Below, piece after piece: positions 1 through 64,000 of a stretch of DNA of 64,000 nt (position 1 is its first letter; each line of letters opens with the position of its first letter). The translations under genes were made by a program, and so were the position numbers. The stretch is taken from positions 47,399 to 111,398 of the forward strand of contig JABHZE010000003.1 in NCBI GenBank assembly GCA_018653485.1. Direction: 5' to 3'. The notes under the pieces are model-generated. The model was not told the origin of the DNA. It searched no databases and saw nothing but the letters and a program-made list of their open reading frames with translations. Source of the stretch: an archaeon (GTDB taxonomy: Archaea; Nanobdellota; Nanobdellia; Pacearchaeales; GW2011-AR1).

Positions 1-45
1 AGAATAAGACAGGCAAGAGAGTTTGGTGAGAAGTTTTTTGATTAA
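1..45 (+). CDS. C-terminal end of an upstream gene (partial)
   Basis: Reading from the first base, 14 codons run in frame to a TAA (RIRQAREFGEKFFD). The window begins inside this gene, so nothing can be said about its function. The charged, helix-prone tail looks coding, but the fragment is short and could be chance. Confidence 0.35.
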   Translation, partial: RIRQAREFGEKFFD

Positions 46-99
46 TAGAAGTGTTTTTATAGTTATTTGATTTTTAATATCTATTATAGGAAAGAAAAG

Positions 100-954
100 A
101 TGGTGAAGAAAAAGAAAAAAAAGGTGATGGAAGAGAATTCTAAGAGTTCTAAAGATGCTCCTAAGATTATTGATGAAAAAAAATCTTTTATTGATAATGA
201 AAAGGGTAACTTATTTGGAAAGGAAGATACTTCTAAAAAAACATCTAAAAAGATTGAAAGAGAGGGTAGTGGGATTCATAATTTTGATAAATTAATTGAA
301 GGAGGATTTAAGAAAAATTCTACTAACCTTGTGATGGGTGGAACTGGAACTGGAAAAAGTATTTTTGGGATTCAATTTTTGATTGAAGGTATAAGAAAAA
401 AAGAGAAGTGCATCTTTATAACTTTTGAAGAAACTAAGAGAGAATTTTATTCAAATATGAGAAATCTTGGTTTTGATTTAGAAGAATTAGAAAAAAAGGG
501 GATGTTCTTTTTCTTAGAATATACTCCTGAAAAAGTTAAGAAGATGTTAGAAGAAGGTGGAGGTATAATTGAAAGTATTATTATAAGGGAAAAGATACAG
601 AGAATTGTTATTGATAGTATTACTTCATTTGGTTTACTTTTTGAAAGAGATTTAGATAAAAGAAGTTCTTCATTAGCTTTATTTAGAATGTTAAGAAAGT
701 GGGAGTGTACTACTCTTTTAACATTTCAAGGAGAAGCATCTAGGGATTATGATTTAGCATCTAGAATTTTAGAGTTTGAATCTGATGGAATCATTTTACT
801 TTATTTTGTGAGAAATAAAAGAGAAAGAGAAAGATATTTAGAAATTTTAAAAATGAGAGGAACAAATCATTCTACTAAAGTGCATAATTTTAAAATTGAT
901 AAAAAAGGAATTGGATTAGGAAATAAAAGTCTTCCATCTGGAATTGAGTTGTAA
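100..954 (+). CDS. KaiC/RadA-type RecA-fold ATPase
   Basis: A RecA-superfamily protein of the KaiC-like type. The Walker A motif GGTGTGKS lies at about residues 80-87 and a Walker B-like strand (RIVIDSIT) at about 168-175. The fold starts with the typical GIHNFDKLIEGGF entry to the nucleotide site. The first ~65 residues are a Lys/Glu/Asp-rich, probably disordered extension. I chose the ATG at 100; an upstream in-frame TTG at 67 would add 11 unlikely residues. It has a single KaiC domain, so it is not a clock protein. Archaeal relatives include the archaellum regulator ArlH/FlaH and other signalling ATPases. It lies near a pilus operon (opposite strand, ending at 1639), which makes a regulatory role for secretion possible but unproven. 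Confidence 0.85.
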   Translation: MVKKKKKKVMEENSKSSKDAPKIIDEKKSFIDNEKGNLFGKEDTSKKTSKKIEREGSGIHNFDKLIEGGFKKNSTNLVMGGTGTGKSIFGIQFLIEGIRKKEKCIFITFEETKREFYSNMRNLGFDLEELEKKGMFFFLEYTPEKVKKMLEEGGGIIESIIIREKIQRIVIDSITSFGLLFERDLDKRSSSLALFRMLRKWECTTLLTFQGEASRDYDLASRILEFESDGIILLYFVRNKRERERYLEILKMRGTNHSTKVHNFKIDKKGIGLGNKSLPSGIEL

Positions 955-1023
955 TTATTAGCCTGTTTAAATGTTATTTTATAATATAGTTATCTTTAAA
1001 AATAAAACAATCTAATCAAAACA

Positions 1024-1509
1024 ATGCCAAAAAAGACTTATGAATGTTTAGTGGGAGGAGAAGGTTATGATTCTAAAGATTTAGTTGTTAGACTTCCAGA
1101 GTTTTTTCAAAGAATTCCAATGAAAATTACGCATGGTTTAAATTCTATTAATGCCTCTTATCCTGATAATCTTCTTAGAGATAGGGCTGGAAATCTTAGA
1201 CCTGAGGGAGAAATAAGAAGTTTTGCTGAAAAACTTGCAAGATCAAGAATTGAAGCAATGGCTTTAGAAGTTGCAACACATCATCAAGTATGGTTTGCTA
1301 AGAAAAATGATGCAGGAAAGTTAGAGAAACCATTATCTGCTCATTTTGAAAAATATCTTGGTGGAAATGACCATAGTATTTTATCTCAAAGAATAGGATA
1401 TAAACCTGAAGATTCTTTTTTTTATTGTGTAAAATTAACAACTGACGGAGTATTACCTGATGGAGAAGTTAGAATAATTTCAAAGGGAAGTGAAAAAGAG
1501 GGGGGGTAG
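1024..1509 (+). CDS. hypothetical protein, frame ends in a 7-G run
   Basis: A 161-residue soluble protein of no family I recognise; it has no membrane segment. It ends at a run of seven G followed at once by TAG. A second open frame, listed separately, begins inside its last codons and continues for about 110 bases. One base fewer in the G run would join the two into a single ~200-residue protein, so the true C-terminus is uncertain. It lies about 70 bases after the KaiC-like gene on the same strand. Confidence 0.7.
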   Translation: MPKKTYECLVGGEGYDSKDLVVRLPEFFQRIPMKITHGLNSINASYPDNLLRDRAGNLRPEGEIRSFAEKLARSRIEAMALEVATHHQVWFAKKNDAGKLEKPLSAHFEKYLGGNDHSILSQRIGYKPEDSFFYCVKLTTDGVLPDGEVRIISKGSEKEGG

Positions 1510-1621
1510 AAGGCAAAGTTTTGATATAGATAATAATTTAGGGAATGGATTAATACAGCTTGTAATGCCTGCAGAAGTAATTGACCCTATAGTTGAAAGA
1601 ATTCGAGCTAGATATGATTAA
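1490..1621 (+). CDS. short overlapping frame, probable C-terminal part of the preceding gene
   Basis: From a GTG at 1490 a 43-codon frame reads to TAA with protein-like composition (ending PIVERIRARYD). It overlaps the 3' end of the preceding gene in another frame. The overlap contains the 7-G homopolymer, so this is better read as the real C-terminus after a frameshift than as an independent gene. No separate ribosome binding site is obvious. Confidence 0.4.
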   Translation: MKKRGGRRQSFDIDNNLGNGLIQLVMPAEVIDPIVERIRARYD

Positions 1622-1638
1622 TTTTGAGATTTTAATTT

Positions 1639-2535
1639 CTATAATATTCCTGTTAAAAATCTTTCTATGAATATTTGAGCAATAAAGAAAATTGTTATGC
1701 TTAAAACAAGAATTATAGGTAAGAACCTTAATCCTTCTTTTTCTTCTCCTTTACTTACTAATCCTAATATTAGTGATGCAAAAACATCTATAACTATCAT
1801 AAAAATTAATGAAAAATATTTTATGAAATTTACAGAAACACTTACTTTTGATAATGAAAATGGAAGACTTGCAGTTGATTCTATTTCTGGGAGTCCTGAA
1901 AGAATACTTGTTAAAACTTTCACTAATATTACTGAAAGTGAAAATAATGCTGGAGCAAAAATAGATACTGCTAAGAAAATAAAAATAACATACATTAAAA
2001 CATTTGAAGCTGCCTTTTTTTCAACAAAGCCTCTTTCCCTCATGCTAACTGCTGTTTCTTCTAGAAGAATAGCTATATCTCCTCCTGCTTTAATTCCTGA
2101 AATTATTAATAAAATAGTTTTATTTATTTTTGGAGAATTAATCCTTTTAGACATTGCCATTAATGAGGAACCGATATCTTTTCCTGTTGCAATATCTTTT
2201 CCTGTTTGAATAATTTCTGCATCTAATGGTGCAAATTCTGGACGAGAACTTAACAACATTGCCCTATCAATAGTCATTCCAGCTCTTAAATTACTAGACA
2301 TTAATTGAAGAAAATCAGGGAAAATCCCTTCAATTTTTTTAATTCTCTCTGTTTTTTTAAGTATATCTTTTATATAAAAATAAATAAAAAATAATATTGG
2401 GATTGCTATTAATGCTATTCCAAAAGAAATCAAGTTAGAATAAATAAAATAAATTATTGTGCTTAAAAAAATAGTTATTATAAATGCTATTGAAATTCTT
2501 TTCTTGTTTAAAGGTTTTCTTTTTTTTCTTATCAT
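1639..2535 (-). CDS. GspF/TadC-type pilus platform protein
   Basis: An inner-membrane platform protein of the type II secretion F / archaellum J class. The order is an N-terminal membrane pair (about residues 15-54), a cytoplasmic helical GspF domain (about 70-175, with the LQLMSSNLRAGMTIDRAM and GIKAGGDIAILLEETA patterns), then three C-terminal membrane segments. At 298 residues it is a single-GspF, TadC/TadB-sized protein, shorter than archaellar FlaJ. It begins one base after the stop of a second GspF protein in the same minus-strand operon, so the pair probably forms a heteromeric platform below the ATPase. It is the last gene of the operon. Confidence 0.85.
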   Translation of the reverse strand: MIRKKRKPLNKKRISIAFIITIFLSTIIYFIYSNLISFGIALIAIPILFFIYFYIKDILKKTERIKKIEGIFPDFLQLMSSNLRAGMTIDRAMLLSSRPEFAPLDAEIIQTGKDIATGKDIGSSLMAMSKRINSPKINKTILLIISGIKAGGDIAILLEETAVSMRERGFVEKKAASNVLMYVIFIFLAVSIFAPALFSLSVILVKVLTSILSGLPEIESTASLPFSLSKVSVSVNFIKYFSLIFMIVIDVFASLILGLVSKGEEKEGLRFLPIILVLSITIFFIAQIFIERFLTGIL

Positions 2536-2536
2536 T

Positions 2537-3418
2537 TTATAATAAACTTGGCCTCCTTGATTTTATTAATCCTAAAAACATTATTTGTGCAAATATTACA
2601 AATATCCCTAATGAAATAAATAATAGTGTTGCAGAATTTTTTTCTATATCTATCATAGAAGTTATTATTGTTAAAAAGGTTATTGATAGTGTTGGGATAA
2701 TCACTGTTATAAGCATATACATAACAATTAATGGATTAAGTCTATTTCCATAATTCTGAATTTGAATAAGTTGTTCTTCATTTAATGCTTTTATACTATC
2801 CTTGATAACAATGGACATGTCACTTCCTGCCATCATACCATTACTAATTTGCCATAATACTCTTCTAAAATAAAGTGAAGGATTCTTTTTTCCAAGATTG
2901 TTTAAAACTTCTGCCTCTGGTTCTCCAGCATTAATTCTCTTAACTGCTTTTTTGAATTCTAAACTTAGCACTCCGTAATCTGAATAAGATATATTAGTCA
3001 TAATACTAAACAAAGGGATTCCAGAATTTAATTGAATTAAAATATCTTCTAATGCCGGAAGTAAATCTTTTTCTATCTTTTTTTGTTTTCTTGAAACATA
3101 AATTTTTGGGTAGACTCTTTGACTAAAAAATATAAACAATGAAAAAATTGAGGATAATCCTAAACTGATTAGATAAAATTTATTTAATTCTAGCATCATA
3201 GAAATTGTTGTAGAAATTACAAGGAGAAAAAAGAAATTAATAAACAAAGATCTAAAACATATCCCAAGAAATTCTTCCCTTGTTAGTTGAATATCGCAAG
3301 CATTTAAGGTTTCTTCTAATTTTGATTTTTTTTTATGTTTAAATCTTGAGGAAAAAAATTTAGCTCTTTTTTTTAATTTTTCTAATCTTGAGAATGTGAA
3401 GGGTATTTTAAATCTCAT
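2537..3418 (-). CDS. GspF/TadB-type pilus platform protein
   Basis: The second platform protein of the operon. A basic N-terminus (about 45 residues) precedes two membrane segments (about 58-98), a GspF domain (about 120-220, with LEDILIQLNSGIPLFSIM and SNGMMAGSDMSIVIKDSI) and two C-terminal membrane segments. It follows the ATPase gene by three bases and precedes the other GspF gene by one base. Two GspF proteins behind one ATPase is the arrangement of Tad/Epd-type archaeal pili rather than archaella, which use one FlaJ. Confidence 0.85.
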   Translation of the reverse strand: MRFKIPFTFSRLEKLKKRAKFFSSRFKHKKKSKLEETLNACDIQLTREEFLGICFRSLFINFFFLLVISTTISMMLELNKFYLISLGLSSIFSLFIFFSQRVYPKIYVSRKQKKIEKDLLPALEDILIQLNSGIPLFSIMTNISYSDYGVLSLEFKKAVKRINAGEPEAEVLNNLGKKNPSLYFRRVLWQISNGMMAGSDMSIVIKDSIKALNEEQLIQIQNYGNRLNPLIVMYMLITVIIPTLSITFLTIITSMIDIEKNSATLLFISLGIFVIFAQIMFLGLIKSRRPSLL

Positions 3419-3421
3419 TAG

Positions 3422-5176
3422 TTACTCCTTCAAAATTTTTCTAATAGATTTGGTTGAAATATGTCTTAATAATTCTTCTTTATCTATATAATAAAGATTC
3501 ATAACTTTTCCAAAATCTTTTAAACTTCTAATTTTATTTTTTATTAAATAACTCATTATTCTCTTTTTTTCTTCTATATTTTGTGCAATTTCATTTTGAG
3601 ACATTCCAGTATTTCTAGTTATATCTTCAAAAAATCTTGAATTTTCACTATGTTTAATTATTCTATCTTCTTCTGGAATCCATCTATATAATATATTTGC
3701 ATAAGCTTTTTCATCTCCTGCTTCAAATTCTGCTACTTGTAATACTCTTCTTATTCCTCTTCTTCTATCTCTAAAAACTACTAAATTAAGATTTACTGCA
3801 TTAAGTAAATTTGGAGGAACACTTAAGGGCGGATTTGTTAATCTAGAAACTGTTTCTGCTGCAGAATCTGCATGAACTGTCGCATATACACTATGGCCTG
3901 TATGCATTGCTTCAAATAAAACCATTGCTTCTTCTTTTCTTCTCATTTCACCCAAAACAATTCTGTCTGGCCTCATTCTTAATGAGTTAATTAATAAATC
4001 AAGCATGCTTACTTCTCCTTTTCCTTCAGGATTTGGAGAACGTGTTACTAATGGACACCAATAAAGAAAATCAGGAAGCATTAATTCTCTTGTATCTTCT
4101 ACACTAATTATTCTATGATTTGGAGGAATAAACGGCATGCAGGCGTTTAGTAAAGAAGTTTTTCCTGATGCTGTTCCACCAGAGATAAGAACATTCATTT
4201 CATATTCTATTGCTAACCATAATAATGATGCAACCTCTATGTCTAGGGTTTTATTATTGATTAAATCTATTATTGTGTATGGGTCTCTTGCAAACTTTCG
4301 GATAGTTATTGTATTTCCTTTAGTAGATATTGGATAAAGTATTGAATTAATTCTGTCTCCAGTTATTAAGTGTGCATCTAATAATGGTGCAAGAACATTT
4401 ATTTGTCTTCCAACTCTTCTTGCAATTATATTTGAATAATTAACTATTTTATCTTCTCTATCAATTTTTAAATTAGATTTTAACCAACCGTATTTTTTAT
4501 GATAAACTCTAATTGATTCTTTTGCAGAAGTTATAACTACTTCTTCTAAATTAACATCATTTACTAAAAATTCTATTTCTCCTAATCCTAACATATCTTG
4601 CATAAGTTTTCCTACTAAGAATTCTTTCATATTTTTTTCAATATTTGGTAATTTTTCTTTTAAAATCTTTTCGGCTTGAATCATAAATCTTTTTTTAATT
4701 TTTAAAAAGGCATTAGGGTCTGTTATCTCATTCATTCCTACTGTTGTAGCGGTTACTAGCTCATTTCTTACTTCATCTAATAAAGAGGCTGTAGCAATAT
4801 TTATTTGAGGAACTTCTAAATTATAAACTGGGCCTGAAGTTGATTTTTGAATTCTTACAACTACCTTTACATTATCTAATAAGATATCATAACTTTCTAA
4901 GGTGCTTCCTTTTTTTTCAATTGGTTTTTCTTTTTGAGGGTGTTTATGATTTGAATTATGTTTTTGTTTATGATTTATATGATTGTTTTTTTGATGGTGT
5001 TTATGATTTGAATTATGTTTTTGTTTATGATTTATATGATTGTTTTTTTGATGATTGTTTTTCTTATTTTGAATCTGTTTGTTCTTCTCATTATTTTGTT
5101 TAGAATCCTCTTTAGGATTTTTATCTTCTTTTTTATTTCTAAATCTAAAAAATCTTTTCTTTTTTTTGTTTGCCAT
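3422..5176 (-). CDS. VirB11/GspE-type secretion ATPase with His/Asn/Lys-rich N-terminus
   Basis: The assembly ATPase of the first pilus locus. The C-terminal two thirds have the FlaI/TadA/VirB11 layout: an N-terminal sensor domain, Walker A GGTASGKT at about residues 334-341, the VEDTREL aspartate box, GEMRRKEEAMVLFEAM Walker B region, and the THAD-like TVHADSAAETV histidine box. The first ~95 residues are very unusual: Lys, Asn, His and Gln only, with a nearly exact 20-residue tandem repeat (NNHINHKQKHNSNHKHHQK-type). This tail could bind metal, nucleic acid or cell-wall polymer, or be disordered. The gene starts 10 bases after the preceding operon member. Confidence 0.92.
   Translation of the reverse strand: MANKKKKRFFRFRNKKEDKNPKEDSKQNNEKNKQIQNKKNNHQKNNHINHKQKHNSNHKHHQKNNHINHKQKHNSNHKHPQKEKPIEKKGSTLESYDILLDNVKVVVRIQKSTSGPVYNLEVPQINIATASLLDEVRNELVTATTVGMNEITDPNAFLKIKKRFMIQAEKILKEKLPNIEKNMKEFLVGKLMQDMLGLGEIEFLVNDVNLEEVVITSAKESIRVYHKKYGWLKSNLKIDREDKIVNYSNIIARRVGRQINVLAPLLDAHLITGDRINSILYPISTKGNTITIRKFARDPYTIIDLINNKTLDIEVASLLWLAIEYEMNVLISGGTASGKTSLLNACMPFIPPNHRIISVEDTRELMLPDFLYWCPLVTRSPNPEGKGEVSMLDLLINSLRMRPDRIVLGEMRRKEEAMVLFEAMHTGHSVYATVHADSAAETVSRLTNPPLSVPPNLLNAVNLNLVVFRDRRRGIRRVLQVAEFEAGDEKAYANILYRWIPEEDRIIKHSENSRFFEDITRNTGMSQNEIAQNIEEKKRIMSYLIKNKIRSLKDFGKVMNLYYIDKEELLRHISTKSIRKILKE
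4940..5056. repeat. tandem repeat coding the His/Asn/Lys-rich tail
   Basis: Two near-identical copies of about 58 bases lie head to tail inside the ATPase gene. They encode the His/Asn/Lys-rich repeat of its N-terminal tail. Repeat number may vary between strains. Confidence 0.8.
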
Positions 5177-5185
5177 ATTACTTTA

Positions 5186-6043
5186 TTATTTTTTCCTCTT
5201 TTTCTTAGTTCTCTTTTTATTAGAGTTTTCCTTCATTGTTTTTTTAACAATTTTATCTGCTTTTTTCTCAATCTTTCTATTTTCCCTTGTTTTTTTCTTT
5301 TTCTCTTTTGTTCTTATTTTTTCTTGTTTTTTGTTTTCTCTAGTTTGTTTTTTTGTTTGTTTTTTGTTTTGTTTTTCTTTCTTCTTTGGCAAGGGGCTTT
5401 GCCCCTTCCGTAACCCCTTCATAAGATTCCTTTCTTTTCTAGATGGTTTTTTTAGAGATTTGCTTGTTTCTTCTTTATCTCCCTCTAATTTATTTTTTAG
5501 TTGTTTTTTATTAATTATTTTTTCTCCTTTATTTACTATCTTAGATTTTTTTTCAACTAATTTTAAGATTGGTTTTCTCATAATCGGGTAATCAATAATT
5601 GCTAGATTTGCTGATTCTAGTATCTTACACCATTCCATTGCAGCTTCCTCATCTACCTTAAAGGCTTTAGATATTGTAGATATTTTTATTATTTTTGTTT
5701 TTTGTAATATTTCATAAAGAATATCTAAATCAGTTTTTTCCTTATTTGAAGAGTGTTTAATATTAAATGAATGAATTTCTTTTGCTTCTTTTGTTACTTT
5801 TCTATCAAGCATAGCAACTCTTACTAAAAGAAATATTAAGATTATCCAAGGAATTACTAAAAATATTTTTGAAAAACCACTCATAGAGGTATAAATTTCT
5901 CTAGCATCATCTACTACTGAAAATCCTGTTAGTCCTCCATGAAAGCTTTCATTACTATAAAATAATGCGCTAGCATTGGCTAGAAATAATATTGTTATTA
6001 CTCCAAGTACTCTGAAAAATAATAATTTCTCCCCTTTTACCAT
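5186..6043 (-). CDS. membrane protein with winged-helix domain and Lys-rich tail, pilus operon leader
   Basis: The first gene of the minus-strand pilus operon. It has two membrane segments (about residues 8-28 and 55-75) flanking a short external loop. A cytoplasmic winged-helix-like domain follows (about 105-160: DILYEILQKTKIIKISTISKAFKVDEEAAMEWCKILESANL). The last ~110 residues are extremely Lys/Glu-rich. A GC-rich hairpin of 7 bp with a TTT loop is coded within the tail. I know no named family. The fixed position ahead of the ATPase suggests a membrane partner or regulator of the machine, and the basic tail could contact nucleic acid or the ATPase. Confidence 0.7.
   Translation of the reverse strand: MVKGEKLLFFRVLGVITILFLANASALFYSNESFHGGLTGFSVVDDAREIYTSMSGFSKIFLVIPWIILIFLLVRVAMLDRKVTKEAKEIHSFNIKHSSNKEKTDLDILYEILQKTKIIKISTISKAFKVDEEAAMEWCKILESANLAIIDYPIMRKPILKLVEKKSKIVNKGEKIINKKQLKNKLEGDKEETSKSLKKPSRKERNLMKGLRKGQSPLPKKKEKQNKKQTKKQTRENKKQEKIRTKEKKKKTRENRKIEKKADKIVKKTMKENSNKKRTKKKRKK
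5390..5406. repeat. GC-rich 7-bp hairpin with TTT loop inside a coding sequence
   Basis: Arms AAGGGGC and GCCCCTT flank a TTT loop in an otherwise very AT-rich gene tail. The base composition stands out from its surroundings. The hairpin resembles the small triloop hairpins seen in several non-coding stretches of the window, and may mark a small inserted palindromic element. Confidence 0.5.
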
Positions 6044-6151
6044 GTTATTATTATATGAGTTTTATAAATTTTATAAAGGTATTGATTGGTATGAAATAAA
6101 ATAAATTTTCAGTGGAGATAGTTTTATTAAGATAACATTATATCTTAGTTA

Positions 6152-6565
6152 ATGAAAGGAAGAAGAGGTCAAATTAGCTTTGAGTATCTTGTAATTATGG
6201 GCTTTGTTATGTTTGTAATAATTAGTATTTTGGGTGTTGCATTTATCTATAGTGGAAGTATAAAAGATAGAATCAAAGTAACTCAGGTAAATAATTGTGC
6301 TAACAAAGTTATTTCAAGTGCTGAATCAATTTTTTATACTGGTTTTCCTTCTAGAACAGTTATTGATTGTTATCTTCCTGAAAATCTTTTAGATATTGAA
6401 ATTTTGGAAAATCGTTTGTTTGTTTCTGTTCAAACAAGTACTGGAATTGTAAAGACAGGTTTTTCAAGTGATGTTCCAATTACCGGGGATATTACTTCTG
6501 GTTCAGGCATTAAAAGAATAAGAGTGATTGCTCAGGAAAATAATGTTTTGTTGAGTGATTATTAG
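6152..6565 (+). CDS. class III signal-peptide pilin-like protein
   Basis: A 137-residue protein whose N-terminus is a typical archaeal class III signal: a short basic leader (MKGRR), then GQISFEYLVIMGF followed by a hydrophobic stretch to about residue 33. This matches the Q-x-S-x-E-x-x-x-L archaellin/pilin pattern, so cleavage is expected after the Gly before Q. The remainder is beta-rich and extracellular. It is divergent from the pilus operon on the minus strand and shares the ~108-bp promoter region with it. Probably a fibre subunit. Confidence 0.85.
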   Translation: MKGRRGQISFEYLVIMGFVMFVIISILGVAFIYSGSIKDRIKVTQVNNCANKVISSAESIFYTGFPSRTVIDCYLPENLLDIEILENRLFVSVQTSTGIVKTGFSSDVPITGDITSGSGIKRIRVIAQENNVLLSDY

Positions 6566-6636
6566 GTAGAGGCATTGTTAATAGTGAAATATGGTGGGGG
6601 ATATTAAAAGTGTTTGAAAATTGAATAAATTAAAAA

Positions 6637-7029
6637 ATGGAGAATAAAAAAGCTCAATCAGGTATAGAATTTTTAGTCTTAGTAGGTGTTGTGTTTTTTT
6701 TATTTATAGGTTACTTGGCTTTTATTCAAGAAGGTATGTCTGATAAAATTGATAGAAATGTTGATGCTAAAGTAAAGGAAACTGCTCTTACTGTTCAGAA
6801 TGAGATTAACTTAGCTGTAGAGTCTAGTGAAGGTTATTATCGAGAGTTTATTATTCCCTCAGATATTAATGGGCTTATTTATTCTGCTTCAATAAATGAT
6901 AGTCTTATTTATGTAAGAACTGATGATGGAAGGCACGCAATTGCTCTTCCTGTTAAAAATATTACTGGAGATGTGATTATTGGAGGTAATGTGATAAGAA
7001 AGGAAGATGGCATTGTTAAGCTTAATTGA
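6637..7029 (+). CDS. class III signal-peptide pilin-like protein
   Basis: A second pilin-like protein, 130 residues. The leader MENKKA is followed by QSGIEFLVLVGVVFFLFIGY, with the conserved Q-x-x-x-E spacing and an alpha-helical hydrophobic core. The rest is a short extracellular domain. It lies about 70 bases after the first pilin gene in the same orientation and overlaps the annotated start of the next. Probably a minor or alternative fibre subunit. Confidence 0.82.
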   Translation: MENKKAQSGIEFLVLVGVVFFLFIGYLAFIQEGMSDKIDRNVDAKVKETALTVQNEINLAVESSEGYYREFIIPSDINGLIYSASINDSLIYVRTDDGRHAIALPVKNITGDVIIGGNVIRKEDGIVKLN

Positions 7030-7627
7030 AGGTATTTTTTTAACGAAGTTAAAAAAGGAGAGAAATGGGGGGAATGCGAAAAAAAATTTCGTTACTGATA
7101 AATCTGGGAAGGTATCTTTTAGCTCCGCTAAAAAGGGGCAGGCATGGAGTGTGGATTTAATTGTAGCGTTAGGTTTATTTTCAATTGGAATTGTTGTTTT
7201 TCTTATTTATTCAATTGATTTTACAGACCATAATAGAGATGTTTATGAAAATCTGTTTTATGATGCTGAATTTATGAGTAATATATTATTATCTGAAGGT
7301 TATCCTGTGGATTGGGATCAAGGAAATGTTGTGCAGTTAGGAATTTTAAGTGAAGGTAAAATTAATGGGAGTAAATTAGATGAATTTCATAATATTATAG
7401 GAAATGGAGATTATGAAAGCACAAAAATTCTTTTTAATACAAAATATAATTATTATTTTTTCTTTAGTGAAGAAATGGTGCTTCATGAAGGTGGTGTTCC
7501 TGTTGATGGTTTAGGTCAACCTGGATTTGACATTAATAATATAACTGAGGATAATCTTATAAAAATAACTAGGTTTAGTATCTATAATGATAAACCTGTG
7601 AGTGTTTATTTATATGTGTTTGATTGA
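7007..7627 (+). CDS. pilin-like protein with doubtful start (possible frameshift)
   Basis: The core is a pilin-type N-terminus, KKGQAWSVDLIVALGLFSIG, followed by a beta-rich domain. In this frame the only ATG is at 7007, 23 bases inside the preceding gene, which gives an unlikely ~45-residue leader. A good ribosome binding site (AAGGAGAGAA) stands before an ATG at 7065, but that ATG is in another frame and stops after 32 codons. One extra A in the 8-A run near 7079-7086 would join the 7065 start to this protein. The start is therefore uncertain. Confidence 0.7.
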   Translation: MALLSLIEGIFLTKLKKERNGGNAKKNFVTDKSGKVSFSSAKKGQAWSVDLIVALGLFSIGIVVFLIYSIDFTDHNRDVYENLFYDAEFMSNILLSEGYPVDWDQGNVVQLGILSEGKINGSKLDEFHNIIGNGDYESTKILFNTKYNYYFFFSEEMVLHEGGVPVDGLGQPGFDINNITEDNLIKITRFSIYNDKPVSVYLYVFD

Positions 7628-7637
7628 ATGGTGAAAA

Positions 7638-7973
7638 TTAATACTTAAAAGTCCTTTCATAAGCTTTATGGTCCATCCAATCTAGAATAATTGATACCAC
7701 TAATATTTCTTGATTTTCAATAGAATATAATAATCTCCAAGCATTTGGTAAATTATATTTCCAAAGATTGTTTATTTGATATTTATGTAAATAAGATTTT
7801 GGAATTAATCTCTTTGGTATTTGGATTCCACAAAAGGCATTTTCTTCAATATCTTGAAATGCACGAATTAACCAATCATGTATCTTTTTTTGATTTTTGT
7901 GAGAGTTTATTAATTCTTCAAATGCTTTTTGAATCTTTTTATCAGCAAATCTAACTTTGGAGGGTAATTTCAT
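7638..7973 (-). CDS. RelE/ParE-superfamily toxin
   Basis: A 111-residue basic protein with the RelE-like pattern: an N-terminal helical pair, then beta strands with a conserved Arg in NAWRLLYSI and the terminal strand VVSIILDWMDHKAYERTF. Members cut mRNA on the ribosome or act on gyrase; the exact target cannot be told here. Its start overlaps the stop of the upstream gene by four bases (ATGA type), as in toxin-antitoxin operons. The pair interrupts a run of pilus genes on the opposite strand. Confidence 0.75.
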   Translation of the reverse strand: MKLPSKVRFADKKIQKAFEELINSHKNQKKIHDWLIRAFQDIEENAFCGIQIPKRLIPKSYLHKYQINNLWKYNLPNAWRLLYSIENQEILVVSIILDWMDHKAYERTFKY

Positions 7974-8251
7974 TTTTTTGATTTTGACCAGAATAATTCT
8001 TTATTCTTAATATTATCATCCCTATTTTCTGGATAATAAATCCATCCAATTTTTCCTTCAGAATCAATTGAGATTTTTCTAGAATATAATAAATAATCAA
8101 TTGTAACACAGAATGTTTGATACATCATTTTTTTTGGAAGATTTTCCCATAAGGCTCTTTTTTTAAATTCTCCATCAAATTTTTGGATAGCTTTTTCTAC
8201 CATTAAAACAGTATCTAGTCTCGGATATCTTCGAATTTGTTTTATTTCCAT
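7970..8251 (-). CDS. antitoxin-like winged-helix protein
   Basis: A 93-residue protein with a winged-helix-like pattern (RLDTVLMVEKAIQKF, LWENLPKKMMYQTFCVTIDYLLYSRKISIDSEGKIGWIY). It precedes and overlaps the RelE-like toxin gene by four bases. DNA binding is supported by a perfect inverted repeat immediately before its start codon. It is most likely the antitoxin and autorepressor of the pair. The family assignment is by pattern and context only. Confidence 0.65.
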   Translation of the reverse strand: MEIKQIRRYPRLDTVLMVEKAIQKFDGEFKKRALWENLPKKMMYQTFCVTIDYLLYSRKISIDSEGKIGWIYYPENRDDNIKNKELFWSKSKK

Positions 8252-8271
8252 GTTATATCAATGGATATAAC
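8252..8271 (-). promoter_or_regulatory. inverted-repeat operator of the toxin-antitoxin pair
   Basis: GTTATATC and GATATAAC are perfect inverted arms around a 4-base spacer, directly next to the antitoxin ATG. A TATA-like TTTAAATATT lies just upstream on the minus strand (about 8272-8281). Binding here would block the transcription start, as expected for autoregulation. Confidence 0.65.
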
Positions 8272-8368
8272 AATATTTAAATGTTTTTGTGTCTCAATAA
8301 CCTAATTTTAAAAAGTATGGTTTCTTCTTTATCTCTAGAGAATTGGGATATTTTAATTGAGGTGAAAA

Positions 8369-10909
8369 ATGATATGTAAAAAAGGAGTGTTTTTTAGTAC
8401 AGATGCGTTAATAGCTCTGATTATAATATTCTTAAGTATCTTAGTTCTTGTTCCATTTGTTAAATATGCTCATAGAGATAGTTTTATTCAATCAGATGTT
8501 AAAGATGTTTTGACTTCTCTTAAAATTGGGGAGATTGATAATGTTTATGTGCAAGAATTAATTGCTCAAGGTAGAATTAGTGATTTAAATAAATCTGTTT
8601 TAGAACAGATTGGAGAATTTTATATAACTGATTTAGATGTTGCTAAAAATTTGGGAGATGAAGTCTTAGATAGTCTTGAAAGTAATGAAAATATTGGGAT
8701 TTGGTATGAAAATACTTTAATTGTTGCTAAAAATACTAGTCCTATTGAAGATGCACAAAATATAGAAGTTGATAGTCAGATAATTAGTGGTATTCAAGAA
8801 GGGGAGAGTGTTACTGGATTTTCAGGAAGAGCTTTTCTCTTAAATAGTGTTCCTAAAAAATATTTTTATTTTGGTGGTTATGTTGGTGATGGTAATATTT
8901 CTATTAATATAAATGGTAGTGGGGAGGTGGAGGGTTTGGATTTAGAAGTGGCGATTAATAAGGATTTTGATATTTATCTTAATGATATTTTTTCAGGGCA
9001 TTATGAAAATGCTTCTTCTAATTTTGTTCCTGCTAATTATGATTTAAGTGCTTATGTTGGTAATATGAATCCTGGTGAAAATACAATTGAATTTAGAGGG
9101 GATAATTTACATATTGCAGGAGGTTATGTTAAAGTAACTTATAGTAATTCTAGTTTAACAAATGGGAATGGAAAATATCATTTTCCAGGTATTGAAGGAT
9201 TGATTAATATTTATGATGGGCTTTATGTTCCTGGAAATCTAACTGATATGGAAATATTTTTACATTTTAATAATAATTTAACTACTTTTTTAAATATTGG
9301 AAATGTTACTGTTTTTAATGGTTCTACCTCTGGAGAAGAGAGTTTTACTATAAATAATTCTTATTTGTCTTCGCGGTTAGATTACGATTCTTTATCTGAA
9401 ACAACTATTCCTTTAAGATTAGGATTAGAAGGTGCGAATTATACTGTTAGTGGAGAGAAAGATGCTGATGTTTTTTCTGTAACTGATATTTCTGGGAGTA
9501 TGGGTGGTGCTTGTTCTGGATATTCTCCTTGGTATTGTTGTTGGTGGGGGGCTGATTGTGGAACTCAATCTGGTTGTGAGGATACTTGTGGTGGAACTTA
9601 TGATGGAGGGCCTTTAGAAGATGCTAAAGAAGCTAACAAAGTTTTTATTAATGCTATTTTAAATAATTCAAATAATCGTGTTGGTTTAGTTGCTTACCAG
9701 ACAGATGCTTATGCTGATGATTTTCATGAATTATCAAATGATAATGAATCATTGATTGATGAGGTAGAAGAATGGGAATCTGGAGGTGGAACTTGTATTT
9801 GTTGTGGTATAAATGAGGCTGTTGAAGATTTAGTTGATAATTCTGATCCTAGTAAATTTAGATCTATTGTTGTTATGAGTGATGGAGAGGCGACTAGAGA
9901 ATGTAATGAGCAAGGAAATACTCCTGATTTAAATGGTAATGGGCAGGCAGATGATGCAGGAGATGATGCTATTCAGGCTGCTTGTGATGCTTATAATGAT
10001 CATGATATGCGTATTTATGCTGTTGGTTTTGGGGGTGGTGCTGATGAAGATACCCTCGAGGGGATTGCTAATTGTGGTAATGGGACTTATCATTATGGGG
10101 ATGTAGATAGTTTGATAGATATTTATAAATTAATTGCAGAAGAAATTATTGATGTGGCTTTTTCTGAGCAGACCACTATAGTTTCTTCAAATTTGTTTAG
10201 TAAATTATATCCTGATTCTTATATTAGTTTTGATTATGAAGCTCCTGATAATGAGTATGGTTTAATTACAATTAATGAGGAAGGATTTTCAGATAGTTAT
10301 GAAGGTTATTTTGAAGTTCCTGATAATTCAAGTGTTTCTGAGGCAAGAGTTATTTCTTATTCTGGTTCAAGATGGACAGATAATGTTGATTTAAATGGTA
10401 ATTCTATTTATGATTTGTCTAATTATGGGAGTGATTATGTTCAGTTTGGTGATCCTTATGCAATTAATTTGCCGTCGGGTTTAGTTGAAAGTAATAATAC
10501 TGTGAGAGTTACTACTGGTTTGTCTCCTGATAATTCTAGTGAAGGTTCTATACATAATAAAATAATTTATAATTTAGTTAGAAATTTTGTTGCTTATTCA
10601 AGTATTTCATCTTTTTCAGAGGGGTGTTCATGGTATTTAGAATTTGAGGATGATAGTAATCTTACTGTTAGTATTCCTTTAAATTATTCTGGAAGTAATT
10701 CTTGCGAGTATAGTGAAAGTGTAAGGGCGTATGATGTGAATGATGCCATACAATCAGCTGTTTATAACTTGTTAGAATTATTAGATTTTTATAATGATGG
10801 TAAATTAGATGTTAAATTTACAGAACAAGATTTTGCAATAAGTTCTTCTCAAATAATTGGGATTCCTTATGGATGGAGTAGTGAAATTCAAATTAGGAGG
10901 TGGTATTGA
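8369..10909 (+). CDS. large surface protein with class III-like N-terminus and VWA domain
   Basis: An 846-residue secreted or pilus-tip-like protein. The N-terminus (KKGVFFSTDALIALIIIF) looks like a pilin-type hydrophobic segment. A von Willebrand factor A domain spans about residues 365-590, with the MIDAS start DISGS at about 373-377 and VVMSDGEA near 500. A Cys/Trp-rich insertion follows the MIDAS, and DLNGNGQADDAGDD near 520 resembles a calcium loop. A good ribosome binding site (GAGGTGAAAA) precedes the ATG. In bacterial and archaeal pili, VWA proteins act as tip adhesins; by context this is probably the adhesin of the first pilus locus. Confidence 0.85.
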   Translation: MICKKGVFFSTDALIALIIIFLSILVLVPFVKYAHRDSFIQSDVKDVLTSLKIGEIDNVYVQELIAQGRISDLNKSVLEQIGEFYITDLDVAKNLGDEVLDSLESNENIGIWYENTLIVAKNTSPIEDAQNIEVDSQIISGIQEGESVTGFSGRAFLLNSVPKKYFYFGGYVGDGNISININGSGEVEGLDLEVAINKDFDIYLNDIFSGHYENASSNFVPANYDLSAYVGNMNPGENTIEFRGDNLHIAGGYVKVTYSNSSLTNGNGKYHFPGIEGLINIYDGLYVPGNLTDMEIFLHFNNNLTTFLNIGNVTVFNGSTSGEESFTINNSYLSSRLDYDSLSETTIPLRLGLEGANYTVSGEKDADVFSVTDISGSMGGACSGYSPWYCCWWGADCGTQSGCEDTCGGTYDGGPLEDAKEANKVFINAILNNSNNRVGLVAYQTDAYADDFHELSNDNESLIDEVEEWESGGGTCICCGINEAVEDLVDNSDPSKFRSIVVMSDGEATRECNEQGNTPDLNGNGQADDAGDDAIQAACDAYNDHDMRIYAVGFGGGADEDTLEGIANCGNGTYHYGDVDSLIDIYKLIAEEIIDVAFSEQTTIVSSNLFSKLYPDSYISFDYEAPDNEYGLITINEEGFSDSYEGYFEVPDNSSVSEARVISYSGSRWTDNVDLNGNSIYDLSNYGSDYVQFGDPYAINLPSGLVESNNTVRVTTGLSPDNSSEGSIHNKIIYNLVRNFVAYSSISSFSEGCSWYLEFEDDSNLTVSIPLNYSGSNSCEYSESVRAYDVNDAIQSAVYNLLELLDFYNDGKLDVKFTEQDFAISSSQIIGIPYGWSSEIQIRRWY

Positions 10910-10911
10910 GA

Positions 10912-11814
10912 ATGAATAAAAAAGGTATGTTTTTTACTGCTTTAGCAATTAGTATCTTATCTGTTTTTGTTTTAGGTTATGGAATTTATTTAATTAATGA
11001 TGAAAGAGTTTCTATAAATAAAAGAGTTGATACAATGAATAATTTTGTTTCTATGATTGAAGATGATTTGCCTAGAAAATTATATATTTCTGGATTTAGA
11101 AGTGTTTTTTTATTTGAAAAAAGAATTGTAGAGAGTGGAAGTTATATTGATGATGTTGAAAATAGGTTTAATGAATTATTTTTTAATGGAACTTTATATG
11201 GTTCTGATGAAGGGCTAATGAATGGAATTATTTTTTCTGATATAGAGAGTAATTATAATGATGCTGGAAACAGGATAAATGTTGATGTTAATTTTTCAAA
11301 TCCTGTTGTGAATATTAGTCAAGAAGATTCTTGGAGAATTAAAATTAGTATTGTTATGGATGTTTTGATTAATGATAAAAGTGGTTTAGCCTTATGGAAT
11401 AGGACTTACACTGGGGAAAATTATGTTTCTGTTCAAGGTTTTGAGGATCCTCTTTATTTAATTAAGAGTAATGGATTAATTGTGCATCCTATAAATAAAA
11501 CAGTGTATACTACATTTGTAACTGGAGGGAATGCTAGTAATTTGTTGAGTCATACTCGAAATGGTTATTATAAAAATTCAACTAGTGCCCCTAGTTTTTT
11601 GCAGAGATTAGAAGGTGATTTAAGTGCTAATGAAAATGGAATTGAGTCATTAGTTTATCTTCCTGATTTGTCTACTCAAGGAATTAGTACAAAAGAAAAA
11701 TCAGTTGTTGATTATATTTATTTTTCTACTGATAATCCTGCTTTTAGTAGTGTTGCTGGAATGCCTTCTTGGTTTAGATTAGATAATGAGCATTTAGATG
11801 ATTATGGGTTGTGA
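10912..11814 (+). CDS. pilus-locus protein with single N-terminal membrane segment
   Basis: A 300-residue protein starting MNKKGMFFTALAISILSVFVLGYGIYL, which is again a short basic leader plus a pilin-type hydrophobic helix, then a long extracellular domain. AGGAGGTGG ends a few bases before the chosen ATG at 10912; this ribosome binding site overlaps the stop of the VWA gene and decides the start over an in-frame GTG 12 bases earlier. Its tight coupling to the VWA protein suggests a partner in the same surface structure. No known domain recognised. Confidence 0.75.
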   Translation: MNKKGMFFTALAISILSVFVLGYGIYLINDERVSINKRVDTMNNFVSMIEDDLPRKLYISGFRSVFLFEKRIVESGSYIDDVENRFNELFFNGTLYGSDEGLMNGIIFSDIESNYNDAGNRINVDVNFSNPVVNISQEDSWRIKISIVMDVLINDKSGLALWNRTYTGENYVSVQGFEDPLYLIKSNGLIVHPINKTVYTTFVTGGNASNLLSHTRNGYYKNSTSAPSFLQRLEGDLSANENGIESLVYLPDLSTQGISTKEKSVVDYIYFSTDNPAFSSVAGMPSWFRLDNEHLDDYGL

Positions 11815-11857
11815 AATTTTTCAATAAGTTTTTATAGTTTTATTCTCTAGTTGAATT

Positions 11858-12241
11858 ATGGAAAGAGGGATATTGATTTTTTTTATTGCATTAGTGATAG
11901 GAGTAGGTTTGGGTATGTTTTTTTATTCTAATGAAATTGATAATTTTTTTGAGAGTGATGGAGGCTCTTCAAATAGAGAGGGGTTAGATGATCCAAGTGA
12001 TTTAAGTGATGGTTCTGGTTTAGACGGAGATTCTAGTTTAGGAGGTGGTTTAGGTATTGATTCTGAAGGGGGTTCTGATAGTGGTGGAGGTATTGGAAGT
12101 AATCTTCCAGATGGATTGGATTTAAGTATGATTGAAGAAAGTTCGTGTGGGTTTTATTTTGATGAATATGATATTTGCGGAGGGGTTTGTGAAGAAGGTG
12201 AATGTGTTAGTGAAGGTAGGAGTTGTTATTGCAAAAAGTGA
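11858..12241 (+). CDS. small membrane-anchored Cys-rich protein
   Basis: A 127-residue protein with three visible parts: an N-terminal membrane segment (about residues 4-24), a Gly/Ser/Asp linker (about 33-88) and a compact C-terminal Cys cluster with seven Cys in the last ~32 residues. It looks like a disulfide-rich knob on a flexible stalk outside the membrane. It closes the plus-strand part of the first pilus locus. No family recognised. Confidence 0.7.
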   Translation: MERGILIFFIALVIGVGLGMFFYSNEIDNFFESDGGSSNREGLDDPSDLSDGSGLDGDSSLGGGLGIDSEGGSDSGGGIGSNLPDGLDLSMIEESSCGFYFDEYDICGGVCEEGECVSEGRSCYCKK

Positions 12242-12272
12242 TTTTTTCTAAGATTTATTCTTTTTTTTTGGG

Positions 12273-12282
12273 AAAGGTATAT
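12273..12282 (+). promoter_or_regulatory. TATA box of the 12.3-kb RNA
   Basis: GTATATAAAG is a near-ideal archaeal TATA box. It lies about 26-30 bases before the first base of the closing stem of the RNA described next, the correct distance for transcription start there. No ribosome binding site or open frame follows. Confidence 0.65.
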
Positions 12283-12303
12283 AAAGGAGTGATGGTTAAT
12301 AAT

Positions 12304-12538
12304 TATTAGATCGGTAATCCGGTTGCTCTGAAAAGAGTGTGTGATGACAGCCTCTATTAAGGTTCAATAATTAATTTAAAGAACGGGCGAAATCTTTAAA
12401 TGAAATATATCCTTGTTAAGCTATGTTACTATACGAAAAAAAACTTTAAAACAAAATTGGAAAATTAGTTTTGAATCAATTAGTTTAAGTTATTTTTCAA
12501 CTGTGCCCAATTACTGATTACCGATCTACTTTTTTTAT
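12304..12538 (+). ncRNA. unassigned structured RNA with kink-loop motif
   Basis: The stretch is non-coding, starts at the distance expected from a strong TATA box, and ends in a T-run (about 12531-12537). The ends pair perfectly: AGATCGGTAAT near 12309 with ATTACCGATCT near 12519. Inside, GGGC near 12386 may pair with GCCC near 12507. The segment GCTCTGA...TGATGACAGC near 12327-12352 has the CUGA/UGAUGA pattern of an L7Ae-binding kink-loop. The conserved RNase P RNA core (GAGGAAAGUCC) is absent. A single ~230-nt RNA with an L7Ae site is therefore likely, but its class is unknown to me. Confidence 0.6.
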
Positions 12539-12748
12539 TAATTGATTGATGATTAGTGGGGAGATATATTTGAGAGAGATGGATGAGAGTGAGTGGGAGA
12601 TATATTTAAGATGAATTGTTGAGAGGATTTTGGTTAGTGGAGATTATTTATATTGATGTTGAAAGAGTTTTATTGAGGGGGATTTGTAAATATTTATTAA
12701 GTCTTAATTATTAGTATTTAATAATTAGATTATGAAATATAGGTGAAA

Positions 12749-13633
12749 ATGGAAAAAAATAATATTGGAAAGATTAGTGAAGATTTGAAAAATGGGGTTA
12801 AAATGATTGCTATGATTGCTCCTAGTTTTGTTGTTGATTTTAGTTATCCTTCTATATTGAATAGGTTGGATGATTTGGGATTTGATAAATCTGTTGAATT
12901 AACTTTTGGTGCTAAGATGATTAATAGAGAGTATCATAAGAAACTTAAGAAGGCTAAGGGATTGGTTATTTCAAGTCCTTGTCCGGGGATTGTTAGTACT
13001 ATTAAAACTAGATATCCTCAATATGTTAAGAATTTGATTTTGGTTGATAGTCCTTTGGTTGCTACTGCTAAGATTTGTAAGAAAACTTATCCAACACATA
13101 AGACTTGTTTTATTAGTCCTTGTGATTTTAAGAAGATTGAATGTGAGGCTTGTAAGTATGTAGATTATGTAATTGATTATGAGCAACTTAAGGAAATGTT
13201 TAGGAAGAGAAAAATAGGGAAAGATAATAAGTGTGTTTTATTTGATAGGTTTTATAATGATTATACCAAGGTTTATCCTCTTTCAGGTGGGTTGGCTAAG
13301 ACTGCCCATATTAAAGGTTTGATTAAAGAAGATGAGTTTTTAGATATTGATGGGATTAAGAATGTTATGAAATTTTTAGATAATCCTGATCCTAAAATAA
13401 AGTTTTTAGATGTTTTATTTTGTAATGGTGGATGTATTGGAGGGCCTCATACAAATCAGAAGTTGAGTATTAAACAAAAGAGAGAGAAGGTTATGAAGTA
13501 TTTAGAGAAGTCAAAAGATGAAGATATTCCTGAAGATAGGAAGGGGTTGATTGTAAAGGCTAAAGGGTTGAAGTTTAGTGGGGATGTTTGGTGGGTGAAG
13601 AAAGGTAGTAAGGGTTTGATTGAGAAGAAATAA
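12749..13633 (+). CDS. reduced [FeFe]-hydrogenase-like protein
   Basis: A 294-residue protein matching the large-subunit H-cluster domain of [FeFe] hydrogenases without the N-terminal ferredoxin domains. The three motif regions are visible: L1 SSPCPGIV (Cys78), L2 ISPCDFKKIE (Cys125) and L3 FCNGGCIGGP (Cys225, Cys229). These keep the four cluster-ligand Cys. The proton-transfer Cys of the usual TSCCP motif is replaced by Pro, and the Met before the L3 Cys is absent, so it may be a sensory or non-hydrogenase variant. Start chosen at ATG 12749 because AGGTG stands just before it. Activity would need maturases, none of which are in this window. Confidence 0.75.
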   Translation: MEKNNIGKISEDLKNGVKMIAMIAPSFVVDFSYPSILNRLDDLGFDKSVELTFGAKMINREYHKKLKKAKGLVISSPCPGIVSTIKTRYPQYVKNLILVDSPLVATAKICKKTYPTHKTCFISPCDFKKIECEACKYVDYVIDYEQLKEMFRKRKIGKDNKCVLFDRFYNDYTKVYPLSGGLAKTAHIKGLIKEDEFLDIDGIKNVMKFLDNPDPKIKFLDVLFCNGGCIGGPHTNQKLSIKQKREKVMKYLEKSKDEDIPEDRKGLIVKAKGLKFSGDVWWVKKGSKGLIEKK

Positions 13634-13645
13634 ATTTTATTTAGA

Positions 13646-14521
13646 TTAATAAACAATAACCAAAATAGCACCTGCAGTCATTATTGCTGTGGCAATTGCT
13701 TTTGTGATTAAATTATGTTCTTTGAATAATCTTCCTCCGATTATTACTGCGAAGAAGACTGAGATTCTTTTAATTGAAAGAACTAGTGCTACTGGGGCTA
13801 TTTTAACTGCATGTATTTGAGTGTATCTATAGATTATTGTTAAGATTGAGATTGTTAAGATTATTTTCCAAGAATGTTTTATTGAATGTTTTAGGTCTTT
13901 GGTTTTTCTTGTTGAGAGAAGGAATGTTATAAAAATTATTGCTAGGAAAAGGTGTTGGAATGCCATGAATCCATTTACTGGAACTTTGAAATTTTTAAGA
14001 AGTGCTTTGTCTAGAATAGATGTTGTTGTGAAAAGTATTAATGCTATTATGATGTAATAATATCCTTTTGATTTGAATAGACTCTTTATTGGGTCAATGA
14101 ATTTTTGATTTTGTTTTAATTGTAAGACATAGGTTCCTGCTAATAAAAGAAACATTCCTAAAATTTCAAATTGTGTTAGAGATTCTTGTAAAAATATTAA
14201 TGCCCCTAGTGCAACTAATCCTGGAGTTAGGACTAATAGGGGGAGGGCGTTGCTTAGTTCTAGGTTTTTAATTCCTAACATTACACAAAGAAATGCTAAT
14301 GCTCCTAAGAATGATTTAATGAAAAGAACTAGGAGTCCTGAAGTTGTTAGTGTTGAGAAATCTGTGAAAAAGAAAAAAGGGATTGCTAAGATAAGATTAA
14401 ATATTGCAAAGAGTGTTGAGAAGGATAGTGCGTTTTCTTTGAATAATGCTTTTTTTTCAAAGATTGCTGCTGTTGCTGAAAATAATGCTGATGTTAATGC
14501 TAGGAAATACCATTGAATCAT
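13646..14521 (-). CDS. EamA-family (DMT) membrane transporter
   Basis: A 291-residue protein with about ten membrane segments in two homologous halves, typical of the drug/metabolite transporter superfamily. The first half carries the family pattern (SALFSATAAIFEKKAL, then LSNALPLLVLTPGLVALGALIFLQE) and the second repeats it (IAPVALVLSIKRISVFFAVIIGGRLFKE). Substrate cannot be predicted. It overlaps the preceding DTD2 gene by four bases and converges with the hydrogenase-like gene. Confidence 0.85.
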   Translation of the reverse strand: MIQWYFLALTSALFSATAAIFEKKALFKENALSFSTLFAIFNLILAIPFFFFTDFSTLTTSGLLVLFIKSFLGALAFLCVMLGIKNLELSNALPLLVLTPGLVALGALIFLQESLTQFEILGMFLLLAGTYVLQLKQNQKFIDPIKSLFKSKGYYYIIIALILFTTTSILDKALLKNFKVPVNGFMAFQHLFLAIIFITFLLSTRKTKDLKHSIKHSWKIILTISILTIIYRYTQIHAVKIAPVALVLSIKRISVFFAVIIGGRLFKEHNLITKAIATAIMTAGAILVIVY

Positions 14522-15339
14522 TTTTCAATATTTGTTGTCCTCTTATATGTTAATCCTAAATCTTCTATGGTATTTATTACTTGTTGTCTTTGTTCTGATT
14601 TTCCACATCCTTTCCAATCAATAAGAACTTCTTTTATTTGTTCCTTGGTTTTTTCTTCTGCTTGTTGTAGCATTGATGGGGTGATTGGTAAGGCGTGCTG
14701 AGGAATTATATGTGAGATTGCATAGTTAGAGTTGAGTTGGATTTTGTTAAATACTGGTGCATAATGAGGGCCTCCGATTCCTATTGCTGTAATGGTATTT
14801 ACAAAATTTTTTTTGTCAAAATTTTGCAAGGAGAGAATAGTTTTAGCTACAATTTTTGCTGCATTTTCATCTAACCATTCTGGTTCTTGACTTCCTAATT
14901 CAATAAATATGCAAGGGATTTCTGTTAAAGGTCCGTGATGAGTTACTTCTAATGTAATGTTATATTCTTTTGTTAGTGTTTTTTTGTCTTTTTCATAATT
15001 TTTGTTTAATTGTTGGAAAAGATATTTAAGAACATATGCAGAGGTTGGGCAGATTTTTCCTGGTTGCCCTCCTAAATCTGCTGAACGCCAATTTCCAGGA
15101 GCATGGAGGCAGAGTGAGGGATTTCCTTTTTCTGATTTATGAGTTGATGCAAAAACTAAGAGGTCTATGTTTTTGAATTCAGGAAATGTTTTTGAATTAA
15201 GATTTTCTGAGAAGATTGTTTCTTTTTTTAATTTTATAATTGGGGTTTGAGGTGTGAATGCTAGTTTTTGAAATTGTTGAACTATGTTATTTCCTGCTTG
15301 GTTTTTTTCATGATACGCTATTGCAAATCTTATTGGCAT
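14518..15339 (-). CDS. dtdA: D-aminoacyl-tRNA deacylase, archaeal type (DTD2)
   Basis: Hydrolyses D-amino acids from mischarged tRNA. The 273-residue protein carries the family landmarks of archaeal/plant DTD2 (GEK1): FASTHKSEKGNPSLCLHAPGNW-type segment with its Ser and His, then EVTHHGP, ELGSQEPEW and GIGGPHYAP. Length is normal. Its stop overlaps the start of the downstream EamA gene, so the two are translated together. This enzyme occurs in archaea and plants, which supports the archaeal assignment. Confidence 0.93.
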   Translation of the reverse strand: MPIRFAIAYHEKNQAGNNIVQQFQKLAFTPQTPIIKLKKETIFSENLNSKTFPEFKNIDLLVFASTHKSEKGNPSLCLHAPGNWRSADLGGQPGKICPTSAYVLKYLFQQLNKNYEKDKKTLTKEYNITLEVTHHGPLTEIPCIFIELGSQEPEWLDENAAKIVAKTILSLQNFDKKNFVNTITAIGIGGPHYAPVFNKIQLNSNYAISHIIPQHALPITPSMLQQAEEKTKEQIKEVLIDWKGCGKSEQRQQVINTIEDLGLTYKRTTNIEK

Positions 15340-15340
15340 T

Positions 15341-15760
15341 TTATCTTTTGATTATTTTATTGTTTATTATATCTTTAGTTGTTAAGACTTTAACTTTATT
15401 TTGTTTTTGAAAGTGTTTATCATCAGACCAAATAGGACAATTAAAAGTTAGTGCAGTTGCTATAAAAATTACATCATTAGGATCTATTTTTTCAATAATC
15501 TTTTTTGCTTCTTCTCTATTTTCAATTATTCTTTTAGTTCTTATAATCTTAACTTTTTTTAATAATCTTAATAAAAGTATATTAAATTCATAATCTGTTA
15601 ATTTGGATTTTCTTAATATTTCTTTTTTATGATTAAATATCTCTTCAAACTCAAATTCTGGGAATAATAAATTATATTTAAAATTAAAAATTAATTCTCT
15701 TGTGAGATTATCTCTGATTAATGCAGATATGAAAATATTTGTATCAATTACTATATCCAT
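15341..15760 (-). CDS. PIN-domain toxin (VapC-like)
   Basis: A 139-residue PIN-fold ribonuclease. The acidic residues are in place: VIDTNIF near the N-terminus, a central Glu in FEEIF, and DPNDVIFIATAL followed by WSDDKHF near the C-terminus. Such enzymes usually cut tRNA or rRNA. Its start lies inside the end of the ribbon-helix-helix gene upstream (17-base overlap), the normal VapBC order. Confidence 0.85.
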   Translation of the reverse strand: MDIVIDTNIFISALIRDNLTRELIFNFKYNLLFPEFEFEEIFNHKKEILRKSKLTDYEFNILLLRLLKKVKIIRTKRIIENREEAKKIIEKIDPNDVIFIATALTFNCPIWSDDKHFQKQNKVKVLTTKDIINNKIIKR

Positions 15761-15974
15761 TAAATCTTAAACCTGCTCTAGTTTTTATTTTTTTGCTTAT
15801 TTCATCTACATCTTTTTGTGTTAATTTGCTTTTAGAAGCAATCCGATTCATTTCTTCTAGATCATTTATTCTTTGTTCTATTGCTCTTCTTGCAATTTCG
15901 CTCCACCTAATTTCAGTTATTTGTTTCATTTTTTTATGAAGTTCTTCAGGAATTGAAAGTGTTATGTTTGGCAT
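15744..15974 (-). CDS. ribbon-helix-helix antitoxin (VapB-like)
   Basis: A 76-residue antitoxin. The ribbon-helix-helix DNA-binding pattern MPNITLSIPEELHKKM is at the N-terminus, followed by a toxin-binding helical region. An upstream in-frame ATG at 16016 would add 14 residues encoded by the operator palindrome, so I chose the ATG at 15974, which leaves the palindrome in the promoter. It precedes and overlaps the PIN toxin gene. Confidence 0.8.
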   Translation of the reverse strand: MPNITLSIPEELHKKMKQITEIRWSEIARRAIEQRINDLEEMNRIASKSKLTQKDVDEISKKIKTRAGLRFNGYSN

Positions 15975-15993
15975 TTTGTTTGTTTTTATTTTA

Positions 15994-16020
15994 CACATAT
16001 ATATGTGATTACACATATAT
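15994..16020. promoter_or_regulatory. overlapping palindromic operators of VapBC
   Basis: Two nested inverted repeats lie 20-46 bases before the VapB start: CACATATATATGTG, and ATATATGTG plus ATTA plus CACATATAT. They share the TATATGTG half-site, as expected for cooperative binding of ribbon-helix-helix dimers. They also overlap a TATA-like sequence on the minus strand. Confidence 0.65.
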
Positions 16021-16031
16021 AAGGTTTTTGG

Positions 16032-16586
16032 TTATCTCCTAACCTCCTTACCCTCAATAATTAATGTTGAAGGTTTTCCTGTTAATGGGCCTTGGTTTAT
16101 GATTATGTCTACTTGTTTTTCTATTTTTTTAGGGATTTCATTTATGTTTATTATTGGGGGTTGTCCTGCTAGATTTACTGAAGTAGTGATGAATGGTTTT
16201 TCTGATTTTTGGATTTGTTTTGTTAGAGGGTTTTTTGGGATTCTTATTCCTATTGTTTCTGTTTTTGAAATATGTGTTAAGAATTTGGGATTTTGTTTTT
16301 TTAGGATTAATGTGTAAGGGCCTGGGAGATATTTGTTTAACTTCATAGTTGAGGGAATTTGGCAGTTTTCTTTTATCCATTTAATTGATGGAGCAATTAT
16401 TGAAATAGGTTTATCTTTATCTCTTGATTTTATTGATTTTATTTTGCTTACTGCTTTTTTGTTTTCTGCATCACAACCTAATCCATAAATTGTATCTGTT
16501 GGATAGATAAATATTTTTCCTTGTTGGATTTTTTGGATTAATGTTTTGGTAGGTATTTTTGATATGGTTTTTTCTTGTTTTTCCAT
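16032..16586 (-). CDS. Sua5/YrdC threonylcarbamoyl-AMP synthase
   Basis: Makes L-threonylcarbamoyladenylate for the t6A37 modification of tRNA. The 184-residue protein is a YrdC domain: IFIYPTDTIYGLGCDAENKKAV at the N-terminus, the KSRDKDKPISI motif, LPGPYTLIL, IGIRIPKNPLTKQI, and the SVNLAGQPPI segment. It lacks the extra C-terminal Sua5 domain, so it is the short YrdC form. It is encoded alone, next to VapBC on the same strand. Confidence 0.92.
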   Translation of the reverse strand: MEKQEKTISKIPTKTLIQKIQQGKIFIYPTDTIYGLGCDAENKKAVSKIKSIKSRDKDKPISIIAPSIKWIKENCQIPSTMKLNKYLPGPYTLILKKQNPKFLTHISKTETIGIRIPKNPLTKQIQKSEKPFITTSVNLAGQPPIININEIPKKIEKQVDIIINQGPLTGKPSTLIIEGKEVRR

Positions 16587-16619
16587 AGGTTTTAAAAGTT
16601 AGATTTGTTTAATAAGTTT

Positions 16620-16871
16620 ATGATGGAAGGAGTAATTAAATGGGTATTATATTTGTTAGTATTTGCTACAAGTTATCCAGTTGGAATTTGGTTGAAAAAA
16701 GTTTGTAGTGATGAAGTTAAAAGTTGGGAGAGTAGATTGAAAGGCATGATTGTTATTAGTATTGTTTTAATTGGAGTTATTTTGTTTTTAGATTTTGCTT
16801 ATAAAGTTGAAGTTGTTTTGAGTTTATTGTATGTTATTCTTGTTAATCTAGTTGTTTTAAGGAAGAAATAA
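16620..16871 (+). CDS. small three-segment membrane protein
   Basis: An 83-residue protein with three predicted membrane helices (VIKWVLYLLVFATSYPVGIWL, then two more to the C-terminal LRKK). Start chosen at the first of two adjacent ATG codons. It is divergent from the Sua5 gene with only ~33 bases between. No family recognised. Confidence 0.55.
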   Translation: MMEGVIKWVLYLLVFATSYPVGIWLKKVCSDEVKSWESRLKGMIVISIVLIGVILFLDFAYKVEVVLSLLYVILVNLVVLRKK

Positions 16872-16910
16872 AACCTAAACATATTTATATGAAAAAAGAT
16901 AATTAATTCT

Positions 16911-17066
16911 ATGTATAATATTGATTTTTTACCTCAAATTGAAGCATTTAGAAGAGATCTTGAGAGTGGAAATAAAAGTTATTCATTACCTGAGGTTTTA
17001 GAATGTCATGAGGATGTAAATGGTGAATATGTTCCGAATCCTGTTGAATCTGGTTCTAATAAATAA
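16911..17066 (+). CDS. small acidic hypothetical protein
   Basis: A 51-codon frame starting MYNIDFLPQIEAFRRDLESG and ending SGSNK. An ATATTTATATG TATA-like element about 25 bases before the ATG suggests a leaderless transcript, the usual style for small genes here. Composition is protein-like and soluble. Function unknown. Confidence 0.55.
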   Translation: MYNIDFLPQIEAFRRDLESGNKSYSLPEVLECHEDVNGEYVPNPVESGSNK

Positions 17067-17131
17067 TTTTAGAAACAATTTGTTTTTATATAAATTTCAA
17101 TTACTCTCTCAACGATTTTAATTTGTTCTCT

Positions 17132-17141
17132 CTTATAAATA
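17132..17141 (+). promoter_or_regulatory. TATA box before the 17.2-kb structured RNA
   Basis: CTTATAAATA lies in an intergenic stretch about 25 bases before the first paired segments of the structured region that follows. There is no open frame after it. Confidence 0.5.
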
Positions 17142-17159
17142 GGGGGAGAAAAATAAAAA

Positions 17160-17388
17160 TCACTTTAAGTTTCTTCAAAGACAATTTATTAAAATCCATT
17201 TTAGAAACTCTTAAACTTAGAGAAATCCCCTTTCTTTAGAAAGGGGTTGGAAGGGAATTTCTCTAGCATCAAAAACCGAAACAAGCCCCTGCATTAGAGA
17301 ATTAAAATTCTCTAATTCTTCAACTCTCTTTTTGATAACGAGTTGAAGCCTTTAGGCAGGGGTAATAAACCGAAGGTTTTTGACAAGT
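17160..17388 (+). ncRNA. structured non-coding RNA or IS605-like relic with CTTTAG hairpins
   Basis: A 230-base non-coding stretch dense in inverted repeats. First, GAGAAAT...ATTTCTC encloses CCCCTTTC-TTTA-GAAAGGGG (about 17220-17263). Second, GCCCCTGC near 17285 pairs with GCAGGGGT near 17356 and encloses ATTAGAGAATT/AATTCTCTAAT, CTTCAACTC/GAGTTGAAG and GCC-TTTA-GGC. Last, AAACC-GAA-GGTTT ends in a T-run and TTTTTGAC. The GCCTTTAGGC-GGGG pattern followed by TTGAC resembles the right end/guide-RNA region of IS200/IS605 elements, but no tnpA or tnpB is present. Either a free-standing RNA or a non-autonomous relic. Confidence 0.5.
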
Positions 17389-17408
17389 GCATTTTTATTG
17401 TATGTTTT

Positions 17409-17510
17409 ATCAAAAAAACAATGTGCTACGCACTTGTTTTTAGGATGTTCAAAGATAGGAATTAAATTATCTAGCCACACTTTTTTAAAGTGTGGTTTCC
17501 TATCTTTGAC
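17409..17510 (+). promoter_or_regulatory. start-codon-adjacent two-hairpin element, copy 1
   Basis: A 102-base element ending exactly at the dphB ATG. Hairpin 1 pairs AAAAACAA[T]GTGC with GCACTTGTTTTT around a TAC loop, with one bulged T, and is followed by a T-run. Hairpin 2 pairs ATGT[T]CAAAGATAGG with CCTATCTTTGACAT; this 3' arm includes the A and T of the start codon. An inner stem is CCACACTTT/AAAGTGTGG. A second copy lies at 38749. Bulged-T hairpins and a TTGAC end are also features of IS200/IS605 ends, so it may be a mobile element acting as a leader. Confidence 0.65.
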
Positions 17511-18230
17511 ATGTTATATATAATAGGATTAGGATTAAATGAGAAAGGAATTTCCCTTGAAGGTTGTGAGGCTCTTAAGAGATGTAAAAAGGTTTACTTA
17601 GAAGGATATACCGTGAATTTTCCTTATTCTGTTAAGGAATTACAAAGAATTGTAGGTGAAAATAGGAAGATCTCTGTTTTAGGTAGGGATGGTGTTGAGG
17701 ATAGTAAGTTGGTTAAGGAAGGGAAGAAAGATGATATATGTTTACTAGTTTATGGAAGTCCTTTATTTGCTACAACTCATATGACTTTGATTTCTGATTG
17801 TAAAAAGGCGAAAGTTAAGGTGAAGATTGTTTATGGTGCTAGTATTTTTGATGCACTTGGTTCTACTGGTTTGCAATTATATAAATTTGGAAAGATTTCA
17901 TCAATGCCTAAATGGCAAAAGAGTTTTACTCCTGATAGTTTTTTAGATTTTGTTATTGAAAATAAAAAGATTGAAGCTCATAGTTTGATTTTAGTTGATA
18001 TTGGATTAGAGTTTAAAGATGCTTTAGAAGAGTTAAAGGTTGCTGGGAAAAATAAAAAGGTGAAATTAGGGAAGATAGTTGTTTGTTCGAGTTTAGGAAG
18101 TGATAAAGGTAAAATTTATTATGGTGAAATTGAGGATTTAATAAAGAAGAAAGTTAAGATGCCTTATTGTTTTATAATTCCTGGAAAGATGCACTTTTTT
18201 GAGGAAGATGTTTTGAAGGGGTTTGAATAA
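17511..18230 (+). CDS. dphB: diphthine synthase
   Basis: Methylates the histidine-derived side chain on elongation factor 2 in diphthamide synthesis, using S-adenosylmethionine. The 239-residue protein has the tetrapyrrole-methylase fold: MLYIIGLGLNEKGISLEG at the start, the LVYGSPLFATTHMTL motif, and the GASIFDALGSTGLQLYKFG segment diagnostic for DphB. I chose the ATG at 17511; an upstream in-frame TTG falls within the hairpin element. The start codon is partly paired in that element, so translation may be controlled by it. Archaea and eukaryotes make diphthamide, bacteria do not. Confidence 0.93.
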   Translation: MLYIIGLGLNEKGISLEGCEALKRCKKVYLEGYTVNFPYSVKELQRIVGENRKISVLGRDGVEDSKLVKEGKKDDICLLVYGSPLFATTHMTLISDCKKAKVKVKIVYGASIFDALGSTGLQLYKFGKISSMPKWQKSFTPDSFLDFVIENKKIEAHSLILVDIGLEFKDALEELKVAGKNKKVKLGKIVVCSSLGSDKGKIYYGEIEDLIKKKVKMPYCFIIPGKMHFFEEDVLKGFE

Positions 18231-18261
18231 GTTTAAAAAAGATAAAATAGAATAAAGTAAT

Positions 18262-19593
18262 ATGAAAACTTTAATTAAAAATACTACTGCATATGTTGGA
18301 AAAGATTTTGATCGATATGATGATATTGATATCTTGATTGAGGGTGATAAAATAATTGATATTAGTGAAGGAATAAATGAAAAAAATGCTGAAATTATTG
18401 ATGGAAGTGATTTTTTTGTAACTCCGGGTTTTATTAATGCTCATTTTCATCCAAGCCAACAATTAAATCGTGCATTAGGAATTGGTTTAAGTCATGATGA
18501 GCAAATGGATTTATTGCATGCAACAGATAATATTAAGAAAAAAGAGGATAAATATTGGATGTCGTTTATTGCAATTTTAGAGAGTTTAAAATCTGGAACA
18601 ACTTGTTTCCAAAGTGTTGGAAGTGAAATTGATTCTCAAGTTCCAGTATTTGATAAAATGGGTGTTCGAGCTGTTTGTGTCTTAGTTCCAAAAGATATTC
18701 TTGCTGAAAGTAAAAAAGAAAAAATAAGGGCAAAGGTCTGGGATACTGAAGAAAGAATAGAAAAGGCAGAAGAGAGTTATAAAAAATATAATTCTGATTT
18801 ATTAAAAGTTCACTTTGGTGTTGTTAATGTAAGGTATGCTTCAGATAATTTGATTAAAGGGATGTTAGGGTTAGCTGAAAAATATAATACTGGATTTCAT
18901 ATGCATGCTAGTGAAGGAAATATTTATGTAAATAAAGTAAAAGAAAGAACAGGTAATCGGCCTATTGAACATTTACATAAAAAGGGATTTTTGAATAATA
19001 GGTTTTCTTTAGCACACATGACTAAATTAAACAAAAAAGAGATAGATTATTTGAGTAAAGCTGGAGCCAGTGTTGTTCATTGTCCAAGGGCAAACTCTTA
19101 TGTGGCAGTGGGTGTATGCCCTGTTAAAGAATTACTTGATTCTGGAGTTAATGTCTGTCTTGGAAGTGATGCGGCGATTAATAATAATTCAAATGAAGTG
19201 AGAGGAGAAGCTAGAAGTGCTTTTGATAAAATTTCTGATAAATATGAAAAAGCAGATTTAATTGATTATAAAACATTATTTAAAATGCTTACAATAAATG
19301 GGGCTAAAGCTATAATGCTTGAAAAAGAAATAGGGAGTATTGAAAAGGGTAAAAGGGCTGATTTAGTTTTATGGAGTAAAAATGATTTACCGTTTATTCC
19401 AGGTTTTAACCATATTGCGGATTTAATATTCACTGAAAGTTGTATGGCCCATACGGTGATTATTAATGGAAAAAAGGTTTTAGATAAATATAAATTAGTT
19501 AATATGGATGAAGAAACATTAAAGAAAAAGGCAAGAGAGATTTCAGAGAGATATTACAATTCATTTAAAGAAAAAGTTGCTAAGCATTTGTGA
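18262..19593 (+). CDS. amidohydrolase, SAH/guanine-type deaminase family
   Basis: A 443-residue metal-dependent deaminase of the TrzA/SAH-deaminase branch. Metal ligands are visible: NAHFHP (His61, His63), FHMHASEG, SLAHMTKL, and the catalytic Asp in CLGSDAAINN. The C-terminal beta-sandwich (EKGKRADLVLWSK) is complete. Substrates in this family include S-adenosylhomocysteine, 5'-methylthioadenosine and guanine; context does not decide. It follows dphB by ~30 bases on the same strand and may be cotranscribed; DphB releases SAH, which would make an SAH-linked role logical but inferred. Confidence 0.85.
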   Translation: MKTLIKNTTAYVGKDFDRYDDIDILIEGDKIIDISEGINEKNAEIIDGSDFFVTPGFINAHFHPSQQLNRALGIGLSHDEQMDLLHATDNIKKKEDKYWMSFIAILESLKSGTTCFQSVGSEIDSQVPVFDKMGVRAVCVLVPKDILAESKKEKIRAKVWDTEERIEKAEESYKKYNSDLLKVHFGVVNVRYASDNLIKGMLGLAEKYNTGFHMHASEGNIYVNKVKERTGNRPIEHLHKKGFLNNRFSLAHMTKLNKKEIDYLSKAGASVVHCPRANSYVAVGVCPVKELLDSGVNVCLGSDAAINNNSNEVRGEARSAFDKISDKYEKADLIDYKTLFKMLTINGAKAIMLEKEIGSIEKGKRADLVLWSKNDLPFIPGFNHIADLIFTESCMAHTVIINGKKVLDKYKLVNMDEETLKKKAREISERYYNSFKEKVAKHL

Positions 19594-19645
19594 TATCCTG
19601 AATACCCATAAACTTTAAAAATAGTATATTCTTGTGGTTTTTACA

Positions 19646-19714
19646 ATGGCTATGAATATGATAAGTGAGATTGGAATTATTTCTATCATAGCTAGTATTA
19701 TAATTATTATTTGA
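19646..19714 (+). CDS. possible 22-residue membrane peptide
   Basis: ATG to TGA encodes a peptide that is nearly all hydrophobic after its first ten residues (IISIIASIIIII). A TATA-like TTTAAAAATA lies ~30 bases before the ATG, which would give a leaderless message. A 6-bp hairpin (GCAAGC/GCTTGC) follows just after the stop. Small and unverified. Confidence 0.35.
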   Translation: MAMNMISEIGIISIIASIIIII

Positions 19715-19715
19715 T

Positions 19716-19740
19716 TGCAAGCTGTTAATTCTGGCTTGCG
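19716..19740 (+). terminator. hairpin after the small membrane peptide
   Basis: GCAAGC and GCTTGC pair around an 11-base loop directly after the stop of the 22-residue frame. No strong T-run follows, so terminator function is weakly supported. Confidence 0.3.
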
Positions 19741-19752
19741 TGGATTCTTAAA

Positions 19753-20028
19753 ATGAGTTTAGACACTACTACATTAACTATTGAAAAACCAAAAACAAAA
19801 GAAAAACCTAATCTTAGATCTGATTTAGTAATGCTCCAATTATTAAAACCTGAAAATGTTTCTGAATTTTGTGTTTGTGATAGGGCTGGAAATTGTGAAT
19901 TATATGATCCTAAAGATTGGTATTGTAATATTCTAGGTGGTTTTCATTATGGGACTGATGTAAGGGGGGATGGAAAAGGGAATAGTGGGTGTTTTAGCCC
20001 TCTTTTCTTAGAAAGAAAAGAGCCCTAG
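19753..20028 (+). CDS. Cys-containing hypothetical protein
   Basis: A 91-residue soluble protein with four central Cys (FCVCDRAGNCELYDPKDWYC) that could form a small metal site, then a Gly-rich region. The last ~12 residues are encoded by a long hairpin (CTCTTTTCTT/AAGAAAAGAG), which suggests the original C-terminus may have been replaced by an inserted palindromic element. Not recognised. Confidence 0.55.
   Translation: MSLDTTTLTIEKPKTKEKPNLRSDLVMLQLLKPENVSEFCVCDRAGNCELYDPKDWYCNILGGFHYGTDVRGDGKGNSGCFSPLFLERKEP
20003..20025. repeat. 10-bp hairpin at the 3' end of a gene
   Basis: CTCTTTTCTT and AAGAAAAGAG pair around an AGA loop. The hairpin lies at the end of the preceding coding frame. A similar hairpin and a shared downstream GGAGAAAAGAACTT string occur near 41940-42020. 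Confidence 0.5.
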
Positions 20029-20087
20029 GGGAGAAAAGAACTTGGTTAGAACAATACATTTTAAAACATCAAAGAATAACTAATAAC

Positions 20088-22889
20088 ATGGCTTACAATT
20101 TTAAAGAAATAGAAGAAAAATCAAGAAAAGTTTGGAAAAAGAAAGAAAAGAAAATTAAAAAAGCAATTAGTGAAGATTCTATTAAAGATAAGAAAAAACT
20201 TTTTTCATTTTTAGAAGGACCTCCTACTGCAAATGCTCCTCCTGCATTACATCATCTTGAGGTTAGAACATTTAAAGATGTTGTTTGCAAATATAAATTT
20301 ATGAATGGGTTTGCGGTTCCAAGAAAAGGTGGATGGGATACTCATGGTTTGCCTGTTGAAGTTCAAGTTGAGAAAAAATTAGGGTTAAAATCTAAAAAAG
20401 AGGTTGTTAAATATGGAATGGATAAATTCATTAAACAATGCAGAGAAAGTGTATTCACAAATATTGAAGACTGGAATAAATCAACACAAGAATTAGGTTA
20501 TTGGGTAGATTTAGAAAAACCATACATAACTCTAGATAATAATTATATTGAAAGTGTTTGGTGGAGTTTAAAGGAATTATATAATAAAGATTTATTGTAT
20601 GAAGGATTTAAAGTAGTTCCTTATTGTCCAAGATGCGGAACATCATTATCAAGCCATGAAGTTTCTCAAGGATATAAGGATGTTAAAGAAGATTCAGTAT
20701 ATATTGCTTTTAAATTAAAAGAAAAAGGAAATTATATATTAGCATGGACAACAACTCCTTGGACTTTGCCAGGAAACGTTGCATTAGCAGTTGGAAAAGA
20801 TATTGATTATGTTAAAGTTAAACTACCAGATGGAGACAATCTTATATTAGGAAAAGATAGATTAGAAATTTTACAAGGAGATTATAAAATAATAGAAAAA
20901 TTAAAAGGAAAAGATTTAGTTGGATTAGAATATGAACCATTATTTGATATTAAAGAATTACAAAATGAAAACTCCCATAAAGTAATCTTAGCAGATTTTG
21001 TTACAACAGAAGATGGAACAGGAGTGGTTCACACTGCAGGAATGTATGGTGAGGATGATTATGAACTTTGTAAAAACAATAACATCCCATTAGTTCACAC
21101 AGTAGGAGAAGATGGTAAATTTAATGAATTAGTTCCACAATGGGAAGGGAAATTTGTTAAGGGTGCTGAAAAAGAAATTATTGAAGATTTAAAAACAAGG
21201 CATTTATTATTGAAAAAAGAAAAATTTGAACATAGTTATCCTTTTTGTTGGAGATGCGACTCCCCATTACTATATTATGCAATTGATTCATGGTTTATTG
21301 CAGTTACAAAAGTAAAAGAAAATATGATTAAAAATAATAAAAAAATTAATTGGTATCCAAACCATATCAAAGAAGGGAGATTTGGAAAATGGTTAGAAAA
21401 TATTAAGGATTGGAATCTTTCAAGAACAAAATTCTGGGGAACCCCATTACCTGTATGGAGATGTGAATGTGGTGAAGAAAAAATAATCGGAAGTGTTAAA
21501 GAGTTAAAAGAAAATTCTACTAAAAAATTCAAAGAATATGATTTACACAGGCCTTGGGTAGATAATATTAAATTTAAATGTAAATGTGGAAAAGAAATGT
21601 CTAGAATCCCAGACTTAATCGATGTTTGGTATGATTCAGGAAGTGCAAGTTTTGCACAATTTCATTATCCTTTTGAAAATAAAGAATTATTTGAAAAAAG
21701 ATTCTCCTATGATTTCATAAGCGAAGCTATTGACCAAACAAGAGGATGGTTTTACACACTTCATGCAATCTCTACAATGTTATTCAATAAACCAGCATTC
21801 AAAAATGTAATTTGTGCAGGACATTTAGTTGATGAAAAAGGAGAAAAAATGTCAAAATCTAAGGGAAATGTAATAAAACCTGGAGAGATGATTGATCAAG
21901 TTGGTATTGATGCTATAAGATTGCAATTTTGTAGTTCAGATCCTGGAAATCAGAAAAGATTTTCTTTTGCATTAGTTAAGGAATCTGTTTTACCTTTTTT
22001 GAATGTTCTTTATAATTGTAAAACTTTTTATGAGCAAAGTGGTTCTGAATCTAAGGATTCTGAAAATTCTAGTCTAGATAAATGGATTTTAAGTAGATTA
22101 AATAGTGTGGTTAAAGAAGTTACAGAAGATTTAGAAGATTATGGATTGGATAAGGCTGTTGAGAAAATAATGAAATTTGTTGTTTATGATTTTTCAAGGA
22201 CCTATATTAAAATGACAAGAGATAGAAATGATACTAAAGAAATTTTGGGAGAAGTTTTGAAAAAGGTTTCATTATTACTTGCCCCTTTTGCTCCACATAT
22301 TAGTGAAAATATTTATCAGTGTTTTGATAAAGAGTCAGTGCATTTCTCTAAATGGCCTGAATTTGATAAAAAATTAATAAATAAAAAATTAGAAAAAGAA
22401 TTTGAGATAATGTTAGAGGTTATTGAAAAAGGTTTAGCTGAAAGAGATAAAAATCAAATTGGTTTAAAATGGCCATTAAATAAAGCAAGTGTAAAAATTG
22501 AAGGAGTGGTTTCTAAAAATCTTCAAGAAATTATTAAAGAACAATTAAATATCAAAAATATTGAAATTAAGAAAGGTAAAAGTATTGAAGTAAAACTTGA
22601 TACGAAATTAACTCCGGAATTAGAAGCAGAAGGCTATGCTAGAGTTATTAGTAGGATGATCCAAGCATTAAGAAAAAAAGAAGGTTTGGTTAAAGAAAAT
22701 AAGATTGAACTTGGAATAATTCTCTCTGATGAACTAAGTGATTTAGTTAATGGACAACTTGATTCTATAAAAGAAAGAGTAAATGCAGTTGAGATTATAC
22801 TGAATAATCTCGACGAGAAAAGATATAATGTTAGCTCTGACGAAAAAATAAAGGGTAATGAGCTAAAGATTTTTCTTAAAAAAATCTAA
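20088..22889 (+). CDS. ileS: isoleucyl-tRNA synthetase
   Basis: Charges tRNA-Ile. The 933-residue class Ia synthetase shows GPPTANAPPALHHLEVR (HIGH-type signature as ALHH, near residues 55-58), GGWDTHGLPVEVQVEK, the CP1 editing domain with AWTTTPWTLPGNVALAV, SWFIAVTKVKE, and GEKMSKSKGN near residue 586. A C-terminal anticodon domain follows. Size and motif variants fit the archaeal/eukaryotic type. The gene has its own ~60-base AT-rich upstream region. Confidence 0.96.
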   Translation: MAYNFKEIEEKSRKVWKKKEKKIKKAISEDSIKDKKKLFSFLEGPPTANAPPALHHLEVRTFKDVVCKYKFMNGFAVPRKGGWDTHGLPVEVQVEKKLGLKSKKEVVKYGMDKFIKQCRESVFTNIEDWNKSTQELGYWVDLEKPYITLDNNYIESVWWSLKELYNKDLLYEGFKVVPYCPRCGTSLSSHEVSQGYKDVKEDSVYIAFKLKEKGNYILAWTTTPWTLPGNVALAVGKDIDYVKVKLPDGDNLILGKDRLEILQGDYKIIEKLKGKDLVGLEYEPLFDIKELQNENSHKVILADFVTTEDGTGVVHTAGMYGEDDYELCKNNNIPLVHTVGEDGKFNELVPQWEGKFVKGAEKEIIEDLKTRHLLLKKEKFEHSYPFCWRCDSPLLYYAIDSWFIAVTKVKENMIKNNKKINWYPNHIKEGRFGKWLENIKDWNLSRTKFWGTPLPVWRCECGEEKIIGSVKELKENSTKKFKEYDLHRPWVDNIKFKCKCGKEMSRIPDLIDVWYDSGSASFAQFHYPFENKELFEKRFSYDFISEAIDQTRGWFYTLHAISTMLFNKPAFKNVICAGHLVDEKGEKMSKSKGNVIKPGEMIDQVGIDAIRLQFCSSDPGNQKRFSFALVKESVLPFLNVLYNCKTFYEQSGSESKDSENSSLDKWILSRLNSVVKEVTEDLEDYGLDKAVEKIMKFVVYDFSRTYIKMTRDRNDTKEILGEVLKKVSLLLAPFAPHISENIYQCFDKESVHFSKWPEFDKKLINKKLEKEFEIMLEVIEKGLAERDKNQIGLKWPLNKASVKIEGVVSKNLQEIIKEQLNIKNIEIKKGKSIEVKLDTKLTPELEAEGYARVISRMIQALRKKEGLVKENKIELGIILSDELSDLVNGQLDSIKERVNAVEIILNNLDEKRYNVSSDEKIKGNELKIFLKKI

Positions 22890-23015
22890 GATATTCTTAA
22901 AATAGGTATGGTTTTATCTATGTTAAGGGATAAATATTTTAATACCATCTTTAAATGACAAAAACATTTAAATACTGGGTTTCAATTATTAGGATATGAG
23001 AAAGAGGATTACAAT

Positions 23016-23819
23016 ATGATAGTGAAAGAGGAATTTTTAAGCAGACTGAGAAAGATATTTGACCTTAATTTATATGAGGTAAAGGTTTGGACAGCGTTGT
23101 TATCTAGAGGTATAAGTACTGCTGGAGAACTAAGTAATATTTCTGATGTTCCAAGAAGTAGAACCTATGATATTTTAGAAACCCTTGAAAAAAAAGGATT
23201 TATTGTTATGAAGATTGGAAAGCCAATTAAGTTTGTTGCACTAAAACCTCAAGAAGTTATTGAAAGAGTAAAAAAGAATTTAATTAAAAGTGCTGATGAA
23301 AAAAGCAAGAGATTAGATAAATTAAAGGGTGAAGAAATACTTGAAGAGTTAGATACCTTATTTACCCAAGGTGTAAAATTTGTTGAACCTTCTGACTTAT
23401 CTGGAAGTGTTAAAGGAAGACAAAATGTTTATAATCATTTAGATATGATGATTAGAGAAGCTCAAACTTCTATAACTATTGTTACAACTGCTCCTGGATT
23501 AAATAGAAAAATGGAAGCATTAATGCCTTCATTAGAAAAAGCAAAGAAAAGAGGAGTGACAATTAGAATAGCAACTCAATTAAATGAATTTAATAAAGAT
23601 ATTATAAAATCACTATCTGTTGTTGCAGAAATAAAAGAAATGCCTAAAATGAGAGCAAGGTTTGCAATTGTTGATGGTGAACAATTATTATTTATGGTTT
23701 TAGATGATGAAAAAGTTCATCCTAATTATGATGTAGCTATTTGGTTAAGCACAGACTTTTTTGCAAGTGCTATGGAACAATTATTTGAATCTTCTTGGAA
23801 AGGATTTAAGAAATTGTAA
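23016..23819 (+). CDS. TrmB-family transcriptional regulator
   Basis: A 267-residue regulator. The N-terminal winged helix is clear (LNLYEVKVWTALLSRG, VPRSRTYDILETLEKKGFI), followed by a coiled linker and a C-terminal TrmB effector domain. TrmB proteins sense sugars or other metabolites in archaea. A close paralogue lies at 56875-57657 on the other strand (shared PRSRTYD-LE-LEKKGF and KGF/KIGKP-K core). A TATA-like ATTTAAATA stands ~45 bases before the ATG. Ligand unknown. Confidence 0.85.
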   Translation: MIVKEEFLSRLRKIFDLNLYEVKVWTALLSRGISTAGELSNISDVPRSRTYDILETLEKKGFIVMKIGKPIKFVALKPQEVIERVKKNLIKSADEKSKRLDKLKGEEILEELDTLFTQGVKFVEPSDLSGSVKGRQNVYNHLDMMIREAQTSITIVTTAPGLNRKMEALMPSLEKAKKRGVTIRIATQLNEFNKDIIKSLSVVAEIKEMPKMRARFAIVDGEQLLFMVLDDEKVHPNYDVAIWLSTDFFASAMEQLFESSWKGFKKL

Positions 23820-23992
23820 GTTGTGTTTGGTTTCTAGAGAATATAGAAGTTTTTTATTGAGGGTGTTTGGAGTTATATTTGATTAATGATATTCCTCCCT
23901 TAATCTTAAAAATTTTTAGTAATTTCAAAAAAAATTAGCAAGAGTTTAGACAGAGTCAAACTCGAGCCATAAAATTGTGAGCAAAGCGAACG

Positions 23993-24014
23993 TAATAATA
24001 ATAATAATAATAAT
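23993..24014. repeat. TAA microsatellite
   Basis: Seven TAA units plus one base, downstream of the minus-strand gene that follows. The surrounding 23820-24029 stretch holds no supported gene; it contains one short inverted repeat (GAGTTT/AAACTC near 23943). Confidence 0.8.
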
Positions 24015-24029
24015 CACACAAAAAATTAA

Positions 24030-24260
24030 TCAACTACTATATTTTTCAATCTTTCTTGTAACATCTTCTACAGATAATCCTCTTAATTCTGCCTCTAACA
24101 CAACTGCTTCTTGAAAATGATTACAACAATTACCAATTAATCTATAAGCTGATTTAGAAAGAGGATGTTGGGCTATATATTCTGCACAAGATTTTGCGCT
24201 CATTTGTCCAACCTCTCCTATATCTAATCTCCCTGTTAATGTTCCTGTTGATTCTGCCAT
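24030..24260 (-). CDS. hypothetical protein with Cys pair
   Basis: A 76-residue soluble protein with an adjacent Cys pair (LIGNCCNHFQEA) and helical composition. It is divergent from the next gene. Both appear to use one symmetrical TATTTATAAATATT element lying ~35-45 bases before each start. No family recognised. Confidence 0.5.
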   Translation of the reverse strand: MAESTGTLTGRLDIGEVGQMSAKSCAEYIAQHPLSKSAYRLIGNCCNHFQEAVVLEAELRGLSVEDVTRKIEKYSS

Positions 24261-24294
24261 TTTGTAATCTCTTGTGTTTAGTTGTTGTTATTTA

Positions 24295-24303
24295 TTTATA
24301 AAT
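24295..24303. promoter_or_regulatory. shared bidirectional TATA element
   Basis: TTTATAAAT is almost symmetrical and sits between two divergent genes. Transcription 25 bases away in each direction would start ~14 bases before the minus-strand ATG at 24260 and ~6 bases before a plus-strand ATG at 24330. Confidence 0.45.
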
Positions 24304-24361
24304 ATTGTTGTGTAAAGGAGAGTATAATAATGCTTTTAAAGTTTTGAAAATTGTTTTTGAG

Positions 24362-24700
24362 ATGGGACAAGAATATTATTTAGCATATCATGCAGTAAAA
24401 GAATTTTTACCTAGATTTAGAGGAATACTTGAAGAAGCTGTTGAGAGTGGGGGGATTTCAGATAGAGTTGAATTAGATTCTCAAGAAAATATATTTGTAG
24501 ACCATGGTCAAAATCCCCTAGCAGATTGTGATTTAAGGCCTTATATTATAGTAAGTAGGGGTGGTGAAAGAGTTTTCCCAGAGCCAGATGATTTTCAAAT
24601 AAAACTAGTTCCTTGTAATATGGATGCTCCTCGATATGTAGATCAAGTTGTAAGAGTTATTCAAGCAGATATTGAAAAGAATGAAGGTGTTGGGGTTTAG
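24362..24700 (+). CDS. hypothetical protein, N-terminus uncertain
   Basis: A soluble protein of at least 112 residues in this frame, starting MGQEYYLAYHAVKEFLPRF. The open frame extends upstream to a TTG at 24305. A better-placed ATG at 24330, behind AAAGGAGAG and at the right distance from a TATA box, is out of frame and stops after five codons. One extra T in the TTTT run near 24334 would link that start to the protein. The chosen ATG at 24362 is a conservative guess. No family recognised. Confidence 0.5.
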   Translation: MGQEYYLAYHAVKEFLPRFRGILEEAVESGGISDRVELDSQENIFVDHGQNPLADCDLRPYIIVSRGGERVFPEPDDFQIKLVPCNMDAPRYVDQVVRVIQADIEKNEGVGV

Positions 24701-24766
24701 GGTTGTTAGTAAAGGAATATTAGTTTCATAAAACTTTATAAAATCTAATTGTGTTGATTTGTTAAT

Positions 24767-26266
24767 ATGGAAAGAGGTAGTGTTTGGAAGATAATTGGAT
24801 TTATTTTATTAGTGATTATTGTGATTGGAATAGCTTTAAGTTTATTTGCTGTAAGAGAGTTAGATGAAGAAGGGGAGAGAACAGGTTTAGGAAGTTTTTT
24901 GGAGAATATTGGATTGTTAAGTGAGGGGGAAGGAGTTGGGATATTTAATCAATTTGCACCTGCTACTGATTCTAGAATTTATAGTGGTGCAAAAACTTCA
25001 GGACCTGATGCATATGGTTATGGTTGTGGATATGGTTATGGAAAAGGAGATGTGTGTGAGGGTGGAGATTGTAAAAAATGTTTGTATTGTAAAGGGAAGG
25101 AATATTCTTATGAATTTAGTAATGATGAAGATAGAAATTCAATAATAGAAGGAGAAAATTTAAATGGTCAAAAAGTAAGGCAATCGATAACTGTTTATGG
25201 TAATGAGGTGTATCATACGTTTTACAGATTTAGTATAGTTGAAGTAAAGGGCGACCTTCAAGTAGAATTTGAGAATTCAGATATAACTATCCCTTCAAGC
25301 AATCCTAGAAAATCTACAGAAGTATTTTTTACTATTCAGGGGACAGAGGGAGAAGTGAAGATTTTGAGAAAGGATTGGTATCAAGGACCTACAGATACTG
25401 ATTGGCAAGAATGGGGTGAAAGTTATGTTACAATAAAAATGACAAAATCTGATGATGATTCTTCAGGTGTGTGTACTTTGGATCCTAATCAGGAAGGAGC
25501 TACTTCGCAAGTAGATCATGATGGAGATACTAATACTCCTAAGGTGAATCGGACTTGTAGGGATGGAAAATGTGTTGCTGGGGAAAGTTGTCCAGGTACA
25601 TGCCGCCCTCCAACTCCGGATGGAACCGGCCAAAGTTTTTGTCCATTAACTCATGATCAAGATGAGGCTATTGAAGCAACAGTTAAGATGAAAGTAAGAG
25701 ATAATACTGGAACAAGTTATGGGAGTGGAACCATAATTGGTTATGCAGATTATGATAGTGTTGAATATGCAATTGTTTTAACTGCCGCACATGTTGTTAA
25801 GACGATTCCAATAGATGGAATGGTAGAAATGGATATGGATGCGGATGATGCCCAAACAGATATAAGGGGTGTTCAAAAATTATATAATGATAGTTCCTGT
25901 GACGTAGCTATTCTAAGGGTCTTAAAAGATAGTATAGAAGATCAACATAAGGTGAAGGTAAATTGCGATGCAGAACAAAAAGATGGTGATTCTGTATTCA
26001 GTGTTGGGCATGGATTAGGTAGTGAAACTGCAAACCTTTTTTGTGCTAAAGTAACTACAGAGATAGTATTCACAAAGAAATGGATTGTTATAGATAAAGA
26101 GCAGGTTGTAGGGAGAAGTGGCGGTGGATTATTTAATGAATGCGGTGAATTAATTGGGGTTATAAGTGCAACAAGTAAAGAAACTGGAGGATTACATGGA
26201 AATACTCAATGTGTAAAGGATGCTTTAACTGCTGCTGGATTAGGATTTATATGTGATCAGGTTTAG
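24767..26266 (+). CDS. membrane-anchored trypsin/HtrA-like serine protease
   Basis: A 499-residue protein. An N-terminal membrane segment (about residues 8-28) is followed by an extracellular linker with a Tyr/Gly run (DAYGYGCGYGYGKGD) and Cys clusters. A chymotrypsin-fold protease domain covers about residues 300-499. The triad is visible: His342 in TAAHVV, Asp379 in CDVAILRV, Ser451 in GRSGGGLF. No PDZ domain follows, unlike bacterial HtrA. A surface role in protein processing is likely. It is a single gene, convergent with the methylthiotransferase gene. Confidence 0.85.
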   Translation: MERGSVWKIIGFILLVIIVIGIALSLFAVRELDEEGERTGLGSFLENIGLLSEGEGVGIFNQFAPATDSRIYSGAKTSGPDAYGYGCGYGYGKGDVCEGGDCKKCLYCKGKEYSYEFSNDEDRNSIIEGENLNGQKVRQSITVYGNEVYHTFYRFSIVEVKGDLQVEFENSDITIPSSNPRKSTEVFFTIQGTEGEVKILRKDWYQGPTDTDWQEWGESYVTIKMTKSDDDSSGVCTLDPNQEGATSQVDHDGDTNTPKVNRTCRDGKCVAGESCPGTCRPPTPDGTGQSFCPLTHDQDEAIEATVKMKVRDNTGTSYGSGTIIGYADYDSVEYAIVLTAAHVVKTIPIDGMVEMDMDADDAQTDIRGVQKLYNDSSCDVAILRVLKDSIEDQHKVKVNCDAEQKDGDSVFSVGHGLGSETANLFCAKVTTEIVFTKKWIVIDKEQVVGRSGGGLFNECGELIGVISATSKETGGLHGNTQCVKDALTAAGLGFICDQV

Positions 26267-26281
26267 AGATTTATTGGCAAA

Positions 26282-27700
26282 TTATCCCTCAACAACTTCA
26301 CCAACCATATGATGAACGCCTGCACTCTTTATTTTAACTTGTATGGTTTTGCCTAATAATTCTTTGTTTCCTTTGATTAAAATTATATTATAATTTTCAT
26401 CTCTTGCTTCTAATAAATCTCCATCTAGCTTTTTGTTGATGAAGACTTTAATATTTTTGTTGATAAATTTCTCCTTATTTTCAAGTGCTGTTTCTCTATG
26501 TAACTGCATTATCTTTGTTGTTCTTTTATTAATTGTTTCAATAGGAACTTGTTTAGCTTTGTTTTGTTTAATTGTGTTGTATATTTCAGTGCCTTTATGT
26601 AATGAGAATTTTGATAGGTTGAAGACATCGGGTTTGAATTCTTTTATGAAATTTATGTTTTCTTGAAAATCTTTGGGTGTTTCATTGGGATAGCCTATTA
26701 TTATATCTGTGGCTATAGTAATGTTAGGAATTTCTTTTTTAAATTTTTTAATTATTTTTTCAGCTATTTCCATTTTATAATGTCTTTTCATATTTTTTAG
26801 TATGTTATTTGATGCTGATTGTATGGGGATATGAAGAAATTTATACATTTTAGGATGTTTATAGATTTCAATCATTTGATCTAAAATTGGGTAAAGATTG
26901 TTTGGGTTCATCATTCCTAATCTTAATTTAAAATTATGTTTTAGGTTTAAGATTTCTGTTAATAGTTCTGGTAATTGAGATTGTTGTGAGGTGATGGTTT
27001 TAGAGTGTTGGGATGTTTGTTGTATTGTATTGATTTTTTGATGTTTGGATTGTTGTTTTTTAAGAATTGTATTTTTTATTCTATCTAAACCATAAGAGGC
27101 ATTATCTTGGCTAGTAATCCAAACTTCTTTTGCTTTATTTTGTAAATCAGATTCTATTGATTTGATTATTTTTTCTTTATTGTATGAAAACAATTTTCCT
27201 TTGGCTAATTTTGTTTTACAATATGTGCAACTACCTTTACAACCTTCTGAAATTTGAATTATTGAAATTAGTTTATTATTTGGAATTTTTGGTAAAAGTA
27301 TTTTTTCTTCATTTGTTTTAGGAAGATATTCTTTTTCTTGTTTTAAGTTTGAATTTTTATAATCATTTAGAAGTTTAATTATTGATTTTATATTATGAGT
27401 TCCTAAAACAAGTGCTTTTGGATTTAGTTTTTTAATCGCTGTTAAATCTGTTTCAGGCATGCAACCAGTTATTATCACCATCTTATCTGAATAAGCTTCT
27501 CTGCCCATATCTTGAATTCTTCTTTTAATTTTATTTTCTGTTTTTTGTTTGACAATGCAAGTGTTTAAGATAATTATCTCTGCTATTTCTTGGTTGTTTG
27601 TTATATTGTAACCTGACTGAGTCAGGATACCTTTCATAATTTCTGAGTTGTTCTGATTTGCAGAACATCCGTATGTTTCAATAAAAATGTAATTTTTCAT
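26282..27700 (-). CDS. archaeal e-MtaB-type tRNA methylthiotransferase
   Basis: A radical-SAM enzyme that adds a methylthio group to t6A37 of tRNA. The N-terminal UPF0004 Cys are at 12, ~48 and ~81, the radical-SAM cluster Cys154-x3-Cys158-x2-Cys161 in EGCKGSCTYCKTK, and a C-terminal TRAM-like domain ends the protein. An unusual Gln/Ser/Lys/His-rich insertion of about 30 residues (near 215-245) interrupts the radical-SAM barrel just before LPELLTEIL. The substrate assignment follows from the archaeal/eukaryotic subfamily pattern; Sua5 in this window supplies the t6A precursor. Confidence 0.88.
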   Translation of the reverse strand: MKNYIFIETYGCSANQNNSEIMKGILTQSGYNITNNQEIAEIIILNTCIVKQKTENKIKRRIQDMGREAYSDKMVIITGCMPETDLTAIKKLNPKALVLGTHNIKSIIKLLNDYKNSNLKQEKEYLPKTNEEKILLPKIPNNKLISIIQISEGCKGSCTYCKTKLAKGKLFSYNKEKIIKSIESDLQNKAKEVWITSQDNASYGLDRIKNTILKKQQSKHQKINTIQQTSQHSKTITSQQSQLPELLTEILNLKHNFKLRLGMMNPNNLYPILDQMIEIYKHPKMYKFLHIPIQSASNNILKNMKRHYKMEIAEKIIKKFKKEIPNITIATDIIIGYPNETPKDFQENINFIKEFKPDVFNLSKFSLHKGTEIYNTIKQNKAKQVPIETINKRTTKIMQLHRETALENKEKFINKNIKVFINKKLDGDLLEARDENYNIILIKGNKELLGKTIQVKIKSAGVHHMVGEVVEG

Positions 27701-27803
27701 ATAATTTTTGAGAAAAAAGAGTTTAAGAGGTTTTGTGTTGATTAAAAATATAGTAAATTATTACAACATAACTTAAATATCCTTAAAACCCTAAATTTTT
27801 AAT

Positions 27804-28985
27804 ATGATTGCGAGAATAGACTCACATGTTCATTGCAGAGATTGGTTTCAAGAAGATAAAGAAACAATTGCTCATGCATTAAGAGTTGCAGAAAGAAATG
27901 GACTTGATGGAATCTTTGATATGCCTAATTGTGATCCAGCAATAACTACAAAGGATTTAGCAAGATTAAGATTAAGAGAAGCTGAAAAAGCTCAAAGCAA
28001 TGTTTTCTATGGATTATATTTAGGATTAAGTTCAGACCCTAATCAAATTAAGGAAATGGTAGAAACCTATAAAGAATTCTTTCCTAAAGAAGATTCAAAA
28101 GTTGGGGTAGTTGGATTAAAAATGTATGCAGGACATTCTGTTGGAGATTTAACAGTTGCAGATTTAAAAGGACAAAAAAGAGTTTATGAAACATTAAGTA
28201 ATTTAGGATATGATGGAGTTTTGACTGTTCATTGTGAAAAAGAAGAATTAATGAGGGATGATTTATGGGAGTTTGAAAAACCTATTACTCATTCCTATGC
28301 AAGGCCTGAAAAGGCTGAAGTAGAATCAGTAAGAGATCAAATTATTCTTGCAGAAAGAACAGGTTATGCAATTTCAGAGGGAACAGGGAAATTACACATA
28401 GCCCATGTTTCAACACCAAAATCAATAGATTTAATTAATAATGCAAAAGGTGATTTAAATATAACTTCAGAGGTAGCGCCACATCATCTTCTTTTAGATA
28501 ATGGTATAATGACTCTAGAAAATGAAGGAATTGCATACAAGGTTAATCCCCCTCTAAGAAAACCAGAAACAAGAAGATTATTATTTGAAAGATTTATAGA
28601 TGGAGAAATAGATACCTTAGCATCAGACCATGCACCTCATACAAGAAAACAAAAATTTAAACATCCTTATATGTCTGGAATTCCTGCACTTGCTTTTTGG
28701 CCTCAATATTTAGAGGCTTTAGAAGATGAAATAGTTAGAGTTAAACTACAAAGAGAAAATCAACAGGTTGATGTTATGGGAGTATTAAGAACTCATGCTA
28801 GAAATATGTTAGAAAGAATGATGGGGACTGAAGTTGATAGAATATTTGGAACAAATATTAAATCAATTGAAGAAAGAGGATTAAAAAGAGAATTTCAAGC
28901 ACCTGATGAAAATGATAGAGATTCTTATGCTTTTGATCCAACTGAACACTTGCCTTCAAGTAAATCATCTCCAGAACAAAAATGA
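27804..28985 (+). CDS. pyrC: dihydroorotase
   Basis: Closes carbamoyl-aspartate to dihydroorotate in pyrimidine synthesis. The 393-residue amidohydrolase has DSHVHCRDW (metal His pair) at the N-terminus, GLKMYAGHSVGDL with the probable carboxylated Lys, TVHCEKEEL, HIAHVSTPKSI, TSEVAPHHLLL, NPPLRKPETR and LASDHAPHT. It overlaps the next gene, pyrD, by four bases (ATGA), so the two consecutive steps are coupled. A TATA-like TTAAATATCC lies ~30 bases before the ATG. Confidence 0.94.
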   Translation: MIARIDSHVHCRDWFQEDKETIAHALRVAERNGLDGIFDMPNCDPAITTKDLARLRLREAEKAQSNVFYGLYLGLSSDPNQIKEMVETYKEFFPKEDSKVGVVGLKMYAGHSVGDLTVADLKGQKRVYETLSNLGYDGVLTVHCEKEELMRDDLWEFEKPITHSYARPEKAEVESVRDQIILAERTGYAISEGTGKLHIAHVSTPKSIDLINNAKGDLNITSEVAPHHLLLDNGIMTLENEGIAYKVNPPLRKPETRRLLFERFIDGEIDTLASDHAPHTRKQKFKHPYMSGIPALAFWPQYLEALEDEIVRVKLQRENQQVDVMGVLRTHARNMLERMMGTEVDRIFGTNIKSIEERGLKREFQAPDENDRDSYAFDPTEHLPSSKSSPEQK

Positions 28986-30046
28986 ATTTTTTAAGAAGTG
29001 TTTTTGACCATTCTTATGATGTAACCAAGCCTTTAATTTTCTTATTAACAAATGATGACCCTGAAATAGCACATTCATTATTTACAATAATGTCTAAAAC
29101 ATTATATCATACAGGGTTAGCAAAAGCAGTTTTAGATAATTCTTCAAATGAATCAACACCTAATGTTCCAAATTATTTTCCAATTTCAAATGCAGCAGGA
29201 TTAAATAAAAATGGAAGAATTCCTCCAACAGTTTTAAAATATCTGGGTTTTGATAGAAATGTTGTTGGAACAGTTACAGGAGATGCTTGGGAAGGTAATC
29301 CTAGGCCTCGGGCAAAAAGATTTCCAAAAACAAAATCTATTGTAAATTGGATGGGACTTCCAGGAGTAGGTGCAAAAAGAGTTGCAAAAATAATGGAAAG
29401 TTATGGGGATTATGAAATGCCTACAACAATTAATTTAATGACAACACCTGGAAAAACAGGAGATGATGTTTTATGGGATTTAAAAGACACTCTAGCTTAT
29501 ACTAGAATCTTAGATTATGTTGATAGATTTGAATTAAATATTTCTTGTCCAAATACACATTCAGGCTCTGGAGAATTAGATGCAAGAAGAGAAAATCTTG
29601 CTCAATTAAGATCTATGTTAGGAGTAGTATTTGATATGATATCTGATGACCAAGATCTTTACTTAAAAGTTTCACCTGATTTAACAGAAGAAGATGTTGA
29701 GGGTATTTTAGATGTAACTCATGATTTTAGAGTAGCAGGATATACTACTACAAATACAACTACAAATCATGACCCATATTATATTCCAGAATCTCTTGAA
29801 AAAGGTGGAGGAAGCGGAGATGTTGTTGAAAAACCTTCATTAAGGGTTCAAAAATTATTTTGTGAAAAACTCAAAGAAAATCAACATACAAATCCAACAA
29901 TAATAGCATGCGGAGGAATTAGTAGTATTGCAAGTTTAGAATATAGAATGCATTATGGAGCAAGTGAAATACAATTATATACTCCATTAATTTTTGAAGG
30001 TCCTAAATTATTAAGAGAATTTAGAGATTATTTTGGAAATAGGTGA
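28982..30046 (+). CDS. pyrD: dihydroorotate dehydrogenase
   Basis: Oxidises dihydroorotate to orotate with FMN. The 354-residue protein carries the DHODH barrel motifs: NYFPISNAAGLNKNGRIP, GTVTGDAWEGNPRPR, LNISCPNTHSG, DLYLKVSPDLTEED and, near the end, IACGGISSIASLEYRMHYGASEIQLYTPL for FMN phosphate binding. It is read from an ATG inside the pyrC stop. The catalytic subclass (1 or 2) was not settled by eye. Other pyr genes are not in this window. Confidence 0.93.
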   Translation: MNFLRSVFDHSYDVTKPLIFLLTNDDPEIAHSLFTIMSKTLYHTGLAKAVLDNSSNESTPNVPNYFPISNAAGLNKNGRIPPTVLKYLGFDRNVVGTVTGDAWEGNPRPRAKRFPKTKSIVNWMGLPGVGAKRVAKIMESYGDYEMPTTINLMTTPGKTGDDVLWDLKDTLAYTRILDYVDRFELNISCPNTHSGSGELDARRENLAQLRSMLGVVFDMISDDQDLYLKVSPDLTEEDVEGILDVTHDFRVAGYTTTNTTTNHDPYYIPESLEKGGGSGDVVEKPSLRVQKLFCEKLKENQHTNPTIIACGGISSIASLEYRMHYGASEIQLYTPLIFEGPKLLREFRDYFGNR

Positions 30047-30116
30047 AATAGCAAAGGTTGATTTGAGGAATATAAATTTTTAAAAACTCTTGAAAGTTAT
30101 AATCAGAATATCAAAA

Positions 30117-30293
30117 ATGACATATCCAACAGGAAGAGATTTATATGATAATATTGAACAATTTTTTGCAGATGGAAAACCTACAACAATTCAACAAGAT
30201 ATTCAACAAGCTCTTTTAGAAGAAAATGAAAGGCCAATTACTCAATCAGAAATTTTAAGAGGTGTGGGATTTTCTGGAAAAGCGTTTTATTGA
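30117..30293 (+). CDS. small hypothetical protein
   Basis: A 58-residue soluble protein starting MTYPTGRDLYDNIEQFF and ending FSGKAFY. An upstream in-frame TTG at 30090 is less likely than this ATG. It converges with argS and with the short remnant described next. It might be a truncated C-terminal-less form of a longer protein. No family recognised. Confidence 0.45.
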   Translation: MTYPTGRDLYDNIEQFFADGKPTTIQQDIQQALLEENERPITQSEILRGVGFSGKAFY

Positions 30294-30374
30294 TTACATC
30301 TCATCCATAACTTCAATTCCAAATGTATGAAACCAAGGTCCTAGAAAATTATAGATTTTCTGGAACTTCAACTC
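30294..30374 (-). pseudogene. possible C-terminal gene remnant
   Basis: A 26-codon open stretch with no start codon ends at TAA one base beyond the previous gene. Its end, GIEVMDEM, closely echoes the ArgRS C-terminus GIETMPEM coded just upstream on the same strand. The preceding residues (NFLGPWFHTF) look protein-like. The frame is closed on its 5' side by a stop within an inverted repeat (ACTTCAA/TTGAAGT). It may be a relic of a replaced gene end; chance is not excluded. Confidence 0.25.
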
Positions 30375-30412
30375 TTACGAGATTGAAGTTTTCCTAACAT
30401 GTCACCTTCCTT

Positions 30413-32113
30413 TTACATTTCGGGCATAGTCTCTATGCCCAATAGATGAAGTGCATTATGCAAAGTCGTTCTAAAACTATCAATCAATCTTAACCTTAAA
30501 GCCTCATTCTCATCACCAAGAACTTTACAATTATGATAAAACTCACTAAACTGCTTTGCTAAATCATAAGAATAATTTGCAATCAAACTAGGGTTTTGAT
30601 TTTCTCCTGCTTTTTCAACTATTTCTGGAAACTTTGAAATTGTTTTAATTAGTTCTATTTCATGTTTTTCAAGCTTACCAACCTTAACATTTCCTTTATT
30701 AAAATTCCCAGCCTTCTTTAAAATAGAACTAGCACGAGCATAACTATATTGCAAATAAGGTGCTGTGTTTCCTTCAAATGAAAGTGCGTTTTCCCAAGTA
30801 AAACTAACATCTCTTTGAGGTTCATTTTTTAGAACTATGTATTTGATTGCTCCTACTCCTACTTTTTTAGCATCACCTTTTGTTTTTCTTTTCTTAATTC
30901 CTTGTTCTGCTTTTTGGATTGTCTTTTTTAGGACATCATCTAATAATATGACCTTACCTTTTCTTGTAGCCATAATTTCTTTTCCAAACTTAATTGTTCC
31001 AAAACCTAGATGATGAAGATTATCTGCAAAATCATAACCTATTAATTTCAAAGCCATAAATAAACTAATAAAATGATCATGCTGTCTAAAGTCTGTAACA
31101 TAAATCATTTTATTGAATTTATATTTTTCAAATCTTTCAACTGCTGCTCCGATATCATAAGTAATATAAGATGCTGTTTGATTACTTCTTAAAACATATT
31201 TTTTTTGCATCTTGCCGCCCATTTCTATTTCAATATATAATGCTCCATCATCTTCTCTTTTTACAACTCCTTTTTCAAGTGCATTTGTTAAAATATCTTT
31301 TCCCCTATCTCCAAATTGGCTTTGTCCTGCTGTTTCAGTAAAATCTATATTTAACATATCATAAACTTTATCAAAACCTTTTCCAGAATATTTATGAATA
31401 TCATCCCAAATCTTTTTAGTTTTTTTATCTTCTAATTCTAATAACTTTAACTTTTCTTTAGCTTTATTTGTCCATTCATTATCTTGCATTTCTTCTTCCA
31501 TGCCTTCTTTTATTTCTGTTTTTTCTTTTCCACAAAATTTAACATATAATCTTAAAAGTTCTGCAACAGGGCCTTTTTTCAAAGCATCCTTATCTAACCA
31601 CATTTCATAAGCAACAATTAATTTCCCAATATGCAAACCAACATCCCCTAAATAATTTACGCCAATTGGATTATATCCTAAATAATCATAAATCCTCATT
31701 AAAGAATCTCCAATAATTGTAGAACGGATGTGTCCAATATGCATTGGTTTCCCAATATTGGGTCCTGAAAAATCAATAAGGATTTTCTTTTTCTTACCCA
31801 AATTCACCTTACCAAAATTAGAATTAATCTTAATAATCTTTTTTGTTAATTCTTTTTTATTGATGAAGAAGTTTAGATAAGGGCCTACTGCAATAACTTT
31901 CTCTATATTTTTTGAAAGATTTTTAGATAATTTTTTTGTTAAGTCTTCTGCTATTTGATTAGGAGCTTTCTTTTTCTTTTTAGATAAAACAAAACAAGGA
32001 AAAGCATAATCTCCCATTTCAGAATTTGGGGGAGTTTCAATTAAGTTAAGAATTTCTTCTTGTTTAAGACTTGTAGGTTCTTCTAATAGTTTGATTATAT
32101 CTTGTTTAAACAT
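30413..32113 (-). CDS. argS: arginyl-tRNA synthetase
   Basis: Charges tRNA-Arg. The 566-residue class Ia enzyme has an N-terminal additional domain, the PNIGKPMHIGHIRSTIIGDS signature near residues 105-122, GVNYLGDVGLHIGKL, a MATRKGKVILLDD segment in place of a classic KMSKS, and a DALR anticodon domain at the C-terminus ending LHLLGIETMPEM. Loss of a canonical KMSKS is normal in ArgRS. It is transcribed divergently from the zinc-ribbon gene, ~100 bases away. Confidence 0.95.
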   Translation of the reverse strand: MFKQDIIKLLEEPTSLKQEEILNLIETPPNSEMGDYAFPCFVLSKKKKKAPNQIAEDLTKKLSKNLSKNIEKVIAVGPYLNFFINKKELTKKIIKINSNFGKVNLGKKKKILIDFSGPNIGKPMHIGHIRSTIIGDSLMRIYDYLGYNPIGVNYLGDVGLHIGKLIVAYEMWLDKDALKKGPVAELLRLYVKFCGKEKTEIKEGMEEEMQDNEWTNKAKEKLKLLELEDKKTKKIWDDIHKYSGKGFDKVYDMLNIDFTETAGQSQFGDRGKDILTNALEKGVVKREDDGALYIEIEMGGKMQKKYVLRSNQTASYITYDIGAAVERFEKYKFNKMIYVTDFRQHDHFISLFMALKLIGYDFADNLHHLGFGTIKFGKEIMATRKGKVILLDDVLKKTIQKAEQGIKKRKTKGDAKKVGVGAIKYIVLKNEPQRDVSFTWENALSFEGNTAPYLQYSYARASSILKKAGNFNKGNVKVGKLEKHEIELIKTISKFPEIVEKAGENQNPSLIANYSYDLAKQFSEFYHNCKVLGDENEALRLRLIDSFRTTLHNALHLLGIETMPEM

Positions 32114-32215
32114 AAATTGAGTAATATAATCATATTTATAAATTATTGGAATCTTATTGTAGAAAGAGTTATTAATATTAGAATCTTATTAATAAATAAT
32201 AAGGATTAATTTAGT

Positions 32216-32398
32216 ATGGCAAAACAAAAAATAAACTGCATATTATGTAATGAAAAAATTGAAGAAGAGTATGGAAAATTAAAAGGAAGTATTGTTAAGG
32301 CAGTAGATGAAAATAAAAAAAATCAAATGATTTATGTTTGTTCTGAATGTCAGAAAAAAGAAGATTGGGTTAATGAAGCAAAAATTAAGGGCGCTTGA
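32216..32398 (+). CDS. small zinc-ribbon-like protein
   Basis: A 60-residue protein with two Cys pairs, CILCNEKI near the start and VCSECQKKE near the C-terminus, the spacing of a single zinc ribbon. Such small proteins are common in archaea and often bind RNA or ribosomes, but I cannot name this one. It stands alone, divergent from argS, and converges with the UUCG hairpin RNA. Confidence 0.7.
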   Translation: MAKQKINCILCNEKIEEEYGKLKGSIVKAVDENKKNQMIYVCSECQKKEDWVNEAKIKGA

Positions 32399-32539
32399 TT
32401 GAAACAGCGACGGTGTTATTTCTAGTAAGGTATTAAATAAATATAGAATTAACTTGTGAAATAAATAAAAAAATTATTTTTGAAATAATTTTAGTCTTTT
32501 CAAATCTAAACTACGAGACATTAAACAAAGATTTGAAAA

Positions 32540-32647
32540 TAAAAAAAGGAGAATAAAAACCGAAGTTTAAATTCTCCTACACTAACCGAAGTCAGTGAAA
32601 GCAAGAAAAAACCGAAGTCAATCCTTGCTATCTACCGAAGTAGATAA
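32540..32647 (-). ncRNA. RNA made of four UUCG-capped hairpins
   Basis: On the minus strand, four consecutive hairpins occupy 32629-32646, 32601-32628, 32580-32597 and 32548-32577. Each is capped by C-UUCG-G, but the stems differ in sequence (TATCTAC, GCAAGGATTGAC, CACTGAC, GGAGAATTTAAAC arms). The minus strand is favoured because stems 2 and 3 then gain G-U pairs where the plus strand has A-C mismatches. CATTTAAATAC at 32666-32676 is a TATA box ~25 bases before the first stem, and seven T follow the last. No open frame is present. Confidence 0.65.
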
Positions 32648-32665
32648 TTATTATAAAACTTTAGA

Positions 32666-32676
32666 GTATTTAAATG
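32666..32676 (-). promoter_or_regulatory. TATA box of the UUCG hairpin RNA
   Basis: Read on the minus strand, CATTTAAATAC stands ~25 bases before the outermost hairpin of the array. The distance places transcription start at the first base of that hairpin. Confidence 0.5.
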
Positions 32677-32752
32677 TTGTTTTTTACTTAGAGGGAGAAA
32701 ATTGTTTGAATGAATTAGGAACCTTTATTTATCTTAAAAACTGCCCATTTAT

Positions 32753-33490
32753 ATGAAAATTGATGAAGACATAGCAGAACTCCTTGGAATCCATATAGGT
32801 GATGGGTGCATAAGCGAAAATAGTAGATACTCAGAATATTATCTTGGAGGAGATATAATTGAAGAAAAAGAATATCATGATGATTGGGTTGGACCTCTTT
32901 TTAATAAAAAAATAATGAATCCTTTATTTGGAATAAATGTAAATTATAAAGAACATCCCAAGGTTGGAATTTATGGTTTTCATATTTTTAATAAAGAGTT
33001 AGTTGATTTTTTCAAAAAATTTGGGATTGTATCTGGCTCTAAAATAAATATGGGCATCCCTATAGAAATAAAAAATGATAAAAATTTGCTTAAAAGATTT
33101 TTAAGAGGCATATTTGATACTGATGGTAGTTTATATTTCAATAAAAATTATTCAATTAAAAATCATAAAAATTTAATAAATAATAACCCTATAATTCAAT
33201 TAAGTGGAGTATCAAAAACATTGATTCAAGATGTATCAGATTCTCTGAAAGAATTAGGATTCTTCCCAAGATTAAAAAAACCTTACAAAGGTAAAAGGGA
33301 TAAAAATAAAGTTTATTCAGTTAGAGTATACAAGAGGAAGGATATTGAGGAATTTATTAAAATAATCGGATTCAAAAATCCTAAACATTATACAAAATGG
33401 CAAGTTTATAAAAAACTTGGATATTGTCCTTCATATACCAAATTAAAAGAAAGAAAAAACCTCTTAATAGACGATTCAAAAGATTTATAA
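32753..33490 (+). CDS. free-standing LAGLIDADG homing-endonuclease-like protein
   Basis: A 245-residue protein with two LAGLIDADG motifs: LLGIHIGDG at residues 9-17 and FLRGIFDTDGSLYF near 117-130, each with its acidic residue. The C-terminal half has the strand-rich DNA-contact pattern (VYSVRVYKRKDIEEFIKIIGF). It is not inside an intron or intein here. It lies directly before tRNA-Leu, a typical target for such enzymes, although this tRNA gene carries no intron. A TTTATTTAT element ~26 bases before the ATG suggests a leaderless message. It could alternatively be a domesticated regulator. Confidence 0.8.
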   Translation: MKIDEDIAELLGIHIGDGCISENSRYSEYYLGGDIIEEKEYHDDWVGPLFNKKIMNPLFGINVNYKEHPKVGIYGFHIFNKELVDFFKKFGIVSGSKINMGIPIEIKNDKNLLKRFLRGIFDTDGSLYFNKNYSIKNHKNLINNNPIIQLSGVSKTLIQDVSDSLKELGFFPRLKKPYKGKRDKNKVYSVRVYKRKDIEEFIKIIGFKNPKHYTKWQVYKKLGYCPSYTKLKERKNLLIDDSKDL

Positions 33491-33514
33491 GTTTAGATAT
33501 TTAGGTAGATTTAT

Positions 33515-33598
33515 GCGAGGGTTGCAGAGTGGTCAAATGCGCAGGACTTAAGATCCTGTGGCTTAGTGCCTTCGTAGGTTCGACTCCTACCCCTCGCA
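33515..33598 (+). tRNA. tRNA-Leu (anticodon UAA)
   Basis: A complete class II tRNA. The acceptor stem GCGAGGG pairs with CCCTCGC and is followed by discriminator A. The anticodon stem CAGGA/TCCTG encloses loop CTTAAGA with anticodon TAA at 33549-33551. A long variable arm (about GGCTTAGTGCC) and the T arm TAGG-TTCGACT-CCTA follow. No intron; CCA is not encoded, consistent with the CCA-adding enzyme in this window. Confidence 0.97.
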
Positions 33599-33680
33599 TT
33601 AGATTTTTTATTTCAAAACTTAATAAAGAATATTCTGAAGAACGTAATTAATTTTAAATAAAGCAATTCTATTTTATTGT

Positions 33681-33881
33681 ATGGATTATTTTCCCTCTTC
33701 AGCCTTAGATGAATTACAAAGATTAAATTATAACTTAAGAGGGCTAAACGTATCTATTGCTAAAGCTTCTAAATCTTCAGATAAACTCCAAGAAAAACTT
33801 ATTTTCTGGACAAAAATAATGGCTGGAGCTATTATATCTCAAATTATAGCTTTAGTTATGATAACTTTTTTAGAAATTTAA
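33681..33881 (+). CDS. small coiled-coil plus membrane-helix protein
   Basis: A 66-residue protein: a helical amphipathic part (ALDELQRLNYNLRGLNVSIAKASKSSDKLQEK) then one C-terminal membrane helix (TKIMAGAIISQIIALVMITFLEI). The layout is that of a tail-anchored protein. Located between tRNA-Leu and SRP RNA. No family recognised. Confidence 0.6.
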   Translation: MDYFPSSALDELQRLNYNLRGLNVSIAKASKSSDKLQEKLIFWTKIMAGAIISQIIALVMITFLEI

Positions 33882-33936
33882 TCTGTTAGTTCTAATAGCA
33901 ATCAAAAACCTTAAAAACCCTCATTTCTTATCGAAA

Positions 33937-34198
33937 TTGCAGACTAGGCTGGCGGGTTAGCTCTCCGCTGATTGCAAGTGAGCTTTAAGCAGGCTGTGAG
34001 AGGGGGAGTGATATTTGGCTTAAAAAGTCTTATTACAAACGTTGACGTTTTGTCCTCTTTGATCTTGCTTCTGCGAATTGGGTCAGACCTTGATCGGAGC
34101 AGCCCTAAACATAAGTTAAGATGCTTAGTGGGTAGCAAAACCGAGAATGTATTAAGGTTGCTTTTTAATACAAGTTGAGCAAACCCTCGGGTTTGCAC
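33937..34198 (+). ncRNA. ffs: signal recognition particle RNA (archaeal 7S)
   Basis: The scaffold of the signal recognition particle. The diagnostic SRP54-binding helix 8 is visible at 34080-34105: GGGTCAG before and GGAGCAGCCC after a short apical loop. Upstream, GGCTGGCGGGTTAGC near 33948 fits the 5' Alu-type domain. A long imperfect pairing between ~34015-34035 and ~34148-34172 fits helix 5. A terminal hairpin GCAAACCC/GGGTTTGC sits near 34179-34196. A TATA-like CTTAAAAA stands near 33910. Ends are approximate. Confidence 0.85.
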
Positions 34199-34248
34199 TA
34201 GAAAAGTGCTAATAAATAAGGTGTGAAATAAATTTAGAGGATATTAAA

Positions 34249-34446
34249 ATGACTGAAGAAAATCAACCACAAACTAATCCTGAAATGAGTAAAGAAGAAG
34301 AAATTGGTTATCATAAGGGTGCTTTAAGTACATTAATCAATGAGAGAAATGAATTAGCTAAAATGGTTCAAACTGTTGAAGTTATAATGCAAGCTCATAT
34401 TAAGAAATTAGAAGAACTAGGTGTTCAAATTAATTCACAGCAATAG
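34249..34446 (+). CDS. small helical protein
   Basis: A 65-residue acidic protein, disordered for ~15 residues then one long helix (IGYHKGALSTLINERNELAKMVQTVEVIMQAHIKKLEELG) suited to a coiled coil. It lies ~50 bases before the first gene of the second pilus locus and on the same strand, so it may be part of it, but similar small proteins also occur alone. Function unknown. Confidence 0.65.
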   Translation: MTEENQPQTNPEMSKEEEIGYHKGALSTLINERNELAKMVQTVEVIMQAHIKKLEELGVQINSQQ

Positions 34447-34496
34447 AACTAATAGTAAAACATCAGATTTATTAAGTAATAAAACTATTTTTCTTT

Positions 34497-35021
34497 ATGG
34501 ATAAGAGAGGTCAATTTTATATTGTTGCTGCAGTTGTAATTGTAATGGCTATTGTTGGATTAACAAGTGTTACAAGTTATGCAATTACTCAGTCAAAACC
34601 GAGAAGTTTGGAGAACTTAGGTAGTGATTTAAATGAAGAAGGTTATAGGGTTGTTGAGCATGGAATTCATGAAAATGATGTTGATATTTTAGATAGATTT
34701 GCAGGAGATCATTTTGCACCTTATTTTTTACAGAAATCTGGGAATTCGAGTATTGTGTTTATTTACGGAGATAAAACAAATTTAAAGGCAGTTAGTTATA
34801 AAGAACAAAATGCAGGAAGTGTAACTGCAACACTTGGTGGGGGAATAGTTTGGAATAATGTTGTGGGGCTTACTGGAGAGGTTGAAATTAATGTTGTTGG
34901 GGATGAAGTAATAGTTAATATTGTTGATAAGGATTTTATATTTGATTTACAAGAAAATGAAATGTTTTACTTTGTAATGGTTCAAGAAAGGGATGGTGAA
35001 TTACATGTTGAAAGAAATTAA
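34497..35021 (+). CDS. pilin-like protein, first of the second pilus locus
   Basis: A 174-residue protein starting MDKRGQFYIVAAVVIVMAIVGL, a class III-like signal (cleavage expected near RG/QF) with a pilin hydrophobic helix, then a beta-rich extracellular domain. It opens a run of 13 same-strand pilus genes with small gaps. The neighbouring pilins differ in sequence, so these are probably a set of minor and major subunits rather than duplicates. Confidence 0.78.
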   Translation: MDKRGQFYIVAAVVIVMAIVGLTSVTSYAITQSKPRSLENLGSDLNEEGYRVVEHGIHENDVDILDRFAGDHFAPYFLQKSGNSSIVFIYGDKTNLKAVSYKEQNAGSVTATLGGGIVWNNVVGLTGEVEINVVGDEVIVNIVDKDFIFDLQENEMFYFVMVQERDGELHVERN

Positions 35022-35538
35022 AGTTAAAAAAAGAATAAATAAACGTGGTGTAAGTTTAATGGTATCTTATGTAATCTTGATTTCAATTGTTTTAGGATTA
35101 GCTGTTGGAACTTATGCTGTTCTTAAATATATTACTAGTGATATAGAACCTGAAATAGATTGTAATATTGGGAGTTCTTTGATTCTTGAGGAGTATGTAT
35201 GTTCTTCAAATAGTTTAAAATTAAATTTGAAAAATAATGGGAGATTTAATGTTAATGGTGTTTTAGTTAGTATAAGTAATGAAACCCAAAGAGAGGCTAT
35301 AAAACAATTGGTTCCTAGTGTTGGAGTAAATACTGGTGGAAATTATGAGTTTACTAGTGAATTAGGTCCTGGAGAAGATATTGAGATTGAATATACAAAG
35401 AGTATTGTTGGTGGGGGAAGTACAAGTGTTATTGAAAAAATAAAATTGCAACCTTATATTTTCGATGAGGGTGGAAATAGAGTTTATTGTAGGGACGCTG
35501 TAATAAGGCAAGATGTTAGTGGGTGTAATTTATTGTAA
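35005..35538 (+). CDS. pilin-like protein
   Basis: A 177-residue protein with a basic leader (MLKEIKVKKRINKRG) and hydrophobic helix VSLMVSYVILISIVLGLAVGTYAVL, then an extracellular domain with four Cys. The ATG at 35005, 17 bases inside the preceding gene, is preceded by GGTGA and preferred to an ATG 12 bases upstream. The C-terminal beta domain (LKLNLKNNGRFNVNGVLVSI) resembles the CARDB-like folds often found in archaeal surface proteins. Confidence 0.75.
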   Translation: MLKEIKVKKRINKRGVSLMVSYVILISIVLGLAVGTYAVLKYITSDIEPEIDCNIGSSLILEEYVCSSNSLKLNLKNNGRFNVNGVLVSISNETQREAIKQLVPSVGVNTGGNYEFTSELGPGEDIEIEYTKSIVGGGSTSVIEKIKLQPYIFDEGGNRVYCRDAVIRQDVSGCNLL

Positions 35539-35592
35539 AATTAAATTATAACCTTTAAATTTATAAGTAATGAAAACATAAAATAATTGGAA

Positions 35593-36057
35593 ATGAAAAA
35601 CAAAAAAGGGGTTAGTCCGGTGATAGCAACAGTATTATTAGTTATGATTGTAGTTATTCTTGCAATTATTATTCTTGTTTGGTCTCAAGGATTTATTAAG
35701 GAAACTATTTTAAAAGAAATAAATGGAGAAAGTAAAAGGGCTGAAGCATATTGTAGAGAAATAAGAATGATTCCAATAATTAATGAAGATGATAGTTTTG
35801 GTTTTGAGAATACTGGAAATGTTCCAATTTATGAAATTCAATTAAAAACCTCTGGAGATGGAAGTTCTGAATTAGAAACAATTGAGGAACCTGTTAATCC
35901 TGGTTTTGCAACAATATTAACAAGTCCTCAAGGAGGAGATTATCAATTATCTGCTTATGAAGAAGTAAAGGTTATCCCAGTAATATTAGGAACTACTGAA
36001 TCAGGAGATAACCAACCATTCACTTGTCCTGAAATAAATGCCCTTAAAATAAAGTAA
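35593..36057 (+). CDS. archaeal type IV pilin (N-terminal DUF1628-type)
   Basis: A 154-residue protein starting MKNKKGVSPVIATVLLVMIVVILAIIILVW. The KKGVSPVIATVLLV pattern is the archaeal type IV pilin N-terminal domain; cleavage is expected after the Gly. The ATG at 35593 is chosen over a TTG six bases earlier. It has an extracellular beta domain with two Cys. Probably a structural subunit of the fibre. Confidence 0.88.
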   Translation: MKNKKGVSPVIATVLLVMIVVILAIIILVWSQGFIKETILKEINGESKRAEAYCREIRMIPIINEDDSFGFENTGNVPIYEIQLKTSGDGSSELETIEEPVNPGFATILTSPQGGDYQLSAYEEVKVIPVILGTTESGDNQPFTCPEINALKIK

Positions 36058-36064
36058 TTTTAAG

Positions 36065-36562
36065 ATGGTTTTTAAAAAATCTCAATCCCAAGTTATTGCT
36101 ACTGTTCTTTTAATTTTGTTAGTTATTGTTTCGATATCAATTATTATGGCATTTGTTATTCCTTTTGTAATAGATATTCTTCCAAATGAGGAGTGTATTG
36201 ATTTTGGAGGAAATATTGAAATCACGAATAGTATAACCTATAGTTGTTATGATAATGTTAATGATGTTATGAATGTTCAAGTTCATTTAGGGGATGTTGA
36301 AATAAAACCAAGTGGTTTTAAGATTGTTTTAGATATTTCTGGTTCAAGTCAGAGTTATGAGTTTAATAATGGAGAAATTGTTCCAGGAATTGAGTTATAT
36401 AATGGTACTACAAAACTTAATATTCCTGAAGCTAATGAAGAGAGGACCTATAAAATCACTGCAGTTAATACAAAACCTTCTGCAGTTAGAATTAAACCTT
36501 TATTGGAAGATTGTGAAGAAGGTTATTTTGCTGAATTAAATATTGTAAAGGAGTGTATTTAA
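36065..36562 (+). CDS. archaeal type IV pilin-like protein
   Basis: A 165-residue protein with leader MVFKKSQ and SQVIATVLLILLVIVSISIIMAFVIPFV, again the archaeal pilin N-terminus. It begins eight bases after the previous pilin gene. The mature part has five Cys, likely disulfide-linked. Its close coupling to neighbours suggests it is built into the same fibre. Confidence 0.85.
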   Translation: MVFKKSQSQVIATVLLILLVIVSISIIMAFVIPFVIDILPNEECIDFGGNIEITNSITYSCYDNVNDVMNVQVHLGDVEIKPSGFKIVLDISGSSQSYEFNNGEIVPGIELYNGTTKLNIPEANEERTYKITAVNTKPSAVRIKPLLEDCEEGYFAELNIVKECI

Positions 36563-36571
36563 TAAATTATA

Positions 36572-37102
36572 ATGGTAAAAGAGAAATCTCAAATCTGGGT
36601 TGAAACTGCTATTTATACTTTAATTGGATTAACAATAATTGCAATATTATTATCTATTGCATATCCTCAAATTGAAAAAGCAAAAGATAGAAATGTTGTT
36701 GATCAAATGTTTAATGTTTTGACTGAAATTGATAAAAAAGTTTCAGAAATTGAACAATCTCCTGCAAGTATTGCTTATATGGATATTAAAATAGGTGAAG
36801 GGAGTTTGTTGATAGATTCTGCTGGTGATACTTTAATTTATACATTAGAAAATACTAATCTAGAATTAAGTGAAGTTGGAGTAGATGTTCCTGAGGGAAA
36901 AATAATACTTAGGACTGAAGAACATGGAGCTAATTTTAAAATAAGTTTGAAATTAGATTATACTAGTGAGATTGATATGACTTATGGTGGAGACATTGCA
37001 GGAGAAAGAATTTTGCAAGCAGGAACAGCGCCTTACAAATTAAAAATAGAAAATTTAGCCAGTAATACTGGAACAACTAAAATTGATTTAGATGTTTCCT
37101 AA
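36572..37102 (+). CDS. pilin-like protein
   Basis: A 176-residue protein beginning MVKEKSQIWVETAIYTLIGLTIIAILLSIAYPQI. The Q-x-x-x-E spacing and hydrophobic helix match class III signals. The helix is followed by IEKAKDRNVVDQMFNVLTEIDKKVSEIEQ, an amphipathic segment often seen in pseudopilins. Starts nine bases after the previous gene and ends 60 bases before the ATPase. Confidence 0.8.
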   Translation: MVKEKSQIWVETAIYTLIGLTIIAILLSIAYPQIEKAKDRNVVDQMFNVLTEIDKKVSEIEQSPASIAYMDIKIGEGSLLIDSAGDTLIYTLENTNLELSEVGVDVPEGKIILRTEEHGANFKISLKLDYTSEIDMTYGGDIAGERILQAGTAPYKLKIENLASNTGTTKIDLDVS

Positions 37103-37161
37103 TATTTAAAAGGAAAGTATTCTTTTGGTTTATACAAAGACGAGAAAAAATGAGGTAAAAA

Positions 37162-38694
37162 ATGGATAAAATAGAAATAAGTCTTAATCCGAGTGTTCCG
37201 GCACTTCCTAAAATTGAAGATAAAACAAAAATTAATGTTAGATATACTTTGATTTCTCCGTATGTTAGTGTTCATATTTATTGGGATAAAAAATTAGGAG
37301 AATTAATGTATGAAGTTGAAGAGCCGATTTTAGATGAAAATGAAAAAGGATTATTAGATACTATTGAGGTTAGTTTGGGGGAGATGATTAATGTTAATGT
37401 TCTAATTCAGAAAACAAATGAGGCTATGATTGATTATATTAACAAAACTGCTAGATTACTTATTGAAGAACTTGCATTAAAAGTAAGTGATGAGAGTTAT
37501 AAAAAAATATTTTATTATTTGTATCGAGATTTTGTTGGATTAAATGAGGCAGAACCTTTAATAAAAGATTATTTTATTGAAGATATTGAGTGTAATGGTG
37601 CAAATACTCCTGTCTATATTGTTCATAGAATTTATAGAAATATGAGGACAAATGTTATTTATAATTCTATGGATAAATTAGCAAGTTTTGTTGAAAAACT
37701 TGCACAAAGGACTGGGAAATATATTTCATATGCAAGTCCCTTATTAGATGGTAGTTTGCCTGATGGTTCAAGGGTTAATGCAACTTATACAACTGATGTA
37801 ACTAGTAAAGGTCCTACATTTACTATAAGAAAGTTTACAAAAATTCCTTGGACACCTATTCAATTATTAAATATGGGAACTGTTTGTCCTGAAATGCTTG
37901 CATATTTTTGGATTTTATTAGAAAATAAATCTAATATACTTATTGCAGGTGGAACTGCTTCTGGAAAAACAACTCTTTTGAATGCTATTGCTTTTTTTAT
38001 TCCTCCTGAGGCCAGAGTAGTAAGTATTGAGGATACTAGAGAATTAAATTTACCTAGAGAAAATTGGTTGCCCAGTGTTGCAAGAACCTCAATGGGGCAA
38101 TCTAAAACTGGAGAAGTAGACTTATTCATGTTACTAAAAAGTTCATTTAGACAAAATCCAGATTATGTAATTGTTGGTGAGGTAAGAGGTAAAGAAGCGT
38201 TTGTTTTATTTCAGGGAATGGCTTCAGGACACTCTTCAATAAGTACTATGCATGCAGATTCTGTAAATACTTTAATTAAAAGATTAGAAACTCCTCCAAT
38301 AGAATTATCCCCTACTCTTCTTAATACATTAGATGTTGTTGCTATTATGACTCATGCTATTGTAGGTTCTCAGGAAACAAGAAAATTAAGAGAAGTTGTA
38401 GAAGTAGTTAATGTTGAAAATAGTGGGATTGCGTTAACAAATACTCCTTTTAGTTGGAATGCTCGTGATGATGTTTTTTATTTTAAAAAAGATAGTAAAG
38501 CATTTGAAAAAATTGCTAAAAAATATGGTTATACTATTGAAGAATTAAATAAAGATTTTGAATTAAGGGCCAAATTACTTCATGAACTTCAAAATAGAAA
38601 GATTTTTGATTTTAATCAAACTCAAAAGATTGTTAATGAATATCATAAAAATCCTAAAGCTGTTTTAAGTGCATTTGGAATTAAAAGTGATTAA
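37162..38694 (+). CDS. VirB11/GspE-type secretion ATPase of the second pilus locus
   Basis: The assembly ATPase, 510 residues, the normal FlaI/TadA length without the extra tail seen in the first locus. Motifs are IAGGTASGKTTLLNAI (Walker A, near residue 263), VVSIEDTRELNLP, DYVIVGEVRGKEAFVLFQGM and STMHADSVNTLIKRLE. GAGGT precedes the ATG. A hairpin element and a small coiled-coil gene separate it from the platform proteins. Confidence 0.93.
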   Translation: MDKIEISLNPSVPALPKIEDKTKINVRYTLISPYVSVHIYWDKKLGELMYEVEEPILDENEKGLLDTIEVSLGEMINVNVLIQKTNEAMIDYINKTARLLIEELALKVSDESYKKIFYYLYRDFVGLNEAEPLIKDYFIEDIECNGANTPVYIVHRIYRNMRTNVIYNSMDKLASFVEKLAQRTGKYISYASPLLDGSLPDGSRVNATYTTDVTSKGPTFTIRKFTKIPWTPIQLLNMGTVCPEMLAYFWILLENKSNILIAGGTASGKTTLLNAIAFFIPPEARVVSIEDTRELNLPRENWLPSVARTSMGQSKTGEVDLFMLLKSSFRQNPDYVIVGEVRGKEAFVLFQGMASGHSSISTMHADSVNTLIKRLETPPIELSPTLLNTLDVVAIMTHAIVGSQETRKLREVVEVVNVENSGIALTNTPFSWNARDDVFYFKKDSKAFEKIAKKYGYTIEELNKDFELRAKLLHELQNRKIFDFNQTQKIVNEYHKNPKAVLSAFGIKSD

Positions 38695-38748
38695 ACATAA
38701 CTTTAATAAACTTTGATTGAGTTTTCTTTTAAATATAAGAGGTGAAAA

Positions 38749-38851
38749 ATCAAAAAAACAATGTGCCTTAGGCACTTGTTTTTAGGATGTTCAAGGATAG
38801 AATTAAGTAATCTATCCACACTTTTAAAAAGTTTAGATTCTTATCCTTGAC
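38749..38851 (+). promoter_or_regulatory. start-codon-adjacent two-hairpin element, copy 2
   Basis: A 103-base copy of the element before dphB. Hairpin 1 pairs AAAAACAA[T]GTGCC with GGCACTTGTTTTT (loop TTA, bulged T). Hairpin 2 pairs ATGT[T]CAAGGATAG with TTATCCTTGACAT, again including the start codon. The inner stem is AATCTA/TAGATT. It separates GAGGTGAAAA, a typical ribosome binding site of this genome, from the ATG of the small gene that follows; without it the gene would read GAGGTGAAAAATG. This indicates an insertion. Confidence 0.7.
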
Positions 38852-39019
38852 ATGATAGACTTAGAACAAATCCAGATTTTATCGCAATTAATTGAAAATA
38901 CAGAAGTATTATCAAAAAAACTTGAAAAGGCTTATAGTTCCAAAAATTCTGAGAAATTTGAACAAGCTAAAAGGGAAATTATTGAAAATCAGAAAAAAAT
39001 TGAGGGGTTAATAAAATGA
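38852..39019 (+). CDS. small coiled-coil protein in the pilus operon
   Basis: A 55-residue, strongly helical protein (MIDLEQIQILSQLIENTEVL, later KLEKAYSSKNSEKFEQAKRE) suited to a coiled coil. It overlaps the first GspF gene by four bases (ATGA), so its position between ATPase and platform is translationally fixed. It may link or gate the two. Its own ribosome binding site has been pushed ~100 bases away by the hairpin element. Not recognised. Confidence 0.7.
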   Translation: MIDLEQIQILSQLIENTEVLSKKLEKAYSSKNSEKFEQAKREIIENQKKIEGLIK

Positions 39020-40383
39020 GTTTTAATGCGTTAATGGAAAATATTATTCATATGAAAGAGATAGTAAGAGAGTTATATGTTTTTGCAAAACAATTAGATA
39101 CTATGAAAAATCTTGAAACTCAAGGGCAGTATGGGATGGTTGCAGAAACAAGAGAAAAAAGATTATTAGAAGAAGCTATTTCAGGGTTAAGTAATCAATT
39201 AAGAATATTAAATAATTCTACTCCTCAATTAATAAAAGATATAAAATTTTTCAAAGAACTTGAAAGTGGAAAAGGTGTTAAAAGTCAAGAGAAATTTGTT
39301 CAATTAAAATACCATCCTGGAGGAGATAAGGAGAAAGTATCTTTGACTATCTCTGATAAAGATAAAAAAGAATTTTTAGAAAATTTAAGTAAGAGTAATT
39401 TATCTGTGAATAAATTAAAGAAAAAATATTCTGTTGAAAAAAATGCAAAATCAGAGTTTGGAAAACCTAATTATTATGCTAAATTCTCCAATCAATTTTT
39501 TAGAAATTTTTCAAATTCATTGATTGCTAAAGGGTATTTTAAAAAACTTAATAAGGATTTAAGAGAAATAAATTCCCCTTTTGTTGTTGGAACTTATGTT
39601 TCTATGAGTCTGATGAGTATTATTATTATGTTTATTCTAAGTTTATTTGTTTTGTTAACATTATCTTTTTTTGAAATAAGTTTGTTATGGCCTAATTTTT
39701 TTACATTTTCTGAAGAAAATCCTTTTCTTAGATTTTTCAAATTTTTATGGATTCCAGTTATGTTCCCAATTATTGTAGGGGTTATAGCTTATTTTTATCC
39801 TCAGGGAGAAGCTAAAACTCTTGGTGCAAGAATCAATCAAGAACTTCCTTTTGTTGCAATTCATATGTCAGCAATTGCTACTTCTGGAATAGTTCCATTA
39901 AATATTTTTAAAATTATATTAAGAAGTTCAGAATATAAATATTCAAATATTGAATTTAGAAAATTAATGAACCTTGTTAATTTTCATGGGCATGATTTTG
40001 TAACTGCATTAAAGAAAACTGCTAAATCAAGTCCTTCTGTTAAATTGAAAAATCTTTTAAATGGTATGGCTACTGCAATAACTTCTGGAGGAGATTTACA
40101 TAATTTTTTAGATAAACATTCAGAGAGTTTATTATTTGATTATAAATTAGAAAGAGAAAAAAATACAAAGAATTCAGAAACTTTTATGGACATTTATATT
40201 AGTGTTGCGATTGCTGCTCCAATGATTTTTTTAATGTTGTTTGTTATTATGGGAAGCTCAGGTTTTCTTACTGCGTTTATTAATTTAGAAGTTCAGCAAG
40301 TTGGATTGTTAATTATCATGCTCTTAGGATTATTAAATGTGGGTTTCCTTGTGTTTTTGAAACTTAAACAACCTGTTATATAA
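39016..40383 (+). CDS. GspF-type pilus platform protein with long cytoplasmic N-terminus
   Basis: A 455-residue platform protein. About 190 N-terminal residues are soluble and helical. Then come membrane segments (about 196-222 and 244-262), a GspF domain (about 275-380: NQELPFVAIHMSAIATSGIVPLNIF and ATAITSGGDLHNFLDKHSE) and further membrane helices at the C-terminus. It is longer than TadB and nearer the archaellar FlaJ in size, although only one GspF copy is clear. It couples to the small coiled-coil protein before and another GspF protein after. Confidence 0.85.
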   Translation: MSFNALMENIIHMKEIVRELYVFAKQLDTMKNLETQGQYGMVAETREKRLLEEAISGLSNQLRILNNSTPQLIKDIKFFKELESGKGVKSQEKFVQLKYHPGGDKEKVSLTISDKDKKEFLENLSKSNLSVNKLKKKYSVEKNAKSEFGKPNYYAKFSNQFFRNFSNSLIAKGYFKKLNKDLREINSPFVVGTYVSMSLMSIIIMFILSLFVLLTLSFFEISLLWPNFFTFSEENPFLRFFKFLWIPVMFPIIVGVIAYFYPQGEAKTLGARINQELPFVAIHMSAIATSGIVPLNIFKIILRSSEYKYSNIEFRKLMNLVNFHGHDFVTALKKTAKSSPSVKLKNLLNGMATAITSGGDLHNFLDKHSESLLFDYKLEREKNTKNSETFMDIYISVAIAAPMIFLMLFVIMGSSGFLTAFINLEVQQVGLLIIMLLGLLNVGFLVFLKLKQPVI

Positions 40384-40384
40384 A

Positions 40385-41275
40385 ATGGCATTATTAAAAT
40401 TATTTAGAAAAGTAAAAAAGTCTTACTTAATTGGATTAATAAGCGCGTTTGTTATAATTATATTTTCTATTTTATTCTGGGTTTTAAAATTAATTGAAAA
40501 TGATTTGCTTTATTTTATTTTAGGAATTAGTTTTGTTATAGGTGGATTACCTTTTTTTATATCTTTAATAATAGAATCAAATATTACTAGGGAAAAAGAG
40601 GAAATGTTTTTAGAATTTGCAAGAAATTTAGTAGAAAGTGTAAAGGCGGGAACTCCTATTAGTCGAAGTATATTAAATGTTAAAAATAAAGATTATGGTG
40701 TTTTGAATCCTTATGTTGAAAAACTTGCAAATCAGATTTCATTAGGTATTCCAATAAAAGTTGCTTTTGAAACATTTGCAAGAGATGTTCGAAGTAAAAC
40801 AATAAGTAGAGCTGTGACTATAATTAGTGAATCAGAAAAAGCAGGAGGACAAATAGAAGATATTTTAGAATCTGTTGCAAAGTCTGTTTCACAAGTTGAA
40901 AAACTTAGAAAAGAAAGAAGAGCTTCTATGTCTACTTTAGTTGTTCAAGGTTATATTATATTCTTAATTTTTATTGTTATAATGTTAGTAATGGAATTTA
41001 CTGTTCTTCCAATTGCACAAGGATTAGGTGAAGGTGTAACTAGTATTGATACTGGTATGAGTGGAGGATTAGGGGGGTTTGTTGGAGGGCAGGAAGCAGC
41101 GTCTCCTGAAGAATTAGCAAAACCTTTTTTCTGGCTATTAATTGTTCAGGGACTTTTTGTTGGATTAGTTATTGGAAAATTATCTGAAGGGAAAGTTAAA
41201 GCAGGAATAAAACATTCATTTATATTAATTGTATTAGCATTACTAATAAATACTGGTGCGAGGTTATTCTTATAA
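40385..41275 (+). CDS. GspF/TadC-type pilus platform protein
   Basis: A 296-residue platform protein: two N-terminal membrane helices (about 15-60), a GspF domain (about 75-180, EFARNLVESVKAGTPISRSIL and IISESEKAGGQIEDILESVA) and two or three C-terminal membrane helices. It starts one base after the previous stop and its stop overlaps the next start by one base. Two platform proteins per ATPase again fits a Tad/Epd-type pilus. Confidence 0.87.
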   Translation: MALLKLFRKVKKSYLIGLISAFVIIIFSILFWVLKLIENDLLYFILGISFVIGGLPFFISLIIESNITREKEEMFLEFARNLVESVKAGTPISRSILNVKNKDYGVLNPYVEKLANQISLGIPIKVAFETFARDVRSKTISRAVTIISESEKAGGQIEDILESVAKSVSQVEKLRKERRASMSTLVVQGYIIFLIFIVIMLVMEFTVLPIAQGLGEGVTSIDTGMSGGLGGFVGGQEAASPEELAKPFFWLLIVQGLFVGLVIGKLSEGKVKAGIKHSFILIVLALLINTGARLFL

Positions 41276-41931
41276 TGATTTTAAAAAGAGGTAAGAGTAT
41301 TAAGGCTCAAGGGCATGTAGAGATTATAATCTCTTTGATTTTATTTGTAGGAGTTATTTTATTTTTCTTAACTGTTATGAATCCTTTTGCAAAACCTAAA
41401 CAAAGTTTTGCTCTTATTGGAGATGTTGAAGATAAAATTATTAATGAAATAAATTATAAATTTGGAAGAAGTTCTGTTATTGTTGGTGAGTTAAGTTTAA
41501 TTAAATGTTATGATATTGATTTTCCTGTTGGAAAAAGAGTTTATGAAGTTGCAAAGGGAAGAAAATATGATTTGTATTTTTCAGATGATGTAGACAATGT
41601 AATGATTAACAAAGTTCCCAATAATGTTCCTGGATGTGGAGAAGTTTACAAACAAGGAATTTATTTTGAAGAAGATATAATTGTTTATGAGAAAATTGAG
41701 AATCTGAAAACTACTTATGAAACAGATTATTCTTTGTTGAAGAATAATCTTGGAGTTATTAGTGATTTTTCATTTAGTTTAATGGATTTGAATAGGAATT
41801 TAATTGTAGGATTAAGTGTGGATAAAGAGCCTCCTGTTGGAGTTAATGTTGAATCTAAAGAACTTCCAATTATTGTTATTGATGCAAATGGAGGTATTAG
41901 TGAGTTGATAATAAATATCCGAGCTTGGTGA
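41275..41931 (+). CDS. pilin-like protein
   Basis: A 218-residue protein. A basic leader (MILKRGKSIKAQG) precedes HVEIIISLILFVGVILFFLTV, with a Glu at the typical +5-like position and a hydrophobic helix, then an extracellular domain with two Cys. It follows the GspF gene directly. The separation from the five-pilin set suggests a minor or tip pilin. Confidence 0.75.
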   Translation: MILKRGKSIKAQGHVEIIISLILFVGVILFFLTVMNPFAKPKQSFALIGDVEDKIINEINYKFGRSSVIVGELSLIKCYDIDFPVGKRVYEVAKGRKYDLYFSDDVDNVMINKVPNNVPGCGEVYKQGIYFEEDIIVYEKIENLKTTYETDYSLLKNNLGVISDFSFSLMDLNRNLIVGLSVDKEPPVGVNVESKELPIIVIDANGGISELIINIRAW

Positions 41932-41935
41932 GAGC

Positions 41936-42000
41936 CTTCTTTTCTTGTAAGAAAAGAAAACTTCGGAAAAGAAAAAACTAAGAATGAAAAAGGCTTGACC
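41936..42000. repeat. intergenic inverted-repeat element in the pilus operon
   Basis: AGCCTT and AAGGCT form an outer pair, enclosing CTTTTCTT/AAGAAAAG around a 2-base loop and a CTTCGG stretch. The element ends in CTTGAC. A related hairpin and the downstream string GGAGAAAAGAACTT also occur at 20000-20045. Adjacent genes in this operon are otherwise almost gapless, so the 99-base gap stands out. Confidence 0.45.
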
Positions 42001-42030
42001 CAAACCTGGAGAAAAGAACTTTGTTAAAAA

Positions 42031-42438
42031 ATGAGACATAAAGAAAAAAAGGCGTGGTTGAGAATTGTAGAAGCTGTAATTGCAATTATGATAGTGATAA
42101 GTGCTGTTACAATAATTATCTCTAGACAAAATACTTCTGTGGATATTTCTGATGTTGTTTATGATAGGCAAGAACAAATATTGAATGTTATAAGTAAGAA
42201 CGATGTTTTAAGGACTGAGATTCTTGCAGAGAATAATGCAGGTGTTGATAATTATATTACTCAGGTGATTCCTCCAAGTTGGGAATTTTCAACAAATATT
42301 TGTGAGCCTAATGCTATTTGTAGTAATCCAGACCAAACTGTTATTGATAAGGATGTTTATACCTCTGAAATTTTAGTTGCTTCTAATCTTACTGATTATA
42401 CTCCAAAAAAACTAAGGTTGTTTAGTTGGGGAAAATAA
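42031..42438 (+). CDS. pilin-like protein
   Basis: A 135-residue protein starting MRHKEKKAWLRIVEAVIAIMIVISAVTIII. The Glu in VEAVIAIMI at the +5-type position and the hydrophobic helix are pilin-like, with a bacterial-style leader rather than GQ. A short extracellular part has two Cys. It directly precedes the giant surface protein and may be its membrane anchor or tip partner. Confidence 0.72.
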   Translation: MRHKEKKAWLRIVEAVIAIMIVISAVTIIISRQNTSVDISDVVYDRQEQILNVISKNDVLRTEILAENNAGVDNYITQVIPPSWEFSTNICEPNAICSNPDQTVIDKDVYTSEILVASNLTDYTPKKLRLFSWGK

Positions 42439-42482
42439 AATTAGAAGAATGTTTATAAACTTGATTCTCCTTAAAAAATAAA

Positions 42483-45400
42483 ATGAGGTTGGGAAAAAAA
42501 TCTTTAATTGTATTGGTAACTTTAGTGTTTTTAGTTAATTTTGTTAGTGCTCAGGTTCCTGGTGATTCAGTTTATTTTGTTCATACTCAAACTGGAAATT
42601 TTGATAAAACATTAGATGAAATTATTGGAAGTTCTCATGAATTTGCTGATGTGAATTTTAAGGAAGTAGAATTTAAAGTATACACTGATGCGAGATTATT
42701 ATCTCGTATGAATTATGTTGTTAATGTTGGCGGACAACTAACTGTTCGTCAGAGTTATGAACCTTATGACATTACAGTGGATCAGGACCCAGATAGTTTT
42801 GCACGTATTGTTAATATTGATAGGCAGAGTAGGGAATCAACTGCAAATCCTGTTGTTCCAGATAGTGTTTTTGAAGAAAACTTAATTAATGAAGCTACAT
42901 TGCTTAGTGGAGGTAGTTTCTTAGATTTTTCTTCTGAATCTGGAGATACTTATGTTTTTAAAAATGAGCAAAGAGATAGGTGGGTAGTTGAAGGTTCAGG
43001 TGCAGGTACTATGCATTCTAGTAGGGCAGAATCTTGGAATAGTTTAGTGGATGCTCCTACTTTTACAGGATATCCTTGGGCTAGTGATGGATATGAGAAT
43101 ACTTATGGAAATGGAGTGTATATTTATGTGGATGATGATGGGGAATTGCATGTGAGATATGAAACTAGAACTTCTCCTTCGAGAGCAATATTTGCAGTTG
43201 GAATTATGATTGGAAATAGTGTTGTTAGTTGTGGAGATGGAACCTGCAATAGCATGGAAGATTGTAGTAATTGTGCTGTAGATTGTGGTACTTGTGCTAC
43301 AGGGTTACCTGAATTACCTGCAGGAGCTATACCTATTTCAACATGTGATGAATTACAAAATAAAATTGAAGATGATAGTTGTGCAAGTGGAAATTATTAT
43401 TATTTAACTCAAGATATTGAGTGTGCAGGATATGATTCTGGTGATGGGAAAGGATTTATGCCTATTTGTTTTGATTCCACATATCCTCTTGATTTAAATA
43501 CTTATTTTCAAGGAACTTTAGATGGTAGAGGGAATTTAATCAAAGATTTATCTTTTGATAGGCCTAGTTTAGAATTCGGAGGGGTTTTTGGAACTATTGG
43601 AAGTAATGGGGTAGTTCAGTATTTAGGTTTTGAAAATATTGATTTAAGTGTAAATAGTGCTGAAAGAAGTTTGGGAGGGGTAGTTCATTTGTTATCTAGT
43701 GGAACAATTAGAGAAGTGTTTGTTAAAGGGAATATAAATGGAGGGTATAGAACTCAATCAGGTGGGAGATATTCTCATGTTGGAGGGATTGTTGCACATT
43801 GTAGTGGTTTAATTGAAAATGCTTATACTGAAGTTGATTTAGAATCTAATTGTAATCAAGCTATTTTATATAATAATGATTTTACAGGAGGTGTTGCGGG
43901 AACAATTCTTGGAGGATGTCAATTAACAAATGTATATTCTTCTTCTGATGTATGTGGATACTATAATGTTGGAGGAATTTATGGGACTAACACTAATTTT
44001 GGAGGGGTTTTTGGAACTACATCTAGTACTTATTACAATGATGATATGGAATTAATTGGAAATAATCTTCGTCAAACAGGTGATGCAAGAAGTGATAGTG
44101 AAATGAAACAGGAGGCTACTTTTGTTGGATGGGATTTTACTGATGTTTGGAAAATTGATGAGAGTAATGACTATCCTAGATTTAGGTGGGAAACAACTAT
44201 TCCAGTAGGGCCTGTTTGTGGGAATAGTAATTGTGAATCTCCTAGTGAAAATTCTGATAATTGTGAAAATGATTGTCCTGTTGATTGTGGTGATGGTTAT
44301 TGTGATCTTGATGATGAAGATTGTAGTAGTTGTGAAGCTGATTGTGGTGCTTGTGCTCCTTATGTGGAACCATGTGGAACTGCTGAAAATACAATTTTAA
44401 AACTTTTTTCAGTATCTAATTCACATGCAGAAATTTATACTGAATCCAATTATAATGAAGGAATTTGTTTTAATGAAATTTTTGTAGACCCAATCCCAAC
44501 TACACCTCATCCAACATGTGATGCAAGTAATGCAATGTTATGGTTGTCTGCAAATACTAATACTCAGGTTTCAACAACTTCTGATGCAACTTATAACATT
44601 CCTGTTTGTTATTCTGATTTAATTTGTCATTCTGCTGATGAAAATAGTGGAGAGAGTTGTGATGCTGATGAAGAGATTGTTGCAAGATTATCTCAACCTA
44701 CAAATTCTCATATTTCAAAGGCAAGTGATACTAATGCTCCAATTTTAATTTGTTGTGAATATAGTACTGCCCCCCCAATTGTTCCTAATGATTTATATTG
44801 GGCAAATATGGATGGTGTTCCTATTGATGAGGCTGATTTAGAAGATAGTGTTTTCTTAGTAGCAAATGTTCCTGATTTTGCTGGAAAGAGTATTAGTTAT
44901 GAAATTTATCAAAAAGAATATTTATTAGGCCTCCCATTAAGATGGAACTTGTTAGACTTGCTTAATCCTGATTCTCAGATTGCAAGCGGAGTAGGTGTTG
45001 GGAAAACTATTTGGAAGGCTGGTGATGGGGGGGGTGAGTTTAGTGAAGGAGAGTATTATTTTATTGCTACATCAGAAGATGGAGATAGTTATTCTTCAAA
45101 GGATGCAGATGATTATGGGATTTTAGATGTTTCTGCAGATAGAGATAATAGTTATCCAAATACTGAAATTATAAAACCAATTGCAGAGAGTGATTTTATT
45201 ATTGAAAATACAGGTAGTACTGTTGATATTGATTTTGAACAAATAAGTTTAGATGAAGATGATGATTTAAGACTTACTTGGGATTTTGATGATGGAAATC
45301 AAGAAGTTTTTGAAGATGTTAAAATTAATAATATTGGGAATACTACTCATGCCTATACTAGTTCTGGAACTAAGATTGTTACATTAAATGCTGAAGAAAT

Positions 45401-45794
45401 GGATAGGGGGCAGAGTGTAAATGATGCTTCAAGAATTTATATTCATAAACCTGGTATGCATATTTTTGCAATAATTGATAGTCCTGATTATGATGCTCTT
45501 GTTGGAGCCGGATTATATGAATTAAATGGTACGAGTAGTTATGTTGAAGAGTGTTTTGTTAATCAACTTGCTTGCCCTCCTCTTGGGGTGAATAAGCCTT
45601 GTTATGAAGTAACTGATATTCAAACAGGGAATAAACTTTATTGTTATAATGTTGTTGATTCAAGTGGATTAACTTTTGAATGGAAGATTGATGGTGTTGT
45701 TGAAGCAGGCGTTACAAATAATGCTGTATTTGAACATTTGTTTTATGAACCTAGACAACATAATATTGATTTAAAGGTGGTGTATGATTATTAA
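42483..45794 (+). CDS. giant Cys-rich secreted surface protein
   Basis: An 1103-residue protein. A signal peptide (about residues 1-23, ending FVSA) is followed by three repeats of a Cys motif (CGDGTCNSMEDCSNCAVDC and relatives near 251, 577 and 600). GLUG-like beta-helix repeats (GGVFGTIG, VGGIVAHCSGLIENAY, GGVAGTILGG) lie at about 360-510. A PKD-like domain (LTWDFDDGN...THAYTSSGTKIVTL) is at about 935-980. There is no C-terminal membrane segment. The next two genes overlap or adjoin it, so the three probably form one surface complex of the second pilus. Confidence 0.85.
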   Translation: MRLGKKSLIVLVTLVFLVNFVSAQVPGDSVYFVHTQTGNFDKTLDEIIGSSHEFADVNFKEVEFKVYTDARLLSRMNYVVNVGGQLTVRQSYEPYDITVDQDPDSFARIVNIDRQSRESTANPVVPDSVFEENLINEATLLSGGSFLDFSSESGDTYVFKNEQRDRWVVEGSGAGTMHSSRAESWNSLVDAPTFTGYPWASDGYENTYGNGVYIYVDDDGELHVRYETRTSPSRAIFAVGIMIGNSVVSCGDGTCNSMEDCSNCAVDCGTCATGLPELPAGAIPISTCDELQNKIEDDSCASGNYYYLTQDIECAGYDSGDGKGFMPICFDSTYPLDLNTYFQGTLDGRGNLIKDLSFDRPSLEFGGVFGTIGSNGVVQYLGFENIDLSVNSAERSLGGVVHLLSSGTIREVFVKGNINGGYRTQSGGRYSHVGGIVAHCSGLIENAYTEVDLESNCNQAILYNNDFTGGVAGTILGGCQLTNVYSSSDVCGYYNVGGIYGTNTNFGGVFGTTSSTYYNDDMELIGNNLRQTGDARSDSEMKQEATFVGWDFTDVWKIDESNDYPRFRWETTIPVGPVCGNSNCESPSENSDNCENDCPVDCGDGYCDLDDEDCSSCEADCGACAPYVEPCGTAENTILKLFSVSNSHAEIYTESNYNEGICFNEIFVDPIPTTPHPTCDASNAMLWLSANTNTQVSTTSDATYNIPVCYSDLICHSADENSGESCDADEEIVARLSQPTNSHISKASDTNAPILICCEYSTAPPIVPNDLYWANMDGVPIDEADLEDSVFLVANVPDFAGKSISYEIYQKEYLLGLPLRWNLLDLLNPDSQIASGVGVGKTIWKAGDGGGEFSEGEYYFIATSEDGDSYSSKDADDYGILDVSADRDNSYPNTEIIKPIAESDFIIENTGSTVDIDFEQISLDEDDDLRLTWDFDDGNQEVFEDVKINNIGNTTHAYTSSGTKIVTLNAEEMDRGQSVNDASRIYIHKPGMHIFAIIDSPDYDALVGAGLYELNGTSSYVEECFVNQLACPPLGVNKPCYEVTDIQTGNKLYCYNVVDSSGLTFEWKIDGVVEAGVTNNAVFEHLFYEPRQHNIDLKVVYDY

Positions 45795-46647
45795 AATGAA
45801 ATCAAAAATAATGTTAATGTTAGTATTTTTAGTATTTGGGATTTTTTTAATTAATTTAATTGTTGCTCCTCAGATTTCTGATGAAACTAATGCTAATCTT
45901 TTTATTGAGGGTGGATTGGTTTGCTCTGATAATGGATTTAATTGGACTGATACAACTGTTTCTCCAATTATTAAAAAACCTACATTAGGAGAAGGTAATT
46001 GTTATGAGGTGGATGGGATTCCTACAACTAAATGTTGTCCTCAAGGATTTGAATGTGAATCTCAAGGAATGGTAGGAGTATATAAATGTGAAAGAAGTCC
46101 TACTAATTTTTGTTATCAATTAGAACAAGCAGATTGTGAAAATAATGAGTATACTTCTTGGATTGCTAATAACACTCTTCATCCTATTTTAAGTGTTCAA
46201 GTTCCATCTAATTATTGCGGTAAGGAATTAAGTTATAGTGTTGCTGGAAATGATGTTTGTGTTGAACAAACTCATTGTGATTGTGAATGGGAAGCAGGAA
46301 GTTGTGTTGCTAAATCAAGTGTTGTAGAAACTTGCAGTAATAATAATTTTGTTCCGGTTCCTTTGCCAGACGCTTGTTCATGGACTGTAGATTCTGTTGA
46401 TGATGATTGTGGTGGAAGTGGATTTTTCACAATCTCTTATACTGGAAATCTTGCATCTTGTGGTGACCCAGTTATATCTTATCCTTGCCAAGATATTGTT
46501 AAATTAGGATTTTTTAATTTCTTAAATGTTTTATCTGTAATTGTTGTTTTGTTTTTAGTTTATTATGTTTATTTTATTCTTCGAGCTAATAAAAGTAAGA
46601 AAGTTTCTGAAAAGAAAAAAACTAAAAAAGGGAAGAAGAAAAAATGA
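45784..46647 (+). CDS. secreted Cys-rich protein with C-terminal membrane anchor
   Basis: A 287-residue protein: an N-terminal hydrophobic signal (about 8-27), an extracellular region with ~22 Cys (for example CCPQGFECESQG), one membrane helix near 245-268 and a Lys-rich cytoplasmic tail. AGGTGG lies four bases before the ATG at 45784; a second ATG at 45796, two bases after the upstream stop, is also possible. It overlaps the giant protein gene and the next gene, so these three are coupled. Confidence 0.78.
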   Translation: MIIKMKSKIMLMLVFLVFGIFLINLIVAPQISDETNANLFIEGGLVCSDNGFNWTDTTVSPIIKKPTLGEGNCYEVDGIPTTKCCPQGFECESQGMVGVYKCERSPTNFCYQLEQADCENNEYTSWIANNTLHPILSVQVPSNYCGKELSYSVAGNDVCVEQTHCDCEWEAGSCVAKSSVVETCSNNNFVPVPLPDACSWTVDSVDDDCGGSGFFTISYTGNLASCGDPVISYPCQDIVKLGFFNFLNVLSVIVVLFLVYYVYFILRANKSKKVSEKKKTKKGKKKK

Positions 46648-49337
46648 AGTTTAAATCTTATTTTTTTTTAATGTTTTTTGGGATTGTTTTATTTAGTTTG
46701 TCTGGATTTGTTTTAGGAGAATTTACTCAAGGAGATGAAGTTTATGATATTAAGAGTAGTTATGGGCCTGGTGCTGAATTAAGTGGGTGGATAAATATTA
46801 GTTTAAATAATGAGGGTGCAGATTCTAAAATAACTGGATTTAGTAGTGAGATAAGTATTCATGATTTTTTAATAAATAATATTGCTGATTTTGATTGTGT
46901 TCCTGTGGATTGTGAGAGTAGTTATAGTTCTTCTGGAAGTGGAAGTGTTTCTAAAGAAACTTCTCTTGAGTTTTTAGAAACTGGGGTTTTGGGTGTTAGA
47001 TTAACTGGAAGTGTAGACGATGTTAGTAGTTTTTCATTTAAAATAAATAGTGATTCAGGTAATGCTTGTTTGCATCCATTACAAATAGATATTTTGAATG
47101 ATGGAAGTTTTGAATGGAAAAGTGTTGAAGTAGGTAATGATTTTACTTGTATTATGGAAGATTCTTATGCATGTTTTAATGAAGATGATATTAAAGGGGA
47201 ATTTAGATTAACTACGAATACTTATTGTAATAAAGTTGATTTATTACCTCCTAGTAAAATATTTCAAATTGGTGCAGAGATTTTAAAGGATGAATCAACT
47301 GGTGATGAAAATGTATTTTTTAAATTAGAATTAAGTGTTGCTGGAAATTATGAAGAGTGTAGTGTTTCTGCAAATAGTGCAGGACAAATAAGTTGTAATG
47401 TAGAGATTGATAGTGCATTAGAAGAAAGTTCTGAGGCAGAGATTTGTATAAGTGTAGAGGATGCTTCTGATGATGGGAAATATAATATTAAGTATGAAGA
47501 TGTTTCACCTTGTGGATTTTTTGAAAGTAATGACTATGATTTTCCTATTTTTATAAAACCAGGGAAGTATTCTGGAGTAAGTGAGGTTATTTTTAGTGAA
47601 GCTGAATTAGAGATTGATGTTTCAGGAGATATTGAAAATTATATTTTTGATAAATATGAGGGGAATTGTGATCCTGAATGTATTGTTCCATTAGGTTTTT
47701 ATGCAGGAGTTGCACAGACAATTAGTTTATCTGATTTAAGATTAACTTATAATTCTGGTTCTAAGGAAGAAACTAAGATTTATGAAATAGAAGAAAGTAA
47801 TGCAATGATTAGTGCTGATTTTCAAGAACTAGATTTAGATTATGCAAACATAATTGTTCCTTCTGACTTGGGTAGTGAGAGTCTTGATTTAAAATTAGGT
47901 GGAAGAACCATATTTACAGAAAATATTGAGATTGTTGCTATTCCTCAAATAGAAAATATAATTCCTGCAGAAGCCCCTTCATTAGTTGATGTTAATTTTA
48001 AGGTTTTATTAGATGGTTCTACAGATGATTTAAGTTATAGTTGGGATTTTGGTGATGGAAGTGAAACAGAGACAAGTGAGAATAATACTATTAGTCATCT
48101 TTATGAAAATACTGGAACTTATACTCTTAGTGTTGAAATTTCTAATGATGAAGGTAGTGCATCTAAAGCTATTAGTGTGAATATTGTATCTCCAAAAAAT
48201 TTAATAAATAAAACTATTAGGAATTATAGAAATGATTTGGATAATATTGAAGAAAGTATTAATTTTCTTCCTGAATGGGTTGGTGATAAGGTTAGCGAAG
48301 AAATTGGATTAGAAGATTTAGGAGGAGATTTAGATGGATTAGAGGGAAGGTATGACGAGGGTTTTTTAAGTGATGATGAGAGTGTTGAAATTATGAGGGA
48401 ATTAAATGCATTAGAAATCCCTTATCAATTAAATATAAGTGTTAATATAGATGAGATAAGATTTGTTCCTGAAGAATCTCAAATTGATTTAGAAATTTTA
48501 AAACAATTAGGAGCAGGAGATTATGATGATAGAGATGCCTATATTAATGGAATTAATTTATGGTTGAGAGATAATTTAGATGTTAATTTTGAATCAAAAA
48601 CTTATTCTATCTATTTTAGAAATGGAGATAGTATGGACTTGTTAAGTTTTGCAAAAATAATTCTAAAACCTAAGGAGAATCTTGATGAGTTTTATGTTGT
48701 GATAAATGGTGATGCAAATGAGATTTTTGTTAATAGTGATGTGAATAGTAATGAATTTGAGGAGAGTAATGCTCTAGGAATTACTTTTTCAGATTTAAGT
48801 GAGGATTTTACAATAGAGTTTACACATCCTGAGAGTATTAGTTTAACAGATGTTCCAGTGTATATTTCTGCAGAATTTAAGGAATTAGAAATAAGCTATG
48901 ATGCTGGAATTTGTAATAATGATGGTAAATGTAATGGAGATGAAGATTATAAAAATTGTAGGGCTGATTGTAAACCTTGGTTATGGGTAATAATTTTCTT
49001 AATAATATTATTTTTTGTTGCTCTTGCAGTTTATATTGCATTACAAGAATGGTATAAAAGGAATTATGAGAATAGTTTGTTTAAGAATAAAAATCAATTG
49101 TTTAATTTAATTAGTTTTATGAATAATGCATCTATTCAAGGAATGCAAAAGGCAAGTATCTTTAAGCAACTAAAGGAAAAGGGTTGGAAAAGTGAACAAC
49201 TAAATTATGCTTGGGGTAAATTTAAAGGTAAAAGAACAGGTATGTGGGAAATACCTGTGTTTAAATGGGCTGAGAATAAGAAAGTTAAAAATGAGATTGC
49301 AAAGAGAAAGAATGTTACTTCTCCAGTCAAATTCTAA
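46644..49337 (+). CDS. large PKD-domain membrane protein
   Basis: An 897-residue protein with a signal peptide (1-25), a long extracellular part, a PKD domain (YSWDFGDGSETET...HLYENTGTYTLSVEIS, about 465-515), and a juxtamembrane Cys motif (CNNDGKCNGDEDYKNCRADC) matching the giant protein two genes earlier. A membrane helix (about 778-802) is followed by a ~95-residue basic cytoplasmic tail with wHTH-like pattern (SIFKQLKEKGWKSEQLNYAWGKF). The gene starts inside the previous stop. The shared Cys motif indicates that the two large proteins belong to one family of surface modules. Confidence 0.83.
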   Translation: MKFKSYFFLMFFGIVLFSLSGFVLGEFTQGDEVYDIKSSYGPGAELSGWINISLNNEGADSKITGFSSEISIHDFLINNIADFDCVPVDCESSYSSSGSGSVSKETSLEFLETGVLGVRLTGSVDDVSSFSFKINSDSGNACLHPLQIDILNDGSFEWKSVEVGNDFTCIMEDSYACFNEDDIKGEFRLTTNTYCNKVDLLPPSKIFQIGAEILKDESTGDENVFFKLELSVAGNYEECSVSANSAGQISCNVEIDSALEESSEAEICISVEDASDDGKYNIKYEDVSPCGFFESNDYDFPIFIKPGKYSGVSEVIFSEAELEIDVSGDIENYIFDKYEGNCDPECIVPLGFYAGVAQTISLSDLRLTYNSGSKEETKIYEIEESNAMISADFQELDLDYANIIVPSDLGSESLDLKLGGRTIFTENIEIVAIPQIENIIPAEAPSLVDVNFKVLLDGSTDDLSYSWDFGDGSETETSENNTISHLYENTGTYTLSVEISNDEGSASKAISVNIVSPKNLINKTIRNYRNDLDNIEESINFLPEWVGDKVSEEIGLEDLGGDLDGLEGRYDEGFLSDDESVEIMRELNALEIPYQLNISVNIDEIRFVPEESQIDLEILKQLGAGDYDDRDAYINGINLWLRDNLDVNFESKTYSIYFRNGDSMDLLSFAKIILKPKENLDEFYVVINGDANEIFVNSDVNSNEFEESNALGITFSDLSEDFTIEFTHPESISLTDVPVYISAEFKELEISYDAGICNNDGKCNGDEDYKNCRADCKPWLWVIIFLIILFFVALAVYIALQEWYKRNYENSLFKNKNQLFNLISFMNNASIQGMQKASIFKQLKEKGWKSEQLNYAWGKFKGKRTGMWEIPVFKWAENKKVKNEIAKRKNVTSPVKF

Positions 49338-49390
49338 TCATTGTTTCAGATTATAGAAACATTAATAAATAAAATTTCAAGTATATTACT

Positions 49391-50026
49391 ATGAAGATAT
49401 TAAGGAATTTTACAAAGAGGATGTTTGGTCTTTTCTTTAAACAAAGAAAAGATATTAGTCTTGGTTTTTATGGTCCTCCTAATGCTGGTAAAACTAGTTT
49501 AGCAAATAGGATTTGTAAAGATTGGACTGAGGAAGAGATGGGAAATGTTAGTTCTATGCCTCATGAAACAAGAAATGTTCAATTTAAAGAAGAAGTTGAA
49601 ATAAAATATAAGGAAAAAACTTTGAAATTTAAATTAGTGGATACTCCTGGAATTGCTACTAAGATTGATTATGAGGATTTTATGAAACATAAAATGAAGA
49701 AGAAAGCTGCTCAAAATAGGGCTAAAGAAGCTACTCAGGGTATTGTAGACTCAATAAAATGGTTAGATGATATGGATGCTGTTGTAGTTGTTGTAGATGC
49801 CACTCAAAACCCTTATTCTCAAGTTAATGTTACTATTGTAGGTAATTTAGTTGCTAGAAAAATTCCAGTATTAGTTGTTGCAAATAAAGTTGATTTAAAA
49901 AAAGCAGATATTAAAAAAGTTGAAGCTGCTTTTCCAGAATATGATGTTGTTGGAATTAGTGCTAAATATGGAAAAAATATGGATGAGTTTTATGAATCTG
50001 TATTTAAATTAGCAAAACAAGCATAG
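49391..50026 (+). CDS. Era/Der-like small GTPase (archaeal)
   Basis: A 211-residue GTPase with all five boxes: G1 GPPNAGKTS near 28-36, switch region with Thr (PHETRN), G3 DTPG near 85, G4 NKVD near 160 and G5 SAK near 187. Bacterial Era adds a KH domain, which is missing here. It lies before DUF2073 and an OapC-type Zn-ribbon gene, a group conserved in archaea and thought to relate to ribosome or membrane functions (established as a genomic association; role not known). Confidence 0.88.
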   Translation: MKILRNFTKRMFGLFFKQRKDISLGFYGPPNAGKTSLANRICKDWTEEEMGNVSSMPHETRNVQFKEEVEIKYKEKTLKFKLVDTPGIATKIDYEDFMKHKMKKKAAQNRAKEATQGIVDSIKWLDDMDAVVVVVDATQNPYSQVNVTIVGNLVARKIPVLVVANKVDLKKADIKKVEAAFPEYDVVGISAKYGKNMDEFYESVFKLAKQA

Positions 50027-50114
50027 CATTTAAAAATATAGTTAAGTATTATATAATATAAACTATATATTAGAAAGATGAAAATAGAATATATTTTATA
50101 ATAAAAAAGAGAAA

Positions 50115-50516
50115 ATGGCAAAGAAAAAAACTAAAAAAAAGGCAGATGGTTTAACATTGCAGTTTATGCCTTATTCTGAAATCTCAACTTTAGATAGTGT
50201 TGAGAGAATTAAAAAATTATTAAAAATTATTTTAAATAATAAAGTTGTAATTCTTCAAGGTAGATTAAAACCTGAAGAGGAAAGTCGTTTAATTGAAGAT
50301 ACAATGATTATGATTGGAAATATTCCTGGATTTAAAGGTGTTGAATTAGCAGTTATTTCAAATGATTCTGAAGAAAAAACTTTCTTTAAGAAAGTTAAAT
50401 TTGGTATAGCTAAAGTTTTAGTTGGACAGCAAGATGCTATTACAATTATAGGGCCTGCGTCTATTGTTAAGGAGATGAAAAGAGATCCTAAGAAATTGGA
50501 AGTTATGATGAGGTAG
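50115..50516 (+). CDS. DUF2073-family protein
   Basis: A 133-residue protein with a Lys-rich start (MAKKKTKKKADG) and the conserved body GLTLQFMPYSEISTLDSVERIKKLL, FKGVELAVISN, and LVGQQDAITIIGPASIVKEMKRDP. It matches the archaeal DUF2073 family as I know it. It is always near the small GTPase in archaea, consistent with the gene order here. Biochemical role unknown. Confidence 0.8.
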   Translation: MAKKKTKKKADGLTLQFMPYSEISTLDSVERIKKLLKIILNNKVVILQGRLKPEEESRLIEDTMIMIGNIPGFKGVELAVISNDSEEKTFFKKVKFGIAKVLVGQQDAITIIGPASIVKEMKRDPKKLEVMMR

Positions 50517-50579
50517 ATATTGAATAAAAATTAGCAAATTGATTGTGATAAAATTGTTAGAGTATCACTAAATTTCATT

Positions 50580-50675
50580 TTATATAATAAAAATTCTTGT
50601 TATTTGAATTAAGAGTAAAATAATTGCTAAAACCCCTGCAAAAATTAATATTTTCTGAAATGATTTAAGTTTCAT
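50580..50675 (-). CDS. small single-pass membrane protein
   Basis: A 31-residue frame on the minus strand starts MKLKSFQK and then has one hydrophobic helix (ILIFAGVLAIILLLIQITRIFII). AAAGGA precedes the ATG. The layout (short basic start, one membrane helix) is typical of small membrane components. It sits alone between DUF2073 and OapC, on the opposite strand. Too short to assign. Confidence 0.4.
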   Translation of the reverse strand: MKLKSFQKILIFAGVLAIILLLIQITRIFII

Positions 50676-50776
50676 TTTATTATTTGTCCTTTATTGGATT
50701 AAGTTTTTGAAATATATAAATTATCTGATTATCCCACTCCCATAATGTTTATTAAGAATGTTTGTTTCTGTATTTT

Positions 50777-51361
50777 ATGCCTCATCAATGCACTAAATGT
50801 GGGAAAGTTTATGAAGATGGCTGTAAGGAGCTATTAGAAGGATGTAGTTGTAGTAGTAGATTTTTTTATTATATTAGGCAGGAAAAGCTGAATCAGATTA
50901 ATGAAGATGCTATGAAGGCTATGAGAGAACTTGAGAAAGCTGATAAAGTTCAAATAGAGAAAGATATTAGAGAGATAACTGGGATGGAGGAAGAACCTGA
51001 TAAACCTGTGATTCTTGATTTAGAGAGTGTTAAAGTTATTGAACCTGGAAAGTTTGAGATTGATATTGTTAATTTATTTCAGAAAAGGCGTCCATTGATT
51101 TACAAATTAGAAGAAGGAAAGTATATTATTGATTTAGCTTCTTCATTTAAACAGAGTGATGAGGTGAGTAGGATGATTGTAGATCCTAATAGGGGGGGAA
51201 GTGTTTCTGAAGGGAGTGGTTCAGAATCAAAAGATTCTGAAGGTGGCGCGGGTTCAGAAGATTTGAAGAATGATGATGAAGGGGAATTAATTAGTGATGA
51301 AGAAGATGGTGAAGATGAATTAGATATTGATGATTTAGACGAGGCAGGGGATAAGAAATAA
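50777..51361 (+). CDS. OapC-type Zn-ribbon protein (DUF2072)
   Basis: A 194-residue protein. The N-terminal Zn-ribbon (MPHQCTKCGKVYEDG...GCSCSSRFFYYI) has four Cys. A helical middle and a short beta domain (VKVIEPGKFEIDIVNLFQKRRPLIYKLEEGKYIIDL) follow, then an acidic Ser/Glu/Asp tail. This matches the archaeal OapC family. The ATG at 50777 is chosen over one 15 bases upstream. It overlaps the next start by one base. Confidence 0.8.
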   Translation: MPHQCTKCGKVYEDGCKELLEGCSCSSRFFYYIRQEKLNQINEDAMKAMRELEKADKVQIEKDIREITGMEEEPDKPVILDLESVKVIEPGKFEIDIVNLFQKRRPLIYKLEEGKYIIDLASSFKQSDEVSRMIVDPNRGGSVSEGSGSESKDSEGGAGSEDLKNDDEGELISDEEDGEDELDIDDLDEAGDKK

Positions 51362-51621
51362 TGAGTAAAACTGCTTATTTAACTGGAGTTGAAGTTGGTG
51401 ATGGAATGTTTTCAAATGAAAGTTTAGTATGTGTTGTTGACCATAAAGATAATAAATTTTCTGGATTTTTTGATAAGGGTATGATTGTTGAAGGTGCTTT
51501 AGAGGTTCAAGTTTTGCATACTGATGGAAAATTAGCACTGATTAGACCGACTAGGAGTCAGGAATTTTTTGAGGCTAGGGGAGTTACTGTTCCTAAAAGT
51601 AGGATTAGGTATGTTGATTAG
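51361..51621 (+). CDS. small beta-rich protein coupled to OapC
   Basis: An 86-residue protein with a beta-barrel-like pattern (SNESLVCVVDHKDNKFSGFFDKGMIVEGALEVQVL). It starts on the last base of the OapC stop, so the two are translationally coupled. Small barrels of this kind often bind RNA, but there is no recognised family. It converges with the next gene, with overlapping stops. Confidence 0.65.
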   Translation: MSKTAYLTGVEVGDGMFSNESLVCVVDHKDNKFSGFFDKGMIVEGALEVQVLHTDGKLALIRPTRSQEFFEARGVTVPKSRIRYVD

Positions 51622-52454
51622 AATTGCTTAATTATCTGTTTTTGAATTTCATTTGCTAATGTGGGATCCTTATTTATTATAACTTTTATCGAAGACTTTT
51701 TTTCTAATGCTTTTTGTAAAAGTTCGATTGTGTCTTTCTTTTTTAAAGATTTTTTAATTTGTTTGTTTATTTCTCCGGGTATGAATATTTGTATAAAGAA
51801 GTTGTTGAAGACTAGAAGGTCATTTGTTAATTTTTTATTTGTTAGTTTGAACTTGGCTCCTAATGATTGATAAAATTCTTTTGATTCTTTTTCTATATCT
51901 GAGTTTCCTGAGCAGAGGAAATAGATTTTATGTCCTTTATTTAACAGTTTTTTTATATAATTATATTCTGCTCTAAGATAAAATAATCTTTTCCATTCAT
52001 AATTAATCTCATAACAAATAGTTTGATTTGATTTTTTGGTTAATTCATTTTTAATAAAATAATAAAGATATTTTTCTGCATCAAAAAGAGTTTCAAAATT
52101 TAAAATTATTATATCCTCTCCTTGTTTTGAATCTTTAACCCCTGAAATATTTCTTATTTTATCTTTTGCATAATAATTCGTTTCTATAATATCTGTAAAG
52201 GATTGTAATTGTTTTATCCATTGAACATTGATTTCATATTTTTTATCTTTACTTTTGAGAACTTTTAATTTTGTTAATTCTTTAACTCCTTTGTATACTG
52301 ATTGATAACTTGAAGAATAGTTGTAATGTTTTTTTATTTTATGGTATATTTGTTTTAGTGTTAATGGCCATTCTATCGTAAGTATATTGATTATTGCATC
52401 CTTGCTATTTTTTGGTTTATTATTTAGTTCTGGAATAAGAATGTTAAATGCCAT
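51618..52454 (-). CDS. winged-helix regulator-like protein
   Basis: A 278-residue protein. An N-terminal winged helix is visible (AIINILTIEWPLTLKQIYHKIKKHYNYSSSYQSVYKGVKELTKLKVLKSKDKKYEI), then a larger C-terminal domain that may bind a ligand or peptide (YLYYFIKNELTKK, IYFLCSGNSDIEKESKEFYQSLGAKF). It resembles archaeal PadR/ArsR-type wHTH fusions. It is encoded alone with its own TATA-like element. Target unknown. Confidence 0.7.
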   Translation of the reverse strand: MAFNILIPELNNKPKNSKDAIINILTIEWPLTLKQIYHKIKKHYNYSSSYQSVYKGVKELTKLKVLKSKDKKYEINVQWIKQLQSFTDIIETNYYAKDKIRNISGVKDSKQGEDIIILNFETLFDAEKYLYYFIKNELTKKSNQTICYEINYEWKRLFYLRAEYNYIKKLLNKGHKIYFLCSGNSDIEKESKEFYQSLGAKFKLTNKKLTNDLLVFNNFFIQIFIPGEINKQIKKSLKKKDTIELLQKALEKKSSIKVIINKDPTLANEIQKQIIKQF

Positions 52455-52567
52455 AGTGTTTTTAGGAGGGTTTTTATTATAAACTTTTTGGTTTATTTTT
52501 TTTAAACCAAAGATTAATAAGGTATTTTTGGGATTATAATTTTACTTTAGATAAGGGTGATTAAAAA

Positions 52568-53428
52568 ATGAAATTTGCATGGGAAAAATATGAGGAACTT
52601 CCAATAGGGAGAAGGAATACACTTCAAGTGTTTATTACAAATAAATGTAATTTAAATTGTGAAGGATGTTTTGCTAAAAATATTATGAAAGGGGAGGGAA
52701 TTCATATTTCTATTGATGAATATAAAGGGGTTATTGATGAATTTTTAGAAAAAGGTGGGGAACAAATTACTCTTTTAGGTGGAGAGCCATTACTTCATCC
52801 AGAATTAAAAGAAATGCTTGCAATAAATAAAGAAAAAGGAATTAAAACTACTATTTACACTAATGGATATTTTTTAAATAAATTTGATAAATTGGATTTT
52901 GAGGGCGTTAAATTAAGAATTTCTTTGTATTGTAAATCAGGGCATACTAAGAGTATTGATGAATTACCTAAGACAAATATTCCCTTTGATGTTTGTTTTA
53001 TGGTTTCAAAAAATACTAGTGTTGATGAATTACTTGAAACAGCAAAAATTCTTGAAGAAGAACATAATTGTAATGTATTTTTTATATCAAGCATAAGGGA
53101 ATTAGATAATGCAAGAAAAGAATTTTTTGATGATACTGCTATAACTATGAATCTTTTGAAATATAAAGAACTTATTAATGATTTTTTAAACAAATACATT
53201 GGAGATATGGAAATCCATATATCTAAAAGGGGGGTTTTTGAAAGCACAAAAACTCTTCCGGATAATAAATGCAGGTTTGCGAATTATTTTATTAGTGGAA
53301 AAATAATTCAATGTCCTTATGATGTTGTTAACAAAGTGTTTCAAAAAGATTATACGTTTAATTGTAGAAATTGTCAGCAAAATAATACTTGTTTAATGTC
53401 AAAGATAGTTGTTAAAAGAAAACTATAA
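52568..53428 (+). CDS. radical SAM protein with C-terminal Cys cluster
   Basis: A 286-residue radical SAM enzyme. The 4Fe-4S cluster Cys are 27, 31 and 34 (CNLNCEGC), followed by LLGGEPLLHPEL, the SAM-contact motif. Seven further Cys near the C-terminus, including CRFANYF...IIQCPYD and FNCRNCQQNNTC, resemble a reduced SPASM auxiliary-cluster domain. The substrate is probably a peptide or protein, as for other SPASM proteins, but no precursor peptide is visible. GGGTG precedes the ATG. Confidence 0.85.
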   Translation: MKFAWEKYEELPIGRRNTLQVFITNKCNLNCEGCFAKNIMKGEGIHISIDEYKGVIDEFLEKGGEQITLLGGEPLLHPELKEMLAINKEKGIKTTIYTNGYFLNKFDKLDFEGVKLRISLYCKSGHTKSIDELPKTNIPFDVCFMVSKNTSVDELLETAKILEEEHNCNVFFISSIRELDNARKEFFDDTAITMNLLKYKELINDFLNKYIGDMEIHISKRGVFESTKTLPDNKCRFANYFISGKIIQCPYDVVNKVFQKDYTFNCRNCQQNNTCLMSKIVVKRKL

Positions 53429-53477
53429 TGAACTCATTAAGAAAACTTAAATAGTTTGATTTGTTTTTTATTTTAAG

Positions 53478-54386
53478 ATGGTAGATTATGATTTAATTAT
53501 TGTTGGAGCAGGGCCTGCTGGAATGACTGCAGGAATTTATGCAGCTAGATATAAAATGAGTGTTTTAATTTTATCTAAAGATTTAGGTGGAATGGCTTCT
53601 ACTGCCCATAAGGTTGTTAATTATCCTGGTTTTAATGAGATAACTGGTTTGGAATTGATGCAAAAGTTTGAAAAACAAGCTAAAGATTTAGGTGTTAAAT
53701 TTGCTTATCAAGAAGTTTTAAAGATTAAACCAGATAAAACAAGTGGTGGATTTGTTGTTGAAACAAAAAAAGGGAATTATGCTTGTAAGAAAATAATTTA
53801 TGCAGGAGGAAGTAAGAGAATTGAATTAGGGGCAAAGGGTGAGAAAGAATTTCTTGGAAAAGGTGTAAGTTATTGTTCTACTTGTGATGCTGGATTTTAT
53901 AAAAATAAAAATGTGTCTGTTATTGGTGGAAGTAATGCTGCTTTAACTAGTGCGTTATTAGTTAGTAAATATGCAAAAAAAGTTTATTTGATTCATAGGG
54001 GAAGTGATTTTCAAAAAGCAGAACCTAGCTGGATTGAAGAGGTTGAAAAGAATAAGAAAATTGAAGTGAAGTTTAATGAAGAAGTTGTAGAGATTTATGG
54101 AAGTAAATTTGTTGAAGGGGTTAAATTAAAATCTGGTAATGGGCTTGATTGTGAGGGAGTCTTTATTGAGATTGGAGGAGTTCCTCAAAGTTATGTTCTT
54201 GAAAGCTTAGGATTAAAGATGAATAAGTCTGGATTTATTATTACAGATAAAGAACAGAGAACTAATATTAATGGATTTTATTCTGCAGGAGATGTCACTG
54301 ATAATGTTTTAAAGCAAATAATAACTGCTTGTGGTGAGGGAAGTGTTGCAGTTCTAAGTGCTTATAGAGATTTGAAAAAGAAATGA
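53478..54386 (+). CDS. trxB: thioredoxin reductase
   Basis: A 302-residue FAD-dependent reductase. The FAD site VGAGPAGMTAGIYAARY is at the N-terminus and the redox-active pair is Cys133-Ser-Thr-Cys136 in YCSTCDAGFY. The second nucleotide motif reads VIGGSNAALTSALLV, and ENINGFYSAGDV-like FYSAGDVTDN closes the FAD site. GGSNAA instead of GGGxSA may mean altered NADPH preference, as in several archaeal enzymes. No thioredoxin gene lies nearby. Confidence 0.92.
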   Translation: MVDYDLIIVGAGPAGMTAGIYAARYKMSVLILSKDLGGMASTAHKVVNYPGFNEITGLELMQKFEKQAKDLGVKFAYQEVLKIKPDKTSGGFVVETKKGNYACKKIIYAGGSKRIELGAKGEKEFLGKGVSYCSTCDAGFYKNKNVSVIGGSNAALTSALLVSKYAKKVYLIHRGSDFQKAEPSWIEEVEKNKKIEVKFNEEVVEIYGSKFVEGVKLKSGNGLDCEGVFIEIGGVPQSYVLESLGLKMNKSGFIITDKEQRTNINGFYSAGDVTDNVLKQIITACGEGSVAVLSAYRDLKKK

Positions 54387-54387
54387 T

Positions 54388-55386
54388 TTAAAGAAAAATA
54401 TTCCAATAACTTCGAATCATTTCCTCTGAACCAAATTTAATTAAATTAGAATAATTATTAATATCTAACTTAAATAGATCAGATTTATCTGCATTCCTCA
54501 TAGAATCTAAATATTTTTTTCTGTTTTTGTTTTTGATTATTAAGGGAGGGTAATGGTTTTTCATTAGAATATAATTTAATAACATTCTTCCGGTTCTCCC
54601 ATTTCCATCCATGAACGGATGAATTTTTTCAAATTTATGATGAAATGTAATTGCTAAAACTAAAGGATGTAAATTGCCCTTATTTTGTTTATACCATTTT
54701 AATAACAAATCCATGTCTGTTTTAATATATGGTGCAGGAGTAGCCTTAAAATTTGATTTTATAACTCGAACCTCTTGAGCCCTATAACCAATTCTTTTAT
54801 CAATATTTTCTAATAATTTTTTATGAGTTTCTATAATCAAATCATGAGTTAATTCATTTTTAGAATCAATAAATTCATTAAATACATTCTTAGTATTTTT
54901 TAAATCATAAACTTCCCTCAGAGTTTTATCTTTAGGCGTCTTTTCATTTTCTAATAATTCTTTTGCTTCTGCTAAATTAATTGTGTTGCCCTCTATTGAA
55001 GTAGTATTAAAAGCAAATTCTATAACAAAATTCTTCCAAATTTCTTGTTTAGTTAAATAATTTTGTTTTTTAAATTCTTTGATAAAATGCAATTGACAAG
55101 CCTCAATTTCTATTAAATTTTGTTTTAAAAATTTATCTTTCTTGGGTTTTAATTTTTTTATTTTTTCTATATATCTATTTGATTCAAGAAAGTTATTAAT
55201 TGTTTTATAGGTTTTTTTAATCTCATTTTTATAATTGGGTATTTCTTGGATTGTTTTTTTTATTTCGTCTAAAGTGCTACCTAAGTATGCTATGTCTTTT
55301 ACTATTATCTTTCCATTTTTCCTCTTAGACACTCTAAGATAATAATAATTTTTGTTTCCGATTTTCTTTTTGTAAATATATACCAT
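54388..55386 (-). CDS. Fic-domain protein with class II inhibitory helix
   Basis: Fic enzymes attach AMP or another nucleotide to target proteins. The 332-residue protein has the active-site motif HPFMDGNGRTGR at about residues 257-268 and an upstream inhibitory helix TTSIEGNT at about 125-132, whose Glu would block ATP until relieved. The N-terminal ~100 residues are Lys-rich and helical. Catalytic His and the Asn/Arg residues are intact, so it is predicted active and self-controlled. Divergent from the CCA gene. Confidence 0.9.
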   Translation of the reverse strand: MVYIYKKKIGNKNYYYLRVSKRKNGKIIVKDIAYLGSTLDEIKKTIQEIPNYKNEIKKTYKTINNFLESNRYIEKIKKLKPKKDKFLKQNLIEIEACQLHFIKEFKKQNYLTKQEIWKNFVIEFAFNTTSIEGNTINLAEAKELLENEKTPKDKTLREVYDLKNTKNVFNEFIDSKNELTHDLIIETHKKLLENIDKRIGYRAQEVRVIKSNFKATPAPYIKTDMDLLLKWYKQNKGNLHPLVLAITFHHKFEKIHPFMDGNGRTGRMLLNYILMKNHYPPLIIKNKNRKKYLDSMRNADKSDLFKLDINNYSNLIKFGSEEMIRSYWNIFL

Positions 55387-55415
55387 AATAATTATACTAA
55401 ATAAGAGTATTTAAA

Positions 55416-55457
55416 TCTTACCCTTTACAAATTAAAAATAGATTGTAAAGGGTAAGA
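55416..55457. repeat. 15-bp inverted repeat between divergent genes
   Basis: TCTTACCCTTTACAA and TTGTAAAGGGTAAGA pair perfectly around a 12-base loop. The repeat is near the start of the Fic gene and far from any gene end, so it is not a normal terminator. It may be an operator or a small mobile palindrome. Confidence 0.6.
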
Positions 55458-55509
55458 CTGCAAAAAATGCTATGTTTTTCATAATATATAATTTTATAAA
55501 TCTAGGAGG

Positions 55510-55535
55510 ATAGCTAACGACGTGTCGTTAGCTAT
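55510..55535. repeat. perfect 26-bp palindrome near a TATA box
   Basis: ATAGCTAACGAC and GTCGTTAGCTAT are perfect arms around GT. A TATA-like TTTTATAAAT ends about 10 bases before it, so the palindrome overlaps the expected transcription start region ahead of the CCA gene. An operator or RNA hairpin is possible. Confidence 0.6.
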
Positions 55536-55600
55536 TTCTATTTGGATAATTATGTTTTATTTTTGGTTAATATTATAAACTTGTTTTTTCTTTTAGTTTA

Positions 55601-56848
55601 ATGAATAAACCAAATAATATTTTTGCAGAAGTATTGAATGATGTTAGACCTAGTTCTGAAACTCTTGAGAAAATTAATAGAATTGCTAAGGATTTTGTAG
55701 GGGAGTTGGTTCTTAAGCTTAAGAAGAGGAGGATAAAGGCAGATGTTTTTGTTGGAGGTAGTTTAGCAAAAGATACTCTTGTTAAAAAAGATAAATATGA
55801 TATTGATATTTTTGTTAGATTTGGAAATGTGAAAGGAGATATTTCTGATGTTTTAGGGAAATTTGTTGATGGGAAAAGAGTTCATGGTTCTAGGGATTAT
55901 TTTCAAATTTTTATTGAAGATATCTTAATTGAAATAATTCCTGTTAAAAAAATAAAAAAACCTTCAGAGGCAGAAAATATAACTGATTTAAGTTTTTTTC
56001 ATGTTGAATATTTACTTGGTAAATTAAAGAAAAATCCAAAATTAGGTGATGAAATTAGATTAGCAAAGGTATTTTGTTATGCACAAAATGCTTATGGTGC
56101 TGAAAGTTATATTCATGGTTTTTCTGGTTATGCTTTGGAGTTATTAATTTGTCATTATGGAAGTTTTTTGAAGTTTTGTAAAAGTGCGGAGGAAATTGCT
56201 AAAAATGGGGGAATAGTGATAGATTCTGAAAAACTTTATAAAAATAATAAAGAAGTTTTTGAAAAAATGAATAAATCTAAACTTAGTTCTCCAATAATTT
56301 TAATAGATCCTACATTTAAGGAAAGAAATGCATTAGCTGGTTTAAGTATGGAAACTTTTTTAGAGTTTAAAGAAAATTGTAAAAAGTTTTTGAAAAACCC
56401 TTCTAAAGAATTTTTTGTTAGAAAAAATATTTCTGAGAAGTTTGAGAAAGTTAAAGAGGTTAAAACTTTGATTGTTAAAACTTCTAAACAAGGCGGAGAT
56501 ATAGCTGGAACAAAATTAAGAAAGTTTTTTGATTTCTTTTTGAGGCAAGCTTCTAAGGAGTTTGAGATTCGGAAGAAAGGGTTTGATTATAATGAAGATA
56601 AAAATTTGGCGAAATATTATATTGTCATTAGTAAAAAGAAAGATGAATTAAGAAAAGGGCCTCAGGTAAATAATTGTGCCCATTTTGATAAATTTAGAAA
56701 ACAACATCCGGATTCAATAGTGAGGGGGAAATATGTTTATATTAAACTTCAACATAATTTAAGTTTTGAAGAATGGTTGAAAGTATTCTTAAAGAAAGAT
56801 AAGAAAATTGTTGAAGAGATGAGTATTAGTGGTGTGAAGTTGTCTTAA
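55601..56848 (+). CDS. cca: archaeal class I CCA-adding enzyme
   Basis: Adds CCA to tRNA 3' ends. The 415-residue protein shows the class I nucleotidyltransferase pattern: FVGGSLAKDTLVKKDKYDIDIFVRF with the Gly-Ser and paired Asp, then LIEIIPVKK for the third acidic residue, and the archaeal YGAESYIHGFSGYALELLICHYGSF helix. The tail and palm domains follow. Needed because the tRNA gene here lacks an encoded CCA. Confidence 0.94.
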   Translation: MNKPNNIFAEVLNDVRPSSETLEKINRIAKDFVGELVLKLKKRRIKADVFVGGSLAKDTLVKKDKYDIDIFVRFGNVKGDISDVLGKFVDGKRVHGSRDYFQIFIEDILIEIIPVKKIKKPSEAENITDLSFFHVEYLLGKLKKNPKLGDEIRLAKVFCYAQNAYGAESYIHGFSGYALELLICHYGSFLKFCKSAEEIAKNGGIVIDSEKLYKNNKEVFEKMNKSKLSSPIILIDPTFKERNALAGLSMETFLEFKENCKKFLKNPSKEFFVRKNISEKFEKVKEVKTLIVKTSKQGGDIAGTKLRKFFDFFLRQASKEFEIRKKGFDYNEDKNLAKYYIVISKKKDELRKGPQVNNCAHFDKFRKQHPDSIVRGKYVYIKLQHNLSFEEWLKVFLKKDKKIVEEMSISGVKLS

Positions 56849-56874
56849 TGAAAATTAGATTAGAAAGAAAAAGT

Positions 56875-57657
56875 CTACTTAACCTTTGTTGCTTGTTCAA
56901 ACATAAATGCTAATGAGTTAGCAAAGAAAGGTGTGTTTAACCAAATAGCTATTTCTTCCTCAGATGTGTTTCCTCTTGAAATTAAAAATAAAACTTGTTC
57001 ATTATCTGCAATAAAGAATCTTGATTCTATATCTATTTGTTTAGCTTTTATTTTAAATTTAGTATTAATTTTTTTAATTTCTTTTTCTTCACCTGATAAG
57101 GCTATTTTTAGTTTAGTTCCCGCATTATTTAATCTTTCAAATAATAGTGAGAAGAATCTTGATTTTAATTTTATTTCATTAACTGTTGTACAGATTATTA
57201 CTTCCTTCTTAGCATTTTCTAAAATTTCTCTAATATGATTGTAAACTGTTGATTTTCCTTTAATTGCACCTGAAATATCTTCATGTCTAACTGGTTCAAT
57301 TCCTGTTTTATAAAGTTCTTCTAATTCTGCATATTCTGGTGTATCTTTAAGTTTTAATAAAGTATTAATTTTTTCTTCTGCTGATTTTTGAGCATTTGTT
57401 TTTAATTTTTCAATAATTATTTTTGGTTTAACTGCAATATATTTAACTGGTTTACCTATTTTCATTATTGCAAATCCTCTCTTTTCTAAGCTTTCTAAAA
57501 CATCATAAGTTCTTGATCTTGGGACTCTTGAGATCTCTGCGATTTCTCCAGCACTAGCCACACCTTTACCAAGCAAAGCTACCCAAACTTTTGTTTCATA
57601 AATATTAAGGTTAAAATAGTCCTTAATTTGTTTAACTAATTCGTTTTTAATTATCAT
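56875..57657 (-). CDS. TrmB-family transcriptional regulator (paralogue)
   Basis: A 260-residue regulator nearly collinear with the one at 23016-23819: the winged helix LNIYETKVWVALLGKGVASAGEIAEISRVPRSRTYDVLESLEKRGFAIMKIGKP, a coiled linker, and a C-terminal effector domain with TTVNEIKLK and FIADNEQVLFL. The DNA-binding part is more conserved than the effector part, so the two may recognise similar DNA but different signals. It converges with the CCA gene. Confidence 0.85.
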   Translation of the reverse strand: MIIKNELVKQIKDYFNLNIYETKVWVALLGKGVASAGEIAEISRVPRSRTYDVLESLEKRGFAIMKIGKPVKYIAVKPKIIIEKLKTNAQKSAEEKINTLLKLKDTPEYAELEELYKTGIEPVRHEDISGAIKGKSTVYNHIREILENAKKEVIICTTVNEIKLKSRFFSLLFERLNNAGTKLKIALSGEEKEIKKINTKFKIKAKQIDIESRFFIADNEQVLFLISRGNTSEEEIAIWLNTPFFANSLAFMFEQATKVK

Positions 57658-57768
57658 TTTCTATAGTTTCCACATCATTTTAGGGTTTATAAATCTTCTT
57701 ATTTTGTTGTTACTATACAATTAGAACAAATGGGAAAGGTTTATAAGTTGTGATGGTGATTGTTTTAA

Positions 57769-58257
57769 ATGGAAATTACAGGCGTGTTAAAGGTATGTAT
57801 AATCTTTTTATTGGGTTTTCTTAGTGCAAACTTAATTGGTTATTTTTTTGTTAGTGGAATGGAAGTTCCTTTTGGGTTAGGATTAAATGGAAATAACAAT
57901 AGTGATGCTCCGTTTGATTTTATTAGTGAGGAAAATATTAAGATATATGATGATAAAATTGTTTTAGATATCAAAGGGGCTAGTTTAAGTAGGTATGCTC
58001 CAACAGGAAGTATGAGGCCTGTTTTGGATGAAGGTTCGAATGGTATTCGTATTGTTCCTAAATCTGAGATGGAGATTTATGTGGGAGATATTGTTACCTT
58101 TGAACAAGAAGATCTCTTAATTGTTCATAGAGTTATTGAAAAAGGAATTGATAATAAGGGTATTTATTTTATAACTAAAGGGGATAATAATTCTATTAGT
58201 GATGGGAAAATTAGATTTAAAGATATTAAATATAAAACAATAGGGGTTATTTGGTAA
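57769..58257 (+). CDS. signal peptidase I
   Basis: Cuts signal peptides from secreted proteins. The 162-residue protein has one N-terminal membrane helix (about 6-28) and the catalytic Ser in TGSMRPVL near residue 84. YVGDIVTFEQEDLLIVHRVIEK follows, with the His of the archaeal/ER Ser-His type in place of the bacterial Lys, and TKGDNNSISDG near the end. AGGTTTATAAG stands ~25 bases before the ATG, pointing to a leaderless message. It would process the Sec-dependent surface proteins here. Confidence 0.88.
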   Translation: MEITGVLKVCIIFLLGFLSANLIGYFFVSGMEVPFGLGLNGNNNSDAPFDFISEENIKIYDDKIVLDIKGASLSRYAPTGSMRPVLDEGSNGIRIVPKSEMEIYVGDIVTFEQEDLLIVHRVIEKGIDNKGIYFITKGDNNSISDGKIRFKDIKYKTIGVIW

Positions 58258-58258
58258 A

Positions 58259-58822
58259 ATGAATGGAGATGTTGAATTTTTAAGAGATAAATTAGAAGAT
58301 GTTTTAAATAGATTAGAACCTCAAAGGTTTGAGGCAATGGTTTATACTGCTAAGGCTTGTGGGAAAAATCCTATGGAGCCAAAGGTTGCAAAACCTGGGG
58401 AATTATTAAGTAAAGATGATATGTTGGCAAATATATTTAGTGAGGTAGATTATGATGATGCTGTTTTATTAGCAATGGTTTTAGGTTATGCTGGTTTGAA
58501 AAATTTTAATATTGATTGTTTAGATAATGGAAGTGATATTGGGAATGCAGAAGGGCGGAGAAATGTTGAGTGGATTATAAGAAGGGCTTGTTTAAGAATT
58601 AGTCCTATTGTAAAAAAGAATAGAGGATTGTTAGGAAGGTATGAGGAGTTTGTTAGAGAAGAAACTTTGAAAAGAGTTGGAAGTAAACAAAGGCCTGCAA
58701 AAGCTTATTTATTAGATTCTTTAAGATTAGGTTTTGGAAATGAAACTCAATCTCATTATACTACTACTTTATCTGAAGTTGATTCTGAATTATTAGGGCT
58801 TGGAGGAGTTTTGGGTTGGTGA
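58259..58822 (+). CDS. hypothetical protein
   Basis: A 187-residue soluble, mostly helical protein (VEFLRDKLEDVLNRLEPQRFEAMVYTAKACG...ANIFSEVDYDDAVLLAMVLGYAGL). It starts one base after the signal peptidase stop and is probably cotranscribed with it. It has no membrane segment or recognised motif. Confidence 0.6.
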   Translation: MNGDVEFLRDKLEDVLNRLEPQRFEAMVYTAKACGKNPMEPKVAKPGELLSKDDMLANIFSEVDYDDAVLLAMVLGYAGLKNFNIDCLDNGSDIGNAEGRRNVEWIIRRACLRISPIVKKNRGLLGRYEEFVREETLKRVGSKQRPAKAYLLDSLRLGFGNETQSHYTTTLSEVDSELLGLGGVLGW

Positions 58823-58876
58823 TATTAAGATGGATAATAGGGTTAGATATTTGGAGAGTAAAATAAAATAATTAAA

Positions 58877-59347
58877 ATGACAAAACATGATTGTCCTAAA
58901 AATTTGAGAGAATTGCTTTTGTTTTTAGATAGAAAAGAGTATGATAAACTGAAAAAGATTTTTCCAGATACTAAAAATATTAAGGTTAAAATGGGAGCTT
59001 GGGGAATAAACTTTACTGATGAAACTAATCGGCTTGCTCATGAAAGAAGAGTTGAGGTTTGGGAAAGAAGACAAAGAGTTGCTGTTGAATTTGAAGAATT
59101 TGGTAACCATTATACTGGTGTTTTTTTAGGATTAAGAAGCCATGTTTCAGAATGTCCTGAATGTGCTAAAGATTATATGGGTACATTAATTGATTGGGCA
59201 ATTGAAAAAAGAAAACTTGCTCAAGATTTAGATTATCAAGGAAAACAAAGAAGTCATCCACTTTATAGGTATATGAAACAGATTGATGGAGAGTTATTAA
59301 GATTTTTTGAAGAAAATGGTATGAAAGGGTTAGATATTTTAGACTAA
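58877..59347 (+). CDS. hypothetical protein with a CPEC motif
   Basis: A 156-residue soluble protein with two Cys in SECPECAKDY and a further Cys near the N-terminus, which could form a partial metal site. The rest is helical and charged. It follows the previous hypothetical gene by ~55 bases and its end overlaps the convergent presenilin-like gene by nine bases. No family recognised. Confidence 0.6.
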   Translation: MTKHDCPKNLRELLLFLDRKEYDKLKKIFPDTKNIKVKMGAWGINFTDETNRLAHERRVEVWERRQRVAVEFEEFGNHYTGVFLGLRSHVSECPECAKDYMGTLIDWAIEKRKLAQDLDYQGKQRSHPLYRYMKQIDGELLRFFEENGMKGLDILD

Positions 59348-60241
59348 TAACCAATTAACTATCATTCCTAAATAAATTCCAATTGTTATAAACGGCATAG
59401 CTGGATAGAATTTCCCTTTTCTTGCTAAGATAAATAAAAATGCTAATGCTAATGTTGCTGATATTGCTATTATAAATGAAGGTAATAATGTTTGATATGT
59501 TTTGTAAAATATTCCTGCTGTTATTATTGGAAAGATAATATCTCCACCACCTAAAATTGCTAAATGAACTTTTATTTTTGCTTTCTTAAATGCTTTTTCA
59601 ATTGTTTTCTCTGATTTATTTTTATATTTTTCTTTAAGTTGTTTTATTTTTGCTTTTGTTTTTTTATCTGCATAAGGTATAAAAAATCCTGTGAAGAATT
59701 TTAAATTATTAATTTGATAATTAGCCATTTTTTGCATAAGCTTTGATTGCCATACTGCCCACATATCATAAAGTGAAATAAGGAGAAGAATAATTATTAT
59801 TCCTAAAACATTTAATAATGGAATAAAAACTGCGGCTATTCCGGGGTAAATTAAAAGTTCTGTTGTATTATGGATAGTGAGGTTTCGTTTGTAAATTTTA
59901 AAGAAGGCTAATGGAAGTGCAAGTAATAATGCGATTAAGGGTATTTGATTTGAATAATTAAAATCAGTAATGGAAATCCATGGGGAGGAGATTATAGCAG
60001 TTAATGCTAAACCTAATGCAATTGTAGTAACAATAAAGAACCAGACTCTAATTACCTTTTCTGCCTTTAATTTTGTTAAAAGGAAAAATAAAGTGATTGC
60101 AATTAATAGTGAGATTATAAAATAAATTGGAGAAAATTCTTGTTGAACTTCTTGAGGGGGCTCCATTCCATAAGGTAAACTTAATCCATTTGCATAAGAT
60201 GATGTAATCCATATTCCAATTAATTGTGTTACTAAAAACAT
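59339..60241 (-). CDS. presenilin/signal-peptide-peptidase-like aspartic protease
   Basis: A 300-residue intramembrane protease with about nine membrane helices. Catalytic motifs are visible: Tyr158-Asp159 in LLISLYDMWAVW, Gly-Gly-Gly-Asp234 in LGGGDIIFP, and a PAL-type Pro280-Ala281-Met282 in FYPAMPFI. The basic loop between the two catalytic helices is long, as in presenilins. Such archaeal enzymes cut peptides within the membrane and may clear signal peptides left by the signal peptidase one gene group away. Prepilin peptidases share the GxGD motif, but the YD and PA(L/M) motifs favour presenilin. Confidence 0.88.
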   Translation of the reverse strand: MFLVTQLIGIWITSSYANGLSLPYGMEPPQEVQQEFSPIYFIISLLIAITLFFLLTKLKAEKVIRVWFFIVTTIALGLALTAIISSPWISITDFNYSNQIPLIALLLALPLAFFKIYKRNLTIHNTTELLIYPGIAAVFIPLLNVLGIIIILLLISLYDMWAVWQSKLMQKMANYQINNLKFFTGFFIPYADKKTKAKIKQLKEKYKNKSEKTIEKAFKKAKIKVHLAILGGGDIIFPIITAGIFYKTYQTLLPSFIIAISATLALAFLFILARKGKFYPAMPFITIGIYLGMIVNWLLV

Positions 60242-60345
60242 TATTATTAGAATTATTGTTACTTTTGTATTGTGTTTGATTTTGTTTCACCTGTTTTTAG
60301 TATTAGGATGAGAAGATTTATAAATGATGTGTATTATGGGTGAGA

Positions 60346-60711
60346 ATGGTATTTGTGAGGAAAATTGATTGGGAGAGAACATGGGAGAGACTAAGAATAG
60401 ATGCGAATAATGTAATTGATGATTTAGAGATAGAAGGAATTGCCCCATTAGTGATAGTTGGAGAATCTAATACTCCAAGTATGAATATTTTAATTCCCTA
60501 TGCTCCTTTTGAAAGTGAACCTTTGGGTGAAATGGTTATTGGAGAAGTTAATAGAGAGATTCAAAGAGTTGAAGAGATTGCTCAAAATTATGGTTTTCAT
60601 AAATATAGCACAAAGCTTCGTGGAAACAGGGGATTTAAATTATTTAGAAATGGTGTAAATATCCATTTTATTTATCAGCCTAGAGTTTTGCTAGAAGGTT
60701 GTTTGGCATAA
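60346..60711 (+). CDS. hypothetical protein
   Basis: A 121-residue soluble protein (starting MVFVRKIDWERTWERLRIDA). The ATG at 60346 lies ~25 bases after a TTTATAAAT element, fitting a leaderless transcript; an in-frame GTG six bases earlier is less likely. It has a mixed alpha/beta pattern without known motif. First of a run of small orphan genes. Confidence 0.55.
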   Translation: MVFVRKIDWERTWERLRIDANNVIDDLEIEGIAPLVIVGESNTPSMNILIPYAPFESEPLGEMVIGEVNREIQRVEEIAQNYGFHKYSTKLRGNRGFKLFRNGVNIHFIYQPRVLLEGCLA

Positions 60712-60827
60712 ATTGTTATTATAAATTGTATGAATATTATGATATTTGTTAAGGTTATGACATAATGATGTCATTTGAAAGTAGTTAAAATAGTAAGGTT
60801 TATATAGTAGTTCTGCCTCTATATAAT

Positions 60828-61169
60828 ATGAAAGATATACAACTTGAGGCGAGATTAAAAGGTGAAAAATTGTCTGTAAATGGGCAAGAAATGAGTCTAG
60901 ATTCATCTTTATTTTCTGCTAGAATTTTAAAAATTTCAGATTCTAATGATTCTGAAAATTCTGAGCCTGAAGGAGAGTATCCTGTTGCATTAGAGTTAGG
61001 TTATAGAAATGATAGAGAAGGTTTTATTTATGGTGAAGCTACAGATATTCATTCATATTTACAAAGACAAGGTTTAAATGATGATAGAATTCAGGTTAAT
61101 TCTAGTGAAGAAGGAGAATATCCTGTAATTAATTTAGTTGGAGATATTAGAGCGAGGGTTTTTGATTAA
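60828..61169 (+). CDS. hypothetical protein
   Basis: A 113-residue acidic protein with an internal near-repeat (EPEGEYPVALELG and EEGEYPVINLVG). The ATG is ~25 bases after a TTTATATAG element, so it too is probably leaderless. The EGEYPV repeat hints at two copies of a small beta unit. Not recognised. Confidence 0.55.
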   Translation: MKDIQLEARLKGEKLSVNGQEMSLDSSLFSARILKISDSNDSENSEPEGEYPVALELGYRNDREGFIYGEATDIHSYLQRQGLNDDRIQVNSSEEGEYPVINLVGDIRARVFD

Positions 61170-61209
61170 ATAAATTGGGAAGATAAAATAAACCAAATAA
61201 AAAAATAAA

Positions 61210-61635
61210 ATGGAAAATAAAAAAATTGGTAAAGCTTATGCATTTTTTGATAGTGATGCTTCCTATGAAGAATTAGAAAGAGATATGCCTGAGATAAGAG
61301 ATTATGCTCAAACTTCTGAGGGTTTGCAATTATTATTACATAGAGGAAGTTCAAGATTGCAAGTTAGTGATAGGCCTGATACTTTGACAAAAGAACCTAA
61401 AGATTATAGGGTGTTATCTAGTAGATTATCTGGGGGCGTGGCTAGAGAAAGAAAATCTCTTGAGAGAATGGACTATGTATTGGAAGCAAGTTGTGAAGGG
61501 ATGAGTAATGAAAGAGTTGCAGGTGAATTAGGAGATGTTCTGAATACTATTTATAGAATGTATGATGAAGATTCTGGACAATTTAATGGTGCTGTTGTTT
61601 ATGAAGATAATGGTGAATTTGTTTTTAGAAGATGA
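61210..61635 (+). CDS. hypothetical protein
   Basis: A 141-residue soluble acidic protein (starting MENKKIGKAYAFFDSDASYE). It has a helical middle and a short beta end. It follows the previous orphan gene by ~40 bases on the same strand. No recognised family. Confidence 0.55.
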   Translation: MENKKIGKAYAFFDSDASYEELERDMPEIRDYAQTSEGLQLLLHRGSSRLQVSDRPDTLTKEPKDYRVLSSRLSGGVARERKSLERMDYVLEASCEGMSNERVAGELGDVLNTIYRMYDEDSGQFNGAVVYEDNGEFVFRR

Positions 61636-61716
61636 TTTTGTTAGTTAATTAGTTTGTTTTAAATGTTGGTTGTTGAAAATATAAATATTTTTAAAGTTTG
61701 ATTAATTAATTGTTTT

Positions 61717-62085
61717 ATGAATACAAGTTATAGGGAACCAAGTGCAAAAGAAAGACAAGTTGAGGAATTCTGGAGAAGTAGAGTTGATTCTTTTGATTTT
61801 GAGGATGAAAGAAGAATCTGTGATGCTTATATGGAACATATAATCGGTACTGATGATTATGAAGAAATGGGGTTGGTTCATGCAGGAGTTAGAGAAGGTA
61901 AGGGAGATTATTCTGGTTTTTATGATGCTATTTCTGATGTTATTCATCCTAGTGTAGATGAATTAGAAGTTTTGGTTTCAGAGGGTTTTGAATGGGCTGG
62001 ATTTATGTTTATGCTGACAAAAGATTGTGAGAAAACTGCTCCTTATGCTTGGGAGATTATTGGGAATATGGTTGTGTTTAAGTGA
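61717..62085 (+). CDS. hypothetical protein
   Basis: A 122-residue soluble acidic protein (starting MNTSYREPSAKERQVEEFW) with several Trp/Phe in its C-terminal half (GFEWAGFMFML). An AT-rich stretch with AAATATTTTTAAAG lies ~35 bases before the ATG. Not recognised. Confidence 0.55.
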   Translation: MNTSYREPSAKERQVEEFWRSRVDSFDFEDERRICDAYMEHIIGTDDYEEMGLVHAGVREGKGDYSGFYDAISDVIHPSVDELEVLVSEGFEWAGFMFMLTKDCEKTAPYAWEIIGNMVVFK

Positions 62086-62101
62086 TTAGGTATAAATATT
62101 T

Positions 62102-62494
62102 TTATCTTTCTTGAAAAAATTCTCTTGCTAAACCCATTTCAAGCATTACTCCTTCATCTGTATCTGCACTATTACCAACTAGGATAGTATCTGTAGAAAA
62201 TTTATTTGGTGTAACATCATCAAAATCTAAATCTGTTTTAAGGTCTAATTTTATTCCAACTAAAGAATCTAATTTTTCTCTTTGAATTCTTGCAATATAT
62301 GAATCTTGAACAGAGTCTGATAAAGAAATAGTTGATTCTTTGTAAGAAGATATTAATTCTTCTTGGGCATTAATTGCTTGTCTATGAAAATAATTTTGAA
62401 CACCTTGGTGAAAATTAAAATATCCTGAAGCTGTTAAAAGGCATATTCCTAATCCTCTGATTAAATTCTTTTTTAAATTTGGTCTTTGTGTCAT
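62102..62494 (-). CDS. hypothetical single-pass or secreted protein
   Basis: A 130-residue protein with an N-terminal basic region and a moderate hydrophobic segment (LIRGLGICLLTASGYFNF), then a polar, acidic remainder. It is probably membrane-anchored or exported. It converges with the previous gene. Not recognised. Confidence 0.55.
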   Translation of the reverse strand: MTQRPNLKKNLIRGLGICLLTASGYFNFHQGVQNYFHRQAINAQEELISSYKESTISLSDSVQDSYIARIQREKLDSLVGIKLDLKTDLDFDDVTPNKFSTDTILVGNSADTDEGVMLEMGLAREFFQER

Positions 62495-62526
62495 CTTAAT
62501 TAGGTAGTTAATTAGTTTAAAAAGAT

Positions 62527-62904
62527 TTATGTGGTTGATTGGTTTTGTTGAAAAAATTCTTCAAAAGCTTCAAAATAATCATCTGGAAGGGGTCCACCCA
62601 TTAAATTTTCTGCAATACAATCTTCACATCTCCTTATAATTTCATCAGAGTCAGGATCTGACCAGAATAATTGTTGAAGAGTGTCATAGGCTGAAATAAT
62701 ATGCCATTGTCCTACAGTTGAATGAACATGTTCTAGAAATCTCCCATATTTTTCGCGAAAATATTCTTGTTGTTGTTTGATATAGTCAGTGTTTGTTGCA
62801 TGTCCTGCATGAGCAATAACATGTAATGTGCCTTCTAATTCATCTGCAAGTTCTCTTAAGAAAGGCATTTCAGGCATTGTTGGATAGTCAAATATTTCTA
62901 CCAT
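62527..62904 (-). CDS. hypothetical His/Cys-containing protein
   Basis: A 125-residue soluble acidic protein with a His-rich patch (LHVIAHAGHATNTDYI) and two Cys (RRCEDCIAENL). The patch could bind metal. It precedes the previous gene on the minus strand with a ~30-base gap. Not recognised. Confidence 0.55.
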   Translation of the reverse strand: MVEIFDYPTMPEMPFLRELADELEGTLHVIAHAGHATNTDYIKQQQEYFREKYGRFLEHVHSTVGQWHIISAYDTLQQLFWSDPDSDEIIRRCEDCIAENLMGGPLPDDYFEAFEEFFQQNQSTT

Positions 62905-63259
62905 ATTTGTGGGGGTTTATATAGTAATTTAGAAATAAAAGAAAGATATCCTGCATCAATAAAAACAATAGTAGATTTCATTTTAAAAGGCATCAGGAAA
63001 CCCTTTCGAATCACCTGGGATTATGTTAATATGTTAAGTTTTGGGATGTTTATAAGATTATTGGTTAGAGAAAATCTTTGATTTTTGAGATAAGTTAATA
63101 ATTTCGCAAGCAAAATTCAAGAGGGGCAGGCTTGGGCTTGGGCAGTGAATTGGATTTTGTGTGAGTGAGTGTAAAAATGTAGAGTTTCTAATTCGTTAGT
63201 TAGTTTGAAAATCTCTGGGGGAATTAAGAACTAATGATTATTTACTAAATATCCTAGTC
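62905..63259. other. intergenic stretch, no supported gene
   Basis: About 355 bases between two minus-strand orphan genes. No frame, tRNA or strong hairpin stands out. One G-rich motif (GGGGCAGGCTTGGGCTTGGGC) near 63123 has a short direct repeat of CTTGGG. A short hairpin-like CAGG...CCTG lies near 62993. Confidence 0.5.
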
Positions 63260-63556
63260 TTAATCTCCTCTATAATTTGGATAGTATTTTTTGATTACTT
63301 CTTCTCTAGTCATATCACGTGGTTCAGCAAAACAATCTGCACATATATTATGCGATTGTGAAACTAAAACACTTATCCCTTTTGCCCCATATCTTTCTAC
63401 TGCCTGAAGTACTCCCATAAAATCAACACCATCAATTTTTCCAGAATCATAAATCTCATCAACTACATAAATGTGATCATGCGGATTAGTTGTGCTACCC
63501 ATACAAGGATGTAAATCAATTCTTATAATTTTTCCTTCAGGTTTTTCAGGGCTCAT
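63260..63556 (-). CDS. hypothetical protein
   Basis: A 98-residue soluble protein with an alpha/beta pattern (KIIRIDLHPCMGSTTNPHDHIYVVDEIY...GAKGISVLVSQSHNICADCF). It has three Cys and several His, suggesting a metal site. It is the last gene seen before the tandem repeats. Not recognised. Confidence 0.55.
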   Translation of the reverse strand: MSPEKPEGKIIRIDLHPCMGSTTNPHDHIYVVDEIYDSGKIDGVDFMGVLQAVERYGAKGISVLVSQSHNICADCFAEPRDMTREEVIKKYYPNYRGD

Positions 63557-63700
63557 TTTAATTTCCTATCACAGAACTCTTCTTCCTTTTGGGTAAAAAA
63601 GAGATGATATACTCCTTTTTAAACTTTAACCCCCTCCCCCTCTTACTACTACTGAAGCCTCGCTTGGGGGTGGGAAACTGACAGATAGGATTGCGTTGAA

Positions 63701-64000
63701 CGTACGATATTAAAAGAAGTGCTTTAGTATTTGGGAGAATAAGAAGAATATCTTATGAACCTTTTAATATCTGCTCAAAGAAGTTTTTGCTGGGGGTGGG
63801 AAAAATACATTGAGGACTAAAAAATTGGGGGAAGCAAAAATTTGGGCGAAGCCTTTGAGCGTACGATATTAAAAGAAGTGCTTTAGTATTTGGGAGAATA
63901 AGAAGAATATCTTATGAACCTTTTAATATCTGCTCAAAGAAGTTTTTGCTGGGGGTGGGTTAAACCTAATTGCGGACTAAAAAATTGGGGGAAGCAAAAA
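63701..64000. repeat. 159-base-period tandem repeat, runs off the window
   Basis: Two copies start at CGTACGATATTAAAAG, at 63701 and 63860, offset by 159 bases. About 100 bases of each copy are identical. Each copy contains GATATTAAAAG/CTTTTAATATC inverted arms and a G-rich GCTGGGGGTGGG. A partial G-rich start (CTTGGGGGTGGGA) near 63664 suggests the array begins slightly earlier. The second copy is cut by the window end, so the true copy number is unknown. No coding frame. Confidence 0.85.

What the first reader, a model, noticed from the sequence alone, without database searches (positions are those of the whole stretch)
32540..32647. Minus-strand RNA built from four UUCG-capped hairpins
Four adjacent hairpins have the same C-UUCG-G cap but different stems. 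G-U pairs exist only on the minus strand, and a TATA box and T-run bracket the array. Repeated identical loops on different stems resemble protein-sponge RNAs such as CsrB, where the loop is the binding site. I know no archaeal RNA of this design.
Basis: partly seen in the sequence, partly recalled or inferred. Interest (0 to 1): 0.8.

Follow-up and report, generated by a model that had tools for sequence, protein, structure and literature searches.

The report
New UUCG-hairpin RNA family in Pacearchaeota
The window holds one member of an apparently undescribed family of small archaeal RNAs, each a string of two to eight hairpins that share one loop while their stems vary, made from its own promoter and probably serving as a docking array for an unidentified protein.

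Summary
On the minus strand, 32541-32646 folds into four adjacent hairpins, all capped ACUUCGGU, with different stems (z = -6.8, none of 200 shuffles as stable). The four are two tandem copies of a two-hairpin unit that recurs across one Pacearchaeota family. A covariance model finds it in 52 of 200 genomes of the order, all in that family and spread over 23 genera. Stems covary strongly; the UUCG loop is essentially fixed. Hairpin number ranges from 2 to 8, and some loci use a Y-shaped form. 53 of 67 arrays have a TATA box starting 26-31 nt before the first hairpin, against about 7 by shuffling, and most end in a U-run. Arrays are nearly all intergenic, and two positions (next to argS; between dph2 and aIF5B) recur across genera. 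Rfam has no such family. This is a real non-coding RNA family. Its function is inferred: the only unpaired parts are closed tetraloops, short linkers and the U-tail, so I favour multivalent protein binding over base pairing. A strict CsrB-type sponge is only partly supported: the genome has no other stable ACUUCGGU hairpin and no partner was found.

The parts
32675..32682 (-). A-rich stretch just upstream of the TATA box (BRE position)
   Evidence: Sequence; across 67 arrays positions -34 to -32 are 70-84% A
32667..32674 (-). TATA box TTTAAATA starting at -28 from the first hairpin base
   Evidence: Sequence; 53/67 arrays have a TATA-like 8-mer starting at -31..-26, shuffle mean 7.2, max 12
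32629..32646 (-). Hairpin 1 (unit 1): UAUCUAC-UUCG-GUAGAUA, 7-bp stem; predicted 5' end of the RNA
   Evidence: Fold; R1 match 32598-32646, 64.2 bits
   Evidence: Fold; R1 match
32580..32597 (-). Hairpin 3 (unit 2): CACUGAC-UUCG-GUUAGUG, 7-bp stem
   Evidence: Fold; R1 match 32541-32597, 65.5 bits
32547..32578 (-). Hairpin 4 (unit 2): AGGAGAAUUUAAAC-UUCG-GUUUUUAUUCUCCU with a U.U internal loop
   Evidence: Fold; R1 match
32536..32546 (-). U-rich 3' tail (UUUUUU A UUUU), probable U-tract terminator
   Evidence: Sequence; a T-run of 4 or more follows the last loop within 45 nt in 63/67 arrays, against 30/67 in an upstream control stretch; U-tracts terminate archaeal transcription, mostly without a hairpin (PMC8716108)

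Best explanation
The feature is a gene for a ~109-nt non-coding RNA (minus strand, about 32646 to 32538), one member of a new Pacearchaeota RNA family. A TATA promoter starts transcription at or next to the first base of hairpin 1, and transcription ends in a U-tract after the last hairpin (inferred from conserved anatomy). The RNA is almost fully double-stranded and displays the same rigid cap, R-C-UUCG-G-U, two to eight times. I infer that each cap and the top of its stem is a binding site for one protein and that the array binds several copies, so it acts as a multivalent protein-binding RNA: a decoy or store for that protein, or the RNA core of a particle. Shown by comparative sequence: structure, promoter position, loop constancy, varying copy number, intergenic position. 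Inferred: transcription itself and protein binding. Unknown: the protein, and whether the outcome is titration or assembly.
For: Stable fold. Homologues in 52/200 genomes of the order, all in one family and 23 genera. Covariation on the first 11 units: 96.6% of cells paired versus 79.7% shuffled, 35 double changes versus 11.4, collapsing when slid by one column. 172 distinct hairpins anchored on the loop only: first-hairpin pairs 3-7 at 89-100% complementary versus 46-73% shuffled, ending sharply at pair 7. Loop constraint beyond UUCG stability: second pair is A-U 137, G-U 32, U-A 9, C-G 1, G-C 0 of 179, while the third pair accepts 27 G-C or C-G. Promoter: 53/67 versus 7.2 by shuffling. Hairpins per array 2 (39 arrays), 3 (20), 4 (5), 6-8 (3); Y-shaped forms keep the cap. 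Linkers of 0-5 nt in the two-hairpin unit leave little room for antisense pairing. Nearly always intergenic, recurring at argS and dph2-aIF5B loci in different genera.
Against: No transcript data. No partner: RRM proteins occur in 111/200 genomes but in none of the array-bearing genomes of the window's genus; the neighbouring 60-aa CxxC protein does not track the array; LSM is near-universal and so uninformative. Own genome has no other stable RYUUCGGU hairpin. Detection is patchy (2 of 20 genomes at least 90% complete), so the RNA is not universal or not always recognised. UUCG is also a generic stable cap, and the arrays were found partly through that motif, which inflates loop constancy somewhat.
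Confidence: 0.6

Rival explanations
1. CsrB-type sponge in the strict sense: the array titrates a regulator away from mRNAs that carry the same hairpin.
For: Repeated identical loop on varying stems, variable copy number, own promoter and U-run.
Against: Own genome: 6 ACTTCGGT, 5 of them in the two arrays; of 21 RYTTCGGT, only one weak 4-bp hairpin outside the arrays; the reversed control pattern is commoner. mRNA sites of another shape are not excluded.
Confidence: 0.2
2. Tandem transcription terminators: UUCG hairpins plus T-runs that merely end neighbouring transcripts.
For: Last hairpin plus U-run looks like an intrinsic terminator. A phage contig that looks T4-like (L268) has a similar UUCG pair just after a capsid-like gene and scores 40.5 bits.
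Against: TATA box fixed 26-31 nt before the first hairpin in 53/67. Upstream neighbour is on the opposite strand as often as on the same (26 versus 27). In the window no minus-strand gene lies just upstream. Archaeal termination generally needs only a U-tract (PMC8716108).
Confidence: 0.08
3. Leader or attenuator of the downstream gene, for example aIF5B.
For: In several genomes the array lies 50-70 nt upstream of aIF5B on the same strand (L036, L045, L051, L052).
Against: In other genomes the same position has other genes between, and many arrays precede genes of unrelated function or on the opposite strand (19 of 57 with a downstream neighbour). A second TATA-like stretch lies between array and aIF5B in L046, L051 and L052 (judged by eye).
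Confidence: 0.07
4. Base-pairing small RNA stabilised by UUCG hairpins, with the Lsm protein on the U-tail.
For: U-tail; an LSM gene in 183/200 genomes, two in the own genome; archaeal Lsm binds small RNAs (PMC3432209).
Against: Almost no unpaired sequence and no conserved seed; unpaired bases are the closed tetraloop and 0-5-nt linkers.
Confidence: 0.05

Closest known systems
CsrB/CsrC/RsmX/Y/Z sponge RNAs (bacteria)
   Same: Short RNA gene, many stem-loops with one repeated loop motif, variable copy number, U-tract 3' end (CsrB side from general knowledge)
   Different: Motif is a closed ACUUCGGU tetraloop, not GGA; almost no unpaired sequence; smallest form has two hairpins; partner and matching mRNA sites unknown
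Tandem UUCG intrinsic terminators of T4-like phages and bacteria
   Same: C-UUCG-G hairpins followed by U-runs
   Different: Pacearchaeal arrays have their own TATA promoter at a fixed distance, up to eight hairpins, and no tie to an upstream gene end
Archaeal Lsm-bound small RNAs (Haloferax; PMC3432209)
   Same: Short intergenic RNA from an archaeal promoter
   Different: No unpaired target-recognition region here; no homologous family in Rfam

Membership tests
CsrB/RsmZ-type protein sponge | Multiple stem-loops with one repeated loop motif | tested here: met
   2-8 hairpins sharing RYUUCGGU
CsrB/RsmZ-type protein sponge | GGA motif in loops or linkers | tested here: not met
   Loops are UUCG
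CsrB/RsmZ-type protein sponge | Match to the corresponding Rfam families | tested here: not met
   No Rfam hit in the window except a tRNA; none relevant at E<=1 in five array loci
CsrB/RsmZ-type protein sponge | Titrated protein also binds the motif in mRNAs | tested here: inconclusive
   No other stable RYUUCGGU hairpin in the own genome beyond one weak 4-bp stem; other site shapes not tested
CsrB/RsmZ-type protein sponge | Binds and sequesters an RNA-binding protein | not testable with these tools
   Needs pull-down
Independent RNA gene (small ncRNA) | Own promoter at constant distance | tested here: met
   53/67 arrays, shuffle mean 7.2
Independent RNA gene (small ncRNA) | Conserved secondary structure with compensatory changes | tested here: met
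Independent RNA gene (small ncRNA) | Transcript observed | not testable with these tools
   No transcriptome held
Tandem intrinsic terminator | Lies at the 3' end of a same-strand gene | tested here: not met
   Same-strand upstream gene in only 27 of 53 with a neighbour; none just upstream in the window

The most novel reading that the evidence does not exclude
A new class of archaeal RNA whose units are interchangeable UUCG-capped hairpins, forming a multivalent scaffold or decoy for a dedicated, still unknown RNA-binding protein that recognises R-C-UUCG-G-U; possibly the first such multivalent protein-binding array in archaea.
Probability: 0.5. Interest if true: 0.85.

Novelty: new variant of a known kind. 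Interest (0 to 1): 0.72.

Why it matters
Little is known about regulatory RNA in the reduced, largely uncultured DPANN archaea. This gives a clearly bounded RNA family with promoter, structure and many natural variants, in which loop number is the obvious variable. It makes a direct test possible: does an archaeal protein read a UUCG tetraloop in sequence-specific fashion, and does the effect scale with the number of loops? If so, protein-binding hairpin arrays like CsrB arose independently in archaea.

Tried and rejected
(1) RRM protein as the partner: present in 111/200 genomes, but absent from all array-bearing genomes of the window's genus. (2) The neighbouring 60-aa CxxC protein as partner: follows the genus, not the array. 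(3) Lsm: near-universal, no discrimination. (4) Mimicry of rRNA: no ACUUCGGU hairpin in the 16S/23S stretches examined. (5) Array in viruses: the loose pattern mostly returned chance matches; only L268 (40.5 bits, probably a phage terminator), L302 (33.7) and L298 (25.6) passed E 0.1. (6) Array outside Pacearchaeota: the bacterial pattern hits score under 30 bits; class-wide, the few hits outside the family look like chance or an unrelated repeat. (7) Known RNA family: none. (8) Weak model hits in other genomes of the genus (G007, G012, G013) show no UUCG pair.

Full report
CHECK OF THE OBSERVATION. The minus strand of 32530-32660 folds into four consecutive hairpins, each closed by C-UUCG-G, at -39.3 kcal/mol; 200 dinucleotide shuffles average -19.2 (z -6.8, none as low). 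The plus strand folds less well (z -4.8), as expected if the G-U pairs belong to the minus-strand RNA. CTTCGG occurs six times in the 64-kb window (about three expected), and four copies lie within 81 nt in one orientation. A TATA box (TTTAAATA, minus strand, 32667-32674) and a T-run (32541-32547) flank the array.

RELATIVES REVEAL THE UNIT. Searching related genomes with the 131-nt sequence gave partial, strong matches in the same genus and a second place in the own genome (G000:C2:80374-80427). Read in full, these are ~50-nt elements of two hairpins followed by a T-run, e.g. TGCCTACTTCGGTAGGTAGCAAGTTTTGACTTCGGTTTTAACTTGCTTTTTTTT. The window array is two such units head to tail (hairpins 1+2 and 3+4). 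Record titles of same-genus contigs identify the host as Candidatus Pacearchaeota (contigs NZCQ01000029.1 and NZDU01000003.1 match G005:C29 and G003:C3 in length and match place).

COVARIATION. In 11 units, 96.6% of pair cells are standard pairs (shuffled 79.7%), 35 cells carry changes on both sides (shuffled 11.4), and sliding partners by one column drops pairing to 46-49%. In a set anchored only on the TTCG loop (172 distinct hairpins), pairs 3-7 of first hairpins are 89-100% complementary against 46-73% when shuffled, with no excess at pairs 8-9: a 7-bp stem with a sharp end. Hairpins entered this set with at least 3 bp, so pairs 4 and beyond are the unselected test. Shuffling ignores relatedness, but the spread over 23 genera and the slid control make shared descent an unlikely explanation.

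DISTRIBUTION AND ARCHITECTURE. A covariance model (R1) finds the unit in 52 of 200 genomes of the order, all in the window's family, in 23 genera. A tandem-motif pattern over 378 genomes of the class gives hits mainly in the same family, where the backward control gave none; elsewhere hits are as rare as the control or form an unrelated 40-nt repeat. Arrays have 2 (39), 3 (20), 4 (5) or 6-8 (3) hairpins. Some genera have a Y-shaped form, an outer GUAGGAG/CUCCUAC stem carrying two UUCG arms (L155-L157); L197 and L206 begin with the same GTAGGAG. In L157 and L206 the form lies near argS, as in the window.

PROMOTER AND END. Aligned on the first base of the first hairpin (or outer stem), 53 of 67 arrays have a TATA-like 8-mer starting at -31 to -26. 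Shuffles give 7.2 on average (at most 12), and the 6-nt windows away from this place give 1-12. Positions -34 to -32 are A in 70-84%. This places the start of transcription at or near the base of the first hairpin. A T-run of at least four follows the last loop within 45 nt in 63 of 67, but the regions are AT-rich and an upstream control stretch has such a run in 30 of 67, so the 3' end is less certain. Archaeal terminators are U-tracts that generally do not need a hairpin (PMC8716108).

LOOP. The closing pair is C-G in 163 and U-G in 15 of 179. The next pair is A-U 137, G-U 32, U-A 9, C-G 1, G-C 0, although the third pair takes G-C or C-G 27 times. Stability alone would favour G-C next to the cap; its absence suggests recognition of R-Y-UUCG-G-U. 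Caveat: the search used this motif, so the frequency is somewhat inflated.

CONTEXT. Arrays are nearly all intergenic; a few overlap only short unsupported ORFs, and L041 overlaps a long open frame. The window copy lies between a LAGLIDADG gene (opposite strand) and a 60-aa CxxC protein convergent with it, with argS beyond. The second copy lies between glutaredoxin/dph2 and an ATP-cone nuclease-like gene followed by aIF5B. The dph2-aIF5B place recurs in about ten loci and argS in about six. Upstream neighbours are on the same strand in 27 and the opposite in 26, which argues against a terminator role.

MECHANISM. The RNA exposes only rigid tetraloops, short linkers and a U-tail, so sequence-specific antisense pairing is unlikely. 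Constant caps on covarying stems with varying copy number are what a multivalent protein-binding RNA would show. I therefore favour a protein-binding array (decoy or RNP core). A strict CsrB analogy requires competing sites; the own genome has six ACTTCGGT, five of them in the arrays, and no other strong RYUUCGGU hairpin. No partner was found: RRM, the CxxC neighbour and LSM do not discriminate.

KNOWN OR NEW. No Rfam family matches, and paper searches found no such archaeal RNA; those libraries are incomplete. Works like: CsrB-type arrays in design. Member of: none. I rate it a new variant of a known kind (multi-hairpin protein-binding RNA), with the RNA family itself apparently undescribed.

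Noticed in passing
32753-33490 (+) and 33514-33599 (+): A LAGLIDADG-domain ORF (PF14528, E 5e-13) ends 24 nt before a tRNA-Leu(UAA) gene, divergent from the array; possibly a free-standing homing endonuclease.
   Followed up: partly
32216-32398 (+): 60-aa protein with two CxxC motifs, no Pfam or NCBIfam match, in most genomes of the genus and scattered beyond; lies between array and argS.
   Followed up: yes
G000:C2:80374-80427 (in L213): Second two-hairpin copy in the own genome, between glutaredoxin/dph2 and an ATP-cone/Mrr-like nuclease gene plus aIF5B.
   Followed up: yes
L155, L156, L157 (also probably L197, L206): Y-shaped variant: outer GUAGGAG/CUCCUAC stem with two UUCG arms and its own TATA box. 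The outer stem strand contains GGAG (Shine-Dalgarno-like) opposite CUCC.
   Followed up: partly
L268:3129-3181: Phage contig (T4-like by its gene content, judged by eye) with tandem UUCG hairpins and a T-run right after a capsid-like gene; scores 40.5 bits with the model, so the model can pick up phage terminators.
   Followed up: partly
order-wide search: Single RRM_1 proteins are common in this Pacearchaeota family but occur in only one of the genomes of the window's genus that were searched; no archaeal control genome had one.
   Followed up: no
L088, L092, L132: Lachnospiraceae/Oscillospiraceae contigs with regularly spaced (46-nt) repeats of the ACTTCGGT pair, up to six; nature unknown.
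   Followed up: no
G208:C13:14549-14636 and C18:20300-20347: A 40-nt repeat containing ACTTCGGT in another family of the class; not an array of this kind.
   Followed up: no
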